From: Methanimicrococcus blatticola
Lineage (GTDB): Archaea; Halobacteriota; Methanosarcinia; Methanosarcinales; Methanosarcinaceae
Direction of reading: 5' to 3'
DNA length: 64,000 nt
NCBI RefSeq assembly: GCF_004363215.1
Contig: NZ_SNYS01000005.1
Span: 186,001 to 250,000 of the forward strand
A program made the translations under genes and the position numbers. How positions within the stretch are numbered: position 1 is the stretch's first letter; each line of letters starts with the position of its first letter. Below are positions 1 to 64,000 of the stretch, in pieces. Below the pieces are notes generated by a model. The model searched no databases and was not told the DNA's origin. It saw nothing but the letters and a program-made list of their open reading frames with translations.

Positions 1-428
1 GCTTTGCTGCCGCGCCGCCGCCCGCAAAACCCCGACTTTAATGTAATTTGAAATAAACGCAGCCCTGTTTTGATTAGAGGAGACAGAACATTTTGTTTTG
101 AAAAGAGATTAAAACAAAAAAGAAATCGGAAGAAAACAAAAACACTTTTGAGAGGTGGCTGTAAAGATTTTTGTTTCCTTCCGAGTTGATGTTGCTCGGA
201 AATCGCAGTTCCGGATTGGCGACGTGATAAAACTGCAAAAACCGGCAATCGTGTTGCTTTAAACGGCGGCAGCCGAATAAAACAATCGTTTAGATCATCT
301 TGAGATTTGATTTTTGAAACAATCAGATTTGGAATAAAGTGAATAAAAATAAATTGAAATATGAAATATTGAAAAATAATCAAAAGGCCAATCGATTATA
401 TTTTGATTATCGTTCGACTATCATTTAA
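1..428. other. Intergenic region at window edge, downstream of the feo operon
   Basis: No convincing gene is visible. The stretch is AT-rich apart from a GC-rich first 40 bases. A perfect 7-bp inverted repeat lies at 179-185/195-201 (TTCCGAG, 9-base loop, CTCGGAA). It could end a transcript from either side, but it is about 230 bases beyond the FeoB-partner stop codon. A neighbouring gene may lie to the left of the window. Confidence 0.5.
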
Positions 429-641
429 TTATCGTTTGATGGTTTTCAATTCATCTTTTTTATGTGATGAGCCGCCGCAGCAACTGCCGCCGGTTGACTT
501 TGAACAGCCGCCTGTGGAGCAGCCTGCGCATCCGGTCTCGCCTTTCATGAACTTGCGAATCTGGCGGAAAAGAATGAACGCCGCGAATATGAGAAGCGCG
601 TAAACCAAAAGCTGCGGAAGAAGAGAAACAATGTCGACCAT
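429..641 (-). CDS. FeoB-associated Cys-rich membrane protein
   Basis: A 70-residue protein with one N-terminal membrane segment (about residues 7-26), a short basic stretch (RQIRKFMKG) and a cysteine/glycine-rich tail with repeated CxxC-like spacing (CAGCSTGGC, then CC). This is the typical build of the small Cys-rich partners encoded beside feoB in many bacteria and archaea; they are thought to assist ferrous iron passage through FeoB, but their chemistry is not settled. It is the last gene of the feo cluster, beginning 2 bases after the stop of the upstream micro-ORF, whose final codons contain the GGAGGT ribosome binding site. Family assignment is by architecture and context. Confidence 0.8.
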   Translation of the reverse strand: MVDIVSLLPQLLVYALLIFAAFILFRQIRKFMKGETGCAGCSTGGCSKSTGGSCCGGSSHKKDELKTIKR

Positions 642-643
642 CT

Positions 644-778
644 TCAGACCTCCGGGTTGAACGCGACGAGAGAAATGATTTCATTGAGATGAATGCCGCC
701 GAGGTGAATGCCTTCAAAACGGATATCACTGAGATGAATACCGGAAAAACCGGCCTGATTGACATGAATTCCTGTCAT
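644..778 (-). CDS. 44-residue pentapeptide-repeat-like micro-protein in the feo operon
   Basis: ATG at 778 is preceded by a good ribosome binding site (GGAG at 786-789) and the frame runs 44 codons to TGA at 644-646, two bases before the next gene. The protein is built from five-residue units (GIHVN, QAGFS, GIHLS, DIRFE, GIHLG, GIHLN, EIISL) with a hydrophobic residue at positions 2 and 4, the spacing of pentapeptide-repeat proteins, and contains four histidines in GIH motifs. Its position between feoB and the Cys-rich partner, with tight coupling, suggests a role with FeoB, perhaps metal binding through the histidines; that is inference. I recognise no named family. It could be a chance frame, but start signal, repeat pattern and coupling argue against that. 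Confidence 0.6.
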   Translation of the reverse strand: MTGIHVNQAGFSGIHLSDIRFEGIHLGGIHLNEIISLVAFNPEV

Positions 779-896
779 TTAAAATCTCCTGAATTTTTGT
801 TTTTGAGTTATTTATGAGTTGTTTTTAAGTTTGTTTGTGAGTTTGTTTTTTGTTTTTTATTTTTGAGTTCTTTGACCATAACCGGATAAATGAGAA

Positions 897-918
897 CTTC
901 CCGAATTGAATCGGGAAG
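897..918 (-). terminator. Hairpin between feoB and the small downstream genes
   Basis: Perfect 8-bp inverted repeat CTTCCCGA/TCGGGAAG with a 6-base loop, 31 bases past the feoB stop on the minus strand. It could be a partial terminator or processing site that sets the ratio of feoB to the two small genes. No strong T-run follows on the minus strand, so this is tentative. Confidence 0.4.
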
Positions 919-948
919 CGAACATTTATTTTAAAGATTCAAAAGCAT

Positions 949-2940
949 TCAAAGAATACCGGATTCAACGACAAGAAGTCCGATACGGTAGACAATAAAT
1001 GCTGCAATGTAAGCGATTGCCGTTTGATAGGCTGCTGCGAGAATTGACAATTTCCAGCTGTTGAGTTCACGCTTAATTGTTGCAAATGCTGCCAAACAAG
1101 GCAGGTAAAGCAATGTGAACACCATGAAGGCGAGAGCAACAACCGGTGTGAAGAGCATTTCAAAGTCTTCGGGCGTGTATAAGATTTCAATCGTTGAAAC
1201 GACTGCTTCTTTGGCGATGAAACCTGTAAAGAGCGACATTGCTGCGCGCCAGTCACCGAATCCGAGCGGCTCAAAGATCGGCGCAATCGCCGTTCCGACA
1301 ATTCCCAAAATACTTTCAGCCGAGTCTTCAACAGCGCTGAATGAGAAATCATAGCCCTGCAAGAACCAAATCAGAACGGATGCCAAGAAGATGATTGTAC
1401 CGGCCCGGATAACGAATCCGCGTGTCTTTTCCCAGATGTGTTTTGCATAAGTATACAAGTCAGGGAAACGGTATGGCGGGAGTTCCATAATGAACGGGGA
1501 AGACGGACCTTTAAAGATTGTTTTCTTTAAGAGCCAGGCGGAGCCGATGGCAACGAGAATACCGAGCACGTAAAGGAACAACATGGTCAAACCGTAGTAT
1601 GCGGAGAAGAACACGCCGACGAACATTGCGTAAATCGGAAGACGTGCACCGCATGACATGAACGGTGTAATGAAAATGGTAGTTTTGCGGTCCATTTCAT
1701 TGTCAAGTGTTCTTGCGGCCATGACGGCGGGAACGGAACAGCCGAAACCGAGAATCAACGGAATGAAACTCTTGCCGGAAAGTCCGATTTTTGTAAAAAT
1801 GCGGTCAAGCAAGAAAGCGACACGGGACATGTAGCCTGTATCTTCCATGAGCGTGAGGAACACGAAAAGAATGAAAATCTGAGGAACGAATGTCAAAACA
1901 CCGCCGACACCGGCAATAATACCGTTAATGACAAGATCGGTCATCCAATCGGAAGTTCCGGCAGCGGTAAACCATTCTTCAACAAATCCGGCCAGTGTTT
2001 CATTGAAGAAAACATCAATGAGATCAGTAAAAATACCGCCGACTGTAAATGAAAGTTGGAAAACGACAAACATGACAACTAAGAAAATCGGAATGCCGAG
2101 CCATTTGTTTGTTAAAATGCCGTCGATTTTTTTAGTACGGTCGTGCTGAACTTGTTTTTCCCCTTCGCGAACGGTTGCTGAAACGATTTTTTCGATTTCA
2201 GAGTAAATTTCGGCGGAGTGTTCATCATAATCAATATTGTCAGCGTGTTTCAAAAGTGACGGATCAAATTTTTTCTTTTCAAAAGACTCGGATGAAATCG
2301 GTTCTTTCTGACCGGAAGCGGGAATAGCTTCAGGATTGTCCCCGAAATATTTGAAACTGTGATCTAAAATATCATTGGCTTTTCCAATCAAACGCTCAAT
2401 GCCGCCTTCAGCGATTTTTGAGGATTTGTAACCCATCAGTTTAGCCACTTTTGCCGAGAAACTTTTGCCTTCAATGGCAGAAATCGGAATGATGGGAACA
2501 CCGAGCATTTCAGACATTTTGTCGAAATCGATTTTTGTGCCGTTTTGCTCCACTTCGTCCATCATGTTGAGCGCGATTATCATCGGGCAGCCCAATTTTT
2601 TGAGCTGGAAAGTTAAATAGAGATTGCGCTCCAGGTTTGAAGCATCAATAATGTTGATAACCAAGTCGGGATTTTCGTCCACAATATAATTGCGGGCGAT
2701 GATTTCTTCTTCGGAATAGGGTGTTAAAGAATAGATACCGGGAAGATCGACAACGTTGACGATTTCTTTGTCTTCGGTGCCGGGTTTTGTTTTGGTATAA
2801 TTACCGACTTTCTTTTCGATGGTCACACCAGGCCAATTTCCGACTTTTTGGTTGGATTTGGTTAATCGGTTAAAAAGAGTTGTTTTACCGCTGTTCGGGT
2901 TGCCTGCAAGCGCAATTGTGTATTTCGCGAGATCTGCCAT
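949..2940 (-). CDS. feoB: Ferrous iron transporter FeoB
   Basis: Inner-membrane Fe(II) permease with a fused cytosolic G domain, 663 residues. Visible motifs: G1 GNPNSGKTT at 13-21, G2 region GVTIE near 38-42, G3 DLPG at 65-68, G4 NMMD near 125, G5-like SAIEGKS near 154. A helical linker follows and then the gated membrane core from about residue 280 on, with the duplicated gate-type segments (VLTFVPQIFILF, LGFGCSVPAVMAARTL, MSCGARLPIYAMF). Length is slightly below the usual bacterial 750-770 but complete. It starts 2 bases after the feoA stop, so the two are co-translated. The C terminus is short and lacks a Cys-rich tail, consistent with a separate Cys-rich partner gene downstream. Confidence 0.96.
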   Translation of the reverse strand: MADLAKYTIALAGNPNSGKTTLFNRLTKSNQKVGNWPGVTIEKKVGNYTKTKPGTEDKEIVNVVDLPGIYSLTPYSEEEIIARNYIVDENPDLVINIIDASNLERNLYLTFQLKKLGCPMIIALNMMDEVEQNGTKIDFDKMSEMLGVPIIPISAIEGKSFSAKVAKLMGYKSSKIAEGGIERLIGKANDILDHSFKYFGDNPEAIPASGQKEPISSESFEKKKFDPSLLKHADNIDYDEHSAEIYSEIEKIVSATVREGEKQVQHDRTKKIDGILTNKWLGIPIFLVVMFVVFQLSFTVGGIFTDLIDVFFNETLAGFVEEWFTAAGTSDWMTDLVINGIIAGVGGVLTFVPQIFILFVFLTLMEDTGYMSRVAFLLDRIFTKIGLSGKSFIPLILGFGCSVPAVMAARTLDNEMDRKTTIFITPFMSCGARLPIYAMFVGVFFSAYYGLTMLFLYVLGILVAIGSAWLLKKTIFKGPSSPFIMELPPYRFPDLYTYAKHIWEKTRGFVIRAGTIIFLASVLIWFLQGYDFSFSAVEDSAESILGIVGTAIAPIFEPLGFGDWRAAMSLFTGFIAKEAVVSTIEILYTPEDFEMLFTPVVALAFMVFTLLYLPCLAAFATIKRELNSWKLSILAAAYQTAIAYIAAFIVYRIGLLVVESGIL

Positions 2941-2942
2941 GT

Positions 2943-3209
2943 TTAAATGACCTCCGAGCCGGAATTTTTTGTGTTTGCCGCGTTGTCTTCAACAAAGATG
3001 CTTGATGCTTCTTTCTTGCGAATGGACAGATTATAGTTGCGGATTTTAAGTTCCATCGGATCTCCGAGCGGAGCCACTTTTACAACTTCAACCACGGTAC
3101 CGGGGGTGACGCCCATACAAAGCAGGCGATTTTTCAAAATATTATTGCCGCCGATGTTCACGACTTTACAGGAACATCCCGGCTTGATTTGATTTAATGT
3201 ACTTGCCAT
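2943..3209 (-). CDS. feoA: Ferrous iron transport protein FeoA
   Basis: Small SH3-like cytosolic protein of 88 residues that works with FeoB. It shows the FeoA pattern: N-terminal CKVVNIGG, then KNRLLCMGVTPGTVVEVVKVAPLGDPMELKIRNYNLSIRKKEA. I chose ATG at 3209 rather than an in-frame TTG at 3215, because AAGTGATT sits at ribosome-binding distance before the ATG. It is the promoter-proximal gene of feoA-feoB-micro-ORF-Cys-rich partner. The short acidic tail after the domain is poorly conserved in the family. Confidence 0.93.
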   Translation of the reverse strand: MASTLNQIKPGCSCKVVNIGGNNILKNRLLCMGVTPGTVVEVVKVAPLGDPMELKIRNYNLSIRKKEASSIFVEDNAANTKNSGSEVI

Positions 3210-3268
3210 TGCCAATCACTTATTTTTGATAAGAATTTATAAGAATAATAATTACAACGAAACCAGAC

Positions 3269-3277
3269 TTATATTTA
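3269..3277 (-). promoter_or_regulatory. Putative TATA box of the feo operon
   Basis: On the minus strand the sequence reads CTAAATATAAG here, a good archaeal TATA-type element. Transcription would begin near 3245, leaving a leader of roughly 35 bases that contains two CTTAT/ATAAG arms and the GTGATT ribosome binding site. An iron-dependent repressor site could sit there, but I cannot identify one. Confidence 0.4.
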
Positions 3278-3985
3278 GAATTGTTGAAGAAAAGAAACCG
3301 GCTTGTGAACAAACCGGTTTACTTTTTTTCGGAGTTATCTGCTTTCAAGTTTTTTGGGTGGATTATACGTTTTTGTTTTTGAAATGATTGAATGAGACAC
3401 AAATGATTGTGTCATTCGTTTTCTCACATATTTTAGGTCGGAAAAAATCAGAGATTTTAACCGGTTTGAAATAAGTCGAACAAACAAAAAATGAAAACTG
3501 AACAAAAATTAATGTCATGAAGAGAGGGTTTTCTGAGAGGCAATAATTTTTGATTTGAACATATCATTTTTCATTCATTCAAATTATTTCGTTTAGACGA
3601 AAACAATCCTTAATCAAACATAAAAGTATATAAATCTGTTGAATGAAAAAACGAATAGTTTTCGGACAGTTGAAAGAGATTAGACATCCTAAACGAAGCA
3701 AATTGACACCGTTTTTGGAATAATTCGCCAAACAAAAATGTATTCGAAAACAATCAAAATTGTCAATAAAAAAGAAGTCATTTTTTGAAAAATTCCGAAT
3801 CATTTCAAAGGCGCGGCATTAAAGGATGAATTAATGAGTGAGTTAATGAATGGAATTGACGAATGAATTGACGAATGAGTTGATGAATGAGTTGATGAAT
3901 GAGTTGACGAATGAGTTGATGAATGAGTCAATTAATAAATGAAAAAGACATCAATATCAATTCATTCAACGTCAGCAGGTTTAAA
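3278..3985. other. Long intergenic region between feo promoter and methanogenesis marker 2
   Basis: No supportable gene. A 7-bp inverted repeat AAACCGG/CCGGTTT lies at 3295-3301/3314-3320 and is followed on the plus strand by a T-rich stretch. The right end (about 3853-3924) is a 12-base tandem repeat (separate entry). A 74-codon minus-strand frame at 3579-3803 looks like chance: AT-rich composition and no ribosome binding site. Confidence 0.5.
3853..3924 (+). repeat. 12-base tandem repeat just upstream of methanogenesis marker 2
   Basis: About six copies of a 12-base unit (consensus GAGTTGATGAAT, with variants GAATTGACGAAT and GAGTTGACGAAT). The last unit runs into an in-frame ATG at 3923, creating a longer open frame for the following gene; this is probably a by-product of the repeat. 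Confidence 0.85.
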
Positions 3986-5353
3986 ATGGATTTAGAAGGA
4001 TACGCCGCGCATTTGATTATAAATAATGAAAAGGATGCGCAGGCAAAATTGAAAGAAAAGATTATTGAATTTAAAAATAAAAAGATCGGAGACGAGGAAG
4101 CGGAGATTTTTGCCGCCGCCGTTCTTAAAGAAGCGGAAGCGGCGCTTGCTGTTAAAGGCGACGTTTTTGAATATCAAAAAAGCGGCGCATCCATGGGAGA
4201 ATTCGGAGTCGGTTCCCGCGGCGCCGGCGATTTTTATGTTCATGAAAAAATCGGCCATGTCATCGGAAAAACGACGGCCGTTTTGGATTCATCCAATTTG
4301 GATGATTCGGGCGTTGTCACTCTTGAAAAGGATCAGGACTATTTGGTCGTCACCGTTGATGGGATGCACTCCCGACTCAGCGCGTTTCCGTTTCTTGCCG
4401 GATTTCACGTTGCAAAAGCGGCGCTTCGCGACATTTACGTGATGGGCGCAAAACCGTCGGCGATGCTTTCAGACATTCATGTCGCTGACGACGGGGATAC
4501 CGCCATGATTTTTGACCATTTGGCAGGCATTGCCGCGGTTTCAGAGTTGTCCGGAATTCCGCTTGTCACCGGAAGCACACTTCGAATCGGCGGCGACATG
4601 GTCATCGGCGAGCGGATGACAGGGTGTGTCGGCGCAGTCGGTGCTGTCAATCAAAACAGTTTGACGGCGCGAAACAAAGCCGCGCCCGGAGATTTAATCC
4701 TAATGACTGAAGGAACCGGCGGCGGAACGGTGACAACAGCCGCCATTTATTCGGGATATGAAAAAGCGGCGGCAGTTGTTGACAAAACATTAAACATTGA
4801 TTTTTTGATTGCCGTGCAGGCCCTTTTGGATTCTGAAGAGAAATGGCAGACACAAATTCATGTAATGACGGATGTAACAAACGGCGGCGTTCGCGGCGAC
4901 GCTTATGAAATATCAAAAGAAGCTGATGTCCGCCTTGTTTTTGATGACGACGCATTGCTCCAATGCGTTGAGCCGACCGTTTTAGAAATGTTTCAAACGC
5001 TGGAAATTGATTTCAGAGGCGTTTCGATTGATTCGCTTCTTGTCATTTGTCCGCCCGAAATTGCCGATCCGGTTATCCAAACAATAAAAACCGCCGGCGT
5101 TAAAATGTATGTCGTCGGGCGTGTTGAAGAAAAACAAGCCGGCAAATTTGATACGGCGCTGATTGTCGGCGGCGTTGAAAAAGAATTCAAACCGATGTTT
5201 AGAGAAGCCGCTTACACGCCGCTGAAAAAAGCAATCGGCGAAAAAACACCGCCGGATTTTGATGGAATGAAAAAAGGAATTGATGCGGCAGCGGATGCGG
5301 CGATTGAAAAGAAAGAAAGAATTGTGAAGAGAATTCGAAACAGAAAAGGATAA
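3986..5353 (+). CDS. Methanogenesis marker protein 2 (AIR synthase-related)
   Basis: A 455-residue protein of the PurM/ThiL/SelD-like (AIR synthase-related) fold, family known as methanogenesis marker 2, found across methanogens and of unproven function. The N-terminal half contains the glycine-rich MGEFGVGSRGAGDF segment and the ATP-grasping DYLVVTVDGMHSRLSAFPFLAGFHVAKAALRDIYVMGAKP region; the C-terminal half has TEGTGGGTV and the MTDVTNGGVRGDAYEISKEA motif. I chose ATG 3986 (protein beginning MDLEGYAAHL) over ATG 3923, because the upstream 21 codons start inside a tandem repeat and AGCAGGT precedes 3986. The next 90 bases after the gene lead into a hairpin mosaic element. Confidence 0.85.
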   Translation: MDLEGYAAHLIINNEKDAQAKLKEKIIEFKNKKIGDEEAEIFAAAVLKEAEAALAVKGDVFEYQKSGASMGEFGVGSRGAGDFYVHEKIGHVIGKTTAVLDSSNLDDSGVVTLEKDQDYLVVTVDGMHSRLSAFPFLAGFHVAKAALRDIYVMGAKPSAMLSDIHVADDGDTAMIFDHLAGIAAVSELSGIPLVTGSTLRIGGDMVIGERMTGCVGAVGAVNQNSLTARNKAAPGDLILMTEGTGGGTVTTAAIYSGYEKAAAVVDKTLNIDFLIAVQALLDSEEKWQTQIHVMTDVTNGGVRGDAYEISKEADVRLVFDDDALLQCVEPTVLEMFQTLEIDFRGVSIDSLLVICPPEIADPVIQTIKTAGVKMYVVGRVEEKQAGKFDTALIVGGVEKEFKPMFREAAYTPLKKAIGEKTPPDFDGMKKGIDAAADAAIEKKERIVKRIRNRKG

Positions 5354-5442
5354 AATACGAATTTTTTTCGCTGTTTTCAATAACCAATCCAGCCGGTAAA
5401 ATTACATAAAATAGCAGATTTTGTTGGTTAATATAAACGAAA

Positions 5443-5897
5443 GGGAAGAATCTCCAACGCCTTCTTTCACTCGCTTTGCTCGTGAAACGCGTCGTTGGAG
5501 GCGGTTACTTTGGGTTTTCAATAATTTAGGTTTGAAATCCAAACATCGTTTTTCTCAAAAATGAAAAACGAACGCTGTCTAAAACCCAAATAAAAATTGG
5601 GTTGTTTTAATTTGAGTTTTAAAGAGCGTTCGAGTTATTGAAAATATGAAAAACGATGTTTGTTTTTGTTATAATTAAAGAAAAGTTCAAGTACGACCGC
5701 AATTTTCGGTTTTTGTGAGCGACGCGAGCAAAAATTGAAAAATGCGGCTTATTCCACTGCATTTTTAAAAAATAGGTACTGTTGACTTTAACTCGCGATA
5801 GTCTGTTTATGTTGTTTATTCAACGAATGAGTCCGAATCTCCAACGCCTTCTTTCCTCGCTTTGCTCGGAAACGCGTCGTTGGAGGCGGTAGCTTTG
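5443..5897 (+). repeat. Mosaic hairpin element, modules A-B-C-A
   Basis: Three different hairpin modules follow each other. A (5443-5512 and again 5835-5897) is bounded by TCTCCAACG and CGTTGGAGG arms around an inner TTTCAC/GTGAAA or TTTCC/GGAAA stem. B (5539-5663) is a nested hairpin with perfect 15-base arms (5540-5554/5649-5663), then CGAACGCT/AGCGTTCG (5569-5576/5625-5632), then AACCCAA/TTGGGTT (5583-5589/5597-5603). C (5698-5748) is a near-perfect 19-bp hairpin. All three recur in inverted orientation at 49652-50036. The pattern resembles bacterial interspersed mosaic elements. It lies between convergent genes, so it may also act in 3'-end formation. Confidence 0.85.
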
Positions 5898-5934
5898 TAT
5901 TTTCATTTGTTTGACATTTTTTGTCATTCGGTTT

Positions 5935-6633
5935 TTATTCGCTCTTCATTTTCCAAGTCAACAAAATTCCGTCTTCGATTTTTTCTGCCGATTCCAGTGT
6001 CAACCGCCGGATTTGACCTTCGGAAAAGCCGTCGCCGTCTGCGAATGTCGGCGCGGTTTTGCCGCCGATAATCAGGTTGCCGACAAAAATCATTAATTCA
6101 TCAACTAAACCGACGGAAATCAAGCCGTAATTGAGCGTTGCGCCGCCTTCGACCATCAATCGGTTAATTCCTTCTTTTTTGAGCAAGACAGCCATTTCTT
6201 CAAGATTGACGCGATCAGACCCTGCAACAATAATTTTGGTATCGGGCATTTTTGAAAGAGCAGCCGTTTTCTCTTTTTGCGCCGACTCAGAAACGACAAT
6301 AATTTTTCTGCCTTTTCCTTTCTTGAAAATGTCAGCATCAATCGGCGTTCTTGCGTTGCTGTCAACGATAACACGAATCGGATTTTCTTCTTTTCCGGCA
6401 GCGGTGCGTTCCAATCGTCTTTGTTCCGATTTGACGGTCAAACTCGGATTATCCGCTAAAACCGTTCCGATACCGACCATAATCGCATCCGTTCCCGCGC
6501 GCAGCGTATCCACGCGGTCAAAATCAGCCTTGCCTGAAATTTTAACCTGTTTGCGTTCAAAAGTCGATAATTTGCCGTCAGCCGACATCGCCGAATTGAT
6601 AAAAATGTAAGGACGCTCAGAAAAAGGAATCAT
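5935..6633 (-). CDS. arfC: 2,5-diamino-6-ribosylamino-4(3H)-pyrimidinone 5'-phosphate reductase
   Basis: Riboflavin/F420-precursor pathway enzyme that reduces the ribosyl side chain of the pyrimidinone intermediate using NAD(P)H. The 232-residue protein is a stand-alone RibD C-terminal-type reductase, as in archaea. Visible motifs: RPYIFINSAMSADGKLS at the N terminus, GTDAIMVGIGTVLADNPSLTV, RVIVDSNARTP, and GINRLMVEGGATLNYGLISVGLVDEL (substrate-binding EGG). I chose ATG 6633 (MIPFSERPY) over the upstream 6696 start, since the extra 21 residues do not fit the family. The gene converges on the upstream hairpin mosaic. F420 and FAD/FMN demand in methanogens explains its presence. Confidence 0.9.
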   Translation of the reverse strand: MIPFSERPYIFINSAMSADGKLSTFERKQVKISGKADFDRVDTLRAGTDAIMVGIGTVLADNPSLTVKSEQRRLERTAAGKEENPIRVIVDSNARTPIDADIFKKGKGRKIIVVSESAQKEKTAALSKMPDTKIIVAGSDRVNLEEMAVLLKKEGINRLMVEGGATLNYGLISVGLVDELMIFVGNLIIGGKTAPTFADGDGFSEGQIRRLTLESAEKIEDGILLTWKMKSE

Positions 6634-6720
6634 AAAAATCGCCTGAAAAGTAAAACGGATATTGAAATTCAATTGAATAAACCGAAATAATTGCAAGAAA
6701 TAATGAAAAAATTAAGAAAA

Positions 6721-6741
6721 AAATGAGGGGAGACCTCATTT
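6721..6741 (-). terminator. Terminator of the CBS-domain gene
   Basis: Perfect 8-bp hairpin AAATGAGG/CCTCATTT with a 5-base loop, 16 bases past the stop codon and followed on the minus strand by a T-rich stretch. Confidence 0.7.
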
Positions 6742-6756
6742 ATTTTTGCTTTTATT

Positions 6757-7620
6757 TTATTCCATTCGAATGAGCGGAAGCAAAAGATCGCGGTCAAGCA
6801 ACATGCCTTCCAGCTTTCCGTCAGAGCCGACAACCGGAATCTGATCGATTCTGGCGCGTTTCATCTTGCGGGCGCAGGAGCTGACGCTTGAAATTTTGGT
6901 CGCGGTAATCAAGTCTGAGACCATGATGTCCTTCGCGAATTTATCATTTGGAAGTTTCACGCTGGAAACGCTGTAATAAATGCTCATCGTGTCGCGCATA
7001 GATTCCCAGGTCCAGCTGTCATCGTCGTCGCCGGCGGACATGTCTGATTTTTCAACGCGGTCTTCAATAATGCTTGAGCCGACAACGTCCCTGTCGGAAA
7101 TGATGCCGACCAAATTCAATGACGAGTCAATGACCGGGCACGCTTTCACATCGGCCAAATCCATTAAAATAGAGACGACCGGAAGCGGTGTTTCACTCCA
7201 AAGAACAGACACGTTGGGAGACAAAAAGTCCCCGACCGGAGTTTCAATATCGAAATCTGCAATTGCGCCGATAACATCAGCCGTTGTGATTAAACCTTCC
7301 AAGCGGCCATTTTCATCAACAACCGGCAAACGGCGGATGTTTTTTTCATAAAGAATGCGGGCCGCTTCTTTTAATGATGCGCCGACCTGAATTGTAATCG
7401 GATTTCTGGACATCAATAAAGCCAGCTGTTCTTCTTCCGGGTTTTTGAGAATATTTGTTCTTGAAACGATACCGACAACTTTGTTATCTTTCAATACCGG
7501 GACACCCGAGACTTTTTTGTCTTTGAGGATACTCAAAACTTCATCTCTTGAGCCGGGAAGCGTTGCACTGGCCACATTTTTGACCATGATCTCTTCAACA
7601 TTCGGAATATTTGAAGCCAT
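6757..7620 (-). CDS. Four-CBS-domain protein
   Basis: A 287-residue cytosolic protein made only of CBS repeats. Four units can be followed: VKNVASATLPGSRDEVLSILKDKKVSGVPVL; MSRNPITIQVGASLKEAARILYEKNIRRLPVV; a third beginning FLSPNVSVLWSETPLP; and a fourth DIMVSDLITATKISSVSSCARKMKRARIDQIPVV. CBS pairs bind adenine nucleotides or S-adenosylmethionine and regulate partner proteins; stand-alone four-CBS proteins are common in methanogens and mostly unassigned. The acidic loop SAGDDDDSWTWE between units three and four is unusual. It is a single-gene transcript ending in a clear hairpin; upstream is a repeat-rich region. Confidence 0.88.
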   Translation of the reverse strand: MASNIPNVEEIMVKNVASATLPGSRDEVLSILKDKKVSGVPVLKDNKVVGIVSRTNILKNPEEEQLALLMSRNPITIQVGASLKEAARILYEKNIRRLPVVDENGRLEGLITTADVIGAIADFDIETPVGDFLSPNVSVLWSETPLPVVSILMDLADVKACPVIDSSLNLVGIISDRDVVGSSIIEDRVEKSDMSAGDDDDSWTWESMRDTMSIYYSVSSVKLPNDKFAKDIMVSDLITATKISSVSSCARKMKRARIDQIPVVGSDGKLEGMLLDRDLLLPLIRME

Positions 7621-8022
7621 TTTTTACACGCGCCGTAAAGGGTTTTTATTTGTAGAATATTACCAAAATCGTATTGTAATCCTAATTTAATATTAAAAAA
7701 TGAATATAAATCCAATTTTACCATTAGAATAGGATACAGAGATAAATAAGTGTTGTCTCTGACAGAGGCGTTCCTGTAATATAAATCCGATTGGTTTGAT
7801 TGACTTCGATTGATTTTAATTAAAGTTAATTGATTTTAGTTGGTTTTGGCTGATTTAGATTGATTTTAGTTGGTTGAAATAGATTTTAGTTGGTTTAGAT
7901 TGATTTTGATTGGTTTTGTTGGTTTTGATTGATTTAACCGCTTAACAAATCAAAAAGATTAAAAACGAATTCACTTGAAGTCTTGCAAATGTTTATAATC
8001 ATTCATAAATAATTAGAGATTA
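7621..8022. other. Intergenic region with degenerate TTGATTTTAGTTGG repeats
   Basis: Divergent promoters probably lie here. From about 7790 to 7935 the DNA is a run of degenerate 14-16 base units of the type TTGATTTTAGTTGGTT. No gene is visible. A likely TATA box for the rightward gene is the AATGTTTATAATC stretch near 7990. Confidence 0.6.
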
Positions 8023-8349
8023 ATGTCAGAAAATTCCCCCGTTTCAGTTTTTTCAAACAAAAAGTTTTATGTCCTGGTTGCAATCGGTTTGATTATCTTT
8101 GCTGCCGGCACCGTTTTTGCATATTCCGCAAAATCTAATTTAAAGGATAAAGACCTCCCGGCAGACGACTTTCAAAAACAGGAACGCATCTACGCCGTTG
8201 CAAAAATCGCATCAATGGTCGGTTTCATCATCGCGCTCATCCCGAGCGTTCAGATTCTTCAAAACACAATCTTAAACGAAAGAGCAAAAACGACGGAAGG
8301 ATCAGACGTCAGCGTAAAAGAAGAAAAGAATAATGAAGAGGATGAGTAA
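8023..8349 (+). CDS. Small two-helix membrane protein, function unknown
   Basis: A 108-residue protein with two hydrophobic segments (about residues 14-33, FYVLVAIGLIIFAAGTVFAYS, and 64-82, VAKIASMVGFIIALIPSVQIL) separated by a charged loop and ending in an acidic, probably disordered tail. I do not recognise the family. The ATG at 8023 follows a TATA-like TTTATAATC by about 30 bases, so the message is probably leaderless or nearly so. It stands alone between two repeat-rich intergenic regions. Confidence 0.6.
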   Translation: MSENSPVSVFSNKKFYVLVAIGLIIFAAGTVFAYSAKSNLKDKDLPADDFQKQERIYAVAKIASMVGFIIALIPSVQILQNTILNERAKTTEGSDVSVKEEKNNEEDE

Positions 8350-9021
8350 TTCAAATATTACTCCATTTTCAACATATTTCCAAAAATTTACATTCTTTTT
8401 TAAAAAACATAAAGCAGAAATTCGTTTTTTTGAATTTACTAAAATCCGGTGATTGTTGCGGCCGGCGGCGTGATGTTGTGAGTGGCAGCGGTGTCGGCAA
8501 GATAACAGCGAACAGAAACGGTAAGGTAGCGGCGGCAAACAGAAACAGCAAGGTAGCGGCGGCAAGCAAACCGGCAAGGTAACAGTACCCACGTTCGCGA
8601 AGCGAACGGATGTGATAAGAAAGAGCGGATGCACGCAGCAGCAAAAACAGACACAGCAAAGCAAACCGGCGCAGCAGCAAAAACAGACACAGCAAAGCAA
8701 ACCGGCGCAGCAGCAAAAACAGACGCAGCAGAGCAGACAGGAGCAACAATATAGGCAGGCGCAGCAGAGTGGAGGCATTAATACAAAACAGATGTAAATA
8801 GATGGAGTTAAGTTGAGAAACTGTTTTCGTTTTTTGCTGTATCGGCCGGGTACGAATCCGCAAATTTCCGTTTTCTCATTTCATTCGAAAACGAAAATTA
8901 GCGGTCGGTTGATTCGGATTTAGTTATCAGTTCTGCTGCTATTTGTTTTTGAAAAAATGAAAAAAGAAAAGTGAGTCGTTTTTTATTTTAATTTGCTGTT
9001 CGTTTTCGTTTTTCGAAGAGT
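8350..9021. other. Repeat-bearing intergenic region
   Basis: Contains repeat element copy 1 (separate entry, about 8500-8745). Long frames on both strands (Cys-rich or Gln-rich translations) are produced by the CAG-rich repeat itself and lack start signals; I do not call genes. The right part is AT-rich with no feature I can name. Confidence 0.55.
8500..8745 (+). repeat. Dispersed CAG-rich/hairpin repeat, copy 1
   Basis: The left part has repeated GGTAGCGGCGGC-type units. The centre (8589-8626) is a conserved 38-base block containing a 7-bp hairpin CGTTCGC-gaa-GCGAACG. The right part is a 36-base tandem repeat (8635-8670, 8671-8706 exact, third partial copy to about 8740) built from CAGCAGCAAAAACAGACA and related words. 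A homologous copy lies inverted at 39705-39960. Confidence 0.8.
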
Positions 9022-9441
9022 TTACTCATACGGGTAAACGTAAATATCAAACGGCTGTTCGATCATATTCGGCTCCAGACGGAATATTGTTTTGGAAACA
9101 TAATCGCCTTCGGTGGCATTTCCGTCTCCGTCCATGTCGACCAGTGCGGTAATTGTGTAGATTCCTTTCGGGTTCAGCGTGTGAGTATGAGTCATCTTGT
9201 ATGTGTAATTCGCTTTGGAACCGTTTTCGAGTATCATTTGTTCCATAGTGACACGATTTTCAGAATCAGTCATGTCAACCAATTCAATATAAATTTTAGA
9301 ATTATCAAAAGGCTGAGATCCGTCTTCCGCCATAATCTTTCCTTCGATAATATATTCTTTCGCGCCCAAACAACCAAACGCGGTCGCAGTCAAAACCAAA
9401 CATAAAAAAATGCCGAACAAAAGTTTTCTTTTCCCTTTCAT
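9022..9441 (-). CDS. Predicted lipoprotein with an extracytoplasmic beta-type domain
   Basis: A 139-residue protein with a basic N terminus (MKGKRKLL), a hydrophobic segment and a lipobox-like TAFGC, so Cys at about residue 24 could carry the lipid anchor. The mature part reads like a small beta-sandwich (IIEGKIMAEDGSQPF..KIYIELVDM) ending with a DMDGDGNATEGD loop that resembles a calcium-binding loop. The ATG is preceded by GGAG. I do not recognise a named family. It may be an envelope protein of a single-gene transcript; the neighbouring CYTH gene lies 43 bases away upstream on the same strand, so the two could be co-transcribed. Confidence 0.6.
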   Translation of the reverse strand: MKGKRKLLFGIFLCLVLTATAFGCLGAKEYIIEGKIMAEDGSQPFDNSKIYIELVDMTDSENRVTMEQMILENGSKANYTYKMTHTHTLNPKGIYTITALVDMDGDGNATEGDYVSKTIFRLEPNMIEQPFDIYVYPYE

Positions 9442-9484
9442 TTAAAACGTTCTCCGATTCATTCAATCCTAAAATATCTTTTAT

Positions 9485-10030
9485 TCAAATTAATCCTTCT
9501 GCTTTTAGAACCATTTCCAAATAGGAATCTGTGATGGAATCCTTTTCAGATAAACCGTATTTTCCTAAAAATTCAAAAATGCGGTCAATTTCATTTTTGA
9601 TTTCCGTTTTATCGGCAGCGTCTCTTAAATTACTTTCAACTTCAACAAATTCTCCGAGCCCTTCGACGCTGTCAAAACCGATAATAAAATCATTCCATGT
9701 GTAAATCTCGCGGCGTTTGTTCACCGCGCCCGACACAAAATAACCGAGCGCGAGAAGGATTTCCTTCATTTCGCCGGCATCAACCGGGCTGTTATATTCC
9801 GGACGTGTTTTTGAAATCGTATCAATTTTCTTTCCTTTGTATGTGATTTCCCCTTCGCCGTTGACAGACCGTATTCGAAGAGCTTCATCCGTTTTTGAAA
9901 AATCGCGTTCATGTGAATTGAAATAAGTATCTTTCTGTTCTTCTGTTCCTGAAAAAACCGCGCCGCATTCAATCAAATCTTTCTTAATTTCAGCATGCGG
10001 GACTTTAATTTTGACTTCAACTTCGTACAT
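9485..10030 (-). CDS. CYTH-domain protein (class IV adenylyl cyclase CyaB-like / triphosphatase fold)
   Basis: A 181-residue protein starting with the CYTH signature MYEVEVKIKV (ExExK, residues 3-7). Further family positions: DTYFNSHERDF, ALRIRS, EITYKGKK, TRPEYNS, KRREIYTW, VEGLGEFVEVES. The fold binds triphosphorylated substrates in a tunnel with divalent metals; archaeal members are often annotated as class IV adenylate cyclase, but triphosphatase activity is equally possible. I chose ATG 10030, since the ExExK motif normally lies within the first ten residues and the upstream extension (MNTFFGY) adds nothing. Upstream lies a 12-base tandem repeat. Confidence 0.88.
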   Translation of the reverse strand: MYEVEVKIKVPHAEIKKDLIECGAVFSGTEEQKDTYFNSHERDFSKTDEALRIRSVNGEGEITYKGKKIDTISKTRPEYNSPVDAGEMKEILLALGYFVSGAVNKRREIYTWNDFIIGFDSVEGLGEFVEVESNLRDAADKTEIKNEIDRIFEFLGKYGLSEKDSITDSYLEMVLKAEGLI

Positions 10031-10092
10031 ATATCCAAAAAAGGTATTCACAGATTAAATAAATTATTGAAAAAGAATCGAGGAAAAGGAGC

Positions 10093-10140
10093 AAAGAGAA
10101 AATCAAAGAGAAAATCAAAGAGAAAATCAAAGAGAAAATC
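10093..10140 (+). repeat. 12-base tandem repeat AAAGAGAAAATC
   Basis: Four exact copies, followed by degenerate units to about 10175. It lies between two minus-strand genes. Confidence 0.85.
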
Positions 10141-10193
10141 AAAGAGAGAAGTAAAAAGAGAAAAGTCAAAGAGGAGAATCGAAGCATAGTGCT

Positions 10194-10232
10194 GAAATTC
10201 ATTTCGTCGGGTTTGTCGTCGAAATGAATTTC
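10194..10232 (-). terminator. Perfect 13-bp hairpin after the TAG-containing gene
   Basis: GAAATTCATTTCG and CGAAATGAATTTC (10194-10206/10220-10232) with a 13-base loop, 21 bases past the TAA of the upstream minus-strand gene. Probable terminator or 3'-end stabiliser. Confidence 0.65.
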
Positions 10233-10253
10233 CCTCACTTTAATTGTTCGATA

Positions 10254-10895
10254 TTACCAGAATTCATACATATTGTATATCATTCCCATTTTTTCATAGT
10301 CTTCCCCGAGATTCAACTCAAAGAAATAACGGTCAACCCCGGATTTGTTCGTCGACCCTGTCATGTCAACGTACATGGTTTGCCCGTCTTCCAACGCGAA
10401 AACATTCAAGGTGTGACTTGTTGTATTCTCACCAAAAGTCAGCAGCAGGAAACCGCATTTAATGCCTTTTTGTTCGGCAGCGGCTGTCAAATCTGACGCA
10501 TAATTCACACAGACGTATTCATTTGGAATGTAAATGTTTTGATCTGTTAAATCATCCTACAAAAATTGACAAACTTCTTTTTTTGATTTATTTTCTGCGT
10601 TTTCATTCCGTGTTAAGGAAACATATGAGTTATCCGGATAAACGACAACATACCGCTGCTCGTCTTCCGTGAAGTAAACATTTTGTGTATAATAATTTGT
10701 TATTTCATATTCATCGTCTTGATTTTCTTCGTTCTCCCTGTTTGTTTGAATATATTCTGATTCATATTCTGATTCATTTGTTCCGTCGTTTATTTCTCTG
10801 GCAGTAGCAGTGCTTGAAAAACACAAACCTGTTGCCAACATCAATACAACAACCACGCGAATAATTGATTTGCTGTTTTTACCAACGAATGTCAT
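10254..10895 (-). CDS. Exported transglutaminase-like protein with an in-frame TAG (candidate pyrrolysine at residue 113)
   Basis: One reading frame of 213 residues runs from ATG 10895 to TAA 10254, broken only by TAG at 10557-10559 (residue 113). Residues 1-30 are a signal peptide (IIRVVVVLMLATGLCFSS); an acidic linker follows. After the TAG the frame continues DDLTDQNIYIPNEYVCVNYASD, then HTLNVF and MYVDMTG, the Cys-His-Asp order of transglutaminase-like proteins (Cys129, His161, Asp177). All three lie after the TAG, so termination there would leave a protein without a catalytic domain. No annotated gene in this window uses TAG as its stop. Start context is good (GGGAG, TATA box near 10946). 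Alternatives: a nonsense pseudogene, or a stop with leaky read-through. Confidence 0.75.
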
Positions 10896-10945
10896 GATGT
10901 AACTCCCTGTAATTTAGTCCCATCAATTAAATCTCGTTCGTTCAT

Positions 10946-10953
10946 CTATATAG
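10946..10953 (-). promoter_or_regulatory. TATA box of the TAG-containing gene
   Basis: CTATATAG on the minus strand, about 22 bases upstream of an expected start near 10924, giving a leader of about 29 bases with a GGGAG ribosome binding site. Confidence 0.5.
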
Positions 10954-11470
10954 ATTAATCGCTCAAAGCTATAGTTTGTTAAAATTTTCAGTATGTCTAT
11001 AGATAGCTAATGAATCTAAATATACAACTTCTTCTATTTGGTTATATTTGTTATTATAAAAATAATTACAATTCAATAGTCGTATATCATTTCAAAAACA
11101 GAATTGAAAGAGATTCTACTTTATTATTAATGATATAAATGACATAGTTGCTGTTTTTCAAGAGAACTCACATAAAAAGTGCACGCTTCGTCCCACATTC
11201 GAAAATATTTTCCATGAAAATATTTGATTTCAGAATCAATTTTTTAAATACCAGCTATAATTTAAAAAACAGTTTAATTTAAAAAATAAAAATTGAAATT
11301 AAAAAATAAAAATTAAAAAAAATAAAAATTAAATAAAATTAAAAACTGAAATCAAAATTAAAAGATATTAAAAATAAAAAATGAAAAGAGAAAAAAGAAA
11401 ACTAAAAAAGAAATTAAAAGAAAAAAAGAAACTAAAATGAAATTAAAGTAAAATAAGTAAAAAGAATCAA
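10954..11470. other. AT-rich intergenic region downstream of scpB
   Basis: No gene visible. The part from about 11260 to 11460 is an extreme A-rich tract on the plus strand (repeated AAAATTAAAA-type words), T-rich on the minus strand, where it follows the scpB terminator hairpin. Confidence 0.55.
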
Positions 11471-11492
11471 AATAAGGCTTTAACGCCTTATT
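11471..11492 (-). terminator. Terminator overlapping the scpB stop codon
   Basis: Perfect 8-bp hairpin AATAAGGC/GCCTTATT with a 6-base loop; the scpB TAA (11488-11490) lies inside the stem. A long T-rich tract follows on the minus strand. Confidence 0.7.
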
Positions 11493-12699
11493 CTGATTGA
11501 ATTTCATCATCCTTTTTTTGTTCTTTTTTACCGTCGGCTTTTTCGGATTTATCGATTTCACGAAGCCCGCCAATCACGGCATCATATTTTTCACAAACGC
11601 GTTTAATCAAATTACCGGACTGGCTTTTATGCGTCGGGAAAGACACCTCGCCTTTCTTGACCTTTTTGCCGCTGCCGGATGTGCCGTAATCCGGAGAGAC
11701 GACAACACCGTCAACAGAAAGTCCGATCCCGAGTTCACCGAGAATTTTGGCCGACATTTCGGTTGCGGGACTGGCTTTGGATTTCACCATTAACGCTTTG
11801 TTGCGGTAAATTTCCTGAAGCTCTTTTAAATCGTTGAGATTTTCTTCTTTTTTGGATAATTTTCCGAAGCGCGTAAAGTCTTCGCCGAGTTCTTTTTCAA
11901 TCAGATGAATATCTTCAATCAAATCACTGAACGTGGTTGACGACATTTCTAAAACGGTGCCGCCGTATGGCGGATTGTTTTCCCTGAGTTTATCTGCGTA
12001 GCCTTTTGCCATCACCAAAACATCGGTTTCTTCCAAGATCTGCAAGTCATTTTCAGACGGCTGATAAGGATTCACAACTTTATAATTCGTAATGCCGCAC
12101 ATACGCATCAGCGATTCATACATTTCAGTAACCGCCAATCTTTTTCGGGACGCGAAGCTTGAAATGTCGCTTTGTCCGCCTTGCGCGCGGTAAATTTCAA
12201 CCATTTTATTTCTGACATCCGCTGAATCATTCGACGCGATTCCGAAATATTCGGCAAATAATTTAGTGGTTGTCATCATCTTCGTACGGCCGTGCGGTTT
12301 AAGATCGATTAAGCCGCGCTCATAAAGTTCGTTGATATGATCATACGCGTTTCCGCCGCGCATTTCAACGACTTCCGCTTTTGTAATCGGTTGATGATAA
12401 GCAATAATTGAAAGTGTTTTCAACTGCGGTGATGTCAGTTCTTTCGGGGCGACATCTTTGACTTTTTCCGCAAATTCCGGTTTAATCTGCATCACAAAAC
12501 GACCGGCCAAATCAGCGATTTCAATGCCCGATCCGCGCGCCGCATAATCATCCTTTAATTCAGCGACAAGACGCGTAATTTCCTTCTTGGAAAGACCTGA
12601 AATTTTCATCAGAGTTTCTGCCGTCACCGTGCTGCCGGCAGCAAATAAGGCGGCTTCAATAATTTGTTTTGCAGTGTTTTCCTCTGTCATAATACTCAT
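11488..12699 (-). CDS. scpB: Segregation and condensation protein ScpB
   Basis: Kleisin-interacting winged-helix subunit of the SMC condensin. The N-terminal 190 residues carry the ScpB pattern: QIIEAALFAAGSTVTAETLMKISGLSKKEI, FVMQIKPEFAEKV, LSPQ-like LTSPQLKTLSIIAYHQPITKAEVVEMRGG and LYERGLIDLKPHGR. The protein (403 residues) is about twice the usual bacterial length; the C-terminal 200 residues are charged and end in a KK/DE-rich tail, probably lineage-specific. ATG 12699 is taken as the start; ATG 12690 is also possible, and the upstream TTG is unlikely. It lies 20 bases after scpA in the same operon and ends in a terminator hairpin. Confidence 0.9.
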   Translation of the reverse strand: MSIMTEENTAKQIIEAALFAAGSTVTAETLMKISGLSKKEITRLVAELKDDYAARGSGIEIADLAGRFVMQIKPEFAEKVKDVAPKELTSPQLKTLSIIAYHQPITKAEVVEMRGGNAYDHINELYERGLIDLKPHGRTKMMTTTKLFAEYFGIASNDSADVRNKMVEIYRAQGGQSDISSFASRKRLAVTEMYESLMRMCGITNYKVVNPYQPSENDLQILEETDVLVMAKGYADKLRENNPPYGGTVLEMSSTTFSDLIEDIHLIEKELGEDFTRFGKLSKKEENLNDLKELQEIYRNKALMVKSKASPATEMSAKILGELGIGLSVDGVVVSPDYGTSGSGKKVKKGEVSFPTHKSQSGNLIKRVCEKYDAVIGGLREIDKSEKADGKKEQKKDDEIQSE

Positions 12700-12719
12700 C
12701 AGATTCAAATCAAATGTTT

Positions 12720-13622
12720 TTATTCACCGTATTTCTCCGGTGTTTCAGGCATGTCTGATACTTTGTCTAAAAAGGCAGCGTCAAACGGATAAATGTAAAG
12801 CGTTTCGTAAATTTTTTCCTGATAAAGCATGATTTCCTTCATTGCCGCCAGGAACAAAAGCGTAATATAATCCATAATTCTGTCCGCGCCGTCGAGTTTG
12901 AAAATATCTTCCAGCGTGACATATTCTTGTTTCTTGAAGAATTCCCTTAATAAATCTGCCAGCGTTCCCGTTCTTTTCAAAATCGCTTCATCGTGCGCGA
13001 TGTTCATCACATCTTCCGTTGTCAATTCAACGTCAATGTAGCGGCGGGAACTTTCTGCCCGCATATGTTCTCTTCTTTTGACAACATCTTTTTCCGCCTT
13101 TTTCAGCTCGTCAATCAATTCTTTAAGCGTCACGGGACGGCGCGCAGATCTTCTGACCGGGAGAAGCGGCATATTGAATTCGTTGATATCGAACTCTTCT
13201 TCATAATTCTCTTCTTCCTCATAAAGGTCTTCTAAAATTTCTTCTTCTTCCACAAACAAACCGGTGGATTTCATACGGAGCAAAACACAAGAATAAAGAA
13301 GCGTGCGGCCCGAAATTCGAAGATCCATTTGCTGAAGTTCTTCAATTTTGTTGAGGAATGTATCTGTGACATGAACAATATCAATGTTCCACGGATCGAT
13401 TTTGCCGTTTTTGGCAAGCTCGACAAGAATTTCAATCGGTTCGTTGCCGATGAAAGAGGCAAAGTCCAGTGCCTCCACGTCAATACCGCTTTCGGTTAAG
13501 CTGTCACCGAGGGAATCAATAAAATAAGATTTTGCATTTTCGTTTTTCATAAAATCGCCGGATTTACTGTCGGATGCATCTAATCCGTCATCATTTATAA
13601 TTGAGTCGATTTCAGAGCTCAT
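12720..13622 (-). CDS. scpA: Segregation and condensation protein ScpA (kleisin)
   Basis: Kleisin that bridges the SMC heads, 300 residues. After a 50-residue low-complexity acidic start comes the ScpA core: PIEILVELAKNGKIDPWNIDIVHVTDTFLNKIEEL, ISGRTLLYSCVLLRMKS, an acidic linker (EEEEILEDLYEEEENYEEE), and the C-terminal winged helix with FKLDGADRIMDYITLLFLAAMKEIMLYQEKIYETLYIYPF. The ATG overlaps the SMC stop (ATGA), so translation is coupled. The extra N-terminal region compared with bacterial ScpA may be an archaeal feature. Confidence 0.92.
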   Translation of the reverse strand: MSSEIDSIINDDGLDASDSKSGDFMKNENAKSYFIDSLGDSLTESGIDVEALDFASFIGNEPIEILVELAKNGKIDPWNIDIVHVTDTFLNKIEELQQMDLRISGRTLLYSCVLLRMKSTGLFVEEEEILEDLYEEEENYEEEFDINEFNMPLLPVRRSARRPVTLKELIDELKKAEKDVVKRREHMRAESSRRYIDVELTTEDVMNIAHDEAILKRTGTLADLLREFFKKQEYVTLEDIFKLDGADRIMDYITLLFLAAMKEIMLYQEKIYETLYIYPFDAAFLDKVSDMPETPEKYGE

Positions 13623-16600
13623 GGGGATTTAACTCCTGTGATGCTGGTATTTCCTTCAAGCTGCGTGACACCGATGATTCTGTCAGACTGTTCCAGCATC
13701 GGTTTACGAAGAGAAATCACAATAAACTGCGCGACTTTCGCCGACTTTTCAACACGCTCGGCGACTCTTTCCACATTCCAGCCGTCCAGGTTCTGATCGA
13801 CTTCATCGAAAACATAGAACGGCGCCGGCCTGTATCCCTGAATTGCGATGATAAACGCAAGGGCGGTTAAACTTTTTTCGCCGCCTGACATGGCTTCCAA
13901 ACGCAAAATATTTTTGCCCTTGGGCTGCGCGTGAAGCGTCATGCCGCCGGCAAACGGATCATTCGGATTTTCTAAAATCAACTCACCGTGACCGTCGGCC
14001 AATTCGAAGAACACCTGCGTGAAATTTTCATTAATACCGTTGTACGCTTCCATAAACGTGTCACGCTTTAATTTTTCGTATTGGTCGATACGCGTCAGCA
14101 ATTCTTCACGCTCATTAAACAGCGTATCGCGGCGGCCGACCAATTCTTCCTGCCGCTCATTTACCGCGTCATATTCTTCAATGGCGCGCATGTTGACCGG
14201 CTCTAAGGCCTGCATTTCCTTTTCCAAGGATTCAATTGTAATGTAAACGGTTTGATAAGAGGGAATATCTTCGTCAGCGCCGGCTTCATCCAAACCGCGG
14301 TCTCTGACTTCAGCGGACAAATCAATGTATTGCTTTTCAAGCGTTTGTTTCGTGAGGAAACAAGCGTCTTTGTGGCGTTTGACTTCTTCATAAGAGAAGC
14401 GGATCTTTTCGGATTTCTTGCGCGCGTCGTCCGCTTTTTGTTCCAAAGCTTCTCTTCTCTCACGAAGTTCTTTTAATTCGTTTGTAATCTCAAGTTCGCG
14501 CGCTTCATTCGCTTTTTTCTGTTCTTCAAACCCGTCAATTTCGGTTTGAAGCGCGGCGATGTTATCTTTACCGGTGCGTTTCTTTTCTTCCAGCTCTTCG
14601 ATTTCCGCTTTTGTTTCGTTAATCACTTCTTCAGCGTGCTGCTTGGCAAGCTCAATCGCGTTCATATCGGATTTGATGTCGCCGAGACGCTCTTTCAAAC
14701 GCTGGATTTCATCGTCAATGCGCTGCGCTTTTCTGCGGAATTCTTCCAATTCGGGATTGTTGAGTTCAGCTTCAATCTTTTGAATTTCCGCTTCAAGCTC
14801 CTTTTGAATCTCTTCTTTGGCAAGGCGCTTTTCAATAACTTCATTCATTTCCTTTTTCAGCTGCTCGCGTTCAACGCCGAGCGCGTCCAAACTGCTCTGT
14901 TTGGCATCCAGAATTTCAGAAAGGCGGCTTTCACGGTCTTTAATTTCTTCAATGCGCATTTCCATTTTTGAAATTTCATTCGTAATCGCGGTAATTCTTT
15001 TGGTTGCGGTGCTGATTTTGGTATCCAAATCATCCAATTTGTTAATCAATTCACCGCGCTTCACGTAAACGGCACGGATTTCATTGCCGAGCGTATCCAA
15101 CCGATCACGCTCAGACGCTGCAAATGAAATGCGTGATTTCTGCGCGGTTGATCCGCCAATCATCGCGCCGCTCTTTTCAAGCGTATCGCCGTCAAGCGTC
15201 ACCATTCTGTGTCTTCCAAGAGAACGGCGCGCGTTTTCAAGCGTATCAATAATAACGGTATCTCTGAAAACATACCAGAAAGCCGGTTCGTATTCCGGTT
15301 CATAATCAATCAAATCGACCGCGTAACCGACAAAACCGGGAATATGGCTCAAGTCCTGCAAATGTCTGCGCTGCTCCATTTTATTCAGCGGCAAAAACGT
15401 TGCGCGCCCGAGATTCTTGCGCTTCAGATAATTGATTGCGTGTTCCGCGTCAGCATCCGTTTCAACAAGAATGGCCTGCATTTTGCCGCCGGCCGCAATC
15501 TCAAGCGCTTTTGCGTATTCCTGATCCGCGCGTCCCAAATTGGCGACCGCGCCGATAATGCCGTATAATTCTTCGCGTTTGGAGGCTTTGAGAATTTCTT
15601 CAACCGCGTGAGAATAAGTGCTGCCCACTTCGGTTGCACGGACACGCGCTTCAATAACGCCGAATTCCCGCTCTTTATCGGAAACGCCTGTTTCTAATTG
15701 TTTCTTCTCATCTGACATGCGTTTATGAGCGGATTCCAAGTCGTCAATGTCTTTTTTGAGTTTATCGGCTTCATCCTGTAATTTTGAAATTTCATATTCC
15801 GCGACTTTCGTATCGCTTTCCGCGTTTTTCGCATTGTCCTTGGCTTCGGTAATTTCATCTTCAATGTCTTTGATTTCCGAGGCTTTGCGGCGCAATCCGT
15901 CTGTTAAGCGGTCTTCATCGCGAATGAGCTGGTTTTTCTCATTTTTGAGCTCTTCCAATTCTTCTCTCTTTTTGTTGGAGACCGATGTCTGTTCCGCGAA
16001 TTTTTTATCAATGGCCGCGATTTTGGATGCCAAAACGACTTTTTCCGTATTTCTGTCGGACTGTTCTTTTAAAACGACGTCTTCTTTTCTTTTTTCTTCG
16101 GCAAGCGCGCTGTCATGTTCTTCGATTTCCTTCTTGCGCCCGTCGATTTTAATAAAAAGGTCGCGGCGTTTGGATTCAAAACTATTTTCTTCACGCTCTA
16201 ACACGCCGATGCTTTCCCTGGCGCGTGAGATCTGACCTTTGATTTCTTCGATTTCCGTCTTGATGCGGATTTGCTCATCTTCGCCTTTTTGGCGGATTTC
16301 CACATTCAGCGCGTTTAATTCGGTTTCCGCTTCTGCCTGCTCGGCTTCGCGCTCTTTAATCTTCTCTTCCGTTTCCGCGGCGAGCGTTTCGTATTTTAAG
16401 ATTTCATTTTCGACATTGACCAATTCTGTTTTGGCGTCTTTTAATTTGGATAAAATCAAATACCCTTCATACTTCTGCTTCTGTTCGCGAAGCGTTCTGT
16501 ATTTCATCGCGTGTTCTCTTTCCGATGACAAGCGTTCCAATTGGGCTTTAACTTCTTCAACGATAATATCAATTTTTTCGATTTGCTCTTTGACAATATC

Positions 16601-17152
16601 AAGTTCAGCCAACGATTTTTGTTTCTTTTCATCAAACTCTGAAACGCCGGCGATTTCATCAATGATTTTGCGGCGTTCGGTCGGGCTCATCTTCGCGGTA
16701 ATTTGAGAAATGTCGCCCTGCATAACCACGTTATACCCTTCAGGCGTCACGCCGGCTTTGCCGAGCAATTCATGAACTTCCGTCAAACTCACGGCCTTGC
16801 CGTTGAAATAAAAATAGCTGTAATAACCGGATTTGGTTTGTTTAATTTTTCGGGAAATTTCGAACTCATCCGCTTCAACGGGCGCTTTTCTGTCGGAATT
16901 GTCAAAAGTAATCGTGACTTGAGCGAATTCGGGCTGTTTGGATTTTGCATCGTTGAAAATTAAATCCGTCAATTTTTCGGCGCGCATGGTTTTGGAACCG
17001 GACAAGCCGAGCGCGAAAAGGATCCCGTCAATAATATTGGATTTTCCGCTGCCGTTGGGTCCCGAGATTGCCGTAAATCCCTCATAAAACGGTATCTTTA
17101 CCCGTTTCCCGAAGGATTTAAAGTTGACAAATTCAATTTCTTTTATAAACAC
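13619..17152 (-). CDS. smc: Chromosome partition protein SMC
   Basis: Condensin ATPase of 1177 residues, normal length. N-terminal head has Walker A GPNGSGKSN (about 32-40) and QGDISQITAKMSPTERRKIIDEIAG; two coiled-coil arms flank a hinge near residues 510-650 (IIGAVANLGRADQEYAKALEIAAGG); the C-terminal head has the ABC signature MSGGEKSLTALAF and Walker B PFYVFDEVDQNLD. Start is GTG 17152: an in-frame TAA directly precedes it and GGGAG lies 8-12 bases upstream. Second gene of the operon with an unknown protein upstream and scpA/scpB downstream. Confidence 0.96.
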   Translation of the reverse strand: MFIKEIEFVNFKSFGKRVKIPFYEGFTAISGPNGSGKSNIIDGILFALGLSGSKTMRAEKLTDLIFNDAKSKQPEFAQVTITFDNSDRKAPVEADEFEISRKIKQTKSGYYSYFYFNGKAVSLTEVHELLGKAGVTPEGYNVVMQGDISQITAKMSPTERRKIIDEIAGVSEFDEKKQKSLAELDIVKEQIEKIDIIVEEVKAQLERLSSEREHAMKYRTLREQKQKYEGYLILSKLKDAKTELVNVENEILKYETLAAETEEKIKEREAEQAEAETELNALNVEIRQKGEDEQIRIKTEIEEIKGQISRARESIGVLEREENSFESKRRDLFIKIDGRKKEIEEHDSALAEEKRKEDVVLKEQSDRNTEKVVLASKIAAIDKKFAEQTSVSNKKREELEELKNEKNQLIRDEDRLTDGLRRKASEIKDIEDEITEAKDNAKNAESDTKVAEYEISKLQDEADKLKKDIDDLESAHKRMSDEKKQLETGVSDKEREFGVIEARVRATEVGSTYSHAVEEILKASKREELYGIIGAVANLGRADQEYAKALEIAAGGKMQAILVETDADAEHAINYLKRKNLGRATFLPLNKMEQRRHLQDLSHIPGFVGYAVDLIDYEPEYEPAFWYVFRDTVIIDTLENARRSLGRHRMVTLDGDTLEKSGAMIGGSTAQKSRISFAASERDRLDTLGNEIRAVYVKRGELINKLDDLDTKISTATKRITAITNEISKMEMRIEEIKDRESRLSEILDAKQSSLDALGVEREQLKKEMNEVIEKRLAKEEIQKELEAEIQKIEAELNNPELEEFRRKAQRIDDEIQRLKERLGDIKSDMNAIELAKQHAEEVINETKAEIEELEEKKRTGKDNIAALQTEIDGFEEQKKANEARELEITNELKELRERREALEQKADDARKKSEKIRFSYEEVKRHKDACFLTKQTLEKQYIDLSAEVRDRGLDEAGADEDIPSYQTVYITIESLEKEMQALEPVNMRAIEEYDAVNERQEELVGRRDTLFNEREELLTRIDQYEKLKRDTFMEAYNGINENFTQVFFELADGHGELILENPNDPFAGGMTLHAQPKGKNILRLEAMSGGEKSLTALAFIIAIQGYRPAPFYVFDEVDQNLDGWNVERVAERVEKSAKVAQFIVISLRKPMLEQSDRIIGVTQLEGNTSITGVKSP

Positions 17153-17203
17153 TTATTTATCTCCCGCAGGTGATTTTTCAAACGCGCTCATCCTTAATTT
17201 TGA

Positions 17204-18217
17204 TTATTCGTATGTAATGATTTCTGTGTCATCTTCGTCGCTTGAAATGACTTTTTCTTTGAGTTCCGATGCCGGTTTGCTGCCGCGGCGTCCGCCGAAC
17301 TTTCGGCTGCCGACATCTTTTTCAGCGATAATGTATTCGCAATTGGCGTTGGTGTCTTCTTCTCTTTCGGAACGCACCTGTTTACTGTTGTTACCGATAA
17401 TGTATTCGGCTCTGTCCGGAACTTCCGGCTCTTCCGTTTTAATTTTCTGAATCGTTAACGGAATATCTTCAAACGCGGATTGTTTGAATGAAGACTGTTC
17501 AAACGAAGATTGTCTCGGCGGCTCCGGTTCTCTTAAGGAAGAAACATCTAAAACTTCTTCCTGTGAATCTGCGAAGTAAAACGGATCGTCTCTTGCCGGA
17601 ATTGTTTTGGCGGGAACGAATTTTTCGGGTTCCGCGTTGTTCTTTTTAACCGGAACAAATTCCTGATATTCCCAGCCGTCGGCTCTTCTTGAATTAAATG
17701 AAACGGGTGTAATCGGCGTTGCCGGTCCGGGCGGTTGATTAAATCCCGGCGGCGGCACGACACGGCGCGGTTCTTGCGGCATTGATTGTGTCGATTGCAT
17801 ATAATCAGAATAATCCGGCTCAGCCTGCATTTGGCGGGAGCGTTCTGCCGGAACAGGCTGCTCGGAAGCTAAAATATCGTAAATGATTTGAGCGCTTTGG
17901 TTTGTTAAAGCGGCGGTCTCGTAAGTCGGTTTTTTATCAGCCGCGGACAGCGAATTGGATGTTGTTTTAATGTCCACGATTTCACGAACGATTCCGTCCT
18001 GCGTGATTGACATTTCATGGATACGCTGTTCGATTAAGCGTAAACGGTCATAAGGAACAGTTTCAGGCTGAAGCTCATCGCGGATTTCCGCGAGAACTGA
18101 CCGGCGAATTTCGTCGGCCATCGCGTTTAAACGCGCTTCAAATTTTTCTTCAAGTTCGTCGTAGACTTTCTTCTCGATCTTTTCCGTTCCGCTGTATTTG
18201 ATCTTTCCGTTCAACAT
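17204..18217 (-). CDS. Uncharacterised protein heading the SMC operon
   Basis: A 337-residue soluble protein. The first 90 residues are helical and charged, probably coiled coil (KIEKKVYDELEEKFEARLNAM, then RLRLIEQRIHEMSITQDGIVREIVDIK). The rest is Pro/Gln/Glu-rich and looks disordered, with two short FEQSSFKQSAFED-type repeats and a basic RKFGGRRGSKP patch near the C terminus. I recognise no family. It starts at ATG 18217 after GAGG, lies 51 bases before smc on the same strand, and is therefore probably co-transcribed with smc-scpA-scpB. An accessory or localisation factor for condensin is possible but unproven. Confidence 0.7.
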   Translation of the reverse strand: MLNGKIKYSGTEKIEKKVYDELEEKFEARLNAMADEIRRSVLAEIRDELQPETVPYDRLRLIEQRIHEMSITQDGIVREIVDIKTTSNSLSAADKKPTYETAALTNQSAQIIYDILASEQPVPAERSRQMQAEPDYSDYMQSTQSMPQEPRRVVPPPGFNQPPGPATPITPVSFNSRRADGWEYQEFVPVKKNNAEPEKFVPAKTIPARDDPFYFADSQEEVLDVSSLREPEPPRQSSFEQSSFKQSAFEDIPLTIQKIKTEEPEVPDRAEYIIGNNSKQVRSEREEDTNANCEYIIAEKDVGSRKFGGRRGSKPASELKEKVISSDEDDTEIITYE

Positions 18218-18391
18218 TGTTCCTCGAGCTCTTTGAATTGTTTTAATGTGGCGTAAATGTGTGGTAAAAAAGGTGTTTGTATGTAAACTGTTATGTTTAT
18301 ATTATATATATAGCTTACATACGATTCCGTATCCCGTATTTTCTTTTTTTCTCCGTCGGTTGTTATTTCATGAAGTTGACCGTGTTTGTTT

Positions 18392-18877
18392 TTAAATCAA
18401 ACTTGTTGTGATGTCGTAACCCAAGTCACAGAGCGTGACAACCAGCGCAAAGCGCACAAGTTTGCCGATAACAATCAGTATTGAAAATTTTTTAAAGTCG
18501 TATCTGACAGCGCCCGCAACAAACGGAAATACGTCCCCGATGACAGGAATTGACGTAAACAGCAGCAGCCACGCCCCGTATTTTTCAAAAAGTTTCAATC
18601 CTTTTTCATATTTTTCGGGACTGATGACTTCGAAACGGTTTGATATTTTATGAACGCCCCAATATCCGAGCGCATAAGTTGTCAGCGAACCGAAAAAACT
18701 GCCGGCGGTCGCGACAAGAACGATGCCCCAGAAACTGTGCGTTTGACACATAAAGACAATCAGGACTTCGGGACTGAGCGGAATCAAAGAAGCCGCTAAA
18801 AGCGCGCTGATAAATAAACTGAGATAGCCGTAATTGAACAAAAAATCGTTAATTACCAGCATAATGGTTTCAAACAT
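18392..18877 (-). CDS. DedA/YqaA-family (VTT-domain) membrane protein
   Basis: A 161-residue integral membrane protein of the SNARE-associated/VTT superfamily: LLAASLIPLSPEVLIVFM, AGSFFGSLTTYALGYWG, then FEKYGAWLLLFTSIPVIGDVFPFVAGAVRYDFKKFSILIVIGKLVRFALV. The central FxxxP-type loop and Gly/Pro-rich half-helices match the YqaA branch. These proteins are implicated in lipid scrambling across the membrane; YqaA members are little studied. The ATG follows GGAG. It is a single gene between the SMC operon promoter and a repeat-rich intergenic region. Confidence 0.82.
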   Translation of the reverse strand: MFETIMLVINDFLFNYGYLSLFISALLAASLIPLSPEVLIVFMCQTHSFWGIVLVATAGSFFGSLTTYALGYWGVHKISNRFEVISPEKYEKGLKLFEKYGAWLLLFTSIPVIGDVFPFVAGAVRYDFKKFSILIVIGKLVRFALVVTLCDLGYDITTSLI

Positions 18878-19137
18878 ATTTTCTCCTTTGACGAGAACAA
18901 CTTCAAAAACGTTCGGATAACCGCAATCAACCGATTCTATAAAATCTCAAACGTATTTAAATGCGTTTCTTTAAGTATAAATCCCTTTGTTTCAACCGTT
19001 TGTTTCATGTTTCAATCGTTTGTTTCAACTGTTTATTCAATCGTTTATCACCGTTTGTTTCAATTGTTGGTCACTTGTCATAACTTATTTAAACGTAGAC
19101 TCAACTTTTTGAATCTAAAAATTAAAGTGGTTTTTCA
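18878..19137. other. Divergent promoter region with GTTTGTTTCAA repeats
   Basis: Between the DedA-type and LarA genes, roughly 19000-19065 carries degenerate copies of GTTTGTTTCAATC/GTTTATTCAATC. An AGTGG ribosome binding site precedes the larA ATG. Confidence 0.5.
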
Positions 19138-20397
19138 ATGACAAATAACATATTCTCTGTTCCGTATGGCAGCGGTTCTCTTTCTTTTGAACTTTCCGAA
19201 TCTGCTTTTTTAGGCATGATTCTTCCGACCGATGAAGGCGAATCAACCGCCGACTCTGATGCGCTGGTCAGAAACGCGCTGCAGCATCCGGTCAATTCTC
19301 CCCGCCTCTCCGAGCTTGCCGCGCCGACCCAAAAAATCGCAGTCATTGTCAACGATGTCACCCGCCCGACACCATCCGCTTACCTGATTCCGTTCCTTTT
19401 GGAAGAGCTTGCAAAGGCCGGCGTTCCCGATGAGAACATTACATTTTATTTCGCGCTCGGACTTCATCGCGCGCACACAGAAGAAGAAATTCAAAAACTC
19501 CTCGGCGATGACATTTACAAACGTTTTAAATTTGTTCAGCATGAAGTCGGCACGTTCCCGACAACGTCTTTCGGCAAAACATCCCGCGGAACGCCGATTG
19601 AAATCTACAGCGACATTCCTGAAAATGATTTGATTATCGGCATTGGCGAAGTCGGTTTCCATTATTATGCCGGTTACAGCGGCGGTGCCAAATCGCTTCT
19701 TCCGGGCGTCAGCTCCAAAGAATCGGTCATCACAAACCATAAAATGATGATTGAGAAAAATGCCGTTTCCGGACGCGTTGACAGTCCGGTTCGCCAAGAT
19801 TTGGAAGAGGCAGCCAAAATTGTCGGTTTGGATTTCATTTTGAATGTTGTTTTGGACAGTCACAAAAAAGTTGTCGCGGCGTTTGCCGGCGATTTTATTG
19901 ACGCGCACCGCGAAGGCGTGAAAGTTGTTGACGCGCTTTATAAAATAGAAGTTGAACCCGCTGACGCAGTCATCGTTTCCTGCGGCGGTTATCCCAAAGA
20001 CATTAATCTTTATCAGGCCAACAAAGCACTTGATAACGCAACGCAGTCCGTCAAAGAAGGCGGTTCTATCATTTTAGTCTCTGAGTGTCGCGACAGTATC
20101 GGAAACGCTGTTTACGACAAATGGAACAAAGAATGTAAAACAGCCGCTGAAGCGATTGCCCGTTTCAATGAGGAATTTGAATTCGGCGGACATAAAGCAG
20201 CAACAACGGCTGCTGCATCACAGCGTTTCACACTTTATCTCGTGTCTTCGCTTTCCGACAGCGCGGCAGAAGAAGCGTTCTTCACACCCTGCAAAACGGT
20301 TGAAGAAGCGATTTCAAAAGTACTTTTGGTAAATCCGGATGCGAAGTTCCACATTATTCCGTACGGCGGACAAACGCTTCCCGTCATCAAATCATAA
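19138..20397 (+). CDS. larA: LarA-family nickel-pincer racemase/epimerase
   Basis: A 419-residue member of the lactate racemase (LarA) family, which uses a nickel pincer nucleotide cofactor to interconvert 2-hydroxyacid isomers. Motifs: IAVIVNDVTRPTPS near residue 70, FALGLHRAHTEEE (the H-x-x-H-type region), GIGEVGFHYYAGYSGGAKSLLPGVSSKESVITNH containing the Lys equivalent to the cofactor-linking Lys and following His, and VSCGGYPKDINLYQANKALDNA. Family members differ in substrate, so lactate is not assured. No larB, larC or larE is in the window, so cofactor synthesis must be encoded elsewhere. A terminator hairpin follows; AfpA lies 140 bases downstream on the same strand. Confidence 0.85.
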   Translation: MTNNIFSVPYGSGSLSFELSESAFLGMILPTDEGESTADSDALVRNALQHPVNSPRLSELAAPTQKIAVIVNDVTRPTPSAYLIPFLLEELAKAGVPDENITFYFALGLHRAHTEEEIQKLLGDDIYKRFKFVQHEVGTFPTTSFGKTSRGTPIEIYSDIPENDLIIGIGEVGFHYYAGYSGGAKSLLPGVSSKESVITNHKMMIEKNAVSGRVDSPVRQDLEEAAKIVGLDFILNVVLDSHKKVVAAFAGDFIDAHREGVKVVDALYKIEVEPADAVIVSCGGYPKDINLYQANKALDNATQSVKEGGSIILVSECRDSIGNAVYDKWNKECKTAAEAIARFNEEFEFGGHKAATTAAASQRFTLYLVSSLSDSAAEEAFFTPCKTVEEAISKVLLVNPDAKFHIIPYGGQTLPVIKS

Positions 20398-20429
20398 GTG
20401 TTAATTTTAATGTATTCCTTTTAAGGTGT

Positions 20430-20453
20430 TCCGGTTTTCCGGACTCTTTTTTT
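20430..20453 (+). terminator. Terminator after larA
   Basis: TCCGG-tttt-CCGGA hairpin followed by an eight-base T tract (20446-20453), 33 bases after the stop codon. Confidence 0.7.
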
Positions 20454-20537
20454 ATTTTACCGCTCCATATCCATTTAAATAAAAGAAATGTGTCTTTATT
20501 CTATCTTTCGTTTTTTATAAAATAAATCGTGATTTCT

Positions 20538-21095
20538 ATGTCAAAAAAAGAAACTCGTCAAAAAACAAGAATGATTGCTTGGGGCATCACCGGCGCCGGC
20601 GATAAACTCACGGAAACCGTTGAAGTGATGCGTCAGATCAAAGAAAAAGACTATCATATTGACGTTTTTGTCTCCGAAGAAGGAGAAACCGTCTTAAAAT
20701 GGTACAAGCAATTTGAAGAAGTCAATAACGTTTTTGATTCCTGTACGGTTGAGTCCGGCCCGAACGCGCCGTTTATTCTCGGCGACCTTCAAACCGGCAA
20801 ATATGACGCTTTAATCATTTCTCCCGCAACCGCAAATACGGTTGCGAAAATCGTTTACGGCATTGCCGATACGCTTTTGACAAACGCCGTCGCACAAACC
20901 GCAAAAACAGAAACTCCGATCTACATTTATCCGGTTGATCAAAAGAAAGGGAAAATCAAAACACAAGCCCCAAACGGCCGTAAGTTTACTTTAAAAATGC
21001 GCGACATTGATATTGAAAATTCTAAAAAACTGAAGAAAATGGAAAATATTAAAGTGATTGCATCGCCTGAAAAATTGAAAAAATATTTCAAATAA
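20538..21095 (+). CDS. afpA: Archaeoflavoprotein AfpA
   Basis: A 185-residue FMN-binding flavoprotein of the archaeoflavoprotein family, related to the flavoprotein/PPC decarboxylase fold. Visible: RMIAWGITGAGDKLTETVEVM (Rossmann-like FMN loop), HIDVFVSEEGETVLKWY, then DALIISPATANTVAKIVYGIADTLLTNAVAQTAK, the conserved SPATANT FMN-phosphate motif. AfpA of Archaeoglobus accepts electrons from ferredoxin; a role in methanogen electron transfer or oxidative defence is inferred. ATG 20538 is preferred over GTG 20529. Confidence 0.88.
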   Translation: MSKKETRQKTRMIAWGITGAGDKLTETVEVMRQIKEKDYHIDVFVSEEGETVLKWYKQFEEVNNVFDSCTVESGPNAPFILGDLQTGKYDALIISPATANTVAKIVYGIADTLLTNAVAQTAKTETPIYIYPVDQKKGKIKTQAPNGRKFTLKMRDIDIENSKKLKKMENIKVIASPEKLKKYFK

Positions 21096-21123
21096 TCAGA
21101 ATTTATTAAAAAAAGATAATCAA

Positions 21124-21150
21124 AACAAAGGAAAAATAAATTCCTTTGTT
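21124..21150. terminator. Bidirectional terminator between afpA and cobN
   Basis: Perfect 10-bp hairpin AACAAAGGAA/TTCCTTTGTT with a 7-base loop, between two convergent genes and followed by T-rich sequence in both directions. Confidence 0.75.
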
Positions 21151-21183
21151 TTTGACTTATTTTTAAATTTTGTTTTTAATGCA

Positions 21184-24100
21184 TCAGCCTTTTCTTCTGA
21201 ATCCGTAGAAAACAGCACCGACAACAAGAACAACCATCGCAATGGCAATCATGCTGGATGCGGAGAAAGTCGGATTGTTTAAGAAATCGCGGACGCTTGA
21301 AATGGAGTTGTCAATAAATGACGGGGTCATTTCAAAGCCCGAAACTTCGCCGGGCGCACGTGTCACATCTGTCCCGTAACCGCTGCCCTCGTCGGTTTCT
21401 TTAACCGTTGTTGCTTCAACAATCTGTGCACCGCCTTTGTTATTTGAGCTTCCCGAATTCAAATTTTTGGAAATCTGCGTAATTTCAGGTCGGATTCCTG
21501 TTGCTTCTTCCATCGTATCCAGGAATTTCTCCTGCTCTTCAGGCGTAATTCCTAATACAGACATTTGTCCTGCAACAAAGCTGTTAAATGTAGGATTACC
21601 GCAGGAATGATGGCAACAGGCAACACTGTTTTGGTTTATTGATTCAACATAGTCTTTAATAAATTGATCCAGCAATTCCTTTTCTTTGTCTGTCGGATTT
21701 CCGTCCATCATAATCGACTGGATATAAGTTGCCGTTATAGACTGAACACTATATGCGAACTGCGGATCAGATTTCAACCATTCTCCATTTTCTCCGGTCA
21801 TGAGGAATTCATACATTTCATTAATTTTGTCCGCCGAAATCAAATCCGGTTGAAGTGCCTGCCAGCCCCAAACATGTTCGAAAGCTTTTGCCATTTCACG
21901 AGCACCTGCATAACCGTGCTCTTTCATCCCATCAACCCATTTTTGATTTAAGTAACGGGAATACATTTCATTTTCGAGGAACGTATTCAGTGAATCAACA
22001 CGCGGATCTCCTGCTTTTTGCAAATTCATCACATATGAGTCGGGATATTCCCCATCTTCACGGGAATAACTGACCGCCAGATTCAATCCGCCCAGATATT
22101 GATAGAAGTCATCAATGTCGATGGCACCGTAAAGCGTTGAAGATCTGCTGTGAACGGTTGCGTCAACATTCGCCAACTGCGACTTGTAAAGCTCTTTGTC
22201 GTTTGTGGTTCCCCACTCGCCCAAACTGCTATACACATATCCCATTCTGTTAATGAAATGCTCGGCAAGCTGATCTCTGTTTTCCCACGAATCCGTTGCA
22301 CCGACCAAATTATCCATTCCCGCACCGTAAGAATCGGCAGCAGGTCCGAAAATTCGAGATAAAGCATCATCTTTGGAATAGCCGCTTTCTATGATTTTGT
22401 TCGTATTTGTCCGGATGTTGTTGACCCCGTCTTCCTGTTCGTAAGCCAGCCGAATCGCACGGTCAAGCATTAAAACCTTTTCAGGGAATTGATCGCGGTA
22501 AGCACCCGATATTTCAACAATAACATCAATACGCGGTCTTTTTACAGTTTGTCCGTTGTTTAAAGTCACCGTTAAATCGTCTGCTTTTATCACGTCAAAC
22601 TGAGCCGCATTCACATTTCCGCCGGAAACCCATGTTGGTTTAATACCAATCAGATACATAATCTGCGCTTCCAAAACGCCTTCTGTTCGGGTTGTTTCAC
22701 CGGCCCACAATACATAACCGACGCTGTTCGGGAAAGTTCCATGTTCTTCATAATAATCCGCTAAAAGCTGATCGACTAAAACAACCCCGACATCCCAAGC
22801 CTCTTGAGTCGGGATTCTGCGCTGATCAACGGTGTAGAAATTGCCGCCTGTTGGAAGAACTTGAGGTCTGGTGACCGGGTCGCCGCCTGCCTTTGGTTCA
22901 ATAAAACCGCCGCTCAAAGCTTTTAAAATACTGTCCATTTCTCCGGAAGAGGCTCTTAAATCTGAAGCGTATCCTTTTCCAATTTCAATTTGGGCAATAA
23001 TATTTGCTTTTTGACTTTCTGTCGGTTTATTTGATTTTGATTCAAAGACTGTATTTACCGCTGCTTCCGAACCCTTGCCTTCTTCTAAAACAAGTTCCAA
23101 TATTGCATAAGCATCTTCGGTGGTTGCGCCTTTTATAGCAGTTACATTTTGCGTATACTCAACGCTGAGCATTGAAAAAACCATTTCTGTCAATGATTCC
23201 CCTTCCAAAGATCTGCCCAATATATGAAGGCCGTAAGGCATATAGCTTGTTTTTAAGTCCTCCAATATGTCTTCCAATTCGTGAAGCATGTCATCGAATT
23301 CAGCTTCATTCATGTTTTGAAGATCTTCTTCCGTTACGCCCAATCTTGAATTCAAGCCGGTTGAAAGGATATTCTGAATAATTGTTTCGACGTGACCCGC
23401 TTTAACTTCTTCATTTTCGACAGTTTCATAACTCTGAATAGAATTGCCGAGTGTTGCGTAATCTCCGTAGAGTCCGGCGTAAATAATTGCGGGTGTCATG
23501 TGATCTACAAGAACTGCATTCCCGCGGCGTTTAGCAATAATACCCTCACCGACACCGTCAACAATATACGGATAAATAACAGGAACATAGCCTGTCATAA
23601 TAGCCGGCCAGTCATATCTGGAAAGTGCGCTTTCTTTTCCGGGAAGCCACTCTTGTGTGCCGTGACGTCCCAGATGAATAATTGCATCTGCTGCAAATCC
23701 GGTTGTTTCATCTTCAGCAGGGAAAGATTCGTAATCTTCTTCCGATGTTGTTTTAACAACTTCGGTTTCACCGCCGTTTTGGAGCCAAAGGTAGAAAGCA
23801 ATGTACTGATGAGTCGGCGGCATGTTGGTATCATGGTAAAGCGTTTCAATGCTTTCGGCGTGGCCGCGGGACGGCTGCGGCGTTAAAATGACGCGTCCGT
23901 CCCCATTATCACTGCTGACGTCGATATACGGGATAATGATGTATTCATTTTGATACACCATGATATTTCCCGGCACTTTGCCCCACATTTCCGCAACTTC
24001 TGCTTTTTTCTCTTCATATAATTCGGTTTGCTCGGCGATTCGTTCTTCCTTTTCTTCATCACTTAATGTTTTCAAAGATTCTTCAAACCAATCGCCCAGA

Positions 24101-26883
24101 TAAATGTCTTTAAACCATTCTTCATAAAGATCGGCTGAAATTAAGATTGATTTGCCTGTATCGTAAATTTCTTTTTCATCCGAAACATCTACCTCTCCGA
24201 TTAATTTTTTGAGTTCACCGGGTGCCCAGCCGCCGACATTAATGCCCTGCGTTGTCATAGCATCAACCATTGTTTCCGCGTCCGGAATTAAGGATGTGTT
24301 GACATTATATCCGCCGTTCTTCATGGCTTCTAAAAGAGTAATTGTACTGGTGGGAACATCCAGGTAAGATGCGCCGATATTTCCTTTGCCGCCGCCGTGA
24401 TTATAATAAACGACAGCCACGTTTTTGTCGGCATCATCTTTGATTTGAAGATTCAGCTGCCCGACGACCCTGCCGACAAGCCAGTCCATCTGATCATTCA
24501 TCGGCTTGGTTTGAACAACGCCGTCATATTCTTCGGTGGACACGACAGCAATCGGATCAATTGCGCCGATTAATTCCTGATTTACCAACTTCATGGAACT
24601 GTTGCCAAACGGATTAGAGGCTTCTTCCCATTCTGCTGCCGTTTCTACAATCAAAACGTTGAAAACGGGAATATCCAATTCGGTTTGGTTAAACCGATGT
24701 TCGCCGATGTAGCGATAATTTAAGATGGCATCAATTTCGCCGGCGACGAAATATTTGCCGCCGTATTCTTCTGTATCAAAATAAGACGGCGCTTCACAAT
24801 AAGTTGCAATGACATTGACGCCTTTTTTCTCCAGCTCTTCAATCATTTTCGCAGTCGGTTCCATTTTATCAGGATAATATGATTTGTAAAATGTAATTCC
24901 GACAGTCGGGTTTTGGGGGTCATATTGGTACGGCGATTCCTCCCCCTCCCAAATTTGATCATTATTGGAATACCACTCAATGTAATCATTATATTCCGTT
25001 TCGAAAACATTTTCTAAATGCGGATGATAAATTCCTTTAATCGGAAGTTCAACAGCATTTTCCGGCCTGTCTAAATCATAACGGCCATAGAAATCAATCA
25101 AGATCATGTTGATCATGTATTCGAGATTTTTGTGTTCGTACGGCGTGTTTGACCAATAATTGGAAATTTTTGCTTTGTATTTTGTTAAATTATCATCTGA
25201 ATCTGAAATTCCCGGAATTGAGGGGACAATAGTTCGTCCGTTGTAAGAGGTTGCGGCTCTTGTTGCGTTGTCATCCAAAAGAACAACTTTTCCGTCTTTG
25301 ATTTCATCCATCAAAATTTCTTTAAGGTATTCCCAAGTCGGTGTCGTTGAAACCATGTGAATGGTGATAACATCGGCCCCGCTGATAATTTCTTTAATTT
25401 CTTCTTTGGGTTTGTTGACAAGGGTTTTTGTTTCAAGAGAGAGTAATTCAACATTACTTCCGTTTGCAGCATATACTTCGGAAAGATTTGAAATGATTTT
25501 ATTATGTGTTTCATAACCGCTGATGATAACGACTTTTCTCGGAACGCCTAAATCGGCAGGATCCGCTTTAATAATCGTAATTTCTTGATAATGGTTTCCT
25601 GAATCTGACAAAGCTGTTATGGAAATTGTGTTATATCCTTTCGTCAGATCATTTTTTGGAATTGAGATTTGGAAAACATTACCATTCGGAGATGCATTTG
25701 TTTTTGTTTTTTGATTTTCAGATGCGTCTTTGTATTCCGCTTTGACATTATCGGCACCAAATGCGGTAATTTCTACAATATAATTCGTTTCTTCTTCATT
25801 ATATGAAGTATTTGTAATCAATGGAGCTTCGATCAGGTACAATTTCGCATCTTTTCGGTTGTTTCCGTTTGAAGCAAGTCTGACAGTTCCTTCGATCGAA
25901 TACATTCCGTCTCCGGCAGGTATTTGCTCTGCCATTTTTGAAGAAATTTCATAAATATCTGCCAATGTTCCATTGTCTGCGCATTTGTTGACGGTTAAAT
26001 CTGCATCTGTTACATCAGAATCAACGACAGTGATCTTTGTTATTCCGGCATAAGGCGTTCCCGGAGTGTTTCCCATCAGCCAGGTTGCTAAAATAATATA
26101 TTCCCCTTCGGGAACATTCTCAAATTTAAAATTATTATTACCGTTTGCAATTTCAATGCTTGTTGCCGCCGAAGTTACAAGTTTACTGCCGTCTGCTTTT
26201 ATAAGTATTATTTCGCGTGTAAACTCTTTACTGTTTGATACAGCTGTTATTTCTATTTTGTTTGCGCCGGCATTCAATTCGGCTTTATCAATTGTAAATT
26301 TGTAAGATACGCCGACCGGTGTATTATTTGTCAATTTTTTTATGCCGCTGACATTCGTGTATTCAATATTCACAGATTCTGCGCCGTATACAGCAACATC
26401 CAAAATGTAATCCGTTTTAGTTTCTTCCACATCAATATCTGTAAAAAATGAACCGTCCAATAAAATCAGTTTTGCCTCTTTTCGGTTGTTTCCGTTTGAT
26501 TCAAGTCTGACGGTTCCTTCAACGGTATATATGCCACCACCTTCGGGCTCTGCCGAATTTAAGGAAGTTGCCGTTTCGTATATTTTTTCGGATATTTCAT
26601 TACCTGCGCATTTTCCGATGGTTAAGTCAACATTTTCGATGTTTCCGTCATTAACTGTAATTTCGGACAGGCCCGCATAAGGTGTTCCCGGAGTGCTTCC
26701 CATCAGCCAAGTCGCTAAAATTGTATATTTGCCGTCGGGAACATTTTCAAATTTGAGATTATTGTTGCCATTGCTACTTTCATTGCTGACTGCTGTTGCA
26801 ATGACTTTTATTTTATCTGTATCTGTGCCGACAACATCAGCTGCCGCAATCGGCACAACTGATGATAAAAGTAAAATTAACAA
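21184..26883 (-). CDS. cobN: CobN-like chelatase large subunit, exported and membrane-anchored
   Basis: A 1899-residue protein. A hydrophobic signal segment (LILLLSSVVPIAAA) is followed by two copies of a repeat of about 200 residues (shared words NNLKFENVPDGKYTILATWLMG / NNFKFENVPEGEYIILATWLMG, TPYAG, RLxSNGNNRK). The CobN core begins near residue 449 (RKVVIISGYETHN) and has GRVILTPQPSRGHAES..YHDTNMPPTHQYIAFYLWLQ, HLGRHGTQEWLPGK and a late CCHHSCGNPTFNSF. The C terminus has a Ser-rich stalk and one membrane helix with FYGFRRKG. So a metallochelatase-type domain faces outside. TTG 26883 is the only usual start in this part of the frame; it leaves out in-frame basic residues (KRLN) upstream, so initiation at ATT near 26919 after GGGGATGG is possible. 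Confidence 0.82.
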   Translation of the reverse strand: MLILLLSSVVPIAAADVVGTDTDKIKVIATAVSNESSNGNNNLKFENVPDGKYTILATWLMGSTPGTPYAGLSEITVNDGNIENVDLTIGKCAGNEISEKIYETATSLNSAEPEGGGIYTVEGTVRLESNGNNRKEAKLILLDGSFFTDIDVEETKTDYILDVAVYGAESVNIEYTNVSGIKKLTNNTPVGVSYKFTIDKAELNAGANKIEITAVSNSKEFTREIILIKADGSKLVTSAATSIEIANGNNNFKFENVPEGEYIILATWLMGNTPGTPYAGITKITVVDSDVTDADLTVNKCADNGTLADIYEISSKMAEQIPAGDGMYSIEGTVRLASNGNNRKDAKLYLIEAPLITNTSYNEEETNYIVEITAFGADNVKAEYKDASENQKTKTNASPNGNVFQISIPKNDLTKGYNTISITALSDSGNHYQEITIIKADPADLGVPRKVVIISGYETHNKIISNLSEVYAANGSNVELLSLETKTLVNKPKEEIKEIISGADVITIHMVSTTPTWEYLKEILMDEIKDGKVVLLDDNATRAATSYNGRTIVPSIPGISDSDDNLTKYKAKISNYWSNTPYEHKNLEYMINMILIDFYGRYDLDRPENAVELPIKGIYHPHLENVFETEYNDYIEWYSNNDQIWEGEESPYQYDPQNPTVGITFYKSYYPDKMEPTAKMIEELEKKGVNVIATYCEAPSYFDTEEYGGKYFVAGEIDAILNYRYIGEHRFNQTELDIPVFNVLIVETAAEWEEASNPFGNSSMKLVNQELIGAIDPIAVVSTEEYDGVVQTKPMNDQMDWLVGRVVGQLNLQIKDDADKNVAVVYYNHGGGKGNIGASYLDVPTSTITLLEAMKNGGYNVNTSLIPDAETMVDAMTTQGINVGGWAPGELKKLIGEVDVSDEKEIYDTGKSILISADLYEEWFKDIYLGDWFEESLKTLSDEEKEERIAEQTELYEEKKAEVAEMWGKVPGNIMVYQNEYIIIPYIDVSSDNGDGRVILTPQPSRGHAESIETLYHDTNMPPTHQYIAFYLWLQNGGETEVVKTTSEEDYESFPAEDETTGFAADAIIHLGRHGTQEWLPGKESALSRYDWPAIMTGYVPVIYPYIVDGVGEGIIAKRRGNAVLVDHMTPAIIYAGLYGDYATLGNSIQSYETVENEEVKAGHVETIIQNILSTGLNSRLGVTEEDLQNMNEAEFDDMLHELEDILEDLKTSYMPYGLHILGRSLEGESLTEMVFSMLSVEYTQNVTAIKGATTEDAYAILELVLEEGKGSEAAVNTVFESKSNKPTESQKANIIAQIEIGKGYASDLRASSGEMDSILKALSGGFIEPKAGGDPVTRPQVLPTGGNFYTVDQRRIPTQEAWDVGVVLVDQLLADYYEEHGTFPNSVGYVLWAGETTRTEGVLEAQIMYLIGIKPTWVSGGNVNAAQFDVIKADDLTVTLNNGQTVKRPRIDVIVEISGAYRDQFPEKVLMLDRAIRLAYEQEDGVNNIRTNTNKIIESGYSKDDALSRIFGPAADSYGAGMDNLVGATDSWENRDQLAEHFINRMGYVYSSLGEWGTTNDKELYKSQLANVDATVHSRSSTLYGAIDIDDFYQYLGGLNLAVSYSREDGEYPDSYVMNLQKAGDPRVDSLNTFLENEMYSRYLNQKWVDGMKEHGYAGAREMAKAFEHVWGWQALQPDLISADKINEMYEFLMTGENGEWLKSDPQFAYSVQSITATYIQSIMMDGNPTDKEKELLDQFIKDYVESINQNSVACCHHSCGNPTFNSFVAGQMSVLGITPEEQEKFLDTMEEATGIRPEITQISKNLNSGSSNNKGGAQIVEATTVKETDEGSGYGTDVTRAPGEVSGFEMTPSFIDNSISSVRDFLNNPTFSASSMIAIAMVVLVVGAVFYGFRRKG

Positions 26884-27072
26884 TACAAATAATGTATTCA
26901 GTCTCTTAAACGAAATAATTCCATCCCCTTCTTTATTAATTTTGATTTTAAACTAAAGCAAATCTGCTTGTTATTTTTCGATGAATTTATCGAAGATCTT
27001 CAACAAATAACTCAGATTATTTGTTGTATACAGCGGGGAATTAATAAATACATGATTTTTTAGATAATAGAT
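26884..27072 (-). promoter_or_regulatory. Structured 5' leader of cobN
   Basis: If transcription starts near 27077, the message has a leader of about 190 bases. It contains a perfect 10-bp inverted repeat CAACAAATAA/TTATTTGTTG (27001-27010/27017-27026, 6-base loop), a 10-base palindrome GAAGATCTTC (26993-27002) and TTCGAT/ATCGAA (26977-26982/26989-26994). The first two overlap, so alternative pairings are possible. Confidence 0.45.
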
Positions 27073-27090
27073 ATTATCTTTAAAGATAAT
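27073..27090 (-). promoter_or_regulatory. Perfect 18-base palindrome at the cobN promoter
   Basis: ATTATCTTTAAAGATAAT is a perfect palindrome. A TATA-like AAATATAT lies just upstream on the minus strand (27099-27106), placing the expected start near 27077 inside the palindrome, the position of a repressor operator. Fifteen bases of it (27076-27090) recur exactly at 36436-36450 before cbiM. Confidence 0.6.
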
Positions 27091-27302
27091 GTTTTAAAAT
27101 ATATTTCCCGATAATTTGAATGTTGTTTTTAAAAAAATGAAATCAACACAAATATCGAGTGGGCTTCTGTAAAGGAATTTACTGTTTAATCCAATAATTT
27201 CGCCCTTTGATTCAATACTTTCACCCCGCTTCCTTTTCCTTTAATACCCTCAAAAGACTTCTACGATTTACTGTCTTACCAAAAAAGACGGAGGATAAAA
27301 TC

Positions 27303-27515
27303 ATGAACGCCACAATCGACTCAACCGATTTCAATGAATGTATCGCTTTAAACAAAACACACAAATCCGAAAATTTGACCGTATCCGCTTCCGGCGAAGA
27401 TGAATTCTTCAAAGGATTGGTTCAGCGCGCTCGCTTTTACGAACAATTCGAAGATCGAAAAATCAAAATTACATATTCCGTTGTTCAAACAGATATCGGT
27501 GCTTTTACAGCCTGA
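27303..27515 (+). CDS. Small hypothetical protein, 70 residues
   Basis: ATG 27303 has a strong ribosome binding site (GGAGG, 27290-27294 area) and opens a 70-codon frame ending in TGA. The protein is soluble and mixed-charge (MNATIDSTDFNECIALNK, later FFKGLVQRARFYEQFEDRKIKITYS). I recognise no family. Start signal and balanced composition suggest a real gene. The same AAAAGACGGAGG string appears again 480 bases downstream at the structured element. Confidence 0.5.
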   Translation: MNATIDSTDFNECIALNKTHKSENLTVSASGEDEFFKGLVQRARFYEQFEDRKIKITYSVVQTDIGAFTA

Positions 27516-27752
27516 ATTTGATTTTTATATTACTCCGATTAATTTTTAATAAAAATATTAATTTTTAATAAAAACGGTTTAATTCATTTGCACTTTTTCT
27601 ATTTTATTTGTTTTTTTCATTTTCAATCGGCGGATTAATCCGCCGGGAAATAAAACATGAGATCCGATTTTTTTCTTAAAAGCGTCCACGCCTTGAAATT
27701 ATAAAAGAAATAAAATTATTTAAAAAGAGAAAAAAATTAAAAGAGAGCTTAA
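27516..27752. other. AT-rich spacer after the small gene
   Basis: No gene I can support. T-rich stretches directly after the 70-codon gene could end its transcript. A short direct repeat of AATTTTTAATAAAAATATT type is visible near 27540-27570. Confidence 0.4.
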
Positions 27753-27797
27753 AATGTCAAAAATTGATATGTCAAAAATGTCAAAAGACGGAGGTTG
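27753..27797 (+). other. 14-codon mini-ORF leading into a strong hairpin
   Basis: ATG 27753 opens MSKIDMSKMSKDGG followed by TGA, with the words MSK repeated. It ends 6 bases before the left arm of the hairpin at 27803, a leader-peptide-like arrangement. No good ribosome binding site precedes it, so coding is doubtful. Confidence 0.25.
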
Positions 27798-27905
27798 AAT
27801 CCGCAAGTTTTAGCACGGTTGTGGGCGTGCTAAGACTTGCAGACTCGGGTTTACATGTGTCTATGAGGAACGTTTCACCGTGAGGCAAACGTTTTAGAAT
27901 CGTTT
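27790..27905. ncRNA. Candidate structured RNA or mobile-element end
   Basis: A 15-bp stem with a single G-U pair (27803-27817/27826-27840, 8-base loop) is followed by a 7-bp stem AACGTTT/AAACGTT (27869-27875/27887-27893). GC content is well above its surroundings. The minus strand also has a 50-codon open stretch ending just past the first hairpin (KRLPHGETFLIDTCKPES region), which could be a decayed transposase tail. I cannot decide between an ncRNA, a regulatory element and an insertion-sequence remnant; strand is unknown. Confidence 0.4.
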
Positions 27906-27948
27906 TTACGTTTTTAGGGAGTTTTTGTGTGTTTTACAAGGGATTGGG

Positions 27949-28353
27949 TTACCGGCCGTCAAAGAATTTTTTAACATCAGTTTTGACTTTATCAAATTCT
28001 TTGTCAGCTTTATCATACTGATTTTTGACTTTCTTATCGAAGTCATCGAGATATTTTTTTGCTTCTTCTTTGGTGATTTTGTTTTCTTTAACAAATTCAT
28101 CCGTTCGTTTTTTAGCATCGGTATGGGATTTCGCGATGTCATCTTTTGTTTGCGTGTATCTCGCTTCAGCTTTTTTGTTCCAGTCATCATAATGCTTTTT
28201 AACTTCGTCTTTCGACATGTCCTTTTTTATCTTGTCCATGTCTGTTTTTGCATCTTCTGTTAACCGGTTCATTTCTTTTTTGGTGCAATCGATTATTCCT
28301 TCAATTTCCTCGGCTGCATCCTCAAAGAATGTTTTTAATGTTTTTTGTGTCAT
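27949..28353 (-). CDS. Highly charged coiled-coil protein, function unknown
   Basis: A 134-residue Lys/Asp/Glu-rich protein predicted to be almost entirely helical (VKKHYDDWNKKAEARYTQ, TKEEAKKYLDDFDKKVKNQY) with no membrane segment. The pattern recalls apolipophorin/LEA-like amphipathic helices, but that is composition and not proven homology. ATG 28353 follows AGGTTAT, and a TATA-like AATATATATAAT lies at about 28455-28467. Possibly a stress or envelope-associated protein; the only cysteine is near residue 23. Confidence 0.6.
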   Translation of the reverse strand: MTQKTLKTFFEDAAEEIEGIIDCTKKEMNRLTEDAKTDMDKIKKDMSKDEVKKHYDDWNKKAEARYTQTKDDIAKSHTDAKKRTDEFVKENKITKEEAKKYLDDFDKKVKNQYDKADKEFDKVKTDVKKFFDGR

Positions 28354-28748
28354 ATAATAACCTACATTTCTGTCGGCTTTTTTGACCGTTTTTTTTAAAA
28401 GGTGGCTTTTTGTTTTATTGTTTGACCACCCTGTATATTTTACAACAATTTCATATTATATATATTTTTGCAAAATTTTGTTTGAAAACAGACTTGTATT
28501 TTTTCAAACAACTCGGAGTTTGATAATATAACGATATTTTTGTATAGTTTGTATTTTACAAGTTGCAATAAATCTTATTTTTATTAAGATATATAAATAT
28601 TATTAAAGATATAATTAGAACTTATTCCTAATACGTAAGGAACTCGGGGATTATTTTAATATTTGAACACCTAACACTAACTACATTTTACACACATTTT
28701 ATCATATTTTATACACATTTATGCACAAACGAACAGGATGAGACTGAC
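28354..28748. other. Divergent promoter region of the coiled-coil gene and argH
   Basis: Very AT-rich; no gene. Leftward TATA-like AATATATATAAT at 28455-28467; rightward TTTTATACAC near 28707 would start transcription about 15 bases before the argH ATG. Confidence 0.45.
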
Positions 28749-30218
28749 ATGAGTGATATTTTAAGACGCGGAAGATTAAGTAAAAGCCCCGGCGAAGAAA
28801 TGCGGGCTTATACATCTTCAATGGAAGCGGACAAATGGATTTTTGAAGCCGATGTTTTTGTCGATATGGCGCATACGTTAATGCTTCAGGAACAAGAAAT
28901 AATCTCAGAAGAGGATTGTTCCAAAATCCTTTCCGGCTTGCTTCAAATAAAAGAAGAAGGCATGGACACCTTGGATTTCAGTTATGAAGATATTCACATC
29001 TCGCTTGAATCCCGTTTGATTGATTTAATCGGCGAAGAAGCCGGCGGCAGAATGCATTCCGGTCGCTCACGCAATGATGAAGTCGCGACATGCATCCGCT
29101 TTGCGCTTCGCGGTGAGCTTCTTTCTTTGCTCGAAGATTTAATGAAATTGGAAACAACGCTCACAACGCTTGCGTCTGACCACATCAACACGCTGATGCC
29201 CGGATTTACGCACCTCCAACATGCACAGCCGACGACGTTCGCGCATCACCTGGCAGCACACGCAGACGCCTTTGAGCGCGATATTGCCCGCATTATTTCC
29301 GCGTACGAGCGCGTCAACATCTGCCCGCTCGGATCGGCAGCATTCGCATCTACCGGATTTCCGATTAACCGCTATGTCACCGCCGAACGCCTCGGCTTTT
29401 CAAATCCGATGACAAATTCAATGGATGCGGTCAGCAGCCGCGATTTTTTAATTGAATGCGCGGCCGCCTTTTCTAATATTATGATTAATCTCAGCCGCAT
29501 GGCAGAGGAATTGATTCTTTGGTCAAGCCAAGAATTTAATTTTGTAGAACTTGATGACACATATGCATCGACTTCATCCATCATGCCGCAGAAAAAGAAT
29601 CCGGACACTGCTGAATTAATGCGCGGCAAATCCGGCACCGTCGTCGGATCGCTTGCGGCACTGATGACAATCTGCAAAGGCCTTCCGCTCAGTTACAACC
29701 GTGACTTGCAGGAAGCAACGCCGCATATCATTAAGAGTGTCAATGTGACAGATGCATCCGTTCGCATGATGACAGGCATTATGGAAACATTAACAATTCA
29801 CGAAGAGGTCATGAAAACACAATCCGTTGCAGGATTTACAACCGCGACGGAACTTGCCGACACAATGGTCCGGGATGCCGGAATTCCGTTCAGGACGGCA
29901 CATCAAATTGTCGGAACGCTCAGCCGAATGACAACAACCCCGTCTTTAAAAGAAATCGATCAAGTTTCATCCGATGTCCTCGGTTACAAATTATCCGAGA
30001 AAGGATTGACAAAAGAAGCGGTTGCCGGTGCGCTTGATCCGCTGGGCAATGTCGAACGCAGATTAGTTGTCGGCGGCCCGGCACCGATTCAAATGCGCGA
30101 CGATTTGACAGACAAAAAAAGAAGATTGGCGGCGCTTCAAAAAGAAATCTGGGCAATGGATTTAGCCGTTGAAAGAGCACTTGAAAACCTAACGGAAGAA
30201 GTTAAAACAAAAATTTGA
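28749..30218 (+). CDS. argH: Argininosuccinate lyase
   Basis: Last step of arginine synthesis: cleaves argininosuccinate to arginine and fumarate. The 489-residue protein has the fumarase/aspartase-superfamily signature SSIMPQKKNPD near residue 279 (flexible loop Ser), plus HSGRSRNDEVATCIRFALR near residue 98 and TLMPGFTHLQHAQPTTFAHHLAAH (catalytic His region). Slightly longer than the bacterial form. It is not beside argC-argJ, which lie 30 kb downstream. GatD follows 247 bases later with its own signals. Confidence 0.96.
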   Translation: MSDILRRGRLSKSPGEEMRAYTSSMEADKWIFEADVFVDMAHTLMLQEQEIISEEDCSKILSGLLQIKEEGMDTLDFSYEDIHISLESRLIDLIGEEAGGRMHSGRSRNDEVATCIRFALRGELLSLLEDLMKLETTLTTLASDHINTLMPGFTHLQHAQPTTFAHHLAAHADAFERDIARIISAYERVNICPLGSAAFASTGFPINRYVTAERLGFSNPMTNSMDAVSSRDFLIECAAAFSNIMINLSRMAEELILWSSQEFNFVELDDTYASTSSIMPQKKNPDTAELMRGKSGTVVGSLAALMTICKGLPLSYNRDLQEATPHIIKSVNVTDASVRMMTGIMETLTIHEEVMKTQSVAGFTTATELADTMVRDAGIPFRTAHQIVGTLSRMTTTPSLKEIDQVSSDVLGYKLSEKGLTKEAVAGALDPLGNVERRLVVGGPAPIQMRDDLTDKKRRLAALQKEIWAMDLAVERALENLTEEVKTKI

Positions 30219-30465
30219 TTCTTCTGTTTCTTTTTTCATTTTTATTACATCCGTTTTTACTACAATTGTTTTTACTACAATTGTTTTATTACAAGTGTTA
30301 CTACAATTGTGATCGGTCTTTGAATTATCATAAAAAATGATTATCGAAAAGATTTAATAACACGTTTCATCAAAAGCATTTATGTATTACAGTAATAATT
30401 TTAAATTAAATTTATTTCATTTTTTGAATTTCAACCAATTTTTAAAATCGATATGAGGTAACTTC
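30219..30465. other. Intergenic region with TACTACAATTG repeats
   Basis: About 30245-30315 carries degenerate copies of TTTTACTACAATTGT. A TATA-like TTTATGTATT near 30380 may serve gatD, whose ATG follows GAGGTAA. Confidence 0.45.
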
Positions 30466-31746
30466 ATGGCATTTAAAACAGGAGATTTTGTCAAAGTCGA
30501 AAAGGACGGCGCGTTTTTTGAAGGTCACGTGATTCCGGGCGAAGCCGGCTACATCACGCTCAAAATGGTCGGCGGCGGATATGTTGCCGGATTTTTGGAA
30601 AGCGAAGTCCAAGTGACGCTTTTGCCTCCTGTTGCCGCGCCGCCCGAAGTGCCGAAACAGGTCGTCAGAAACACCGCCAAAGGCGCAGGCATTAAAATCA
30701 CGCCGTCAGGCAAAAAAATCACAATCATCACAACCGGCGGAACAATTGCATCTTACGTTAACACCGAAACCGGAACGGTTCAGCCGACCTTTACAGGCGA
30801 AGATTTGCTTCTTGAAGTGCCCGAGCTTGAGGGTTTTGCGGATTTCAAAATCCGCGATGTTTTCAGCCTCCTTTCCGAAAACATGAAACCCGAAAACTGG
30901 AAAGAACTGGCGCAGGTCATTCATGATGAAATCAAAGCCGGTGCCGACGGAATTATTGTCACGCACGGCACCGACACGATGACATATTCGGCCGCTGCCG
31001 CCGCTTATATGATTGAAACACCCGTTCCGATCATCTTTACCGGTTCACAGCGCAGTCCCGACCGTCCGAGCAGCGACAATCACATGAATTTAATGTGCGC
31101 CGCCCGTGCCGCTGCCGGTGACATCGCAGAAGTTCTGATTGTTATGCACGGCTCCACGTCTGATGACTTCTGTTCCCTTCACCGCGCCGTTAAAGCCCGA
31201 AAAATGCACACATCCCGCCGCGACACATTCAAATCGGTTAATATGTTTCCGATTGCGAACATGGATTATTTCACGGGCGAGCTGACTTTCCTTTCCGAGT
31301 TTGTTGATTATTCAAAACGCGGCGAAAATATTCTTAAAATCACGCCGGCCCTTGAAGAAAAATGCGCAATCGTTAAATTCGTCCCCGGTGCCGATCCTTC
31401 AATTTTGAATTATTACATTGACAGCGGATACAAAGGAATTGTTCTCGAAGGTGTCGGTCTCGGCCACGTTTCCGATGACTGGGTGCCGGCGCTTCAAAAA
31501 GCCGCCGACAAAAAAATTCCTGTCGTCGTCACCTCTCAGTGCATTAACGGTTCAACCGCGCTCGGCACATACGAAACAGGTCTCGCGATGAGAAAAGCAG
31601 GCGTCGTTGAAGCGGTTGATCAGTTGACGGAATCTGTTTTCGTTAAATTGATGTGGCTGCTCGGCCAGGGCTTAGATTATGAAAAAGTCAAAGAATTGAT
31701 TTCAACCGAAATGAAAGGCGATATGTCGTCGATGATTATTGATTAA
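30466..31746 (+). CDS. gatD: Glutamyl-tRNA(Gln) amidotransferase subunit D
   Basis: Archaeal GatD, the amide-generating subunit of GatDE that converts Glu-tRNA(Gln) to Gln-tRNA(Gln). The N-terminal 75 residues form the SH3-like domain (FKTGDFVKVEKDG..FEGHVIP). The type II asparaginase core follows: TTGGTIASYV with first catalytic Thr near residue 95, HGTDTMTYSAAAAAY with Thr-Asp near 171-173, FTGSQRSPDRPSSD and the Lys-containing VVTSQCINGSTALGTYETG region. 426 residues is normal. The partner gatE is not in the window. Confidence 0.95.
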   Translation: MAFKTGDFVKVEKDGAFFEGHVIPGEAGYITLKMVGGGYVAGFLESEVQVTLLPPVAAPPEVPKQVVRNTAKGAGIKITPSGKKITIITTGGTIASYVNTETGTVQPTFTGEDLLLEVPELEGFADFKIRDVFSLLSENMKPENWKELAQVIHDEIKAGADGIIVTHGTDTMTYSAAAAAYMIETPVPIIFTGSQRSPDRPSSDNHMNLMCAARAAAGDIAEVLIVMHGSTSDDFCSLHRAVKARKMHTSRRDTFKSVNMFPIANMDYFTGELTFLSEFVDYSKRGENILKITPALEEKCAIVKFVPGADPSILNYYIDSGYKGIVLEGVGLGHVSDDWVPALQKAADKKIPVVVTSQCINGSTALGTYETGLAMRKAGVVEAVDQLTESVFVKLMWLLGQGLDYEKVKELISTEMKGDMSSMIID

Positions 31747-32003
31747 TTTCATAATTTTTTTCAACATTCTTTTAAAACTTTTTCAACAGTTTTTTACAAC
31801 ATTTTCAACATTTTTTAAAACATTTTTTAAAACACTTTCAACATATTTTTTAAAAACGAATTGTATTTTTCATCTTTTTTTTGAGAAGCGAAGTGAATCT
31901 CACATACTTGTTTTTTGTTTGTTTTTGTTTTAATGAATTATGAATGGTTACTAAACTGATACTTTTTGATACTTATTTATATCAGTTATTCTTTCTTTTT
32001 GTT
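31747..32003. other. T-rich region after gatD and Fic promoter
   Basis: Degenerate CAACATTTTTTAAAAC repeats (about 31760-31860) form a T-rich gatD 3' region, followed by GAGAAGCGAAGTGAATCTC at 31883-31901. TTTATATC at 31976-31983 is a good TATA box; transcription would start at or just before the ATG at 32004, giving a leaderless message. Confidence 0.55.
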
Positions 32004-33179
32004 ATGGAACCTAAAAATTTAACTCAAATGCTGACGGACAAAAATACGTTCAGTTTTTCCAAATTGAAATACAAATACGGGGAGGAAAATTTCAGCGAAT
32101 ATTTAACGATTCTCTCTGATTTTTTTTATCGGAAAGTTCCGCTTGAAAATTTCTCGGGACAGAAATTTGTTTATTCGCCCGCCCAAGTTCAAATTGTTTC
32201 CCAAAGTTTGAAACAGCTGATGCGAAATTATTCCGGTGAAAAATACGGCATGAAAGCAATGGAAGATGAAATTATTTCAACGCTTTCAATTGAAAAAATT
32301 GATACGAAACGAGAAAGCGTTCGGGAAATATTAAACGGGAAAGCCCCGCAATCCCAAAATGAAGAAAAGGCTTATGGAATCAAACGGGGGCTGGATTTTA
32401 TTTCAGATCCGGCCAATCAAATTACGGTTGAGAATCTGCGCAAACTCTACCAAATCACAATCAATGATTTTCTGGAACCGGATGTGAAACTGCCGCCCGA
32501 CTTATTATATCGCAATGATGCCGTTTACGTCGTCGGCTCTTCCGGACACTCTGTTCATTCGGGATTGGCAGTTGAAAAACTTCCGGCTTACATCAATCAA
32601 CTCATTCGGTTTATTGATGATGATCATGATGAAATTGACCAGGTCTTAAAATCCGCGATGATTCATTATGACTTCGCTTACATACATCCTTATTTTGATG
32701 GCAACGGCCGAATGGCTCGACTTTTACAGCTTTGGTATTTGGTTCAAAAAGGATACACTTCCGCGTTATTCATTCCGTTTTCGCTTTTCATCAATCAGAA
32801 TAAAACCGGTTATTACAAATCTTTCAAATTGATTTCCGAAAATCAAACTGAAACCGGAATTCCGGATATGACACCGTTTCTGCATTTTTTCACGCAAAAC
32901 GTATTTTCCCAATTTGAGAATTACAACGTCAACGAAGATTTGCTGATGCGGTTCAAAACGGTTTTAGAAGCCGGTCAAATGACAAAAAAAGAACAAGAAC
33001 TTTTCCAATTCGTTTTGTCACATTACGGAACCAATGAATTCTCAACAAAAGATTTAGAAAAAGATTACCGGAACGTCGCTTACGCAACGGTTCGAACATT
33101 TGTTTTGAAATTTGAAGAAATGGGATTGCTGAAATCACATAAATACGGGGCGCGAGTGAAATATTCGATTAAGGAATAA
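32004..33179 (+). CDS. Fic-family protein (AMP transferase fold)
   Basis: A 391-residue Fic protein. The Fic motif HPYFDGNGRMARLLQ is intact near residue 230, with catalytic His and the phosphate-binding GNGR; the preceding flap region has VYVVGSSGHSVHSG. A C-terminal winged-helix-type region (TKKEQELFQFVLSHYGTNEFSTKDLEKDYRNVAYATVRTFVLKFEEMGLL) may bind DNA, as in other Fic-wHTH proteins. Fic enzymes transfer AMP or related groups to proteins. ATG 32004 is preferred because the TATA box at 31976-31983 would place transcription start there. It stands alone, so it could be part of a toxin-type system or a housekeeping regulator; no antitoxin gene is visible. Confidence 0.88.
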   Translation: MEPKNLTQMLTDKNTFSFSKLKYKYGEENFSEYLTILSDFFYRKVPLENFSGQKFVYSPAQVQIVSQSLKQLMRNYSGEKYGMKAMEDEIISTLSIEKIDTKRESVREILNGKAPQSQNEEKAYGIKRGLDFISDPANQITVENLRKLYQITINDFLEPDVKLPPDLLYRNDAVYVVGSSGHSVHSGLAVEKLPAYINQLIRFIDDDHDEIDQVLKSAMIHYDFAYIHPYFDGNGRMARLLQLWYLVQKGYTSALFIPFSLFINQNKTGYYKSFKLISENQTETGIPDMTPFLHFFTQNVFSQFENYNVNEDLLMRFKTVLEAGQMTKKEQELFQFVLSHYGTNEFSTKDLEKDYRNVAYATVRTFVLKFEEMGLLKSHKYGARVKYSIKE

Positions 33180-33199
33180 ATCGGATCAGGATTGATTTT

Positions 33200-34192
33200 T
33201 TAATCAATTCTCTCAATCCGTTGTTGGAATGCCGTTCGCAATTTAATCATTTCTTCATGAGAATGATCGTGCGTGTGCAAATGAATATGACCGCCGCTTT
33301 CTTCCATTTGTGTCAGAATTTCTTCAACCGCTTCGTCAAAACTGAGCGGCAGTTCTTCGCAATCAAATCCGATGGAAGAGAGGAGTTGGAAGAATTTGAA
33401 AATGTCTGAGGCTTCTAAATTGTTTTCTTCAAGAAGGCCGGGGTTTGAGAAAATATCTCTGGGGGTTCCTGTTTCAATGATTCTTTTGTTGAGGACGAAA
33501 ACCTTGTCGGCCAATTCAGACAGGAGATTCACGTCGTGGGTTGAAATGATGATTGTCATGCCGTCAGCATTCAGTTTGTTTACGATTTCCAAAACGTCGC
33601 GCTTACTTTTCGGGTCCAGGTTCGCGGTCGGTTCATCTAAAATAAGCACTTTCGGCTTCATGGAAATAATGGATGCCAAAACGACTTTTTTCTTTTGTCC
33701 CAAACTGAGGTGATGCGGAACGCGGGTTTTTAAATCAGCGATGCCGGTCATTTCGATTGCTTCTTCCACGCGCTGTTCGACTTCTTCTTTGGAAAGGCCG
33801 AGGTTGAGCGGGCCGAAGGCGACATCATCAAAAACGGTCGGCATGAAAAGCTGATTGTCAGGGTCGGCAAACATAATGCCGACTTCTTTAACACGCTCTG
33901 TCGGGTTCATGTCGGCGACATCTTTGCCGTTGATGAAAATATGACCCTTGCTTTTAATTGTTGAATTCATATGAAGGAAAAGGGTCGTTTTTCCGGCGCC
34001 GTTCGGGCCGACAACCGCGACTTTTTCCCCGGAATAAATGTCAAAAGAAACATCATCCAGCGCGAGCTTGTTTTTTGGATAGTGGTATGTTAAATTCTTG
34101 ACGGAAAGAACAGGCATGCTTTTTTCATCAACATTTTCAGGTTTATCATTTAATGTGTCAGTGTTCATCTTTTTCTCTTCCGTTAAATCCAT
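33200..34192 (-). CDS. cbiO: ECF transporter ATPase CbiO (nickel/cobalt)
   Basis: ABC ATPase of the energy-coupling module, 330 residues. Walker A GPNGAGKTT (about 57-65), Q-loop DPDNQLFMP, signature LSLGQKKKV, Walker B VLILDEPTANLD, switch His in STHDVN. The C-terminal extension past residue 280 carries a histidine-rich cluster (HIHLHTHDHSHEE), which may bind the transported metal or sense it. ATG 34192 overlaps the cbiQ stop by 10 bases, so the two are coupled. Last gene of cbiM-nikL-cbiQ-cbiO. Confidence 0.93.
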   Translation of the reverse strand: MDLTEEKKMNTDTLNDKPENVDEKSMPVLSVKNLTYHYPKNKLALDDVSFDIYSGEKVAVVGPNGAGKTTLFLHMNSTIKSKGHIFINGKDVADMNPTERVKEVGIMFADPDNQLFMPTVFDDVAFGPLNLGLSKEEVEQRVEEAIEMTGIADLKTRVPHHLSLGQKKKVVLASIISMKPKVLILDEPTANLDPKSKRDVLEIVNKLNADGMTIIISTHDVNLLSELADKVFVLNKRIIETGTPRDIFSNPGLLEENNLEASDIFKFFQLLSSIGFDCEELPLSFDEAVEEILTQMEESGGHIHLHTHDHSHEEMIKLRTAFQQRIERID

Positions 34193-34974
34193 GAATTTAA
34201 TATTCCGCTTTGAACAAGTGCGGGAATGTGAATGGCAAGCGCAACGACGATTGCAACCGAAACGAACGCGTAATCTTTGGCATGCATTTTGTTTTTCGTG
34301 ATAATCGTCGGCTTTCCGGTGTATCCTTTCGCAACCATAGAGCGGTAAACATCGTCACCGCGCTCGAAACTTTTGATCAGCAGCATGCCGAGCATATTGG
34401 CAATGGATGAAAACATACGCATCGAAAGAGTCGGCCGAAATCCTTTCGACGTCATGGAATTTTTCATGTTTTCCAACTCATCTGAGAAAACGAAAATATA
34501 ACGATAGGAAAACATCAAAATCTGAAGCAAGAAAACCGGCATTTTCAAATCATATAAAACTTTGACAATCATGTCAAAACGCGTTGTCGCCAAAAGAACG
34601 GTTAGCATAATAATGGCAGACGTTGCGCGAATTAAAATCAGCGCGGCATCCATCGCGCTTTCTTTTGTAATATCTAAAAATCCGATCGACCAAAGGATTT
34701 CACCCTCACCGCCGCTGAGAAGCAGTGCCGCGGCAAAAATCAAAATAAATAAAAAAGGAGACCAAATTCTTCGAGCAACGAATTTGATCGGCAGTTTCGC
34801 AATCAAAATCATTAAAAAGGAAAGAAGAAGGGCAAACGTTGCCATATAAATATCTTTGACAATCGCAACGGAAATAACCATTGCCAAAACAGCAACCACT
34901 TTCGTCGTCGGGTTCATACGGTGAACCGGTGAATTCTTGGCATACAAGTATGAATCGATTCCGAATTGGGCCAT
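34183..34974 (-). CDS. cbiQ: ECF transporter transmembrane component CbiQ
   Basis: T-component linking ATPase and substrate-binding subunits, 263 residues with several membrane helices. The coupling-helix motif is visible: SIANMLGMLLIKSFERGDDVYRSMVAKGYTGKP (A-R-G-type elements). Normal length. Begins MAQFGIDSYLYAKNSPVHRMNPTTKVVAVLAM. Located between the exported NikL-like protein and cbiO in a four-gene operon. Confidence 0.93.
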   Translation of the reverse strand: MAQFGIDSYLYAKNSPVHRMNPTTKVVAVLAMVISVAIVKDIYMATFALLLSFLMILIAKLPIKFVARRIWSPFLFILIFAAALLLSGGEGEILWSIGFLDITKESAMDAALILIRATSAIIMLTVLLATTRFDMIVKVLYDLKMPVFLLQILMFSYRYIFVFSDELENMKNSMTSKGFRPTLSMRMFSSIANMLGMLLIKSFERGDDVYRSMVAKGYTGKPTIITKNKMHAKDYAFVSVAIVVALAIHIPALVQSGILNSWI

Positions 34975-35029
34975 TCTTCCACTGTCCTTTTTGATTACAT
35001 TAATCTTTTGCTGACTGTATTTCTTTTGT

Positions 35030-35521
35030 TTATTTGGATTTATTCATCTTGCGGGCCTGCAAATACATGATAATGCCGGCAATACCGACGATCCAGCCGA
35101 GGCCTGCGCCGATTGTAAAGAGGGACGGACCTTCTGTTCCAAAGATCAGACTGCCGCTGCCCGAGCTTCCGGATCCGCTGCCTGAGGGCGCGTCAACATC
35201 AATTTTCTTTGAAACTGCGTGTTCGCCTTCAACCACTTTGACGCGGTAGGAGGAAACGCCGGATTTGAGTTCAAATGTGTAATTGCCGTTTGCATCTGTT
35301 TTATCTTTTAAATATTCTGTTGCTTTTCCGGAGGCATCAAGCGTTTCAACAGTGACGTCGCAATTTGCCATCGGGTCGCCGCCTTGGTAATAAGAATGGG
35401 TTGAGATGTTGTTGCCGTTTGCCTCCCAACTCATGTAAACGCCGTGGGCAGCGGCAGGCGCAACCAGCAAAGTTAAAATTAAAAGCGCGGCTGCCAAATA
35501 TTTCAGTTTATTTTGAATCAT
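35030..35521 (-). CDS. NikL-like exported component of the nickel/cobalt transporter
   Basis: A 163-residue protein with a signal peptide (AAALLILTLLVAPAAA) followed directly by HGVYMSWE, so a histidine lies at the new N terminus. The middle is an Ig-like/DUF4198-type domain (DVTVETLDASGKATEYLKDKTDANGNYTF), then a Ser/Gly-rich linker and one C-terminal membrane helix (GAGLGWIVGIAGIIMYLQA) with a basic tail. This matches the additional extracytoplasmic components (NikL/NikK-type) described for nickel ECF transporters and suggests nickel over cobalt. It sits between cbiM and cbiQ; no cbiN is present. Confidence 0.75.
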   Translation of the reverse strand: MIQNKLKYLAAALLILTLLVAPAAAHGVYMSWEANGNNISTHSYYQGGDPMANCDVTVETLDASGKATEYLKDKTDANGNYTFELKSGVSSYRVKVVEGEHAVSKKIDVDAPSGSGSGSSGSGSLIFGTEGPSLFTIGAGLGWIVGIAGIIMYLQARKMNKSK

Positions 35522-35550
35522 TTATTTTCTCCTTTTTTATTCAATCATTT

Positions 35551-36267
35551 TTAATTTTTTTGTTTGAGATGATATTGTTCAAGCATCTCCGGCTTGACTT
35601 TTTCGATAAACGGCAGGATGAAAGCACTGATGACGGCTTCTGCAAGCATCAGCGGGATATTCATCAGGAATATCATAAAGAATGTTAAGAGTCCCGGTGT
35701 ATTTTGTAAGACGTCGGCGATATTTGAAAGAATCGGAATGCCTGAGACTCTGTCAAGCATTGCGCCTAAACTGCCGAAGTCAACGCCCGAGACGTAAAAG
35801 ATAATTCCGAGAAGGATTGTCGTAATTGTCACGGCAATGAAACTGGTGACAGCGCCTGAAAGCCAGGACGGGGATTTTGTTTTGGACAAGGCCATGAAAA
35901 CTAAATATCCGCAAAGCGCGGGAACGCCCATCAAAAGACTGTTGACGCCGAGAACGGTAATGCCGCCGAATTGAAGCAAAATGGCCTGAAGAAGCAGGCT
36001 GATGAAAATGCAAACAAAGGCGAGCGGACCGAGCATAATTCCTGCCAAGCCTGCCAGCATTAAATGCAAAGATGTCGGCGGCACAGGAATTCTGAACATA
36101 CAGGCAACGAACAGCGCGGCAGTCATTACCGCCGCCTGAGGCACTTTCTCGGTCAAGTTGCCGACTTGTTTTTTACTCCACGCGATGCTGACAACCAGCA
36201 AAATAATTGTTAAGATCCAACCGGCCGCAAGAACCCATGTCGGAAGAATGCCGTCTGAAATATGCAT
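35551..36267 (-). CDS. cbiM: CbiM/NikM-type substrate-binding membrane component (first copy)
   Basis: S-component of the metal ECF transporter, 238 residues. It begins MHISDGILP; the N-terminal Met-His pair supplies metal ligands in this family. Later motifs: PVPPTSLHLMLAGLAGIMLGPLAFVCIFISLLLQAILLQFGGITVLGVNSLLMG, with the conserved His-Leu and Asn. First gene of the operon with nikL-like, cbiQ and cbiO. The fold has about seven membrane helices. A 15-base palindrome core shared with cobN lies 169 bases upstream of the ATG. Confidence 0.93.
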   Translation of the reverse strand: MHISDGILPTWVLAAGWILTIILLVVSIAWSKKQVGNLTEKVPQAAVMTAALFVACMFRIPVPPTSLHLMLAGLAGIMLGPLAFVCIFISLLLQAILLQFGGITVLGVNSLLMGVPALCGYLVFMALSKTKSPSWLSGAVTSFIAVTITTILLGIIFYVSGVDFGSLGAMLDRVSGIPILSNIADVLQNTPGLLTFFMIFLMNIPLMLAEAVISAFILPFIEKVKPEMLEQYHLKQKN

Positions 36268-36545
36268 ATTTCTGATTCCTTAAGATTATCACAAATTTAA
36301 ATTTAATTTACCTTTATTTTTAATCAGGTATAATGAAGAAGACACCCAAAAATTTTTAAAAAACATTTTCATTTGAGTTTCTTCAATTAATGCTGATTTT
36401 TAGTTATAAGGATTTCTAATTCGATAACAGTTCTAATCTTTAAAGATAATATGTTTTGAGAGTTGTCAAAGGCATTCAGTTTACCGAGTTCATTTTAAAC
36501 CGAATTTTCGGATTCCGAATTCAATCTGCTAAGAATGTTTCGATT
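36268..36545. promoter_or_regulatory. Upstream region of the cbiM operon with a shared operator motif
   Basis: ATCTTTAAAGATAAT at 36436-36450 is identical to 15 bases of the cobN operator. A TATA-like CTTATAAC lies near 36400 on the minus strand, downstream of the motif, so here the motif would be upstream of the promoter. The region also contains the gap between the two cbiM genes. Confidence 0.5.
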
Positions 36546-37265
36546 TCAATCTGTCCTGTTTTTCCCGTCAATTTTTTCTTCTAACATCTCCGGTTTTACT
36601 TTTTCGATAAACGGTACAATAAATGCACAAATAATTCCCTCAATAATCATCAGCGGTAAATTCATTAAGAACAACAGGAAAACGGTCAGACCGAAAGATG
36701 ACCCTGCCAAAGCGGAAACAATTGACGACAAAACAGGAATGCCTGACGCGTAATCCGCTAATGCATTCAAGCTGCCGAAATCAATGCCGGCCGCTAAAAA
36801 GACAACGGCCAGCAAAAGCGTTGACAAGAAGATTGAAAAAGCACTTGCAAGTCCGGCGGAAACAGCCGTATTTTTTTTCTTTAAAAGTGCTTTGTAAACA
36901 AACCAGGCGATGATTGCAGGCAATCCCATAACAACGCTGTTGACGCCGAGAACCGTAATGCCGCCGTTTTGGAACAACAGTGCCTGAAGAAGCAGGCCGA
37001 TGAAAATACAGATCAATGCAAGCGGGCCGAGCAAAATGCCGACCAATCCACTGAGAACCAAGTGAAGCGACGTTGGCGGCACCGGCACCCTGAATAAACA
37101 GGCAACGAAAAATGCCGCCGTTACAACCGCGATGAGCGGAATTTTTTCGGAAATATTTCCGAATTTTTTCCGGCTCCATCCAATCGTAATAATGAGAAGA
37201 ATAATGAGTATAACCCAGCCGGCCGCTAAGACGCCTGCCGGTAAAACGCCTTCTGAAATATGCAT
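36546..37265 (-). CDS. cbiM: CbiM/NikM-type component (second copy)
   Basis: A 239-residue paralog of the downstream cbiM: starts MHISEGVLPAGVLAAGWVI and keeps PVPPTSLHLVLSGLVGILLGPLALICIFIGLLLQALLFQNGGITVLGVNSVVMG. The duplicates share order of motifs, length and the C-terminal FIEKVKPEMLEE tail, so they arose by tandem duplication. Because only one cbiQ-cbiO pair is present, the two S-components may share one energy module and differ in metal preference (nickel versus cobalt) or affinity. A separate promoter is likely, given 278 bases to the next gene. Confidence 0.9.
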   Translation of the reverse strand: MHISEGVLPAGVLAAGWVILIILLIITIGWSRKKFGNISEKIPLIAVVTAAFFVACLFRVPVPPTSLHLVLSGLVGILLGPLALICIFIGLLLQALLFQNGGITVLGVNSVVMGLPAIIAWFVYKALLKKKNTAVSAGLASAFSIFLSTLLLAVVFLAAGIDFGSLNALADYASGIPVLSSIVSALAGSSFGLTVFLLFLMNLPLMIIEGIICAFIVPFIEKVKPEMLEEKIDGKNRTD

Positions 37266-37652
37266 AATATATAATCTCCCGTGAAAATATAATTCATAAA
37301 TAATTGATATGTTTATTTATCTTTTGCTACAAATTCGGTCGTTTGTAATACTCAAACGCCGCATTTGACTTTCTTTCAATTAACAAGATTTTGATTGGAT
37401 GACAAAATTATGATTGGACAAAATTTTGATTTAATTTTTTGAATTGGTGCTTCGGTTCTGAAAACATCATTTTGACATAATCTTTATATATTGTGAATAT
37501 GTATCATGCTATCAAATGACATGGTAGTAATTGACATACATTTTGTCAATGCAGTCGCTTTCGAATGAGACTTTCTGCTTTTATATCATGACTTCATTTA
37601 TACTGAAATTTAAATTCGGCTTTGCCGGATAAAATTAAACAGGACTGGTAAA
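37266..37652. promoter_or_regulatory. Divergent control region of cbiM (second copy) and the symporter genes
   Basis: TTTATATATTG near 37482-37492 contains TATA boxes usable on both strands. Downstream on the plus side is a 21-base inverted repeat ATTGACA-N7-TGTCAAT (37530-37550) and an imperfect repeat TATCATG/CATGGTA (37503-37527). Their position just after a rightward TATA box suggests an operator for the symporter transcript. Confidence 0.45.
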
Positions 37653-37763
37653 ATGATTCTCGGAATCCCCGACCCGCTGATTTTGGCGGCTTACCTTCTG
37701 TGTTTCATATCAGCGATCTGGTGCATGTTTTACGGCATTCGTCACTGGAATGACACAGATTAA
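37653..37763 (+). CDS. Symporter small accessory protein
   Basis: A 36-residue protein (MILGIPDPLILAAYLLCFIS, then AIWCMFYGIRHWNDTD) with one membrane helix. Small proteins with a GIPDP start and a single helix are encoded just before sodium:solute symporters in many methanogens and bacteria and are presumed subunits. It ends 110 bases before the symporter start. ATG 37653 follows GGACTGGT. Too short for routine gene calling. Confidence 0.75.
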   Translation: MILGIPDPLILAAYLLCFISAIWCMFYGIRHWNDTD

Positions 37764-37873
37764 TTATCAATAATTTGTCAATAATTAGACAGAACAATCA
37801 AAGAACAGAACAATCGGCTGAATGGCCGATACAGAACGAATTGAAATTACAGAAAAGGTTTACAGGTTAACTT

Positions 37874-39529
37874 ATGACAGGATTTTCCCTCTCTTCATTA
37901 TTTGAATCGTCTTCGGGCTTGAATATGCCGATATTCGTTGTATTGGTGATTCTTTATCTCGGAATCACTTTCGGTCTTGCCTGGTACGGTTATAGGAAGA
38001 CGAAGGATGCGGCGGACTATATGGTTGCCGGCCGCAAAACGCACCCACTGATTATGGACATTTCCTACGGCGCAACGTTCATCAGTACATCCGCCATTAT
38101 CGGATTCGGCGGTGTCGCCGCGTCTCACGGCATGAGCTTGCTTTGGCTGGCTTTTTTAAATATCCTTGTCGGTATTATCATTGCTTTTCTGGTTTTCGGC
38201 CCGAGAATGCGCAAAATGGGAAAACAGCTTCATGCATCTACTTTCCCGGAGTTTTTGGGCAAACGATTCAAATCCCGTGGCATTCAGTCATGGGTCGGCT
38301 TATTCATTGCCGTTTTAATGCCGCTTTACGCTGCCAGCGTTCTCATCGGCGCGGCCCGTTTCATTGAAACAACACTCGGCATTGATTACACAACCGCTTT
38401 GCTGATTTTCACAATTATTGTCGCAATTTACGTCATCGTCGGCGGTTTAATGTCAATCGTTTACACCGATGCCTTCCAAGGCGGCATTATGTTTATCGGC
38501 ATGGCCTTCCTGTTGATTTTCACTTACATCAAACTCGGCGGTGTTGTTGAAGCGCATACGGCACTGACGAATATGTCTTACCTTGTTCCTGAATCTCTGA
38601 CCGCAATCGGCCATCGCGGATGGACAATGATGCCTGAATTCGGGTCACAGCTCTGGTGGACAATTATCTCTTCGCTGGTCTTAGGTGTCGGTATCGGTAT
38701 CATCGCGCAGCCGCAACTTGCCGTTCGTTTCATGACCGTCAAAGACAACAAGACGCTCAAGAGAGCCGTTTTCGCAGGCGGCCCGTTCATCTTTATGATG
38801 GCCGGCGTTGCTTACATTGTCGGTTCATTGTCAAATGTTTGGTTCTTCAATGAAACCGGAATGATTGCGCTTGAAGCCGTCGGCGGCAACGTTGACTCAA
38901 TCATCCCTGCGTTCATTAACGGCATCATGCCCGAGATCTTCATCATGATTTTCACGCTCAGTTTACTGTCCGCAGCCATGTCAACCGCCGGATCTCAGTT
39001 CCACACCATGGGAACCGCCGTCGGATACGATGTGATTAAAAACGGAATCTTAAAAGGACGCTCAACCAACACGATTCTCTTTTCAAGAATCGGTATGGTC
39101 ATCACAATTATTGTTGCCGTTATTTTGGCATTCCAGCTCCCGGGAAGCATCATCGCAAGAGCGACCGCTGTCTTCATGGGCATTTGTACATCCGCGCTTC
39201 TGCCGATGTACGCCGGCGGCCTTTTCTGGAAAAAGATGACAAAAAAAGGTGCTTACGCCAGTTTCTTCACGGGACTCGTCGTTTCGATTTTCTGGTACGT
39301 CTTTGTTCACGCATCAGAAGCCGTTCCGTTCCGTATCTGTCAGATTTTGTTCGGCCAGCCAACCCTTTTGACCGGCATGTGGACATTTATCGACCCGATT
39401 CTGATTGCAACACCGCTTGCGATTATCGCGGCAATCGTCGTCAGTTTAAAAACACAACCGCCGGAAGAAAAATTCATAGAAGAAATATTTTCGGAAAATG
39501 AAGAAAGTGAAGCTGCAAATGCAGCTTAA
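37874..39529 (+). CDS. Sodium:solute symporter family protein
   Basis: A 551-residue SSS-family transporter with about 13 membrane helices. It reads GITFGLAWYGYRKTKDAADYMVAGRKTHPLIMDISYGATFISTSAIIGFGGVAASHGMS (sodium-site first helix region) and later SLLSAAMSTAGSQFHTMGTAVGYDVIKN, the conserved family stretch around helix 8. Substrate is not predictable by eye; proline, pantothenate and acetate-type carriers share this fold. Paired with the small accessory protein upstream. Confidence 0.9.
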   Translation: MTGFSLSSLFESSSGLNMPIFVVLVILYLGITFGLAWYGYRKTKDAADYMVAGRKTHPLIMDISYGATFISTSAIIGFGGVAASHGMSLLWLAFLNILVGIIIAFLVFGPRMRKMGKQLHASTFPEFLGKRFKSRGIQSWVGLFIAVLMPLYAASVLIGAARFIETTLGIDYTTALLIFTIIVAIYVIVGGLMSIVYTDAFQGGIMFIGMAFLLIFTYIKLGGVVEAHTALTNMSYLVPESLTAIGHRGWTMMPEFGSQLWWTIISSLVLGVGIGIIAQPQLAVRFMTVKDNKTLKRAVFAGGPFIFMMAGVAYIVGSLSNVWFFNETGMIALEAVGGNVDSIIPAFINGIMPEIFIMIFTLSLLSAAMSTAGSQFHTMGTAVGYDVIKNGILKGRSTNTILFSRIGMVITIIVAVILAFQLPGSIIARATAVFMGICTSALLPMYAGGLFWKKMTKKGAYASFFTGLVVSIFWYVFVHASEAVPFRICQILFGQPTLLTGMWTFIDPILIATPLAIIAAIVVSLKTQPPEEKFIEEIFSENEESEAANAA

Positions 39530-40028
39530 TTTTTTATTTCCAATTTTTGCTTTTTTCATTTAATTTTCTCAATTTAAATGATTTAAGATTTGTTTTTATT
39601 TTTTTCAATTTCTTTTTTAATATAAGTAAAAACCAAAAGCAACCGCCTGCTAATTTCCGATTTTGAATGGAGCGAAGTGAAGAGAGAATCTCGAATTAAT
39701 TATATAATTTGTATCTGCTTTGTAATGCTCTTCTGCTTTGCTGTGCCTGTTAGTTCTACTGCGTCTGTCTGTGCTGTTGCACCGGTCTGATCTGTTTGTG
39801 CTGCTGCGCTCATCTGCTCTTTCTTATCACATCCGTTCGCTTGCGCGAACGTGGCCACTGCTGCCTGCCGTCTGCATTGCCTCCGCTGCCTGCCATTTGA
39901 GTTCCTGCCGCTGTCTACTGTCGGCAACGCCGCGCGCGAGTGCACCGTTTTTATATATCGCAAATCCGAGAAATGTTTTTTAAAAATAATAAAAAGAGAG
40001 TTGAAAGTTATAATAAATGAAACAAAAT
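39530..40028. other. Intergenic region with repeat element copy 2
   Basis: Between convergent genes. The left part is AT-rich; GAGCGAAGTGAAGAGAGAATCTC near 39668-39690 resembles other short hairpins of this genome. Repeat copy 2 fills about 39705-39960. No gene is called. Confidence 0.55.
39705..39960 (-). repeat. Dispersed CAG-rich/hairpin repeat, copy 2 (inverted)
   Basis: Read on the minus strand it has the same order as copy 1 near 8500-8745: GGCAGGCAGCGG-type units, the conserved block 39816-39854 with hairpin CGTTCGC-gcaa-GCGAACG, then CAGCAGCA/CAGACAGACGCAG-type words. The core blocks match apart from a few bases, and the 7-bp stem is intact in both. Here the 36-base tandem repeat has decayed or never expanded. 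Confidence 0.78.
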
Positions 40029-40589
40029 TTAATGCTCTTGTCTGTTTTTCTCTTTTAATTCATCATCATGAATGACTTTTTTTCCTTTCGCCATCGGAAC
40101 CACCGTCAATTCCGCGTTTTCAAAGGGAACGGTCAGCGGGTCTGTCTCTGCGATTCTGTCCATTGTGATCGCAAGCGCGGCCACTTCCGAGTGCGGCTGG
40201 TTGCCGACGGCGACGTTCCAGTCCGCCAATTCGTAAATTTCACCGGGAACCTTTTCGGCACCGACAATAATCATTAATTTATTCTGTTTTTTTAATTCGG
40301 GAACCGCGTCGGGGAGGTTGATGCCGTACATGGACAAGTGGCACACTTTTCCGCCTTGCGCCTGCCAATCTTTAATTTCCTTTGTCATACTGACATTGTT
40401 TCTGACAAAAAAGTCGCCGCCCCAGCGGCCTGTCATCTCTTCAATGTTGTCCGTTATTTTTTGATCGTCAGACGCCAAAAACATACCGCTTGCGCCGAGC
40501 GCGCGAGCAGTGAGGCCGACATGCGTTGTGATGCGCTTGTCTCTTTCGGGGCGATGACCGAGTCTTAAAACAACAATTTCTTTTTTCAT
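40029..40589 (-). CDS. trm56: tRNA (cytidine(56)-2'-O)-methyltransferase
   Basis: Archaea-specific SPOUT-type methyltransferase that adds a 2'-O-methyl group to C56 in the T loop of tRNA. The 186-residue protein begins MKKEIVVLRLGHRPERDKRITTHVGLTARALGA, the conserved Trm56 start, and continues with GGKVCHLSMYGINLPD and LMIIVGAEKVPGEIYELADWNVAVGNQPHSEVAALA (knotted SAM-binding region). ATG 40589 is chosen over the upstream in-frame start since the added residues are all Lys/Ser/Val and not part of the family. Confidence 0.93.
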   Translation of the reverse strand: MKKEIVVLRLGHRPERDKRITTHVGLTARALGASGMFLASDDQKITDNIEEMTGRWGGDFFVRNNVSMTKEIKDWQAQGGKVCHLSMYGINLPDAVPELKKQNKLMIIVGAEKVPGEIYELADWNVAVGNQPHSEVAALAITMDRIAETDPLTVPFENAELTVVPMAKGKKVIHDDELKEKNRQEH

Positions 40590-40864
40590 TTTTAACTTCA
40601 CCGATTTGCTTTTCAACTCTCTGATAAATTTTATAACCTTTATTAAAATTTATATCTTTTTTATGTTGAAATCAACAGATATCACCACAAACACCACATA
40701 ACATTTAAATGATTATTGCTTCATTTTACATTATATATTAAAATTGAAATTTCAAAATCGTTTGCATTTCATATAAAATTTTAAATAATGTAACAGATAT
40801 TGTTGACAATCTCTAAAGTATTATTTGATCAATATATCTCTTATAAATAACGAATTAAAATTTA
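40590..40864. other. Divergent promoter region
   Basis: No gene. CTTATAAAT near 40842-40850 is a TATA box about 20 bases before the next ATG, implying a nearly leaderless transcript for the MoxR operon. Confidence 0.45.
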
Positions 40865-41797
40865 ATGAAAAACGAACAAAACAGAGGGATCATCTTGGAT
40901 CTTGAAATATTTACACGCAAAATGGATTCGGTTATACGTCGCTATCGTACGATTTATGACCTGTTGGAATTCTTGGCAATCGCTTTAATTACTCTTTTGA
41001 TTGCCGTTTTTTTCAATTTAGACGATATTTTCAAACTCATCCCGTTAACGGAACCGTACGTCGGTTTATCTCCTGACATTCCGTTCTTTTCAATCACTTA
41101 TGAAACAATTTTCATGTTCTTCATCGTTTGTCTGTTCTCGCTTTTAATCTTGGAGCTGACAGAAAAGAATGTCAAAAGAATCTACAAGCTTTTCAAGAAA
41201 GCACCGCCCCAGCGCAAAAAATCTCAGGACATCGTCGAAGACACCTATCCTGAGTTGAAAGACCGTTTGAAAACCGCGTACGACCACAGAAACGCTGATC
41301 CGAACAATTTCATCATCACCGAACTCAAAACATCCGTTTCGAGTGACGTGGAAGGTGTTTCAACTTCAGACCTGATTGACAGAAAACGCGTCGGTTACAG
41401 CCTGGCGGCAATTGTTGTTGCCGGTCTTTTCTTGGGCTTTATCTTCTTTACAGGATTCACGGGACCCTTTTCACCGGGCGACATTTATGACCGATTCCCA
41501 AACGGCACAATCACACAACCGCCGTTGGATGAAAACACATCGTCTAACAACTCTTCCAGCATCCCGACGGAAGCCCCGCCGATTGCGGCGGAACCCGGTG
41601 TTGATATAGACGTCACACTACCGCCCGGCGCGGGAACAGGTCCCGGGGATATGCTTGAAGGCGCAGAAAACAATTTCACCCCGTCAACGCCCTACCCGCC
41701 CGAAAGCTTAAGCTCCCATCACTTTTATGATACGCTGCCGGCCGGCTACGAAGATATCATAAAAGATTATTTCAAGAAATTGGCTGAAAACAGCTGA
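40865..41797 (+). CDS. Membrane protein heading the MoxR-VWA operon
   Basis: A 310-residue protein with three hydrophobic helices: two near residues 42-60 and 78-98, and a third near 179-200 (VGYSLAAIVVAGLFLGFIFFTGF), separated by a charged cytosolic domain of about 75 residues. The C-terminal 100 residues are Pro/Ser/Thr-rich and probably outside the cell, ending LPAGYEDIIKDYFKKLAEN. I recall similar proteins (DUF7502-like) at the head of such operons in archaea but cannot confirm. It probably works with the MoxR/VWA genes that follow after a 171-base gap. Confidence 0.7.
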   Translation: MKNEQNRGIILDLEIFTRKMDSVIRRYRTIYDLLEFLAIALITLLIAVFFNLDDIFKLIPLTEPYVGLSPDIPFFSITYETIFMFFIVCLFSLLILELTEKNVKRIYKLFKKAPPQRKKSQDIVEDTYPELKDRLKTAYDHRNADPNNFIITELKTSVSSDVEGVSTSDLIDRKRVGYSLAAIVVAGLFLGFIFFTGFTGPFSPGDIYDRFPNGTITQPPLDENTSSNNSSSIPTEAPPIAAEPGVDIDVTLPPGAGTGPGDMLEGAENNFTPSTPYPPESLSSHHFYDTLPAGYEDIIKDYFKKLAENS

Positions 41798-41968
41798 TTT
41801 CATTTTAATTCTCATCAATTCAAAATAATTTCATAATATTCATTTCAAAAAACATTCACTGAAACACCATTCATTTCAATCATTAATTCACTTTTAATAC
41901 TTCAACTTAAACACATTCACTTAAACACATTCAATACAAAGCACATTCAATACAAAGAGGAAAATAAA

Positions 41969-43189
41969 ATGGAACCGGAAACAAATGAAACATCTTACCG
42001 CTACTCAAAAAACAATTTAAACGACACCGACTCAAAAAAAGAATTTGCAGAATCGGCAGAAACAGCAGAAACAGCAGCCGACTCAGAATCATATGCGCCT
42101 GATGCGAATGTTTCTGACTCGCCTGCCGCAGAGCCTGCTGTCTACAGCGCGCCCGAGTCTGTCGCAGACCCCGCACTTTTAAAGACATATGAAAACGCTC
42201 ACAAAATTTTCACGACTTTGTTTGATGAAATCGGAAAAGTCATTGTCGGACAGCAAGAAGTCGTTGAACAAGTCATGATCGCGCTTCTCTGTAACGGTCA
42301 CGCTCTTTTAGAAAGTAACCCCGGTCTCGGTAAAACATTGACAATTTCAACCATTTCAAAAGTGGTCGACCTTTCCTTTAATCGTATCCAGTGTACGCCT
42401 GACTTGATGCCGGCCGACATTACCGGTACCACAATCGTGGAAGAACACGGCGGCGACAAAAAATTCCGTTTTGAACACGGCCCGGTTTTCGCCAACATCG
42501 TTTTGGCTGATGAAATTAACCGTGCTTCCCCGAAGACGCAATCCGCGCTTTTGGAAGCCATGCAGGAAAAACAGGTTACTGTTGCCGGTCACACCTATCC
42601 GTTGGACAAACCGTTCTTCGTTTTGGCAACACAGAACCCGATTGAACAGGAAGGAACCTACCCGCTTCCGGAAGCACAACTCGACCGTTTCCTCTTAAAA
42701 ATTCTTGTTCCGTATCCCGATTATAAAGAAGAGCTTGAAATCGTTAACCGCTACACTGCTCAATCTTCACCTGCAACGTCACGCGGTATCTCCAAAGACA
42801 CTTTGGTCAGCCTTCAGAAATTAACAAAAGACGTTCCGATTGCGGAAGATTTGAAAACCAGAACAATTCAGTTGGTTATTAAAACACGTGACGGTGGCGC
42901 AATTGAATACGGCGCATCCCCGCGTGCATCCATTGCCATTATCTTGGCCGCCAAAGCCCGCGCTTTGATTCACGGCCGCAATTATGTCGCCGAAGAAGAC
43001 GTTATCGCCATATCTTACCCGGTTTTGAGACACAGAATTATTCTCAGCTTCGAAGCGGAACGCTCCGGTGTCACACCCGACGACGCGATTGAAGACCTTC
43101 TCATTGACGCAGGCTTCTTAAAACCCAAGCCGCAGGAGAATGAATCTTCAGGTCTTCGCGCCAAATTGCCGTTCGGTGCCAAAAAATAA
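41969..43189 (+). CDS. MoxR-family AAA+ ATPase
   Basis: A 406-residue AAA+ chaperone-like ATPase. The first 75 residues are an acidic low-complexity extension; the core then shows GKVIVGQQEVVEQVMIALLCNGHALLESNPGLGKTLTIS (Walker A), NIVLADEINRASPKTQSALLEAMQEKQVTVAGHTYPL (Walker B and insert), LATQNPIEQEGTYPLPEAQLDRFLLKI and an arginine-finger/sensor region GASPRASIAIILAAKA. MoxR proteins act with von Willebrand A-domain partners, as encoded downstream, to remodel or mature other proteins. GAGG precedes the ATG. Confidence 0.94.
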   Translation: MEPETNETSYRYSKNNLNDTDSKKEFAESAETAETAADSESYAPDANVSDSPAAEPAVYSAPESVADPALLKTYENAHKIFTTLFDEIGKVIVGQQEVVEQVMIALLCNGHALLESNPGLGKTLTISTISKVVDLSFNRIQCTPDLMPADITGTTIVEEHGGDKKFRFEHGPVFANIVLADEINRASPKTQSALLEAMQEKQVTVAGHTYPLDKPFFVLATQNPIEQEGTYPLPEAQLDRFLLKILVPYPDYKEELEIVNRYTAQSSPATSRGISKDTLVSLQKLTKDVPIAEDLKTRTIQLVIKTRDGGAIEYGASPRASIAIILAAKARALIHGRNYVAEEDVIAISYPVLRHRIILSFEAERSGVTPDDAIEDLLIDAGFLKPKPQENESSGLRAKLPFGAKK

Positions 43190-43240
43190 TTTCAGCCGAA
43201 TCAAGTATCGATTTGTAAACACCAATTATGCTGAAAAATC

Positions 43241-44119
43241 ATGGCTGAAACAAAACATAATTTCGACATTGAGTTTCTCAGGCAGCTGGACCGCTATAAC
43301 ATGGCGATTCGAAAACGCGTGTCCACTGTTTATGCCGGAAACCGCCCGTCAACGCGTATCGGAAAAGGCATTGACACGGTCGGCTATCGAGAATACTATC
43401 AAGGCGACGAAATGAAAGACATTGACTGGAAGGCTTATTCCAGAACCGAAAAACTTTACGTCCGCCAATTCGAAGAAGAGAAAACATTAACGGCGCACAT
43501 CTTATTGGACGCCAGCAAAAGTATGGATTTCCCCGACGGCAACGTCAAAAAATACGAATACGCCGCGATGATGGCTTTGGGCGTCGCTTATACCGTTTCG
43601 CGCAAAAACGACAAATTTGCGATTTCAACATTCAATGAAAATATTGAAATCAACGCCCCAAAACGCGGCATGAGATATTTGCTTGAACTGACGGACAGAT
43701 TGGCTTCCTACGAATTGGAAGGAACAACCGATTTAGACGTCTGTACGCACAAATATGAAAAACTCATCAAATCCAGATCTCTTGTCGTTATTATTTCTGA
43801 TTTTATGGAAGATATCAAACACATCGAATCTTCCATTCACCGTCTTTCCGGAAACGATTTGATTTTGATTCAAGTGTTGGATCCGTTTGAAAAGAATTTG
43901 CCGATTAAAGGCGATTCCAGATTCTTTGATATGGAAACCGGTGACGAAATGAAAACTTATTTGAGTGATTCTTTCAGAAACAATTATTTGAAAGAATTAG
44001 AAAATCACAACGCGGCAATTGACGGCATTTGCAAAAAAACCGGCGCCAAGTTTTATTCATTTACAACAGACGTGCCTGTGTTTGATTCCTTTTTACAGAT
44101 TATTGACAGAGGTGCATAA
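43241..44119 (+). CDS. DUF58 domain protein (VWA-like)
   Basis: A 292-residue cytosolic protein: FLRQLDRYNMAIRKRVSTVYAGNRPSTRIGKGIDTVGYREYYQGDEMKDIDWKAYSRTEKLYVRQFEEEKTLTAHILLDASKSMDFPDG. The RxYxxGDxxRxIDW-type stretch defines DUF58, and LDASKSM is a metal-ion-dependent adhesion-type (MIDAS) start of the VWA fold. DUF58 proteins pair with MoxR ATPases. It overlaps neither neighbour; the next gene starts 2 bases after its stop. Confidence 0.9.
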   Translation: MAETKHNFDIEFLRQLDRYNMAIRKRVSTVYAGNRPSTRIGKGIDTVGYREYYQGDEMKDIDWKAYSRTEKLYVRQFEEEKTLTAHILLDASKSMDFPDGNVKKYEYAAMMALGVAYTVSRKNDKFAISTFNENIEINAPKRGMRYLLELTDRLASYELEGTTDLDVCTHKYEKLIKSRSLVVIISDFMEDIKHIESSIHRLSGNDLILIQVLDPFEKNLPIKGDSRFFDMETGDEMKTYLSDSFRNNYLKELENHNAAIDGICKKTGAKFYSFTTDVPVFDSFLQIIDRGA

Positions 44120-44121
44120 AT

Positions 44122-46032
44122 ATGGCAATTGCAGACTCATTGTCCTCTCTTCCTTTTATTTTTCCGCTGGCATTACTCGGTCTTCTGTCGATTATTCCGC
44201 TGATTATTCTGTATATGCTTCTTCCCAAACCGTTTAAAGTAAGCATGCCTTCGGTCATGTTTTTAATGAGAGTGGAAGAATCACGCGAAAAAATTTATTC
44301 TTCAATTACAAAAATCGTCCGCGATCCGCTTTTCATCGTGCAGCTGTTTGTTCTCATCATGCTGGCGGTGGCCGCAGCCGGTCCGTACATTTTATCTTAC
44401 GACACGCTGAGCGACAAAAACACAGTCATTATTATTGACGGGTCGGCCAGTATGCAAATCGGCGACCGTTTCGCTGAAGCGCAGCGTGACGCGCCGCGTT
44501 ACCTCAGCCAAGTCAATACGGTTATTTTGGCCGAGTCCACGCCGGTGATTATTGCCGAAAATGTCAGCGCGGCGGATGCCGAGCGGGCAATCAAAGGGCT
44601 GTCTTCAAAAGCCGTGACGGCAGATATCGGATCTTCCATGGCCACAGCATCCAGCATCCTTTCCGCGAAAGGCGGCTCAGTTTACGTTTTGTCCGACTTT
44701 ACCGCTTGGGACGGCTTGAATCCGATGGAGGCAAAGAACCTTCTCGGCAGCGGTTTAGACGTGACTTTTGTTCCGTACGGAACGCCCACGAGCAACAATT
44801 TGGCAATTATTAACGGTTATTTGGAGAAATCCAACGGAACTTACAACTATTATTTCATGGTCCGCAATTACGATACGGGCGTTAAATCCGTTTACGCCAA
44901 TGTGACAACCACCCTCCCCAACGGTTCAAAATTGGTTTATTCCCCGCTGACCGTTTCTGTTCAGGGTGACAGCGTTGAAACATTCGTTTTCAAAAATGTC
45001 CGCAGCGGAACAACCGAAATTAAATTAATCACCTCTGACGCGATTGAATCTGATAATTATGCTTATATTTCAATTCCCGGAACGCAATCTGCTGATGTTC
45101 TTTACATCTCAGATGCCGGCGGAACTTTGCCGTCTGAGGTCGCGCTTTCATTGATTCCGGAACTGACAGTAACAAGTATTGAAGAAGTTCCGGAATCGCT
45201 TTCGATGAGTTACAGCTTTGTTGTCGTGAATATGGGCGACCATGTGCTGACAAGCGAAGAAGTGGATACGCTGCATACTTATGTTTCAAACGGCGGCAAT
45301 TTGGTTTTTGTTGCCGGCAAATATTTGGAAGCCGCCAATCAAACTGTCAATTTATCAAAAATGCTTCCGGCTCGCATTAATTCAACCGTTTCCAGCATTG
45401 ACGGCACACAAATTTATGCGGTCGGCAGTGATTTCACAAGCGACTTGGATTTGAACAGCGTTTACATGAGAACGTATCTGAATGCGGAAACCCGTGACTT
45501 GTCGGCGACGGCTTATCCGGTCATGACAATGGAAGGCGTTCCGATTATCGCTTACGGTCCGTACAATAACGGAACGGTTTTCTACTTCGGTTTGAACGAT
45601 CACTCCGGAGAAGACGCGTGGAACAACTTCGCAAGTTTCCCGGCATTCCCTGTCTTTTGGATCCGCATTGCCGATTACTTTGCCGGCATCGGTGACATTT
45701 CCGAATACAATGTGAAAGCCGGAACCATCATGACGCTCTCGGCAGACACTGAGATTCTGACCCCCAACGGCAAAACGACAACAAACCGCGTTTTGTTTGA
45801 TACGGTCGGCGTTTATACAATCGGTTCAAAGAAAATCGCTGTCAATATGTATAATGATAAAGAATCCAATACGGTGACCGAACGGATGACGGGGCTTGAA
45901 AATGCCAACGAAGGCGGTGAATTGCCGACACAATATGAAATCAAGACGAACATATTCTATATTTTCGCAATATTGGCGGCACTGCTTATGATATTGGAAC
46001 TTTATTTGCTCAGAAAACGGGGGGATATTTAA
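44122..46032 (+). CDS. BatA-like membrane protein with VWA domain
   Basis: A 636-residue protein: N-terminal membrane helices (FIFPLALLGLLSIIPLIILYML and PLFIVQLFVLIMLAVAAAGPYIL) flanking the aerotolerance-type LLPKPFKVSMPSVMFLM segment, then a VWA domain with VIIIDGSASMQIGD (MIDAS DxSxS), a long extracytoplasmic region and a C-terminal helix (IFYIFAILAALLMILELYLL) with RKRGDI. This is the BatA-type architecture. A GGTG in the end of the DUF58 gene serves as ribosome binding site. The following gene starts directly after its TAA. Confidence 0.88.
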   Translation: MAIADSLSSLPFIFPLALLGLLSIIPLIILYMLLPKPFKVSMPSVMFLMRVEESREKIYSSITKIVRDPLFIVQLFVLIMLAVAAAGPYILSYDTLSDKNTVIIIDGSASMQIGDRFAEAQRDAPRYLSQVNTVILAESTPVIIAENVSAADAERAIKGLSSKAVTADIGSSMATASSILSAKGGSVYVLSDFTAWDGLNPMEAKNLLGSGLDVTFVPYGTPTSNNLAIINGYLEKSNGTYNYYFMVRNYDTGVKSVYANVTTTLPNGSKLVYSPLTVSVQGDSVETFVFKNVRSGTTEIKLITSDAIESDNYAYISIPGTQSADVLYISDAGGTLPSEVALSLIPELTVTSIEEVPESLSMSYSFVVVNMGDHVLTSEEVDTLHTYVSNGGNLVFVAGKYLEAANQTVNLSKMLPARINSTVSSIDGTQIYAVGSDFTSDLDLNSVYMRTYLNAETRDLSATAYPVMTMEGVPIIAYGPYNNGTVFYFGLNDHSGEDAWNNFASFPAFPVFWIRIADYFAGIGDISEYNVKAGTIMTLSADTEILTPNGKTTTNRVLFDTVGVYTIGSKKIAVNMYNDKESNTVTERMTGLENANEGGELPTQYEIKTNIFYIFAILAALLMILELYLLRKRGDI

Positions 46033-48699
46033 ATGTATTTTGAAATGCCGATGCTGCTGCTTTTAATCATTCCCGCCGTTTTGATTGGTATTTATTTCTT
46101 CAAAAAGGCACTCGGGAATAAGCAGAAGCTTCTTGTCGGCTCACGCACGGTTATTGCGATAATTTTAATTATTGCGCTTGCGAATCCGGTTTCGTTTATG
46201 ACCGTAACGCGAACGGATGTCAATCCGGATATGGTGCTTGTTGTTGACAACACGCCGAGTATGAATTATTTTGGAAAAGGTGCCGGTCAAGAGCTTTATG
46301 ATTATTTCTCGGACAAATTCCAACTCAAGTATGATACGCTTGGCGGAAATTCGACCGCGCTCGGTGAAAAAGTGGCTCAGTACGCTGACGGCAAAAATCA
46401 GATTATTTTGGTATCAGATGGGAACAGCAACTATGGAAAAACACTTGAAGAAGGCATTGATGTTGCCGTTCAGACAAACACAACCGTGTCCGCTGTTATA
46501 CCGGCGTTGGAGCGCAATGATTTAAGCATTGAAATTTCCGGCGACAAGTCTGTTATTTACAGCAATGTCCAGGAATTCGGAATCACGGTTCGTCAAGCCG
46601 GTACCGGTGATGTCACTTACAATTATGTTGTCAAACAGAACAACAACACGATTCTGAATGAAACATTTACGATGACAGACGGCGAACAGGAAAAGACAAC
46701 TTATTTCCAAACCCGTTTCATGTATCTTGGAACGCACACGCTTGAAGCGACATTAACGTCTTCCGCGGACACCGATCCGATCAATAATGTTTTTAAGAAA
46801 TCCATTTACGCAATTGAAAAACCGGATGTGATTGTTGTCACGTCCGAATCGAATGCTTCTTTAACGCAAGTGGCAGGCTCGCTTTACAACGTCACAGTTG
46901 TTAAAACGCTTTCAGAGTTCGGCGACAGATTGCCGGATGCGTTGGCTTCTTCAAAGACTGTCATAATAGACGATATGTATATCGGAAACATGACTGAAGA
47001 AGAAGTCGCTTATTTGAAAGAATATGTTTCAGAGGGCGGCGGCTTGATGGTTGTCGGCGGTAAAACGTCTTTCGATTATCCGGTCGGGCATTCATACTTG
47101 GATTCTTCATTTGAAAAATTGCTTCCGGTCGTTTCCGTTCCGTCTGATTGGGAAGGGATTCAGGATGTCTATCTTTTCATTGACGTTTCCGACAGTGCCA
47201 GTACTTGGGGGGCCAACAATGAAACGCTTTTGTCAAATATCAAAAAATCTGCCGTAAATATCATTGAGAGCGATTATTTCAAAGAGGCGAATATTACTTA
47301 TTTCACAATCGGTGACCAATCCCGTAATGATACCGGTGAATTCTATTTCGTCGGCAATCCGCGTGAATCAGAAGCTCTTAAAAAAGAAATCGAAGATTTG
47401 AAAACCGGCGACGGTCAAACGGATCTTGTTCATACTTTTGACCGCGCGATTCCGGTCATGGAAAACAGATCCGGTCAGCCGCTTGTCATCATCATTTCAG
47501 ACGGTAATTTGCTGAACCAGCGAACTTACAATGAGTTGCTGCGTTCTGTCAATCAGGCTGATAAATACGGCGCATCAATGCTTTTCATGAACATTTACAC
47601 CGGCGGTTCCAAACGCCCGAATCAATTCAATGATTCCCGCGGCAACATTTATGCCAAGTCTTTAATGAGAAATTATAAAGGAGACGGCGTTTATGTGGAA
47701 TCCAATCAGGGTCTTCCGATTTATCCGAATTTCACACAGATGTTCGGCGAAGTCGAAAATCCCAATGAAAATGTGACGGAAGCCAGTCTTTATATTTCGA
47801 ATCCGAAACATTTCATTGTTCAGGGATTAAACATCAGCGGAACAAATATCAGCGGCTACAACGGCGTTACGCCGAAAGCAGGTTCTGACAAATTGATTAT
47901 TGCAAGCGACGGTTCTCCTGTTTTGACGGTTTGGCGTTACGGTCTCGGGCGTGTTGCTGCGCTGACGACTGATAACGGTGTCGGCAACGGCAATTATTGG
48001 GCTTCCGAGCTCTATGCGGCACCCGGCTCAAAGGTGATTTCGGCGACGACGAATTGGGTTATGGGCGATCCGAATAAGGAGAGCGGTCTTGTGATTGACT
48101 GTCCGGATACTTATGTCGGTCAGCCGGTGACGCTGCGCGTTAATATGTATGATGCGGGCATTCCCGTTCTGATGCTGAATGATCAGAAGTTGCTTTTGAC
48201 AATGGAGTCGGAAGGCGTTTATGTGACGGAATTGACTTTTAATCAAACCGGCACATACAATATTTCCGGTTATCCGGTGACGGTGAATTATCCGCTTGAA
48301 TACCGCAATATCGGTGTTTATCAGGATTTCCGCAAATTGATTGAATCCACCGGCGGCAATATTTACACCGTTGAGCAGGCCAAGGCACTTTATATCAAAA
48401 ACAACGGCGATAAAACAACTTATCAAACCCGCGAAGCTGTCAGTTTCAATGTTTACTTATTGCTTCTCGCACTGGTCATTTTCCTGGCGGAAGTCATTTA
48501 CCGCCGTGTCACTGAAATCAAAGAGTTGAAACGGCTGCACGAAGAATATGATAAACGTGAAAAAGAATCCCCCGGAGCGCCGCCGCCCAGGCCGGATATG
48601 TCACAATTCAGGCGTCAAAACGACATGGTTGCGGATGCCAAAGGTGACGCCAAGAAGTTCCTGGCGAAAATGAAAGATAAAACGAAAAAGAATAAGTGA
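46033..48699 (+). CDS. Large membrane protein with two VWA-type domains and a class-I amidotransferase-like region
   Basis: An 888-residue protein with two N-terminal helices (MLLLLIIPAVLIGIYFF and TVIAIILIIALANPVSFM), then a first VWA-like stretch (MVLVVDNTPSMNYFG, DGKNQIILVSDGNSNYG), a glutamine-amidotransferase-like region (YVSEGGGLMVVGGKTSFDYPV), a second VWA (VYLFIDVSDSASTW..PLVIIISDGNLLNQ) and a C-terminal helix (VYLLLLALVIFLAEVIYRRVTE) with a basic cytosolic tail. In this gene order the protein is the likely partner of the BatA-like neighbour and the target of the MoxR ATPase. It starts on the base after the previous stop. Confidence 0.85.
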   Translation: MYFEMPMLLLLIIPAVLIGIYFFKKALGNKQKLLVGSRTVIAIILIIALANPVSFMTVTRTDVNPDMVLVVDNTPSMNYFGKGAGQELYDYFSDKFQLKYDTLGGNSTALGEKVAQYADGKNQIILVSDGNSNYGKTLEEGIDVAVQTNTTVSAVIPALERNDLSIEISGDKSVIYSNVQEFGITVRQAGTGDVTYNYVVKQNNNTILNETFTMTDGEQEKTTYFQTRFMYLGTHTLEATLTSSADTDPINNVFKKSIYAIEKPDVIVVTSESNASLTQVAGSLYNVTVVKTLSEFGDRLPDALASSKTVIIDDMYIGNMTEEEVAYLKEYVSEGGGLMVVGGKTSFDYPVGHSYLDSSFEKLLPVVSVPSDWEGIQDVYLFIDVSDSASTWGANNETLLSNIKKSAVNIIESDYFKEANITYFTIGDQSRNDTGEFYFVGNPRESEALKKEIEDLKTGDGQTDLVHTFDRAIPVMENRSGQPLVIIISDGNLLNQRTYNELLRSVNQADKYGASMLFMNIYTGGSKRPNQFNDSRGNIYAKSLMRNYKGDGVYVESNQGLPIYPNFTQMFGEVENPNENVTEASLYISNPKHFIVQGLNISGTNISGYNGVTPKAGSDKLIIASDGSPVLTVWRYGLGRVAALTTDNGVGNGNYWASELYAAPGSKVISATTNWVMGDPNKESGLVIDCPDTYVGQPVTLRVNMYDAGIPVLMLNDQKLLLTMESEGVYVTELTFNQTGTYNISGYPVTVNYPLEYRNIGVYQDFRKLIESTGGNIYTVEQAKALYIKNNGDKTTYQTREAVSFNVYLLLLALVIFLAEVIYRRVTEIKELKRLHEEYDKREKESPGAPPPRPDMSQFRRQNDMVADAKGDAKKFLAKMKDKTKKNK

Positions 48700-48704
48700 A
48701 AGGA

Positions 48705-49469
48705 TTACTCCTTTCCTTGTTTTCTCTTTTTTTGAATCATTATTCCAACAACGGCTGCAAGCATCGTTAAAAATGCCAACAGAAGTATAATGCCGCCTTT
48801 TTTCATGAAATCATTTCCATATTTGTTTTCGTCATCAATGCCGTTTGAATTGTTCTCGTTTTTGCCGTTTTTATTTTCACTTCCATTTTTTGTTTCATTC
48901 TTCATTTCATTCTTCGTTTCATTCTTCGTTTCATTCTTTTTATTTTCCGGGTCTGACATTGTCAAGCCGGCCCCGGCCCCGCTTTTTCCGCCGGAAGTTT
49001 TGCCGGTTGAATCCGAACCCGTCAATTGTATCGGAATAATATAACCGACAGGCGTTTGCGTATCGGGATTGCGGATGATTTTTAATTTGTATTCCGCATC
49101 CGCTGAATTTGATTTAACGGCTTGAGCCGGAATTACGATTTTCAATTTTTTAGAATCTCCCGGGAGGAGTGTTATTTTTGAATCTGATAATTCAAAACCC
49201 GAGCCGAGGTCCTTTTTCCCGCCGTTTTGTTCAATATAACAAATGTATTCGGTTGCCGTGTCTCCCGTATTTGTTAAAATGACCGTTTTTGTCTCAATCG
49301 CGTTATTGGTTTTTGAATCAATTTCCAATTTCATCGGCGCAATTGAATCGCTGATAACAATGTCTGTTTTTGTTGCAGGATCCGGCTCGGAAAGTGCAAT
49401 GTTTATAGTTCCTCCGGCAATGACCGTGAGCAGCAATAAAATAATTAAAAATCGAATCGGATTATTCAT
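48705..49469 (-). CDS. Exported, membrane-anchored protein with a NEW-type beta domain
   Basis: A 254-residue protein: signal segment (RFLIILLLLTVIAGGTINIALS), a beta-rich domain (PMKLEIDSKTNNAIETKTVILTNTGDTATEYICYIEQNGG..LLPGDSKKLKIVIPAQ) resembling the alpha-galactosidase-NEW3-type domains of archaeal surface proteins, then a KNETKNETKNEMKNETKN repeat that looks like a cell-wall linker, one C-terminal helix (GGIILLLAFLTMLAAVVGIMI) and a basic end. ATG 49469 is preferred; the longer frame begins with TTG and adds 42 Lys-rich residues. It converges on the MoxR operon, its stop being only 6 bases from the end of that operon. Confidence 0.72.
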   Translation of the reverse strand: MNNPIRFLIILLLLTVIAGGTINIALSEPDPATKTDIVISDSIAPMKLEIDSKTNNAIETKTVILTNTGDTATEYICYIEQNGGKKDLGSGFELSDSKITLLPGDSKKLKIVIPAQAVKSNSADAEYKLKIIRNPDTQTPVGYIIPIQLTGSDSTGKTSGGKSGAGAGLTMSDPENKKNETKNETKNEMKNETKNGSENKNGKNENNSNGIDDENKYGNDFMKKGGIILLLAFLTMLAAVVGIMIQKKRKQGKE

Positions 49470-50149
49470 TCCATTTTTTGTTGCTTTTGTCGGTTTTGTT
49501 TTCTTTATTTTTGTCAAATTCTCACCTGAAGGCAGAAATTTCTTAGAAATCCTTAAAGCATTTGATTTTTTCAAAAAACGAAACTTTTTAAGCAAACCGT
49601 ATTCCCCTATTGAAATTTATTAGAATTTATCGTTTTTTGATAAATGAATTGAAAATCCGAACATCGTTTCTTAAAAAATGAAAACCCGAGCGCCCGTTTA
49701 ACCCAAAATAAAAACAGATTTAATTTTAAGGTTTTAACCGGCGTTCGATTTTCTTTAATTTTAAAAAGGGATGTTCGGGTTTCATTCAATAATTCAAAAG
49801 TCAAAGCAACCGCCTCCAACGACGCGATTCACGAACGGAGTGAGTGAAAGAAGGAGTTGGAGATTCTTCCCATGTGGTTAATTAACAAAAACAAAAATTG
49901 TATAAATCGGATGAATTCAGCCGGCAAAAATGGTTTCTGTCACGGCGGGGAATTAATCCGCATTTTTCAATTTTTGTTCGCTTTGCTCGCAAAAATCGAA
50001 AATTACGGTCGTATCCGAACTTTTCTTTGATTATTACAATAAACGTTGCCGGATTTGGCAAATATTAAAAATCGGCTCGATTGCGCGCGGCGGCATCGCC
50101 CGTATTATTATCCAATATTCTTATTGGTACTCTTATCTTTTTTTCGTTT
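49470..50149. other. Intergenic region containing the inverted mosaic element
   Basis: After about 180 AT-rich bases (which include the unused upstream extension of the minus-strand gene), the mosaic element copy fills 49652-50036 (separate entry). The remaining bases have no feature I can name. Confidence 0.5.
49652..50036 (-). repeat. Mosaic hairpin element, inverted copy, modules C-A-B
   Basis: Read on the minus strand the order is C (49958-50008 hairpin), A (49803-49871), B (49657-49778). Compared with the 5443-5897 copy the module order is the same cyclically (A-B-C-A there, C-A-B here). Module B keeps the nested stems: CCGAACATC/GATGTTCGG (49657-49665/49770-49778) and CGAGCGCC/GGCGTTCG (49687-49694/49740-49747). 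Several differences from the first copy are paired changes that preserve the stems. Confidence 0.85.
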
Positions 50150-50345
50150 TTCAAAATAATGTGCTGTCGCCCTTTACTAACAACCAAGAATCATCTTTTC
50201 CGGTAATCCTCAATCTTCTTCGTTTTCCCTCGCAAAGGGCATTTTCGCACGGATTATTGTACCGCATTGGGGTTGTCCGAACAATCACAGACCGAGTTCT
50301 CCGGATTCTCATGCCGGGACCTATACAATGCGACAGACAAAAAAG
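50150..50345. ncRNA. Candidate structured RNA upstream of the amidohydrolase gene
   Basis: GC-richer island. CGCATTG (50263-50269) pairs with CAATGCG (50326-50332), enclosing TTGT-ccga-ACAA and CCGG/CCGG hairpins; a CCCT-cgcaa-AGGG hairpin precedes it near 50226-50239. On the plus strand it ends about 90 bases before the amidohydrolase ATG, so it could be a leader RNA; the minus strand is equally possible. It is not a tRNA and I see no SRP or RNase P signature. Confidence 0.4.
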
Positions 50346-50433
50346 ACGGGCAAAGGATAAATAATTTGTTTGCCGTTTGATTTTGTTCATAAAATTAATT
50401 ATTGTCCGTTTTTAAATTTTAATCAGGTGACCT

Positions 50434-51714
50434 ATGTCCGGCTTTGATGATTCTGATTTTGTTCGTCTTCTCGAAATAATCGATCAGACGGAAAAAGAAA
50501 GACGGAGTGAAACAGCCGGAAATTTCTCTAAATCAACGCTTGAAGACGGTTACGGCGATTATGGCGGCAGCTATGACCGCGTTGTCTCGGGATTGATTTT
50601 CGCAGGAACCGAGCCTGATTTAATTTACGGCAACATTTACATCGAAGACGGCATCATCAAAGAAATCGAAGAGCTTTCCGGCTCTCAAATGAAATCCCGA
50701 AACTGGATTGTGCCGCGCTTTATCAACGCCCATACGCATATAGGGGACACGCTTTTAAAAGATCCGCCGCTCGGGCCCGACATCACACCGTATGCTTACA
50801 AACGCGATTTGGATTCGCTTGTTCGCCCGCCGAACGGGCTCAAACACCGATTTTTATCCGATCTCAGCCAAGAAGCAGCCATCGACTCAATGGAATCAGC
50901 GATTTGGGATATGTATCAAAACGGCATTTCCGTTTTCGCGGATTTCCGCGAAGGCGGTCTTTCCGGCGTAGCGGCATTAATCGAAGCATCAAAAAACGCG
51001 GGACGCGGCATTCATCCGATTATTTTCGGGCGCCCGACTTTTTCCGGTTTTGACTCCGCAGCTTCCGGCTCCGACTTCTCAGCCTCTCATCTGTTTTTGG
51101 ATGAGCTCAGAGATTTATTAGATGTTGCCGACGGCATCGGTGTCAGCGGCACAAATGATTTGGATGAATACATTCTGGCAAAAATTGCGGCAAAAACGCA
51201 ATCCAAACGCAGACGATTAGCTATTCATGCAGGCGAAAAAGATCGCAGCGATATTGAACCGGCACTCTCTTTAGATCCCGATTTGCTCATTCACATGACA
51301 CATGCCGAAGAATCTGAGATAAAAATTGCTGCCGATCGTGAAATTCCGATTGCGGTTTGCGTTCGGTCCAATTTGGTGACGGGTGTCGGCTTGCCGTCAA
51401 TTTTAAGCATGCTTGATGCCGGAATTTCAGTTTGTGTCGGAACCGACAATGTCATGCTCAACGCGCCGGATATGTTTGAAGAATTACATTTCCTTTCAAA
51501 AATCTACGGCATTTCCGATGCGACGCTTTTTAAAATGGCAACATCCAACGGCGCCGATGCATTAGGCTGCCGGTTTACAGGATCCATCGAAGTCGGCAAA
51601 AAGGCGGACATGATGGTTTTAAACGCCAAATCCTTGAATTTAAAACATGTCAAAGATCCGTTGGCGGGATTTGTCAGAAGAGCGCGCGCCGATGATATTT
51701 TAGGAATTATTTAA
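50434..51714 (+). CDS. Amidohydrolase-superfamily protein (TRZ/ATZ or cytosine-deaminase-like)
   Basis: A 426-residue metal-dependent hydrolase. The family landmarks are present in order: FINAHTHIGD (HxH, about residue 97), RLAIHAGEKD near residue 265 (third His), LIHMTHAEESE (fourth His) and VCVGTDNVMLNAPD with the catalytic Asp near residue 350; the C terminus has the SNGADALGC..GSIEVGKKADMMVLN pattern. The first 45 residues are an extra acidic N-terminal region. Substrate is unknown: deaminases of purines, pyrimidines and related rings share the pattern. It is a single gene with AGGTGA before the ATG. Confidence 0.85.
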   Translation: MSGFDDSDFVRLLEIIDQTEKERRSETAGNFSKSTLEDGYGDYGGSYDRVVSGLIFAGTEPDLIYGNIYIEDGIIKEIEELSGSQMKSRNWIVPRFINAHTHIGDTLLKDPPLGPDITPYAYKRDLDSLVRPPNGLKHRFLSDLSQEAAIDSMESAIWDMYQNGISVFADFREGGLSGVAALIEASKNAGRGIHPIIFGRPTFSGFDSAASGSDFSASHLFLDELRDLLDVADGIGVSGTNDLDEYILAKIAAKTQSKRRRLAIHAGEKDRSDIEPALSLDPDLLIHMTHAEESEIKIAADREIPIAVCVRSNLVTGVGLPSILSMLDAGISVCVGTDNVMLNAPDMFEELHFLSKIYGISDATLFKMATSNGADALGCRFTGSIEVGKKADMMVLNAKSLNLKHVKDPLAGFVRRARADDILGII

Positions 51715-52039
51715 TTCCATTCTGAATTTTATTTGTTGTAAATTTAATCCATGATGAATTAATATTTGCCGTGAATTGTTTAACCTAATGAATTTAATTT
51801 TCGTGAATTGTTAATTCTAAAACTGATTTATTCTAAAACAGGTTCAATTCTAAAACAGGTTCAATTCTAAAACAGGTTCAATTCTAAAACAGGTTCAATT
51901 CTAAAACTGCTTTAATTCTAAAACCGATTTAATTCTAAAACACGATAATCTAATTTTAAAATATGAATTCTTAAGAAGAGCGGGCTCATTTATGTACGCC
52001 CCATTCCGTTTTTAAAATCAATAAAAATAAAAAAGAAAT
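51715..52039. other. Convergent intergenic region with 17-base tandem repeats
   Basis: Holds the tandem array at 51812-51951 (separate entry). The remainder is AT-rich without a recognisable gene. Confidence 0.5.
51812..51951. repeat. 17-base tandem repeat AATTCTAAAACAGGTTC
   Basis: About eight copies; four central ones are nearly exact and the outer ones vary at the last six bases (TGATTT, TGCTTT, CGATTT). It separates two convergent genes. Confidence 0.85.
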
Positions 52040-52062
52040 GAAAAGAAGAAATTCTTCTTTTC
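52040..52062 (-). terminator. Terminator of the PKD-protein gene
   Basis: GAAAAGAAG/CTTCTTTTC, 9-bp hairpin with a 5-base loop, 15 bases past the stop codon, followed on the minus strand by a T-rich tract. Confidence 0.65.
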
Positions 52063-52076
52063 AAATTAATTTTCGC

Positions 52077-53855
52077 TTATTTTCTTCTGTTATAGAATGC
52101 GCCGACTCCGGCCAAACAGAAAATAGCTGCGATTGCCATGAGTAAGCTGAAGCCCGGAATTGCGGTCTTCGTCTTTTCAGGCTCAGGCTCGGGTGTTACA
52201 TTTCCTGTTTCGTTTGTTTCAGGTTCTGCCGGCGGAACTTCTTCCGTCTTGTTTGCGTCTTCTGCCCAAACTTCCTGTCCGTCACCCATTCTGTAGAGTG
52301 AGGATTCGCCGTAAGAGTTCTTAACAGTCAAAGTAACGTTGTAGTAACCGGATTTCTGGTAGGTGTGTTTCGGGTTCTTTTCGGTGGATGTTCCGCCGTC
52401 TCCGAAGTCCCATGACCAGGATGTCGGCTCACCGGTGGAAAGGTCAGTAAACTGAACCGGGTGCGGTGCAATTCCTGAAAGGACGTCTGCCTTAAAGTTT
52501 GCGCGCGGCACAGATCCGACTGAGATGTATTTGTCTTTCGTTGCGGTGTTGTTGCCGTAAGAGTTGGACACGGTTAATTTAACGGTGTAGGTGCCGCTCT
52601 TCTCGTAAACGTGGCTTGGGTTCTTTTCAGCGGATGTTTTTCCGTCTCCAAAGTCCCAGCTGTATTTGAGGTTTTCTCCTTTAGAGTTGTCTGTGAACTG
52701 AACGGTCAACGGTTCGGTTCCGGATTTCGGAGTTCCGCTGAATTCTGCGACAGGTGTTTTTCCAACACTGACGACACCGTTCTTAATAACGGAATCAACG
52801 CCGCAGCCACCGATAACGGTTAATGCAACATTGTATGTTCCTGAATTATTGTAGGTATGGGACGGGTTCTTTTCGTTAGATGTTGTTCCGTCACCGAAAT
52901 TCCAGTGATAGGATAAGTTGTTACCGGATGAATTATCTGTGAACTGAACTTTCAAAGGAGATCCGCCGATGTTGTTTGATGCGGTGAAATCTGCTTTAAT
53001 CGGGTCAGGGACACTTAAATCCTTAATGGTGTAAGTATAATTGCTGTATTTGTCGCCAACCGTTAATGAAACAGTGTATCTGCCGGAAGATTTGAATGTG
53101 TGTGTCGGGTTCTTTTCAGAAGAAGTTGTTCCGTCACCGAAGTTCCAGCTGTATGTTGCCGGTTCAGTTACATTTGCAAAGCTTGTAAATGCAATCTGGC
53201 GAGTGCCGGATGTGTTTGCTGTAAAGAAAACATACGGGGCAGCGTTAATATTGATGTATGATGATTTTGTCATCGTGTCTTTACCGAATGAATTTGAAAC
53301 GGTCAATGACACATTGTAGGAGCCGAGTTTGCTGTATGTGTGAGACGGACTCTTTTCTGAAGATGTTGTTCCGTCACCGAAATCCCATGACCATGAAGTC
53401 GGGGAACCGGTTGATTGATCTGTGAATTTAACATTCATAGAGGATGTGCTGGATGTTTTATCAGCTGTAAAATTAGCGATGGGTCCGGAACCGACATAAA
53501 CATAATCTTTTTTGGACATGTTTTTGGCGCCGTAATCATTTGTTACTGTTAAAGTAACGGTGAAGTAGCCTTCCTTTGTGTAAGTGTGTTTCGGATTTTT
53601 TTCAGTTGATGTACTGCCATCTCCGAAATCCCAAAGGTATTTCATGTTTGTTTTTGCGCCTGCTGATTCATCCGTAAATTGGACGACCAAAGGTGCTGTT
53701 CCTTTCAACGGCGTTCCCGTAAAGTCGGGGACCGGGATCGTTCCGACCTCGATGTAACCGCCTGTGGCTGCCCCTGCGGGCGTGAGTGAAAATAACAGAC
53801 AAAGGACTAAAGCAATCCCTGCAATCTTCTTTAATAAGTTGTTTGTTGTAACCAT
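52077..53855 (-). CDS. Surface protein with six PKD domains and a PGF-type C-terminal anchor
   Basis: A 592-residue exported protein: signal peptide (IAGIALVLCLLFSLTPAGAA), six PKD repeats of about 80 residues (each with a W/Y-x-W/F-GDG-T-x-S-x-EKNP-x-HTY core, e.g. WDFGDGSTSTEKNPKHTY), an acidic Glu/Pro linker (EPETNETGNVTPEPEPEKTK) and PGFSLLMAIAAIFCLAGV plus NRRK. The PGF motif-helix-basic tail is the sorting signal recognised by archaeosortase A, so the protein is probably lipid-anchored in the S-layer. ATG 53855 follows GGAG; the upstream TTG is not needed. PKD proteins are typical of Methanosarcina cell surfaces. Confidence 0.92.
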   Translation of the reverse strand: MVTTNNLLKKIAGIALVLCLLFSLTPAGAATGGYIEVGTIPVPDFTGTPLKGTAPLVVQFTDESAGAKTNMKYLWDFGDGSTSTEKNPKHTYTKEGYFTVTLTVTNDYGAKNMSKKDYVYVGSGPIANFTADKTSSTSSMNVKFTDQSTGSPTSWSWDFGDGTTSSEKSPSHTYSKLGSYNVSLTVSNSFGKDTMTKSSYININAAPYVFFTANTSGTRQIAFTSFANVTEPATYSWNFGDGTTSSEKNPTHTFKSSGRYTVSLTVGDKYSNYTYTIKDLSVPDPIKADFTASNNIGGSPLKVQFTDNSSGNNLSYHWNFGDGTTSNEKNPSHTYNNSGTYNVALTVIGGCGVDSVIKNGVVSVGKTPVAEFSGTPKSGTEPLTVQFTDNSKGENLKYSWDFGDGKTSAEKNPSHVYEKSGTYTVKLTVSNSYGNNTATKDKYISVGSVPRANFKADVLSGIAPHPVQFTDLSTGEPTSWSWDFGDGGTSTEKNPKHTYQKSGYYNVTLTVKNSYGESSLYRMGDGQEVWAEDANKTEEVPPAEPETNETGNVTPEPEPEKTKTAIPGFSLLMAIAAIFCLAGVGAFYNRRK

Positions 53856-54284
53856 TATTCTATGCTCCAATAATTTAGTAATTATAGAACGACTTTTTAA
53901 AAATTATGACACAGTATGAAGCATCATAAATTTAAAACCATAATATTTTTTTTGATTAAACTAAACCTAAAATTCAATCAAAATAAAATAATCGTATGTT
54001 TACTGTCATTATATATTATAACGATTACGATTCATCTACTATTATTTCACAAAGATTTATATTTAGAATTATTTTTTATTAGTAAATATATTCAACAATA
54101 TTTATTCCCTTTTAGCGTTTTTATAGGTGCGGTTGGGTGAAGAGATTTTATATTAAATCATCTCTATTTATCATTGTTAGTTTCTATTGTTCATTTATTT
54201 ATGAAATCAGAAAATTTTATTTTGAATCTGATTTTATAAATCATTAAAAATCGGTTTATTGTAAAATTTCAAGGTGTCGGGTTA
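53856..54284. other. Divergent promoter region
   Basis: AT-rich, no gene. A leftward TTTTTAAAAAG near 53895 may be the TATA box of the PKD gene; rightward TTTATAAA at 54233-54240 would start the Usp transcript near 54263, leaving a 20-base leader with GGTG. Confidence 0.5.
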
Positions 54285-54740
54285 ATGACAGAAAATCTCT
54301 ATCACACAATCGTTGTCGGAACAGACGGAACAGAATATGCAAAGAAAGCGATTAATACGGCTGTCGGCTTGGCAGGGCTGACCGGTGCTAAACTTTACGC
54401 GATTTATGTTTCAGATGTATCCAACATTACGCCGACCAGCGTTGAATGGGAAATGGTTGCCGAAAACATCAAACTCGAATCCGAAGCAGCCTTTGAATAT
54501 GTTCGTGAAAAAGCAGGCGCGGCAAACGTAGAGTTTGAAACCGTCAGCTTGTCCGGCGCGGCCGCGCAGGAAATTGTTCAATACGCCAATCAAATCAACG
54601 CCGATTTGATTGTTGTCGGCGCAACCGGTAAAAAAGCAATCGAGAGATTAATTCTTGGAAGCGTTTCCGAAAAAGTCATTCGCAACGCCAAACAACAAGT
54701 TTTGGTTGTCAGAAGCGACGGCTCGGAAGTCAGCGAATAA
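54285..54740 (+). CDS. Universal stress protein (UspA family)
   Basis: A 151-residue nucleotide-binding stress protein. It begins with the strand IVVGTDGTEYAKKAI and ends with the ATP-binding motif GATGKKAIERLILGSVSEKVIR (G-x2-G-x9-G-S/T), followed by QQVLVVRS, so it belongs to the ATP-binding branch. A GGTG precedes the ATG. Single gene. Confidence 0.92.
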   Translation: MTENLYHTIVVGTDGTEYAKKAINTAVGLAGLTGAKLYAIYVSDVSNITPTSVEWEMVAENIKLESEAAFEYVREKAGAANVEFETVSLSGAAAQEIVQYANQINADLIVVGATGKKAIERLILGSVSEKVIRNAKQQVLVVRSDGSEVSE

Positions 54741-55077
54741 TTCGCCCCATCTTATTTTTTAATTTTTATATCTATATTTCTACTATTTTTCATCCTATTT
54801 TTTATCTATTTTTGTTTTCATTTCTCATTTATAGTTCCGCCCACCCTTTTTAATATATCCGTCCCTTATTTTTTCTCGGATTCTATTAATAACATATTCT
54901 CTTTTTTAATTTTCATTTTTATTTGTCGCATTTATATTTCGATAAATTCATATTTTTAATTTTTTAAAATGTCGCCTCATTCGTTTATTCTGTTTATCTT
55001 CTGTTCTTAAAAAACCAAATAGTTTTAATGAATGGACAACTATTACCCGTATATTCAAACGCATTCAGGTGTCAAAA
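54741..55077. other. T-rich intergenic region
   Basis: Pyrimidine-rich on the plus strand just after the Usp stop (likely 3'-end formation), then AT-rich. No gene or repeat I can define. AGGTG directly precedes the next ATG. Confidence 0.45.
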
Positions 55078-55824
55078 ATGCTCGGTGAAGATCAAAAAGA
55101 TATCGAAATTAGTATCAGTGAAATTTATGATCGGCTTCAGCACGTTCCGATGCCGATGCCGAAAAAGGAAAAAAAGCCGGAGGAGTTTAAAGAGCTTCAT
55201 GATGAAGTGAATGAAAACAGAGTTCGGAAGGCTTGTACGGAAGTTTCCGGCGATATTGATTATAAGCGTCTTCTTGTTTTCAAAACGCATCCTGTTGCCG
55301 CCGCTTTAAAGGCTTTTAGAAATGATTCTGTCATTTATGTTGACACGCCGCTGATGCGCGCCGCGATTCTTTCTAAAATTCAGGAAGAAAATGAAAAATT
55401 ATTGATTGAAAAACCGCGCGGCGGATTCGACTCTGATAAACCCGTTAAAAAAGTTGTTCTTAAAATTCCCGAAATTATTTGCGTTGCCGATCATCCGAAA
55501 GCGGAAGAATTTTCAAAAAAATACAATGTTTCAAAATCAATGGCCGGCTTCATGGTTTTAAAAGACGATGTTAAAAAATCCATTGTCATTATCGGAAAAG
55601 ATGACGCGGCCTTACTCAGTGTCGGTCGGATGGCAGAGCGCGGCAGTCTCCCTTACCTGATTCTCGGCTTCCCCGCAGGCATCAACACACAAATCACATC
55701 CAAAGATTACTTAACGGAAATTCCCGAATTGCCGCTTATTACCATGTCTCAAACGAAAGGCGGCGTTGAAGCAGCAGCGGCCTGCTTGGTTGAATTAATG
55801 AAAATTTATGAAGAAGGCCTCTGA
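55078..55824 (+). CDS. CbiC/CobH-like (precorrin-8X methylmutase-related) protein
   Basis: A 248-residue protein. Residues from about 60 match the precorrin-8X methylmutase plan: RVRKACTEVSGDIDYKRLLVFKTHPVAAALKAFRNDSVIYVDTPLMRAAI, then PEIICVADHPKAEEFSKKYN and a C-terminal LPLITMSQTKGGVEAAAACLVELMKI. In CbiC/CobH the segment before GD contains the catalytic His (IHATGD-like); here the aligned stretch is TEVSGD, so that His appears absent. It may be a diverged paralog with another substrate or a binding role. ATG 55078 is chosen over GTG 55069 because AGGTG is its ribosome binding site. It lies apart from other cobamide genes. Confidence 0.65.
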   Translation: MLGEDQKDIEISISEIYDRLQHVPMPMPKKEKKPEEFKELHDEVNENRVRKACTEVSGDIDYKRLLVFKTHPVAAALKAFRNDSVIYVDTPLMRAAILSKIQEENEKLLIEKPRGGFDSDKPVKKVVLKIPEIICVADHPKAEEFSKKYNVSKSMAGFMVLKDDVKKSIVIIGKDDAALLSVGRMAERGSLPYLILGFPAGINTQITSKDYLTEIPELPLITMSQTKGGVEAAAACLVELMKIYEEGL

Positions 55825-55878
55825 TCCTTCATTTTTCTTTCATTTGTTTTTTAGTTCGATTTCTTCGTTTTATTTTTT

Positions 55879-55970
55879 CATTTTACGTTTTCATTTTACG
55901 TTTTCATTTTACATTTTCATTTTACATTTTCATTTTACATTTTCATTTTACATTTTCATTTTTTATGTTT
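55879..55970. repeat. 13-base tandem repeat CATTTTAC(G/A)TTTT
   Basis: About seven copies, two with G then the rest with A at the ninth position, between the convergent CbiC-like and deoxyribosyltransferase genes. T-rich on the plus strand, so it may help end transcription. Confidence 0.8.
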
Positions 55971-55984
55971 TCGTTTTTATGGTT

Positions 55985-56404
55985 TCATTTTTTGTATTTT
56001 ACAAGCACTTTTTTCAAATCATCAACGTTTTCAACGAAATCATCTAACGTTTCTTGAATCATCAAATTGACTTTTTCATCCGGCGTTTGAATTCTGAAAT
56101 CGGTTCGAATGCCGACAATCGGTTTTTTGGTCGCGTAAGCGTAGCCGAGCTCCCACGCGGTTCCGGAATCAACGTCAGTTCCGTCTAAAACCGTGACAAC
56201 CATGTCGCTTTTTTGAAGCCCGCCCAAACAGCTTAAGAAAATGGCGGATTGATTTCGTTCAATACGCTGGTCTTTGTTGTCTTCCGCATCTTCCTGCGGC
56301 AAAAAAACAGAAAAACCGGATTCAAGCATCATTTGCTGAAGTTTTTTATTAAAATCACGCTCGGCTTGAGAAAAAAGTGCGCCTGCCAAATAAATCTGAA
56401 CCAT
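55985..56404 (-). CDS. Nucleoside 2-deoxyribosyltransferase-family protein
   Basis: A 139-residue protein of the NDT fold: begins VQIYLAGALFSQAERDFNKKLQQMM and continues with VFLPQEDAED, ILFSCL-like IFLSCLGGLQKSDMVVTVLDGTDVDSGTAWELGYAYATKKPIVGIRTDFR (Asp/Glu active-site region with D-x-G-T-AWELGYA). Family members transfer deoxyribose between bases or hydrolyse nucleotide N-glycosidic bonds; salvage or clean-up of nucleotides is likely. GGAG precedes the ATG. Single gene. Confidence 0.9.
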   Translation of the reverse strand: MVQIYLAGALFSQAERDFNKKLQQMMLESGFSVFLPQEDAEDNKDQRIERNQSAIFLSCLGGLQKSDMVVTVLDGTDVDSGTAWELGYAYATKKPIVGIRTDFRIQTPDEKVNLMIQETLDDFVENVDDLKKVLVKYKK

Positions 56405-56575
56405 TTATGAACTCTCCTGTTTAAAATCAGAAATAAAAATCGGCAGGAGAATATAAAAAGATACTGATTTTTTTAACAACGCCGTCGCGCGTGAGCCGCA
56501 CAAATTTTAAAATTAAATTAAAAAAATAATAAATAAAAAAATTTAAAAAATTAAAAAAAATAAAAAATGGAGGAA

Positions 56576-58561
56576 TTAGTCTTTCGACTGATTAGAAAAA
56601 CACCCGCATTTCGTCGGCAGTGTCGTTGAAACGGTTTTAGAATTTCCGGCCGGCATCGCTTCGGTTTTAACTTTACCTTTCTTTTTCTCGAAATTACGGT
56701 CATACAGAAGTGCCGCATTTAAAACAACCAGAACGGAACCGACATTATGAACAAGCGCACCCGTCACCGGTGTCAAATAGCCCGCAACCGACAAATAAAT
56801 CGCAACCGCGTTAATGATCATTGAAAGCGTGATGTTGAACTTGATTGTCCGTATCGTGGCATTTGACAAGCGTTTCAAATACGGGATTTTTTCAATATCA
56901 TCTCCCATCAACGCAATATCTGACGCTTCAATTGCGATGTCGCTTCCCATACTGCCCATTGAAACGCCGACAACTGCTGTTTTCAAAGCCGGCGCGTCAT
57001 TCACGCCGTCGCCGATCATACAAACGATATGGCCGGCATCTTTCATTTTCTGAATTTCTGAAACTTTATCGGCCGGCAGCAATTCGGCATGAACTTCTGA
57101 AATGCCGACTTTTGATGCGAAATAATCAGCTGTCTGTTTGTGATCTCCGGTCAGCAAAACGACATTTGTATTCATTTCTTTTAATTCGTTCACCATTTCT
57201 TTGGCCGCTTCGCGCAGCGTATCAGAAAGCGCGACAACGCCGACAATCCTGCCGTCAGCCGCAACCAAAACAGAAGCCTTGCCTTCCGAACGGAGAATAT
57301 CCAATTCAGCGTGAACGGCAGAATCAATTGAAATGCCGTTTTCTTCCATGAATCCCGCGTTTCCGCAGAGAACGGTTTTTCCCTCAACTGCCGACCGGAT
57401 TCCTTTGCCGGGAACCATTGAAAAATCAGAAACGTCGGGGAGGATATGATTTGAATTTTGAGCGTGAGCCGTCACGGCTTTGCCGAGCGGATGTTCGGAG
57501 AGTGATTCGGCGGCAGCCGTCATTATCAAAAGATCCGTTTCAGAGAAAGAAGTATCAAAAGAAACAATATCGCTGACCGCTAAATCGCCGTTTGTCAGCG
57601 TTCCGGTTTTGTCAAATGCGATGCTGTCAACTTTTCCCATGTTTTCAAGCGCTTCGCCGGATTTGATGATGACACCGTGTTTTGTCGCTTGACCGATGGC
57701 GGCAATAATAGAAGTCGGCGTTGCCAGAACGAGTGCGCAGGGGCAGAAAACAACGAGAACAGTCACCGCACGGACGAGCTCGTCGGTCCAAAGGTAGGCG
57801 GCAACCGCGATACCGAGCGCGATCGGAACCAGCCAGGTAGCCCACTTGTCAACAATGCGCTGCATCGGGGCCTGATTGTTTTCCGCTTCCTGAACCAAAC
57901 GAATAAGTTTCTGTAAGGAAGAATCTTCGCCGACTTCTGTCGCGCGAATGTCAATGGCACCGAAACGGTTGATTGTGCCGCAGAAAACGCTGTCGCCTGT
58001 GTTTTTGTCAACGGGGAGCGATTCTCCGGTAATAATGGACTGATCGACGGAAGTGTTTCCGAATATGATTTCACCGTCAACCGGAATTGTTTCACCGGGA
58101 AGAACGCGAAGAACATCTCCTTTTTTAATTTCTTCGGCGGAAATCATTTCTTCAACGGCAACACCGTTTTTTGTCACCAATTTGCGCCCTTGCGTCGGTG
58201 CTAAATGGATTAATTTTTTAATTCCCTTCTTGGAACGCTCAACCGTTTTTTCTTCTAAAATCGCGCCGATCGCCATGATAAAAGCGACTTCGCCGGCTGC
58301 AAAAACTTCACCGATGTAAACGGAAGCAACCATTGCAATACAGATCAGCAAAGCCGATGAAATCCAACGCTGCCAAATCAGGCGTGTTATTGCCAGATAT
58401 ATCAGCGGGAAACCGCAAATGATGACCGTGACCCAAGCCGGATCAATCAAAAATTCCGTTCCCGTCAAAAGAAGATATAAACTGGGAATCAGGAAAACGC
58501 CGCCGAGAATCGTCATCGTGGTGCCGCTCAAAAGGTCAAAGAGTTTTTTCATGACAGACAT
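56576..58561 (-). CDS. Heavy-metal P-type ATPase (P1B)
   Basis: A 661-residue metal pump. It has the CPC metal-site motif (VVFCPCALVLATPTS, about residue 268), phosphorylation site FDKTGTLTNGD (Asp near 315), the SEHPLGKAV loop and hinge GDGVNDAPALKTA; actuator TGES is in IITGESLPVDK. It has no N-terminal metal-binding domain; instead the C terminus ends with a cysteine motif (TKCGCFSN). CPC plus these motifs fits Zn/Cd/Pb- or Co/Ni-type exporters; metal not decidable. ATG 58561 follows GGAG; the alternative TTG 58567 is less likely. Eleven bases of the cobN operator motif lie 37-47 bases upstream. Confidence 0.92.
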   Translation of the reverse strand: MSVMKKLFDLLSGTTMTILGGVFLIPSLYLLLTGTEFLIDPAWVTVIICGFPLIYLAITRLIWQRWISSALLICIAMVASVYIGEVFAAGEVAFIMAIGAILEEKTVERSKKGIKKLIHLAPTQGRKLVTKNGVAVEEMISAEEIKKGDVLRVLPGETIPVDGEIIFGNTSVDQSIITGESLPVDKNTGDSVFCGTINRFGAIDIRATEVGEDSSLQKLIRLVQEAENNQAPMQRIVDKWATWLVPIALGIAVAAYLWTDELVRAVTVLVVFCPCALVLATPTSIIAAIGQATKHGVIIKSGEALENMGKVDSIAFDKTGTLTNGDLAVSDIVSFDTSFSETDLLIMTAAAESLSEHPLGKAVTAHAQNSNHILPDVSDFSMVPGKGIRSAVEGKTVLCGNAGFMEENGISIDSAVHAELDILRSEGKASVLVAADGRIVGVVALSDTLREAAKEMVNELKEMNTNVVLLTGDHKQTADYFASKVGISEVHAELLPADKVSEIQKMKDAGHIVCMIGDGVNDAPALKTAVVGVSMGSMGSDIAIEASDIALMGDDIEKIPYLKRLSNATIRTIKFNITLSMIINAVAIYLSVAGYLTPVTGALVHNVGSVLVVLNAALLYDRNFEKKKGKVKTEAMPAGNSKTVSTTLPTKCGCFSNQSKD

Positions 58562-58979
58562 TACCAATATACTCCTAATAATACAATAAACATAAGTTTT
58601 AAAGATAAAATAAAGTAAATTGGATTTATTTTGGAATGTATATGAAGCTTACTGATTGTGATTTAATATCGTTTTTCATTTTTGTAAAACAAATTATAAC
58701 GAAATTATTGTTTTTACATAACAAACACATCAAATAATTCAAATGTGTAAAATCAAAAACAAAAGAAATGATGCCAGGCAAAAGAATGAACTGAAAATCA
58801 GCGTCATAAAAAAGCGTCGAATCGTCATAATTATTGTAAACCTTAAATCGCAAACAAAAAATGAAACAAGATTATAAATTTCTATAAAAGATTTATATAT
58901 TCAAATTTCTTAACTCAGATTAAAAATTGAAAACGGCAAAGATATTTTTGTTTTGCCGATACGGGTAAATGTGAAAAAT
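58562..58979. other. Divergent control region of the metal ATPase and argCJ
   Basis: TTTAAAGATAA at 58598-58608 is the reverse of the TTATCTTTAAA core seen at cobN and cbiM. TTTATATAT at 58892-58900 is a good TATA box for argC with an expected start near 58923. A 75-codon minus-strand frame (58626-58853) in between looks like chance: no ribosome binding site, very AT-rich. Confidence 0.5.
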
Positions 58980-60002
58980 ATGATTAAAGTCGGTATTGTC
59001 GGTGCTTCCGGTTACACGGGAGAAGAATTGCTGCGGCTCTTATCGGGCCATCCGTCAGCGGAAGCGGTCATCGCGACAGCGCGCTCTGCTGTCGGGAAAA
59101 AGGTTTCGTCCGTTCATGAAAATCTCAAAGGTCTTTGTGATTTGGAATTTGAAGAACCTGATTATGACAAAATAAAAAAGGAATGTGATATCGTTTTCAT
59201 GGCGGTCCCCCACGGGACGGCAATGGATGCGGTGCCTGAAATCTTAAAAGACAGCAAATGCAAAGTCATCGATTTGAGCGCAGATTACCGTCTCAAAACA
59301 GATGTTTTTGAGCAGGTTTACGGTATGAAACACAAAGCACCGATGGAGGCAGTTTACGCGATTCCCGAAGTTCATCCGGAAGTGAATAAAGAATTAAAAG
59401 ACCGTTTGATTTCAAATCCAGGCTGCTTCCCGACAGGTGCAACGCTTGCCGCCGCGCCTCTTGCCGCCGCAGGACTTTTAAAATCAGTCTTATTCGATTC
59501 CAAAACAGGCGTAACGGGCGCAGGAAATACGCCGACAGCAACCTCTCATTACCCGAATCTGGCAGAAAACATTATCCCGTACAAATTATCAGCTCACCGC
59601 CACTTGGCGGAAATGGTTCAGGAAGTTTCCCGTCTCCAACCGGGATTTGAAAATGTGTCATTCACGCCGCATGTCATTCCGGTTTCCCGCGGCATCCTGA
59701 CAACCGCGCATATTGAAACAACCGAGAAAATGACGACGGCCGATGTCAAGAAGATGTATGAAGAATATTACGAAGGCAAACCGTTTGTCCAATTTGCCGA
59801 AACCGTGCCGTCGCTTGCAAACGTTCGCGGTTCGAATTTCTGCCACATCGGCATTGAGGCAGACGCGCGCAACAACCGCGTGATTGTCCTTTCCGCAATT
59901 GACAATCTTGTCAAAGGCGCGTCCGGACAGGCCATTCAAAACATGAATTTGATTTGCGGATTGAAAGAAACCGAAGGACTTTGGTTCCCGGGACTGATTT
60001 AA
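58980..60002 (+). CDS. argC: N-acetyl-gamma-glutamyl-phosphate reductase
   Basis: Third step of arginine synthesis, NADPH-dependent reduction of N-acetylglutamyl phosphate. The 340-residue protein starts MIKVGIVGASGYTGEELLRLLSGHP (nucleotide-binding), has the catalytic-Cys motif LISNPGCFPTGATLA and the late HVIPVSRGILTTAHIE. ATG 58980 is chosen; a GTG nine bases upstream is also possible. argJ follows after 27 bases, so the two form an operon. Confidence 0.95.
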   Translation: MIKVGIVGASGYTGEELLRLLSGHPSAEAVIATARSAVGKKVSSVHENLKGLCDLEFEEPDYDKIKKECDIVFMAVPHGTAMDAVPEILKDSKCKVIDLSADYRLKTDVFEQVYGMKHKAPMEAVYAIPEVHPEVNKELKDRLISNPGCFPTGATLAAAPLAAAGLLKSVLFDSKTGVTGAGNTPTATSHYPNLAENIIPYKLSAHRHLAEMVQEVSRLQPGFENVSFTPHVIPVSRGILTTAHIETTEKMTTADVKKMYEEYYEGKPFVQFAETVPSLANVRGSNFCHIGIEADARNNRVIVLSAIDNLVKGASGQAIQNMNLICGLKETEGLWFPGLI

Positions 60003-60029
60003 TACAAAAAATGAAGAAGAGGAAGAAGA

Positions 60030-61253
60030 ATGATTCAGGAAATCAAAGGCGGCGTCTGCGCTGTTGACGGCGTTAAAGCATTCGGCGTCAAAGAAGGCAA
60101 ATACGGTCTCGCAATTATCACTGCCAAAGGAAATGCCGCCGGCGTTTATACAAAAAATAAAGTCGTTGCCGCACCGGTGATTGTCACCAAAGAAAATTTG
60201 GAAACAAACGGCGGCTTTTTAGAAGCCGTGATTGCAAACAGCGGCAATGCCAATGCGTTTACCGGTGAAGAAGGATTAAAAGATGCAAACGCCATGGCAA
60301 AATCCATCGCGGAAAAACTCGGCGTTGATCCGAAATATATCGGTGTCGCTTCCACCGGCGTAATCGGGCGCAAGCTTCACATTGACAAAATAAAAGAGCA
60401 AATCTGTACCGTTTTGCCGAATTTGGCCGCAACCGAAAAAGCCAACGACGAAGCGATGAAAGCGATTATGACAACGGATTTGGTGCCCAAAGGCTTCGCT
60501 GTTGAAGCGCAAACATCCGCCGGAAATTTCAGAGTCGGCGGCATCGCAAAAGGTTCCGGCATGATTGAGCCGAACATGGGAACAATGTTGTCTTTTGTTT
60601 ACACCGATGCCGAAGTTCGCTCTGACATTCTGCATTCCGCGTTAAAAGAAGCCGTTCAAAAAACATTCAATATGATTGTCGTTGACGGTGACACCAGCAC
60701 AAACGACATGTGCCTGCTGACCGCAACCGGGAAATCCGGCGTTGTGATTCAGTCCTTTGAAAACACAAGTCTTTATGAGGAATTCCAAAACGCATTGGAA
60801 ACCGTCTTAAAAGAGCTTGCGAAAAAGATTGCCAAAGACGGCGAAGGCGCAACCAAACTGATTGAATGCACTGTCGCCGGCGCATACACCGAAGATGACG
60901 CGATTGCCGCGTCTAAGGCGATTGTCCGCTCTCCGCTTGTTAAGACAGCCATCTTCGGCAACGACCCGAACTGGGGCCGTATTGTCGCAGCAGCCGGCTA
61001 TTCAGGCGCGGATTTCGATCAATCGAAAATCACGCTGGAAATGTCTGACGGATGCAACAGCGTTTCACTCGTCAGCAACGGCAAAATTACGAAAAATGAT
61101 GACGCGACGCTTGATAAATTAAAATCAATCATGGCCGCCGAAACAATTTTCATCAAAATGGATCTCGGAACCGGCGGAAAAGAAACAGCAACCGCATGGG
61201 GCTGCGATTTAACGTATGATTATGTCAAAATCAATGCTGATTATACAACATAA
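60030..61253 (+). CDS. argJ: Glutamate N-acetyltransferase / amino-acid acetyltransferase ArgJ
   Basis: Transfers acetyl from N-acetylornithine to glutamate, recycling the acetyl group in arginine synthesis. A self-processed Ntn-type hydrolase fold: the KGSGMIEPNMGTMLSF stretch contains the Thr (in GTML) at which the precursor splits into two chains. Other family positions: VVDGDTSTNDMCLLTATG and GNDPNWGRIVAAAGYSG. 407 residues is normal. GAGGAAGAAG precedes the ATG. Second gene of argCJ. Confidence 0.95.
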   Translation: MIQEIKGGVCAVDGVKAFGVKEGKYGLAIITAKGNAAGVYTKNKVVAAPVIVTKENLETNGGFLEAVIANSGNANAFTGEEGLKDANAMAKSIAEKLGVDPKYIGVASTGVIGRKLHIDKIKEQICTVLPNLAATEKANDEAMKAIMTTDLVPKGFAVEAQTSAGNFRVGGIAKGSGMIEPNMGTMLSFVYTDAEVRSDILHSALKEAVQKTFNMIVVDGDTSTNDMCLLTATGKSGVVIQSFENTSLYEEFQNALETVLKELAKKIAKDGEGATKLIECTVAGAYTEDDAIAASKAIVRSPLVKTAIFGNDPNWGRIVAAAGYSGADFDQSKITLEMSDGCNSVSLVSNGKITKNDDATLDKLKSIMAAETIFIKMDLGTGGKETATAWGCDLTYDYVKINADYTT

Positions 61254-61579
61254 TTTACAACAAAAAATTACAACATAATAAAAGTAATAAAAAATAAAAG
61301 TAAAAAAAGCAATAAAAGGCAGCATTTAAGAAATTAATAAAAAAGACAGTTTAAGAAAGAAATTCTTAAACTGCTTTTTCTTAAACTGCTTTTTCTTAAA
61401 CTGCTTTTGATTTTTATATTTACTTTCCTTTTTTCTGTTTCTTACTTTTTTTGTTTTCTTTTCTCATTTTTGTTTTCTTTTTTCGTTTTTGTTTTCTTGT
61501 TTTTGTTTTCTTTTCTTGTTTTTGCTTTTTTCCTTGTTTCCGACCTTTATTTTCCGGATTTTTATTTTCCTGCTTTTAA
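61254..61579. other. Intergenic region after argJ
   Basis: Contains the terminator hairpin and TTCTTAAACTGC repeats (separate entry), then a T-rich tract of degenerate TTTTGTTTTC words (about 61410-61530). The long Phe-rich plus-strand frame here is a composition artefact. Confidence 0.5.
61347..61407 (+). terminator. argJ terminator with threefold repeated arm
   Basis: CAGTTTAAGAA/TTCTTAAACTG (61347-61357/61363-61373), perfect 11-bp hairpin with a 5-base loop; the right arm with its T-run is then repeated twice (15-base unit TTCTTAAACTGCTTT), giving three possible pairing partners for one left arm. Confidence 0.65.
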
Positions 61580-62011
61580 TCAGACCGGGGTCGGTACATT
61601 CCGGTCCGGTTTTTCTTTGTATGTTCTCTTTTCATCCGTTGCCGTTGCGGGGAAGAACAAAAAGATTTCAAACAAAATGCCGACCGGAAGAAGGATGCCG
61701 CCTGCCGGAACCACCAAAAAGGCAAGCGGCCAAATCCACCCTGTCAAACCGATGTCATGCAATCTTCGGTATGTTTGGAAAGCGAAGAAGATGACATACA
61801 TCGCGGCGAAGACGGCAAAGGCAAATCCGGCAATCAATACAATTGTTCCCGCCGCAGCGGAAGCGGTTGTAAGGTATTCGGGAATAAAGGAGGCCATTGC
61901 CAATCCGATGACTGCCAGAATCCAAAATCCGACAGTTGTTGCAATATACGGCGCGCGTTTCACACGCCCGTGGAAAGTATAGTTTTCCATGATTGTGTTC
62001 ACAAATTCCAT
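61580..62011 (-). CDS. DUF805 family membrane protein
   Basis: A 143-residue inner-membrane protein with about four helices. The DUF805 pattern is visible: N-terminal YTFHGRVKRAPYIATTVGFWILAVIG and FQTYRRLHDIGLTGWIWPLAFLVVP (RRLHDxGxSGW-type). Function unknown across the family. ATG 62011 has AAGGTGAT at ribosome-binding distance. A start at 61990 (MENYTFHG) is also possible. Confidence 0.88.
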   Translation of the reverse strand: MEFVNTIMENYTFHGRVKRAPYIATTVGFWILAVIGLAMASFIPEYLTTASAAAGTIVLIAGFAFAVFAAMYVIFFAFQTYRRLHDIGLTGWIWPLAFLVVPAGGILLPVGILFEIFLFFPATATDEKRTYKEKPDRNVPTPV

Positions 62012-62382
62012 GGGAAAATCACCTTTTATTCGAATTCTATCCTGTTTTCGTTGTCTTTCTTAAATTTTCTTATTTTTTATTTTGAATTGATTTTAATTGA
62101 GTTTAATTGATTTTGAATTTATTTTCTGTTTTTCCGTTTTTATGAAACGCCTCAAAAACGGAGGCGGTCGTTTATTACAAATTGAATGATTAAATTGAGA
62201 TTTACAAATTGAATTTCTAAATTAAATTATACTGTTTAAAAATATATAATTAGTCCCAATAGTATATGGGAAATATGGATATACAATCAAATAAAAAAGA
62301 AAAAGATTTGACCGTTTTTAAAAAACATAATCCAGAAACAGAATTTTTAAAGAACGATTAATTTTAAAGCAGAAATATTTCA
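62012..62382. other. AT-rich intergenic region
   Basis: No gene. AAACGCCTC/GAGGCGGT (about 62147-62168) resembles the GGAGGCGGT end of mosaic module A but is short. A 5-base-spaced TTGATTTTAATTGAGTTTAATTGATTTT run is near 62085-62115. Confidence 0.45.
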
Positions 62383-63147
62383 TTAAATATTTACCGGCAA
62401 ATCAACGCAGAAATAAGTGCCTTTCTCAGACGTGCTTTCAAAATGAACGCGACCGCCTAATGCTTTTTCACCGAGAAGGCGAACACTGAATAAACCGATC
62501 CCGCGATTGTTTCCTTTTGTCGAGAACGGGGTTAAAAATAATTGAGCTTGAGCCTCTTCGGGAATAACAGCGGTGTTATGAACCCAAAAACGAATCGTAT
62601 CATCATGTTTGGATGAACCGATTTGAACAGAACCGCCTTTTTCGGTTGCTTCAACCGCATTTTTTGTCATATTGACCAAAATGCGCGATAACAGAACTTT
62701 GTCCGTCACGAGTGTTTCGGAAGGACTGTCAACGATTTCAATATTTCTTCCTTTTGAAACATCATGCGTTTTTAATTTCAGCGCAGTCAGTTCTAAAATA
62801 TCTTTTGTTTTTGTTTTTTCCAAAACCGGCGCAAATTGATTGCTGTCGGCCCTTAAAAACTCACGGTGATATTCCAACTCTTCAATCAAAGAATCACATA
62901 AAACAAGCGCGTTTTCAGCGTATTTCTTTTGTTTGACGGGATCATCCGCCTCAACAACTAATTCTAAGAAACCGCGTAAACCGCCGGCTGAATTTAATAC
63001 GTCATGCAAAAAGATAAAAGATGTTTGGCTTCGTCTTTCCAGTAATTGCTTTAATTCAGAATACTGTACCGTATCAAGTGAATCAAACACATCTTCATTA
63101 GATGTAAAAGCTTGGGGTGCCGTACATTTCTTTGTATTTTGAGCCAT
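62383..63147 (-). CDS. Soluble histidine kinase
   Basis: A 254-residue cytosolic sensor-kinase core without sensor or membrane segments. The phosphoacceptor helix is FIFLHDVLNSAGGLRGFLEL (H at about 49, followed by D-V-L-N, unlike the usual HExxxP). The ATP-binding part has an N box VNMTKNAVEATEKGG, a weak G1 box (RFWVHNTAVIPEEAQAQLF) and G2 box STKGNNRGIGLFSVRLLGEKALGG. No response regulator is next to it. It probably acts with an orphan sensor or regulator elsewhere. Similar HDVLN kinases are abundant in methanogens. Confidence 0.8.
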   Translation of the reverse strand: MAQNTKKCTAPQAFTSNEDVFDSLDTVQYSELKQLLERRSQTSFIFLHDVLNSAGGLRGFLELVVEADDPVKQKKYAENALVLCDSLIEELEYHREFLRADSNQFAPVLEKTKTKDILELTALKLKTHDVSKGRNIEIVDSPSETLVTDKVLLSRILVNMTKNAVEATEKGGSVQIGSSKHDDTIRFWVHNTAVIPEEAQAQLFLTPFSTKGNNRGIGLFSVRLLGEKALGGRVHFESTSEKGTYFCVDLPVNI

Positions 63148-63325
63148 TCAATCAATCCGATTTAAAACAATTTTTCTTGATAATATCAAAATGCAATGCT
63201 ATTATAAATAGATATCAAAAAACGGTCTATTAAAACATATCGGCAGACAGCATTACAAAATTAATAAAACCGTTGCCCGATTCTGCTGAGTGGGGAAATT
63301 AAAATTAAAAATGAATGTCCTCAAA
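63148..63325. other. Intergenic region, kinase promoter
   Basis: ATTTATAATAG on the minus strand near 63200-63212 is a plausible TATA box for the histidine kinase. No gene. Confidence 0.4.
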
Positions 63326-64000
63326 TTATTGAGGAACATTACATTCTTTTACAATTTCAGGCTCATTCGGTTTTGTCGGAGAGCGCAGAACAACAACATC
63401 CGTAATCGGCGCCTTTGCAAACGGCTGTTTTCTCATTGACAAAACATATCCGTCAGCCATCGGCGAAACCTTAAAGCGTGTTGCTTTCGTGATTTCACCG
63501 CAGGCGCATGAAACATCTGCCGTAAATCCTTTCAAAAGCGCAGATGATTTCACCTGGCACCGGCTGAGTTCAATATAATTGTCGTTGTCCAAAACCCCGT
63601 TCCAAAGAAACGGATTGGTCAGGTAAAGATGCTTAACTGCGCCGGCACCGCTTTCCCCGTCCGCTTTGGAAGAGGACGACACGAAAGACTTGGGCTCGGC
63701 AAAGTCACTGAAAACGGCTTTTAAATCCGGCAATTTGTCTGAAATTTTCTTAATTTCAGGCTGAGGCTTCTTCTCGGGAACCGTAATCTTGTATTCATCT
63801 TCATTTGCGCCGAGCATTTGAACCGCTTCAGCGTGAACGCCGGTAAAGTCAAGTGCAGATCCGCCAAGCGCTTCCAAAATTGCAGACAATGCATAAAAGC
63901 CCGTCAGCGGCGTGTCACCGGCTGCTGCCGTAATCGGAATCAAACGTCCTTCGGCATTCATCACAGAACCTTTCTTCTTGTAGATCGGCTCGGTTGCAAT
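63326..64000 (-). CDS. C-terminal part of a larger protein, possibly a molybdopterin-oxidoreductase type (partial)
   Basis: The frame is open to the window edge (residues before the first Met read IATEPIYKKKGSV), so the start lies outside. At least 224 codons remain. The GSVMNAEGRLIPITAAAGDTPLTGFYALSAILEALGG stretch recalls the end of the catalytic domain of molybdopterin oxidoreductases (a conserved N-x-E-G-R before a C-terminal domain), and the protein has an Asp/Ser-rich linker (SSSSKADGESGAGAV) followed by a C-terminal region with a single CxC pair (SCACGE). The assignment is tentative; only the fragment is visible. Confidence 0.35.
   Translation of the reverse strand: MATEPIYKKKGSVMNAEGRLIPITAAAGDTPLTGFYALSAILEALGGSALDFTGVHAEAVQMLGANEDEYKITVPEKKPQPEIKKISDKLPDLKAVFSDFAEPKSFVSSSSKADGESGAGAVKHLYLTNPFLWNGVLDNDNYIELSRCQVKSSALLKGFTADVSCACGEITKATRFKVSPMADGYVLSMRKQPFAKAPITDVVVLRSPTKPNEPEIVKECNVPQ

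What the first reader, a model, noticed from the sequence alone, without database searches (positions are those of the whole stretch)
10254..10895. Candidate pyrrolysine protein: secreted transglutaminase-like enzyme with in-frame TAG
Seen directly: the frame from ATG 10895 to TAA 10254 is interrupted only by TAG at 10557-10559; the codons after it continue without break into IYIPNEYVCVNYASD. The Cys129-His161-Asp177 set and the folded domain lie entirely downstream of the TAG, and the signal peptide and linker entirely upstream. Known: Methanosarcinaceae read TAG as pyrrolysine, so far best documented in methylamine methyltransferases. Inference: this is a non-methyltransferase, exported Pyl protein, or a regulated short/long product pair.
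Basis: partly seen in the sequence, partly recalled or inferred. Interest (0 to 1): 0.9.

Follow-up and report, generated by a model that had tools for sequence, protein, structure and literature searches.

The report
Exported cysteine-enzyme gene with internal TAG
A gut methane-producing archaeon (Methanimicrococcus) has a gene for an exported protein-processing enzyme that is interrupted by a TAG "stop" which, from conservation and from the way TAG is used throughout this genome, is almost certainly read as pyrrolysine, the rare 22nd amino acid; it adds to the few such proteins known outside methylamine metabolism.

Summary
The frame 10895→10254 (−) has one interruption, TAG at 10557-10559 (codon 113). 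The genome belongs with Methanimicrococcus and carries pylT, pylS, pylB, pylC and pylD. Whole-genome searches found orthologs in two sister species, next to scpB as here; both carry TAG at the same column. About 58 more distant relatives carry variable sense codons there (Lys commonest, then Glu). Sequence after the TAG is under strong purifying selection (dN/dS about 0.04-0.15), and no conserved start codon lies between TAG and the catalytic Cys. One correction: the TAG lies inside the conserved domain, at the end of its first helix. Fold and invariant Cys-His-Asp point to an exported papain/transglutaminase-like cysteine enzyme of a family that passes no Pfam cut-off. Genome-wide, 12 of 1,246 well-supported ORFs meet a TAG and 11 continue as coding sequence, so TAG is effectively a sense codon here. 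Best reading: Pyl is inserted routinely at a surface position that tolerates many residues; selection for Pyl chemistry is possible but unproven. The short/long product idea has no support. New member of a known kind; no proteomic proof was possible. A more striking lead outside the window: a FilR1-type regulator in the methylamine cluster with TAG in all six genus genomes.

The parts
10254..10895 (-). Open frame of the exported cysteine-enzyme-like protein, read through TAG (213 aa, TAA end)
10557..10559 (-). In-frame TAG, codon 113, predicted pyrrolysine; same column is TAG in both other Methanimicrococcus orthologs
10903..10907 (-). Shine-Dalgarno-like GGGAG upstream of ATG 10895
   Evidence: sequence
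10800..10895 (-). Probable Sec signal peptide (residues 1-32: basic start, hydrophobic core VVVVLMLATGLCF, A-T-A end)
   Evidence: read from sequence; no signal-peptide predictor available; low model confidence residues 1-68
10656..10799 (-). Acidic, probably disordered linker (about residues 33-80)
   Evidence: pLDDT below 50 for residues 1-68
10257..10655 (-). Conserved papain/transglutaminase-like domain (about residues 81-213); spans the TAG
10509..10511 (-). Cys129 codon, invariant, at start of helix 129-142 (predicted nucleophile)
10413..10415 (-). His161 codon, invariant
10365..10367 (-). Asp177 codon, invariant

Best explanation
This is a functional gene for an exported papain/transglutaminase-like cysteine enzyme in which UAG113 is translated as pyrrolysine by the PylS/tRNAPyl system of the cell. 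No cis element is needed: UAG is hardly ever used to end genes in this genome, so it works as an ordinary, rare sense codon, and the full-length enzyme is made whenever Pyl-tRNA is available. Shown by computation: the frame, the conserved TAG, purifying selection downstream, the pyl genes, TAG read as sense in many genes. Inferred: Pyl as the residue inserted, export, catalytic activity. The site is probably a tolerant, solvent-exposed helix end where Pyl arose by a single change from a codon such as AAG or TTG, and it has stayed TAG in the three species found to keep the gene.
For: Complete pylT-S-B-C-D cluster in the same genome. TAG at the same column in 3 of 3 genus orthologs found, sense codons of about 15 residue kinds in about 58 more distant relatives, Lys commonest. 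dN/dS downstream 0.04-0.15 with saturated dS. No start codon conserved between TAG and Cys129; in the window the first one lies after Cys129. Same place next to scpB in the three species, absent in G002, where the coding frames of scpB and the CYTH gene almost abut. Model confidence above 90 around the TAG and invariant Cys/His/Asp. Genome-wide: 12 of 1,246 well-supported ORFs meet a TAG, 11 of them run on as coding sequence, including MtmB, MtbB and MttB. In a 91% identical pseudouridine synthase pair the same codon is TAG in one species and AAA (Lys) in the other.
Against: No peptide evidence. Some termination at UAG by aRF1 is likely, so part of the product may be truncated. Another suppressor tRNA inserting a standard residue was not excluded for the whole genome. 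Only three orthologs exist in the genomes held; three of six genus genomes lack a match, though all are incomplete. Enzyme activity is inferred from three invariant residues and a fold match of moderate TM-score.
Confidence: 0.88

Rival explanations
1. Programmed short/long pair: most ribosomes stop at UAG and the read-through share is regulated, for example by Pyl supply during growth on methylamines.
For: Rother and Krzycki 2010 (PMC2933860) report that a TAG-containing reporter in M. acetivorans gave mostly terminated product, and UAG as sense or stop is known to depend on growth substrate in Acetohalobium (PMC8211752). A stem-loop downstream of the TAG in the window folds with z = -2.57.
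Against: The short product lacks all catalytic residues and cuts the domain in two. The stem-loop is not kept in the two orthologs (z = -0.88 and 0.45). TAG is hardly used as a terminator in this genome.
Confidence: 0.07
2. Pseudogene or genuine stop: TAG ends the gene and the rest is a decaying remnant.
For: TAG is a stop in the standard code; the gene is missing from its place in one sister species.
Against: Low dN/dS downstream, intact frame and catalytic residues in three diverged species; the same TAG in three separate assemblies makes a sequencing error very unlikely.
Confidence: 0.02
3. Two separate proteins, with the downstream half started independently from an internal start codon.
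For: GTG and TTG codons exist downstream.
Against: No start codon position between TAG and Cys129 is shared by the three orthologs; in the window the first one (GTG 10508) lies after Cys129, so the product would lack the nucleophile and the invariant F111, D115 and T117.
Confidence: 0.03

Closest known systems
tRNA-His guanylyltransferase (Thg1) of Methanosarcina acetivorans with TAG-encoded Pyl (Heinemann et al. 2009, listed in PMC2933860)
   Same: A non-methyltransferase protein with an in-frame TAG in an archaeon with pyl genes; by that paper's title, Pyl appeared there by neutral evolution
   Different: Thg1 is a cytoplasmic RNA enzyme; here the protein is probably exported, belongs to a cysteine-enzyme fold, and the TAG is kept in three species
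Methylamine methyltransferases MtmB, MtbB, MttB
   Same: TAG read as Pyl by the same machinery; all three are present in this genome with in-frame TAG (recognised by eye from sequence)
   Different: There Pyl is catalytic; here the position varies freely across the wider family, so catalysis by Pyl is unlikely
Papain-like protease domain of Marasmius oreades agglutinin (MOA) and Polyporus squamosus lectin (PSL1a)
   Same: Best solved fold match (Foldseek probability 1.00, TM about 0.5 on the core)
   Different: 8-17% sequence identity, E about 2e-3, no lectin part; third triad residue is Glu in MOA (own knowledge), Asp here
Transglutaminase-like superfamily (Pfam Transglut_core PF01841; LapG-type proteinases)
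   Same: Cys-His-Asp order, Cys at a helix start followed by strands; three family members give weak PF01841 matches
   Different: All matches are below the Pfam cut-off (13 vs 23 bits)
Archaea that read all TAG codons as Pyl (a 2025 report by Kivenson and colleagues, recalled from memory; not found in the library)
   Same: Near absence of TAG as terminator and many in-frame TAG genes
   Different: Whether Methanimicrococcus was included there could not be checked

Membership tests
Pyrrolysine-containing protein | In-frame TAG with coding sequence on both sides | tested here: met
Pyrrolysine-containing protein | Genome encodes pylT, pylS, pylB, pylC, pylD | tested here: met
   PylS 361 bits over cut-off 178; tRNA-Pyl (CUA); neighbouring pylB, pylC, pylD frames, named by gene order and sequence
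Pyrrolysine-containing protein | TAG kept in orthologs or aligned with a sense codon in homologs | tested here: met
   TAG 3 of 3 in genus; sense in about 58 others
Pyrrolysine-containing protein | Pyl found in the protein by mass spectrometry or structure | not testable with these tools
   No proteome data available
Pyrrolysine-containing protein with PYLIS-type RNA element | Conserved stem-loop after the TAG | tested here: not met
   z = -2.57 in the window, -0.88 and 0.45 in the orthologs; reviews say the element is not required
Transglutaminase-like superfamily, Pfam PF01841 | Score above the Pfam gathering cut-off | tested here: not met
   best 13 bits vs 23
Transglutaminase-like superfamily, Pfam PF01841 | Cys-His-Asp triad in order, invariant in the family | tested here: met
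Papain-like cysteine protease fold (clan CA), MOA type | Fold similarity to solved members | tested here: met
   Foldseek probability 1.00, E 6e-4 to 2e-3, TM up to 0.50
Papain-like cysteine protease fold (clan CA), MOA type | Peptidase activity | not testable with these tools
   needs biochemistry

The most novel reading that the evidence does not exclude
Pyl113 is kept by selection for its chemistry: its electrophilic imine, on an exposed helix end of an exported cysteine enzyme, captures an amine or partner at the cell surface, so activity or anchoring depends on Pyl supply and hence on methylamine growth. This would be a selected, non-methyltransferase use of Pyl outside the cell.
Probability: 0.1. 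Interest if true: 0.85.

Novelty: new member of a known kind. Interest (0 to 1): 0.52.

Why it matters
Gene callers cut this protein at the TAG or miss its catalytic half, so proteins of this kind are invisible in databases. In this genus TAG behaves as an ordinary sense codon, so annotation of Methanimicrococcus should be redone with TAG as Pyl. The set of genes, some with TAG fixed in all species and some where TAG swaps with Lys, Ala or Gln, makes it testable which Pyl residues are passengers and which are used.

Tried and rejected
A conserved RNA element after the TAG: present only in the window sequence. Independent downstream start: rejected. Decay: rejected. Named protein family: nothing above cut-off in Pfam or NCBIfam. 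Sequence search of the PDB: no relative. Viral relatives: three distant ones only, not followed. Rfam on the window: no match. Literature search for a paper on archaea reading all TAG as Pyl found none in the held library. The distance between residue 113 and the active site could not be measured because model coordinates are not given.

Full report
Observation. The minus-strand frame from ATG 10895 to TAA 10254 codes for 213 residues and is broken only by TAG at 10557-10559, codon 113. GGGAG lies just before the ATG. The first 32 residues look like a Sec signal peptide, followed by an acidic linker; this is read from the sequence, with low model confidence there.

Machinery. G000 has PylS (361 bits, cut-off 178), tRNA-Pyl with anticodon CUA, and adjacent frames for pylB, pylC and pylD. 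PylS above cut-off is found in five of the six genus genomes held.

Orthologs. A search of 100 related genomes found two close orthologs (58-60% identity), each with exactly one TAG, in the same column: FLODDLTD, FLOSDVTY, FLOTDKTD. All three genes lie next to scpB. In G002 the coding frames of scpB and the CYTH gene almost abut and the gene is absent. A scan of 84,980 species genomes gave 62 loci encoding relatives in Methanosarcinaceae, ANME-1 and other archaea, Dehalococcoidia and a few others; apart from the same two TAG loci, the column holds sense codons for Lys, Glu, Leu, Ala, Arg and others (a handful of loci were not resolved by the motif search). The site therefore tolerates many residues, and Lys, which Pyl is built on, is the commonest.

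Selection. Over 100 codons after the TAG, dN/dS is 0.04, 0.07 and 0.15 in the three pairs, with synonymous sites near saturation; the 30 codons before it are also constrained in the pairs where dS could be estimated. Between the TAG and Cys129 no start codon position is shared, and in the window the first lies after Cys129. Decay and independent initiation are thus excluded in practice. Conservation of the TAG in three species is strong evidence that it is read, but weaker evidence that Pyl itself matters: 81 of 149 aligned residues are identical in all three.

Fold. The model has confidence above 90 through the helix that holds residue 113 (helix 105-114) and the helix that begins at Cys129. 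Cys129, His161 and Asp177 are invariant in 13- and 34-member alignments. The best solved matches are the papain-like protease domains of MOA and PSL1a, with weaker ones to NTAQ1, LapG and CPR-C4. Pfam matches to transglutaminase and papain-fold families are recurrent but below cut-off. So the protein works like a papain/transglutaminase-class cysteine enzyme but is not a PF01841 member by score.

Genome-wide use of TAG. 1.782 Mb of G000 was read in stretches. Of 1,246 ORFs with strong coding score, 773 end at TAA, 461 at TGA and 12 meet TAG; 11 of those 12 continue for 53-618 codons, nearly all with positive coding score, and only one has a near stop after four codons. A looser cut gives 19 of 1,354. 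The TAG genes include MtmB, MtbB and MttB, repeat-rich surface proteins (GLUG-like repeats by eye), a pseudouridine synthase, an AMP-binding enzyme, a radical SAM protein and a FilR1-type regulator. In the pseudouridine synthase the ortholog in G003 has AAA; in the AMP-binding enzyme two orthologs have GCA and CAA. In other Methanosarcinaceae TAG ends are also rare, 1-3% in small samples; published work holds that UAG is sense and stop at once in such archaea (PMC2933860).

Verdict. The gene most likely makes an exported cysteine enzyme with Pyl at residue 113. By precedent (Thg1, neutral appearance of Pyl; cited in PMC2933860 and PMC11467909) and by the variability of the site, Pyl is probably a tolerated residue. 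It is a new member of a known kind. A report of archaea that read all TAG codons as Pyl is recalled from memory and could not be checked here.

Noticed in passing
G000 contig C7:49655-50509 (-) (L183:9655-10509), outside the window: FilR1-type transcription regulator with in-frame TAG at codon 180; TAG in all six genus genomes (L195-L200), Tyr or Phe in the ten other-genus homologs compared. It sits in the methylamine cluster beside MtbB, MttB, a corrinoid protein and permease-like genes: a candidate Pyl-sensing regulator.
   Followed up: partly
aRF1 genes, L250 (G000), L253, L244, L249, L248, L252: Release factor motif YxCxxxF reads YHCNSEF in all six genus genomes but YHCDSxF in the 14 other genomes compared: a genus-specific Asp to Asn change at a stop-recognition motif, which might weaken UAG termination.
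   Followed up: partly
G000 C1:399252-400163 (L051:9252-10163): RluA-like pseudouridine synthase with TAG where the 91% identical G003 ortholog has AAA (Lys).
   Followed up: yes
G000 C6:57627-59252 (L173:17627-19252): AMP-binding enzyme with TAG where two orthologs have GCA (Ala) and CAA (Gln).
   Followed up: yes
G000 C2:27232-31356, C2:55304-57664, C2:225118-226977, C9:2430-3131 and beyond: Repeat-rich surface-type proteins with one or two in-frame TAGs each.
   Followed up: no
window 10060-10180 (-): Run of near-identical TTTCTCTTTGATTTTCTC units between this gene and the CYTH gene.
   Followed up: no
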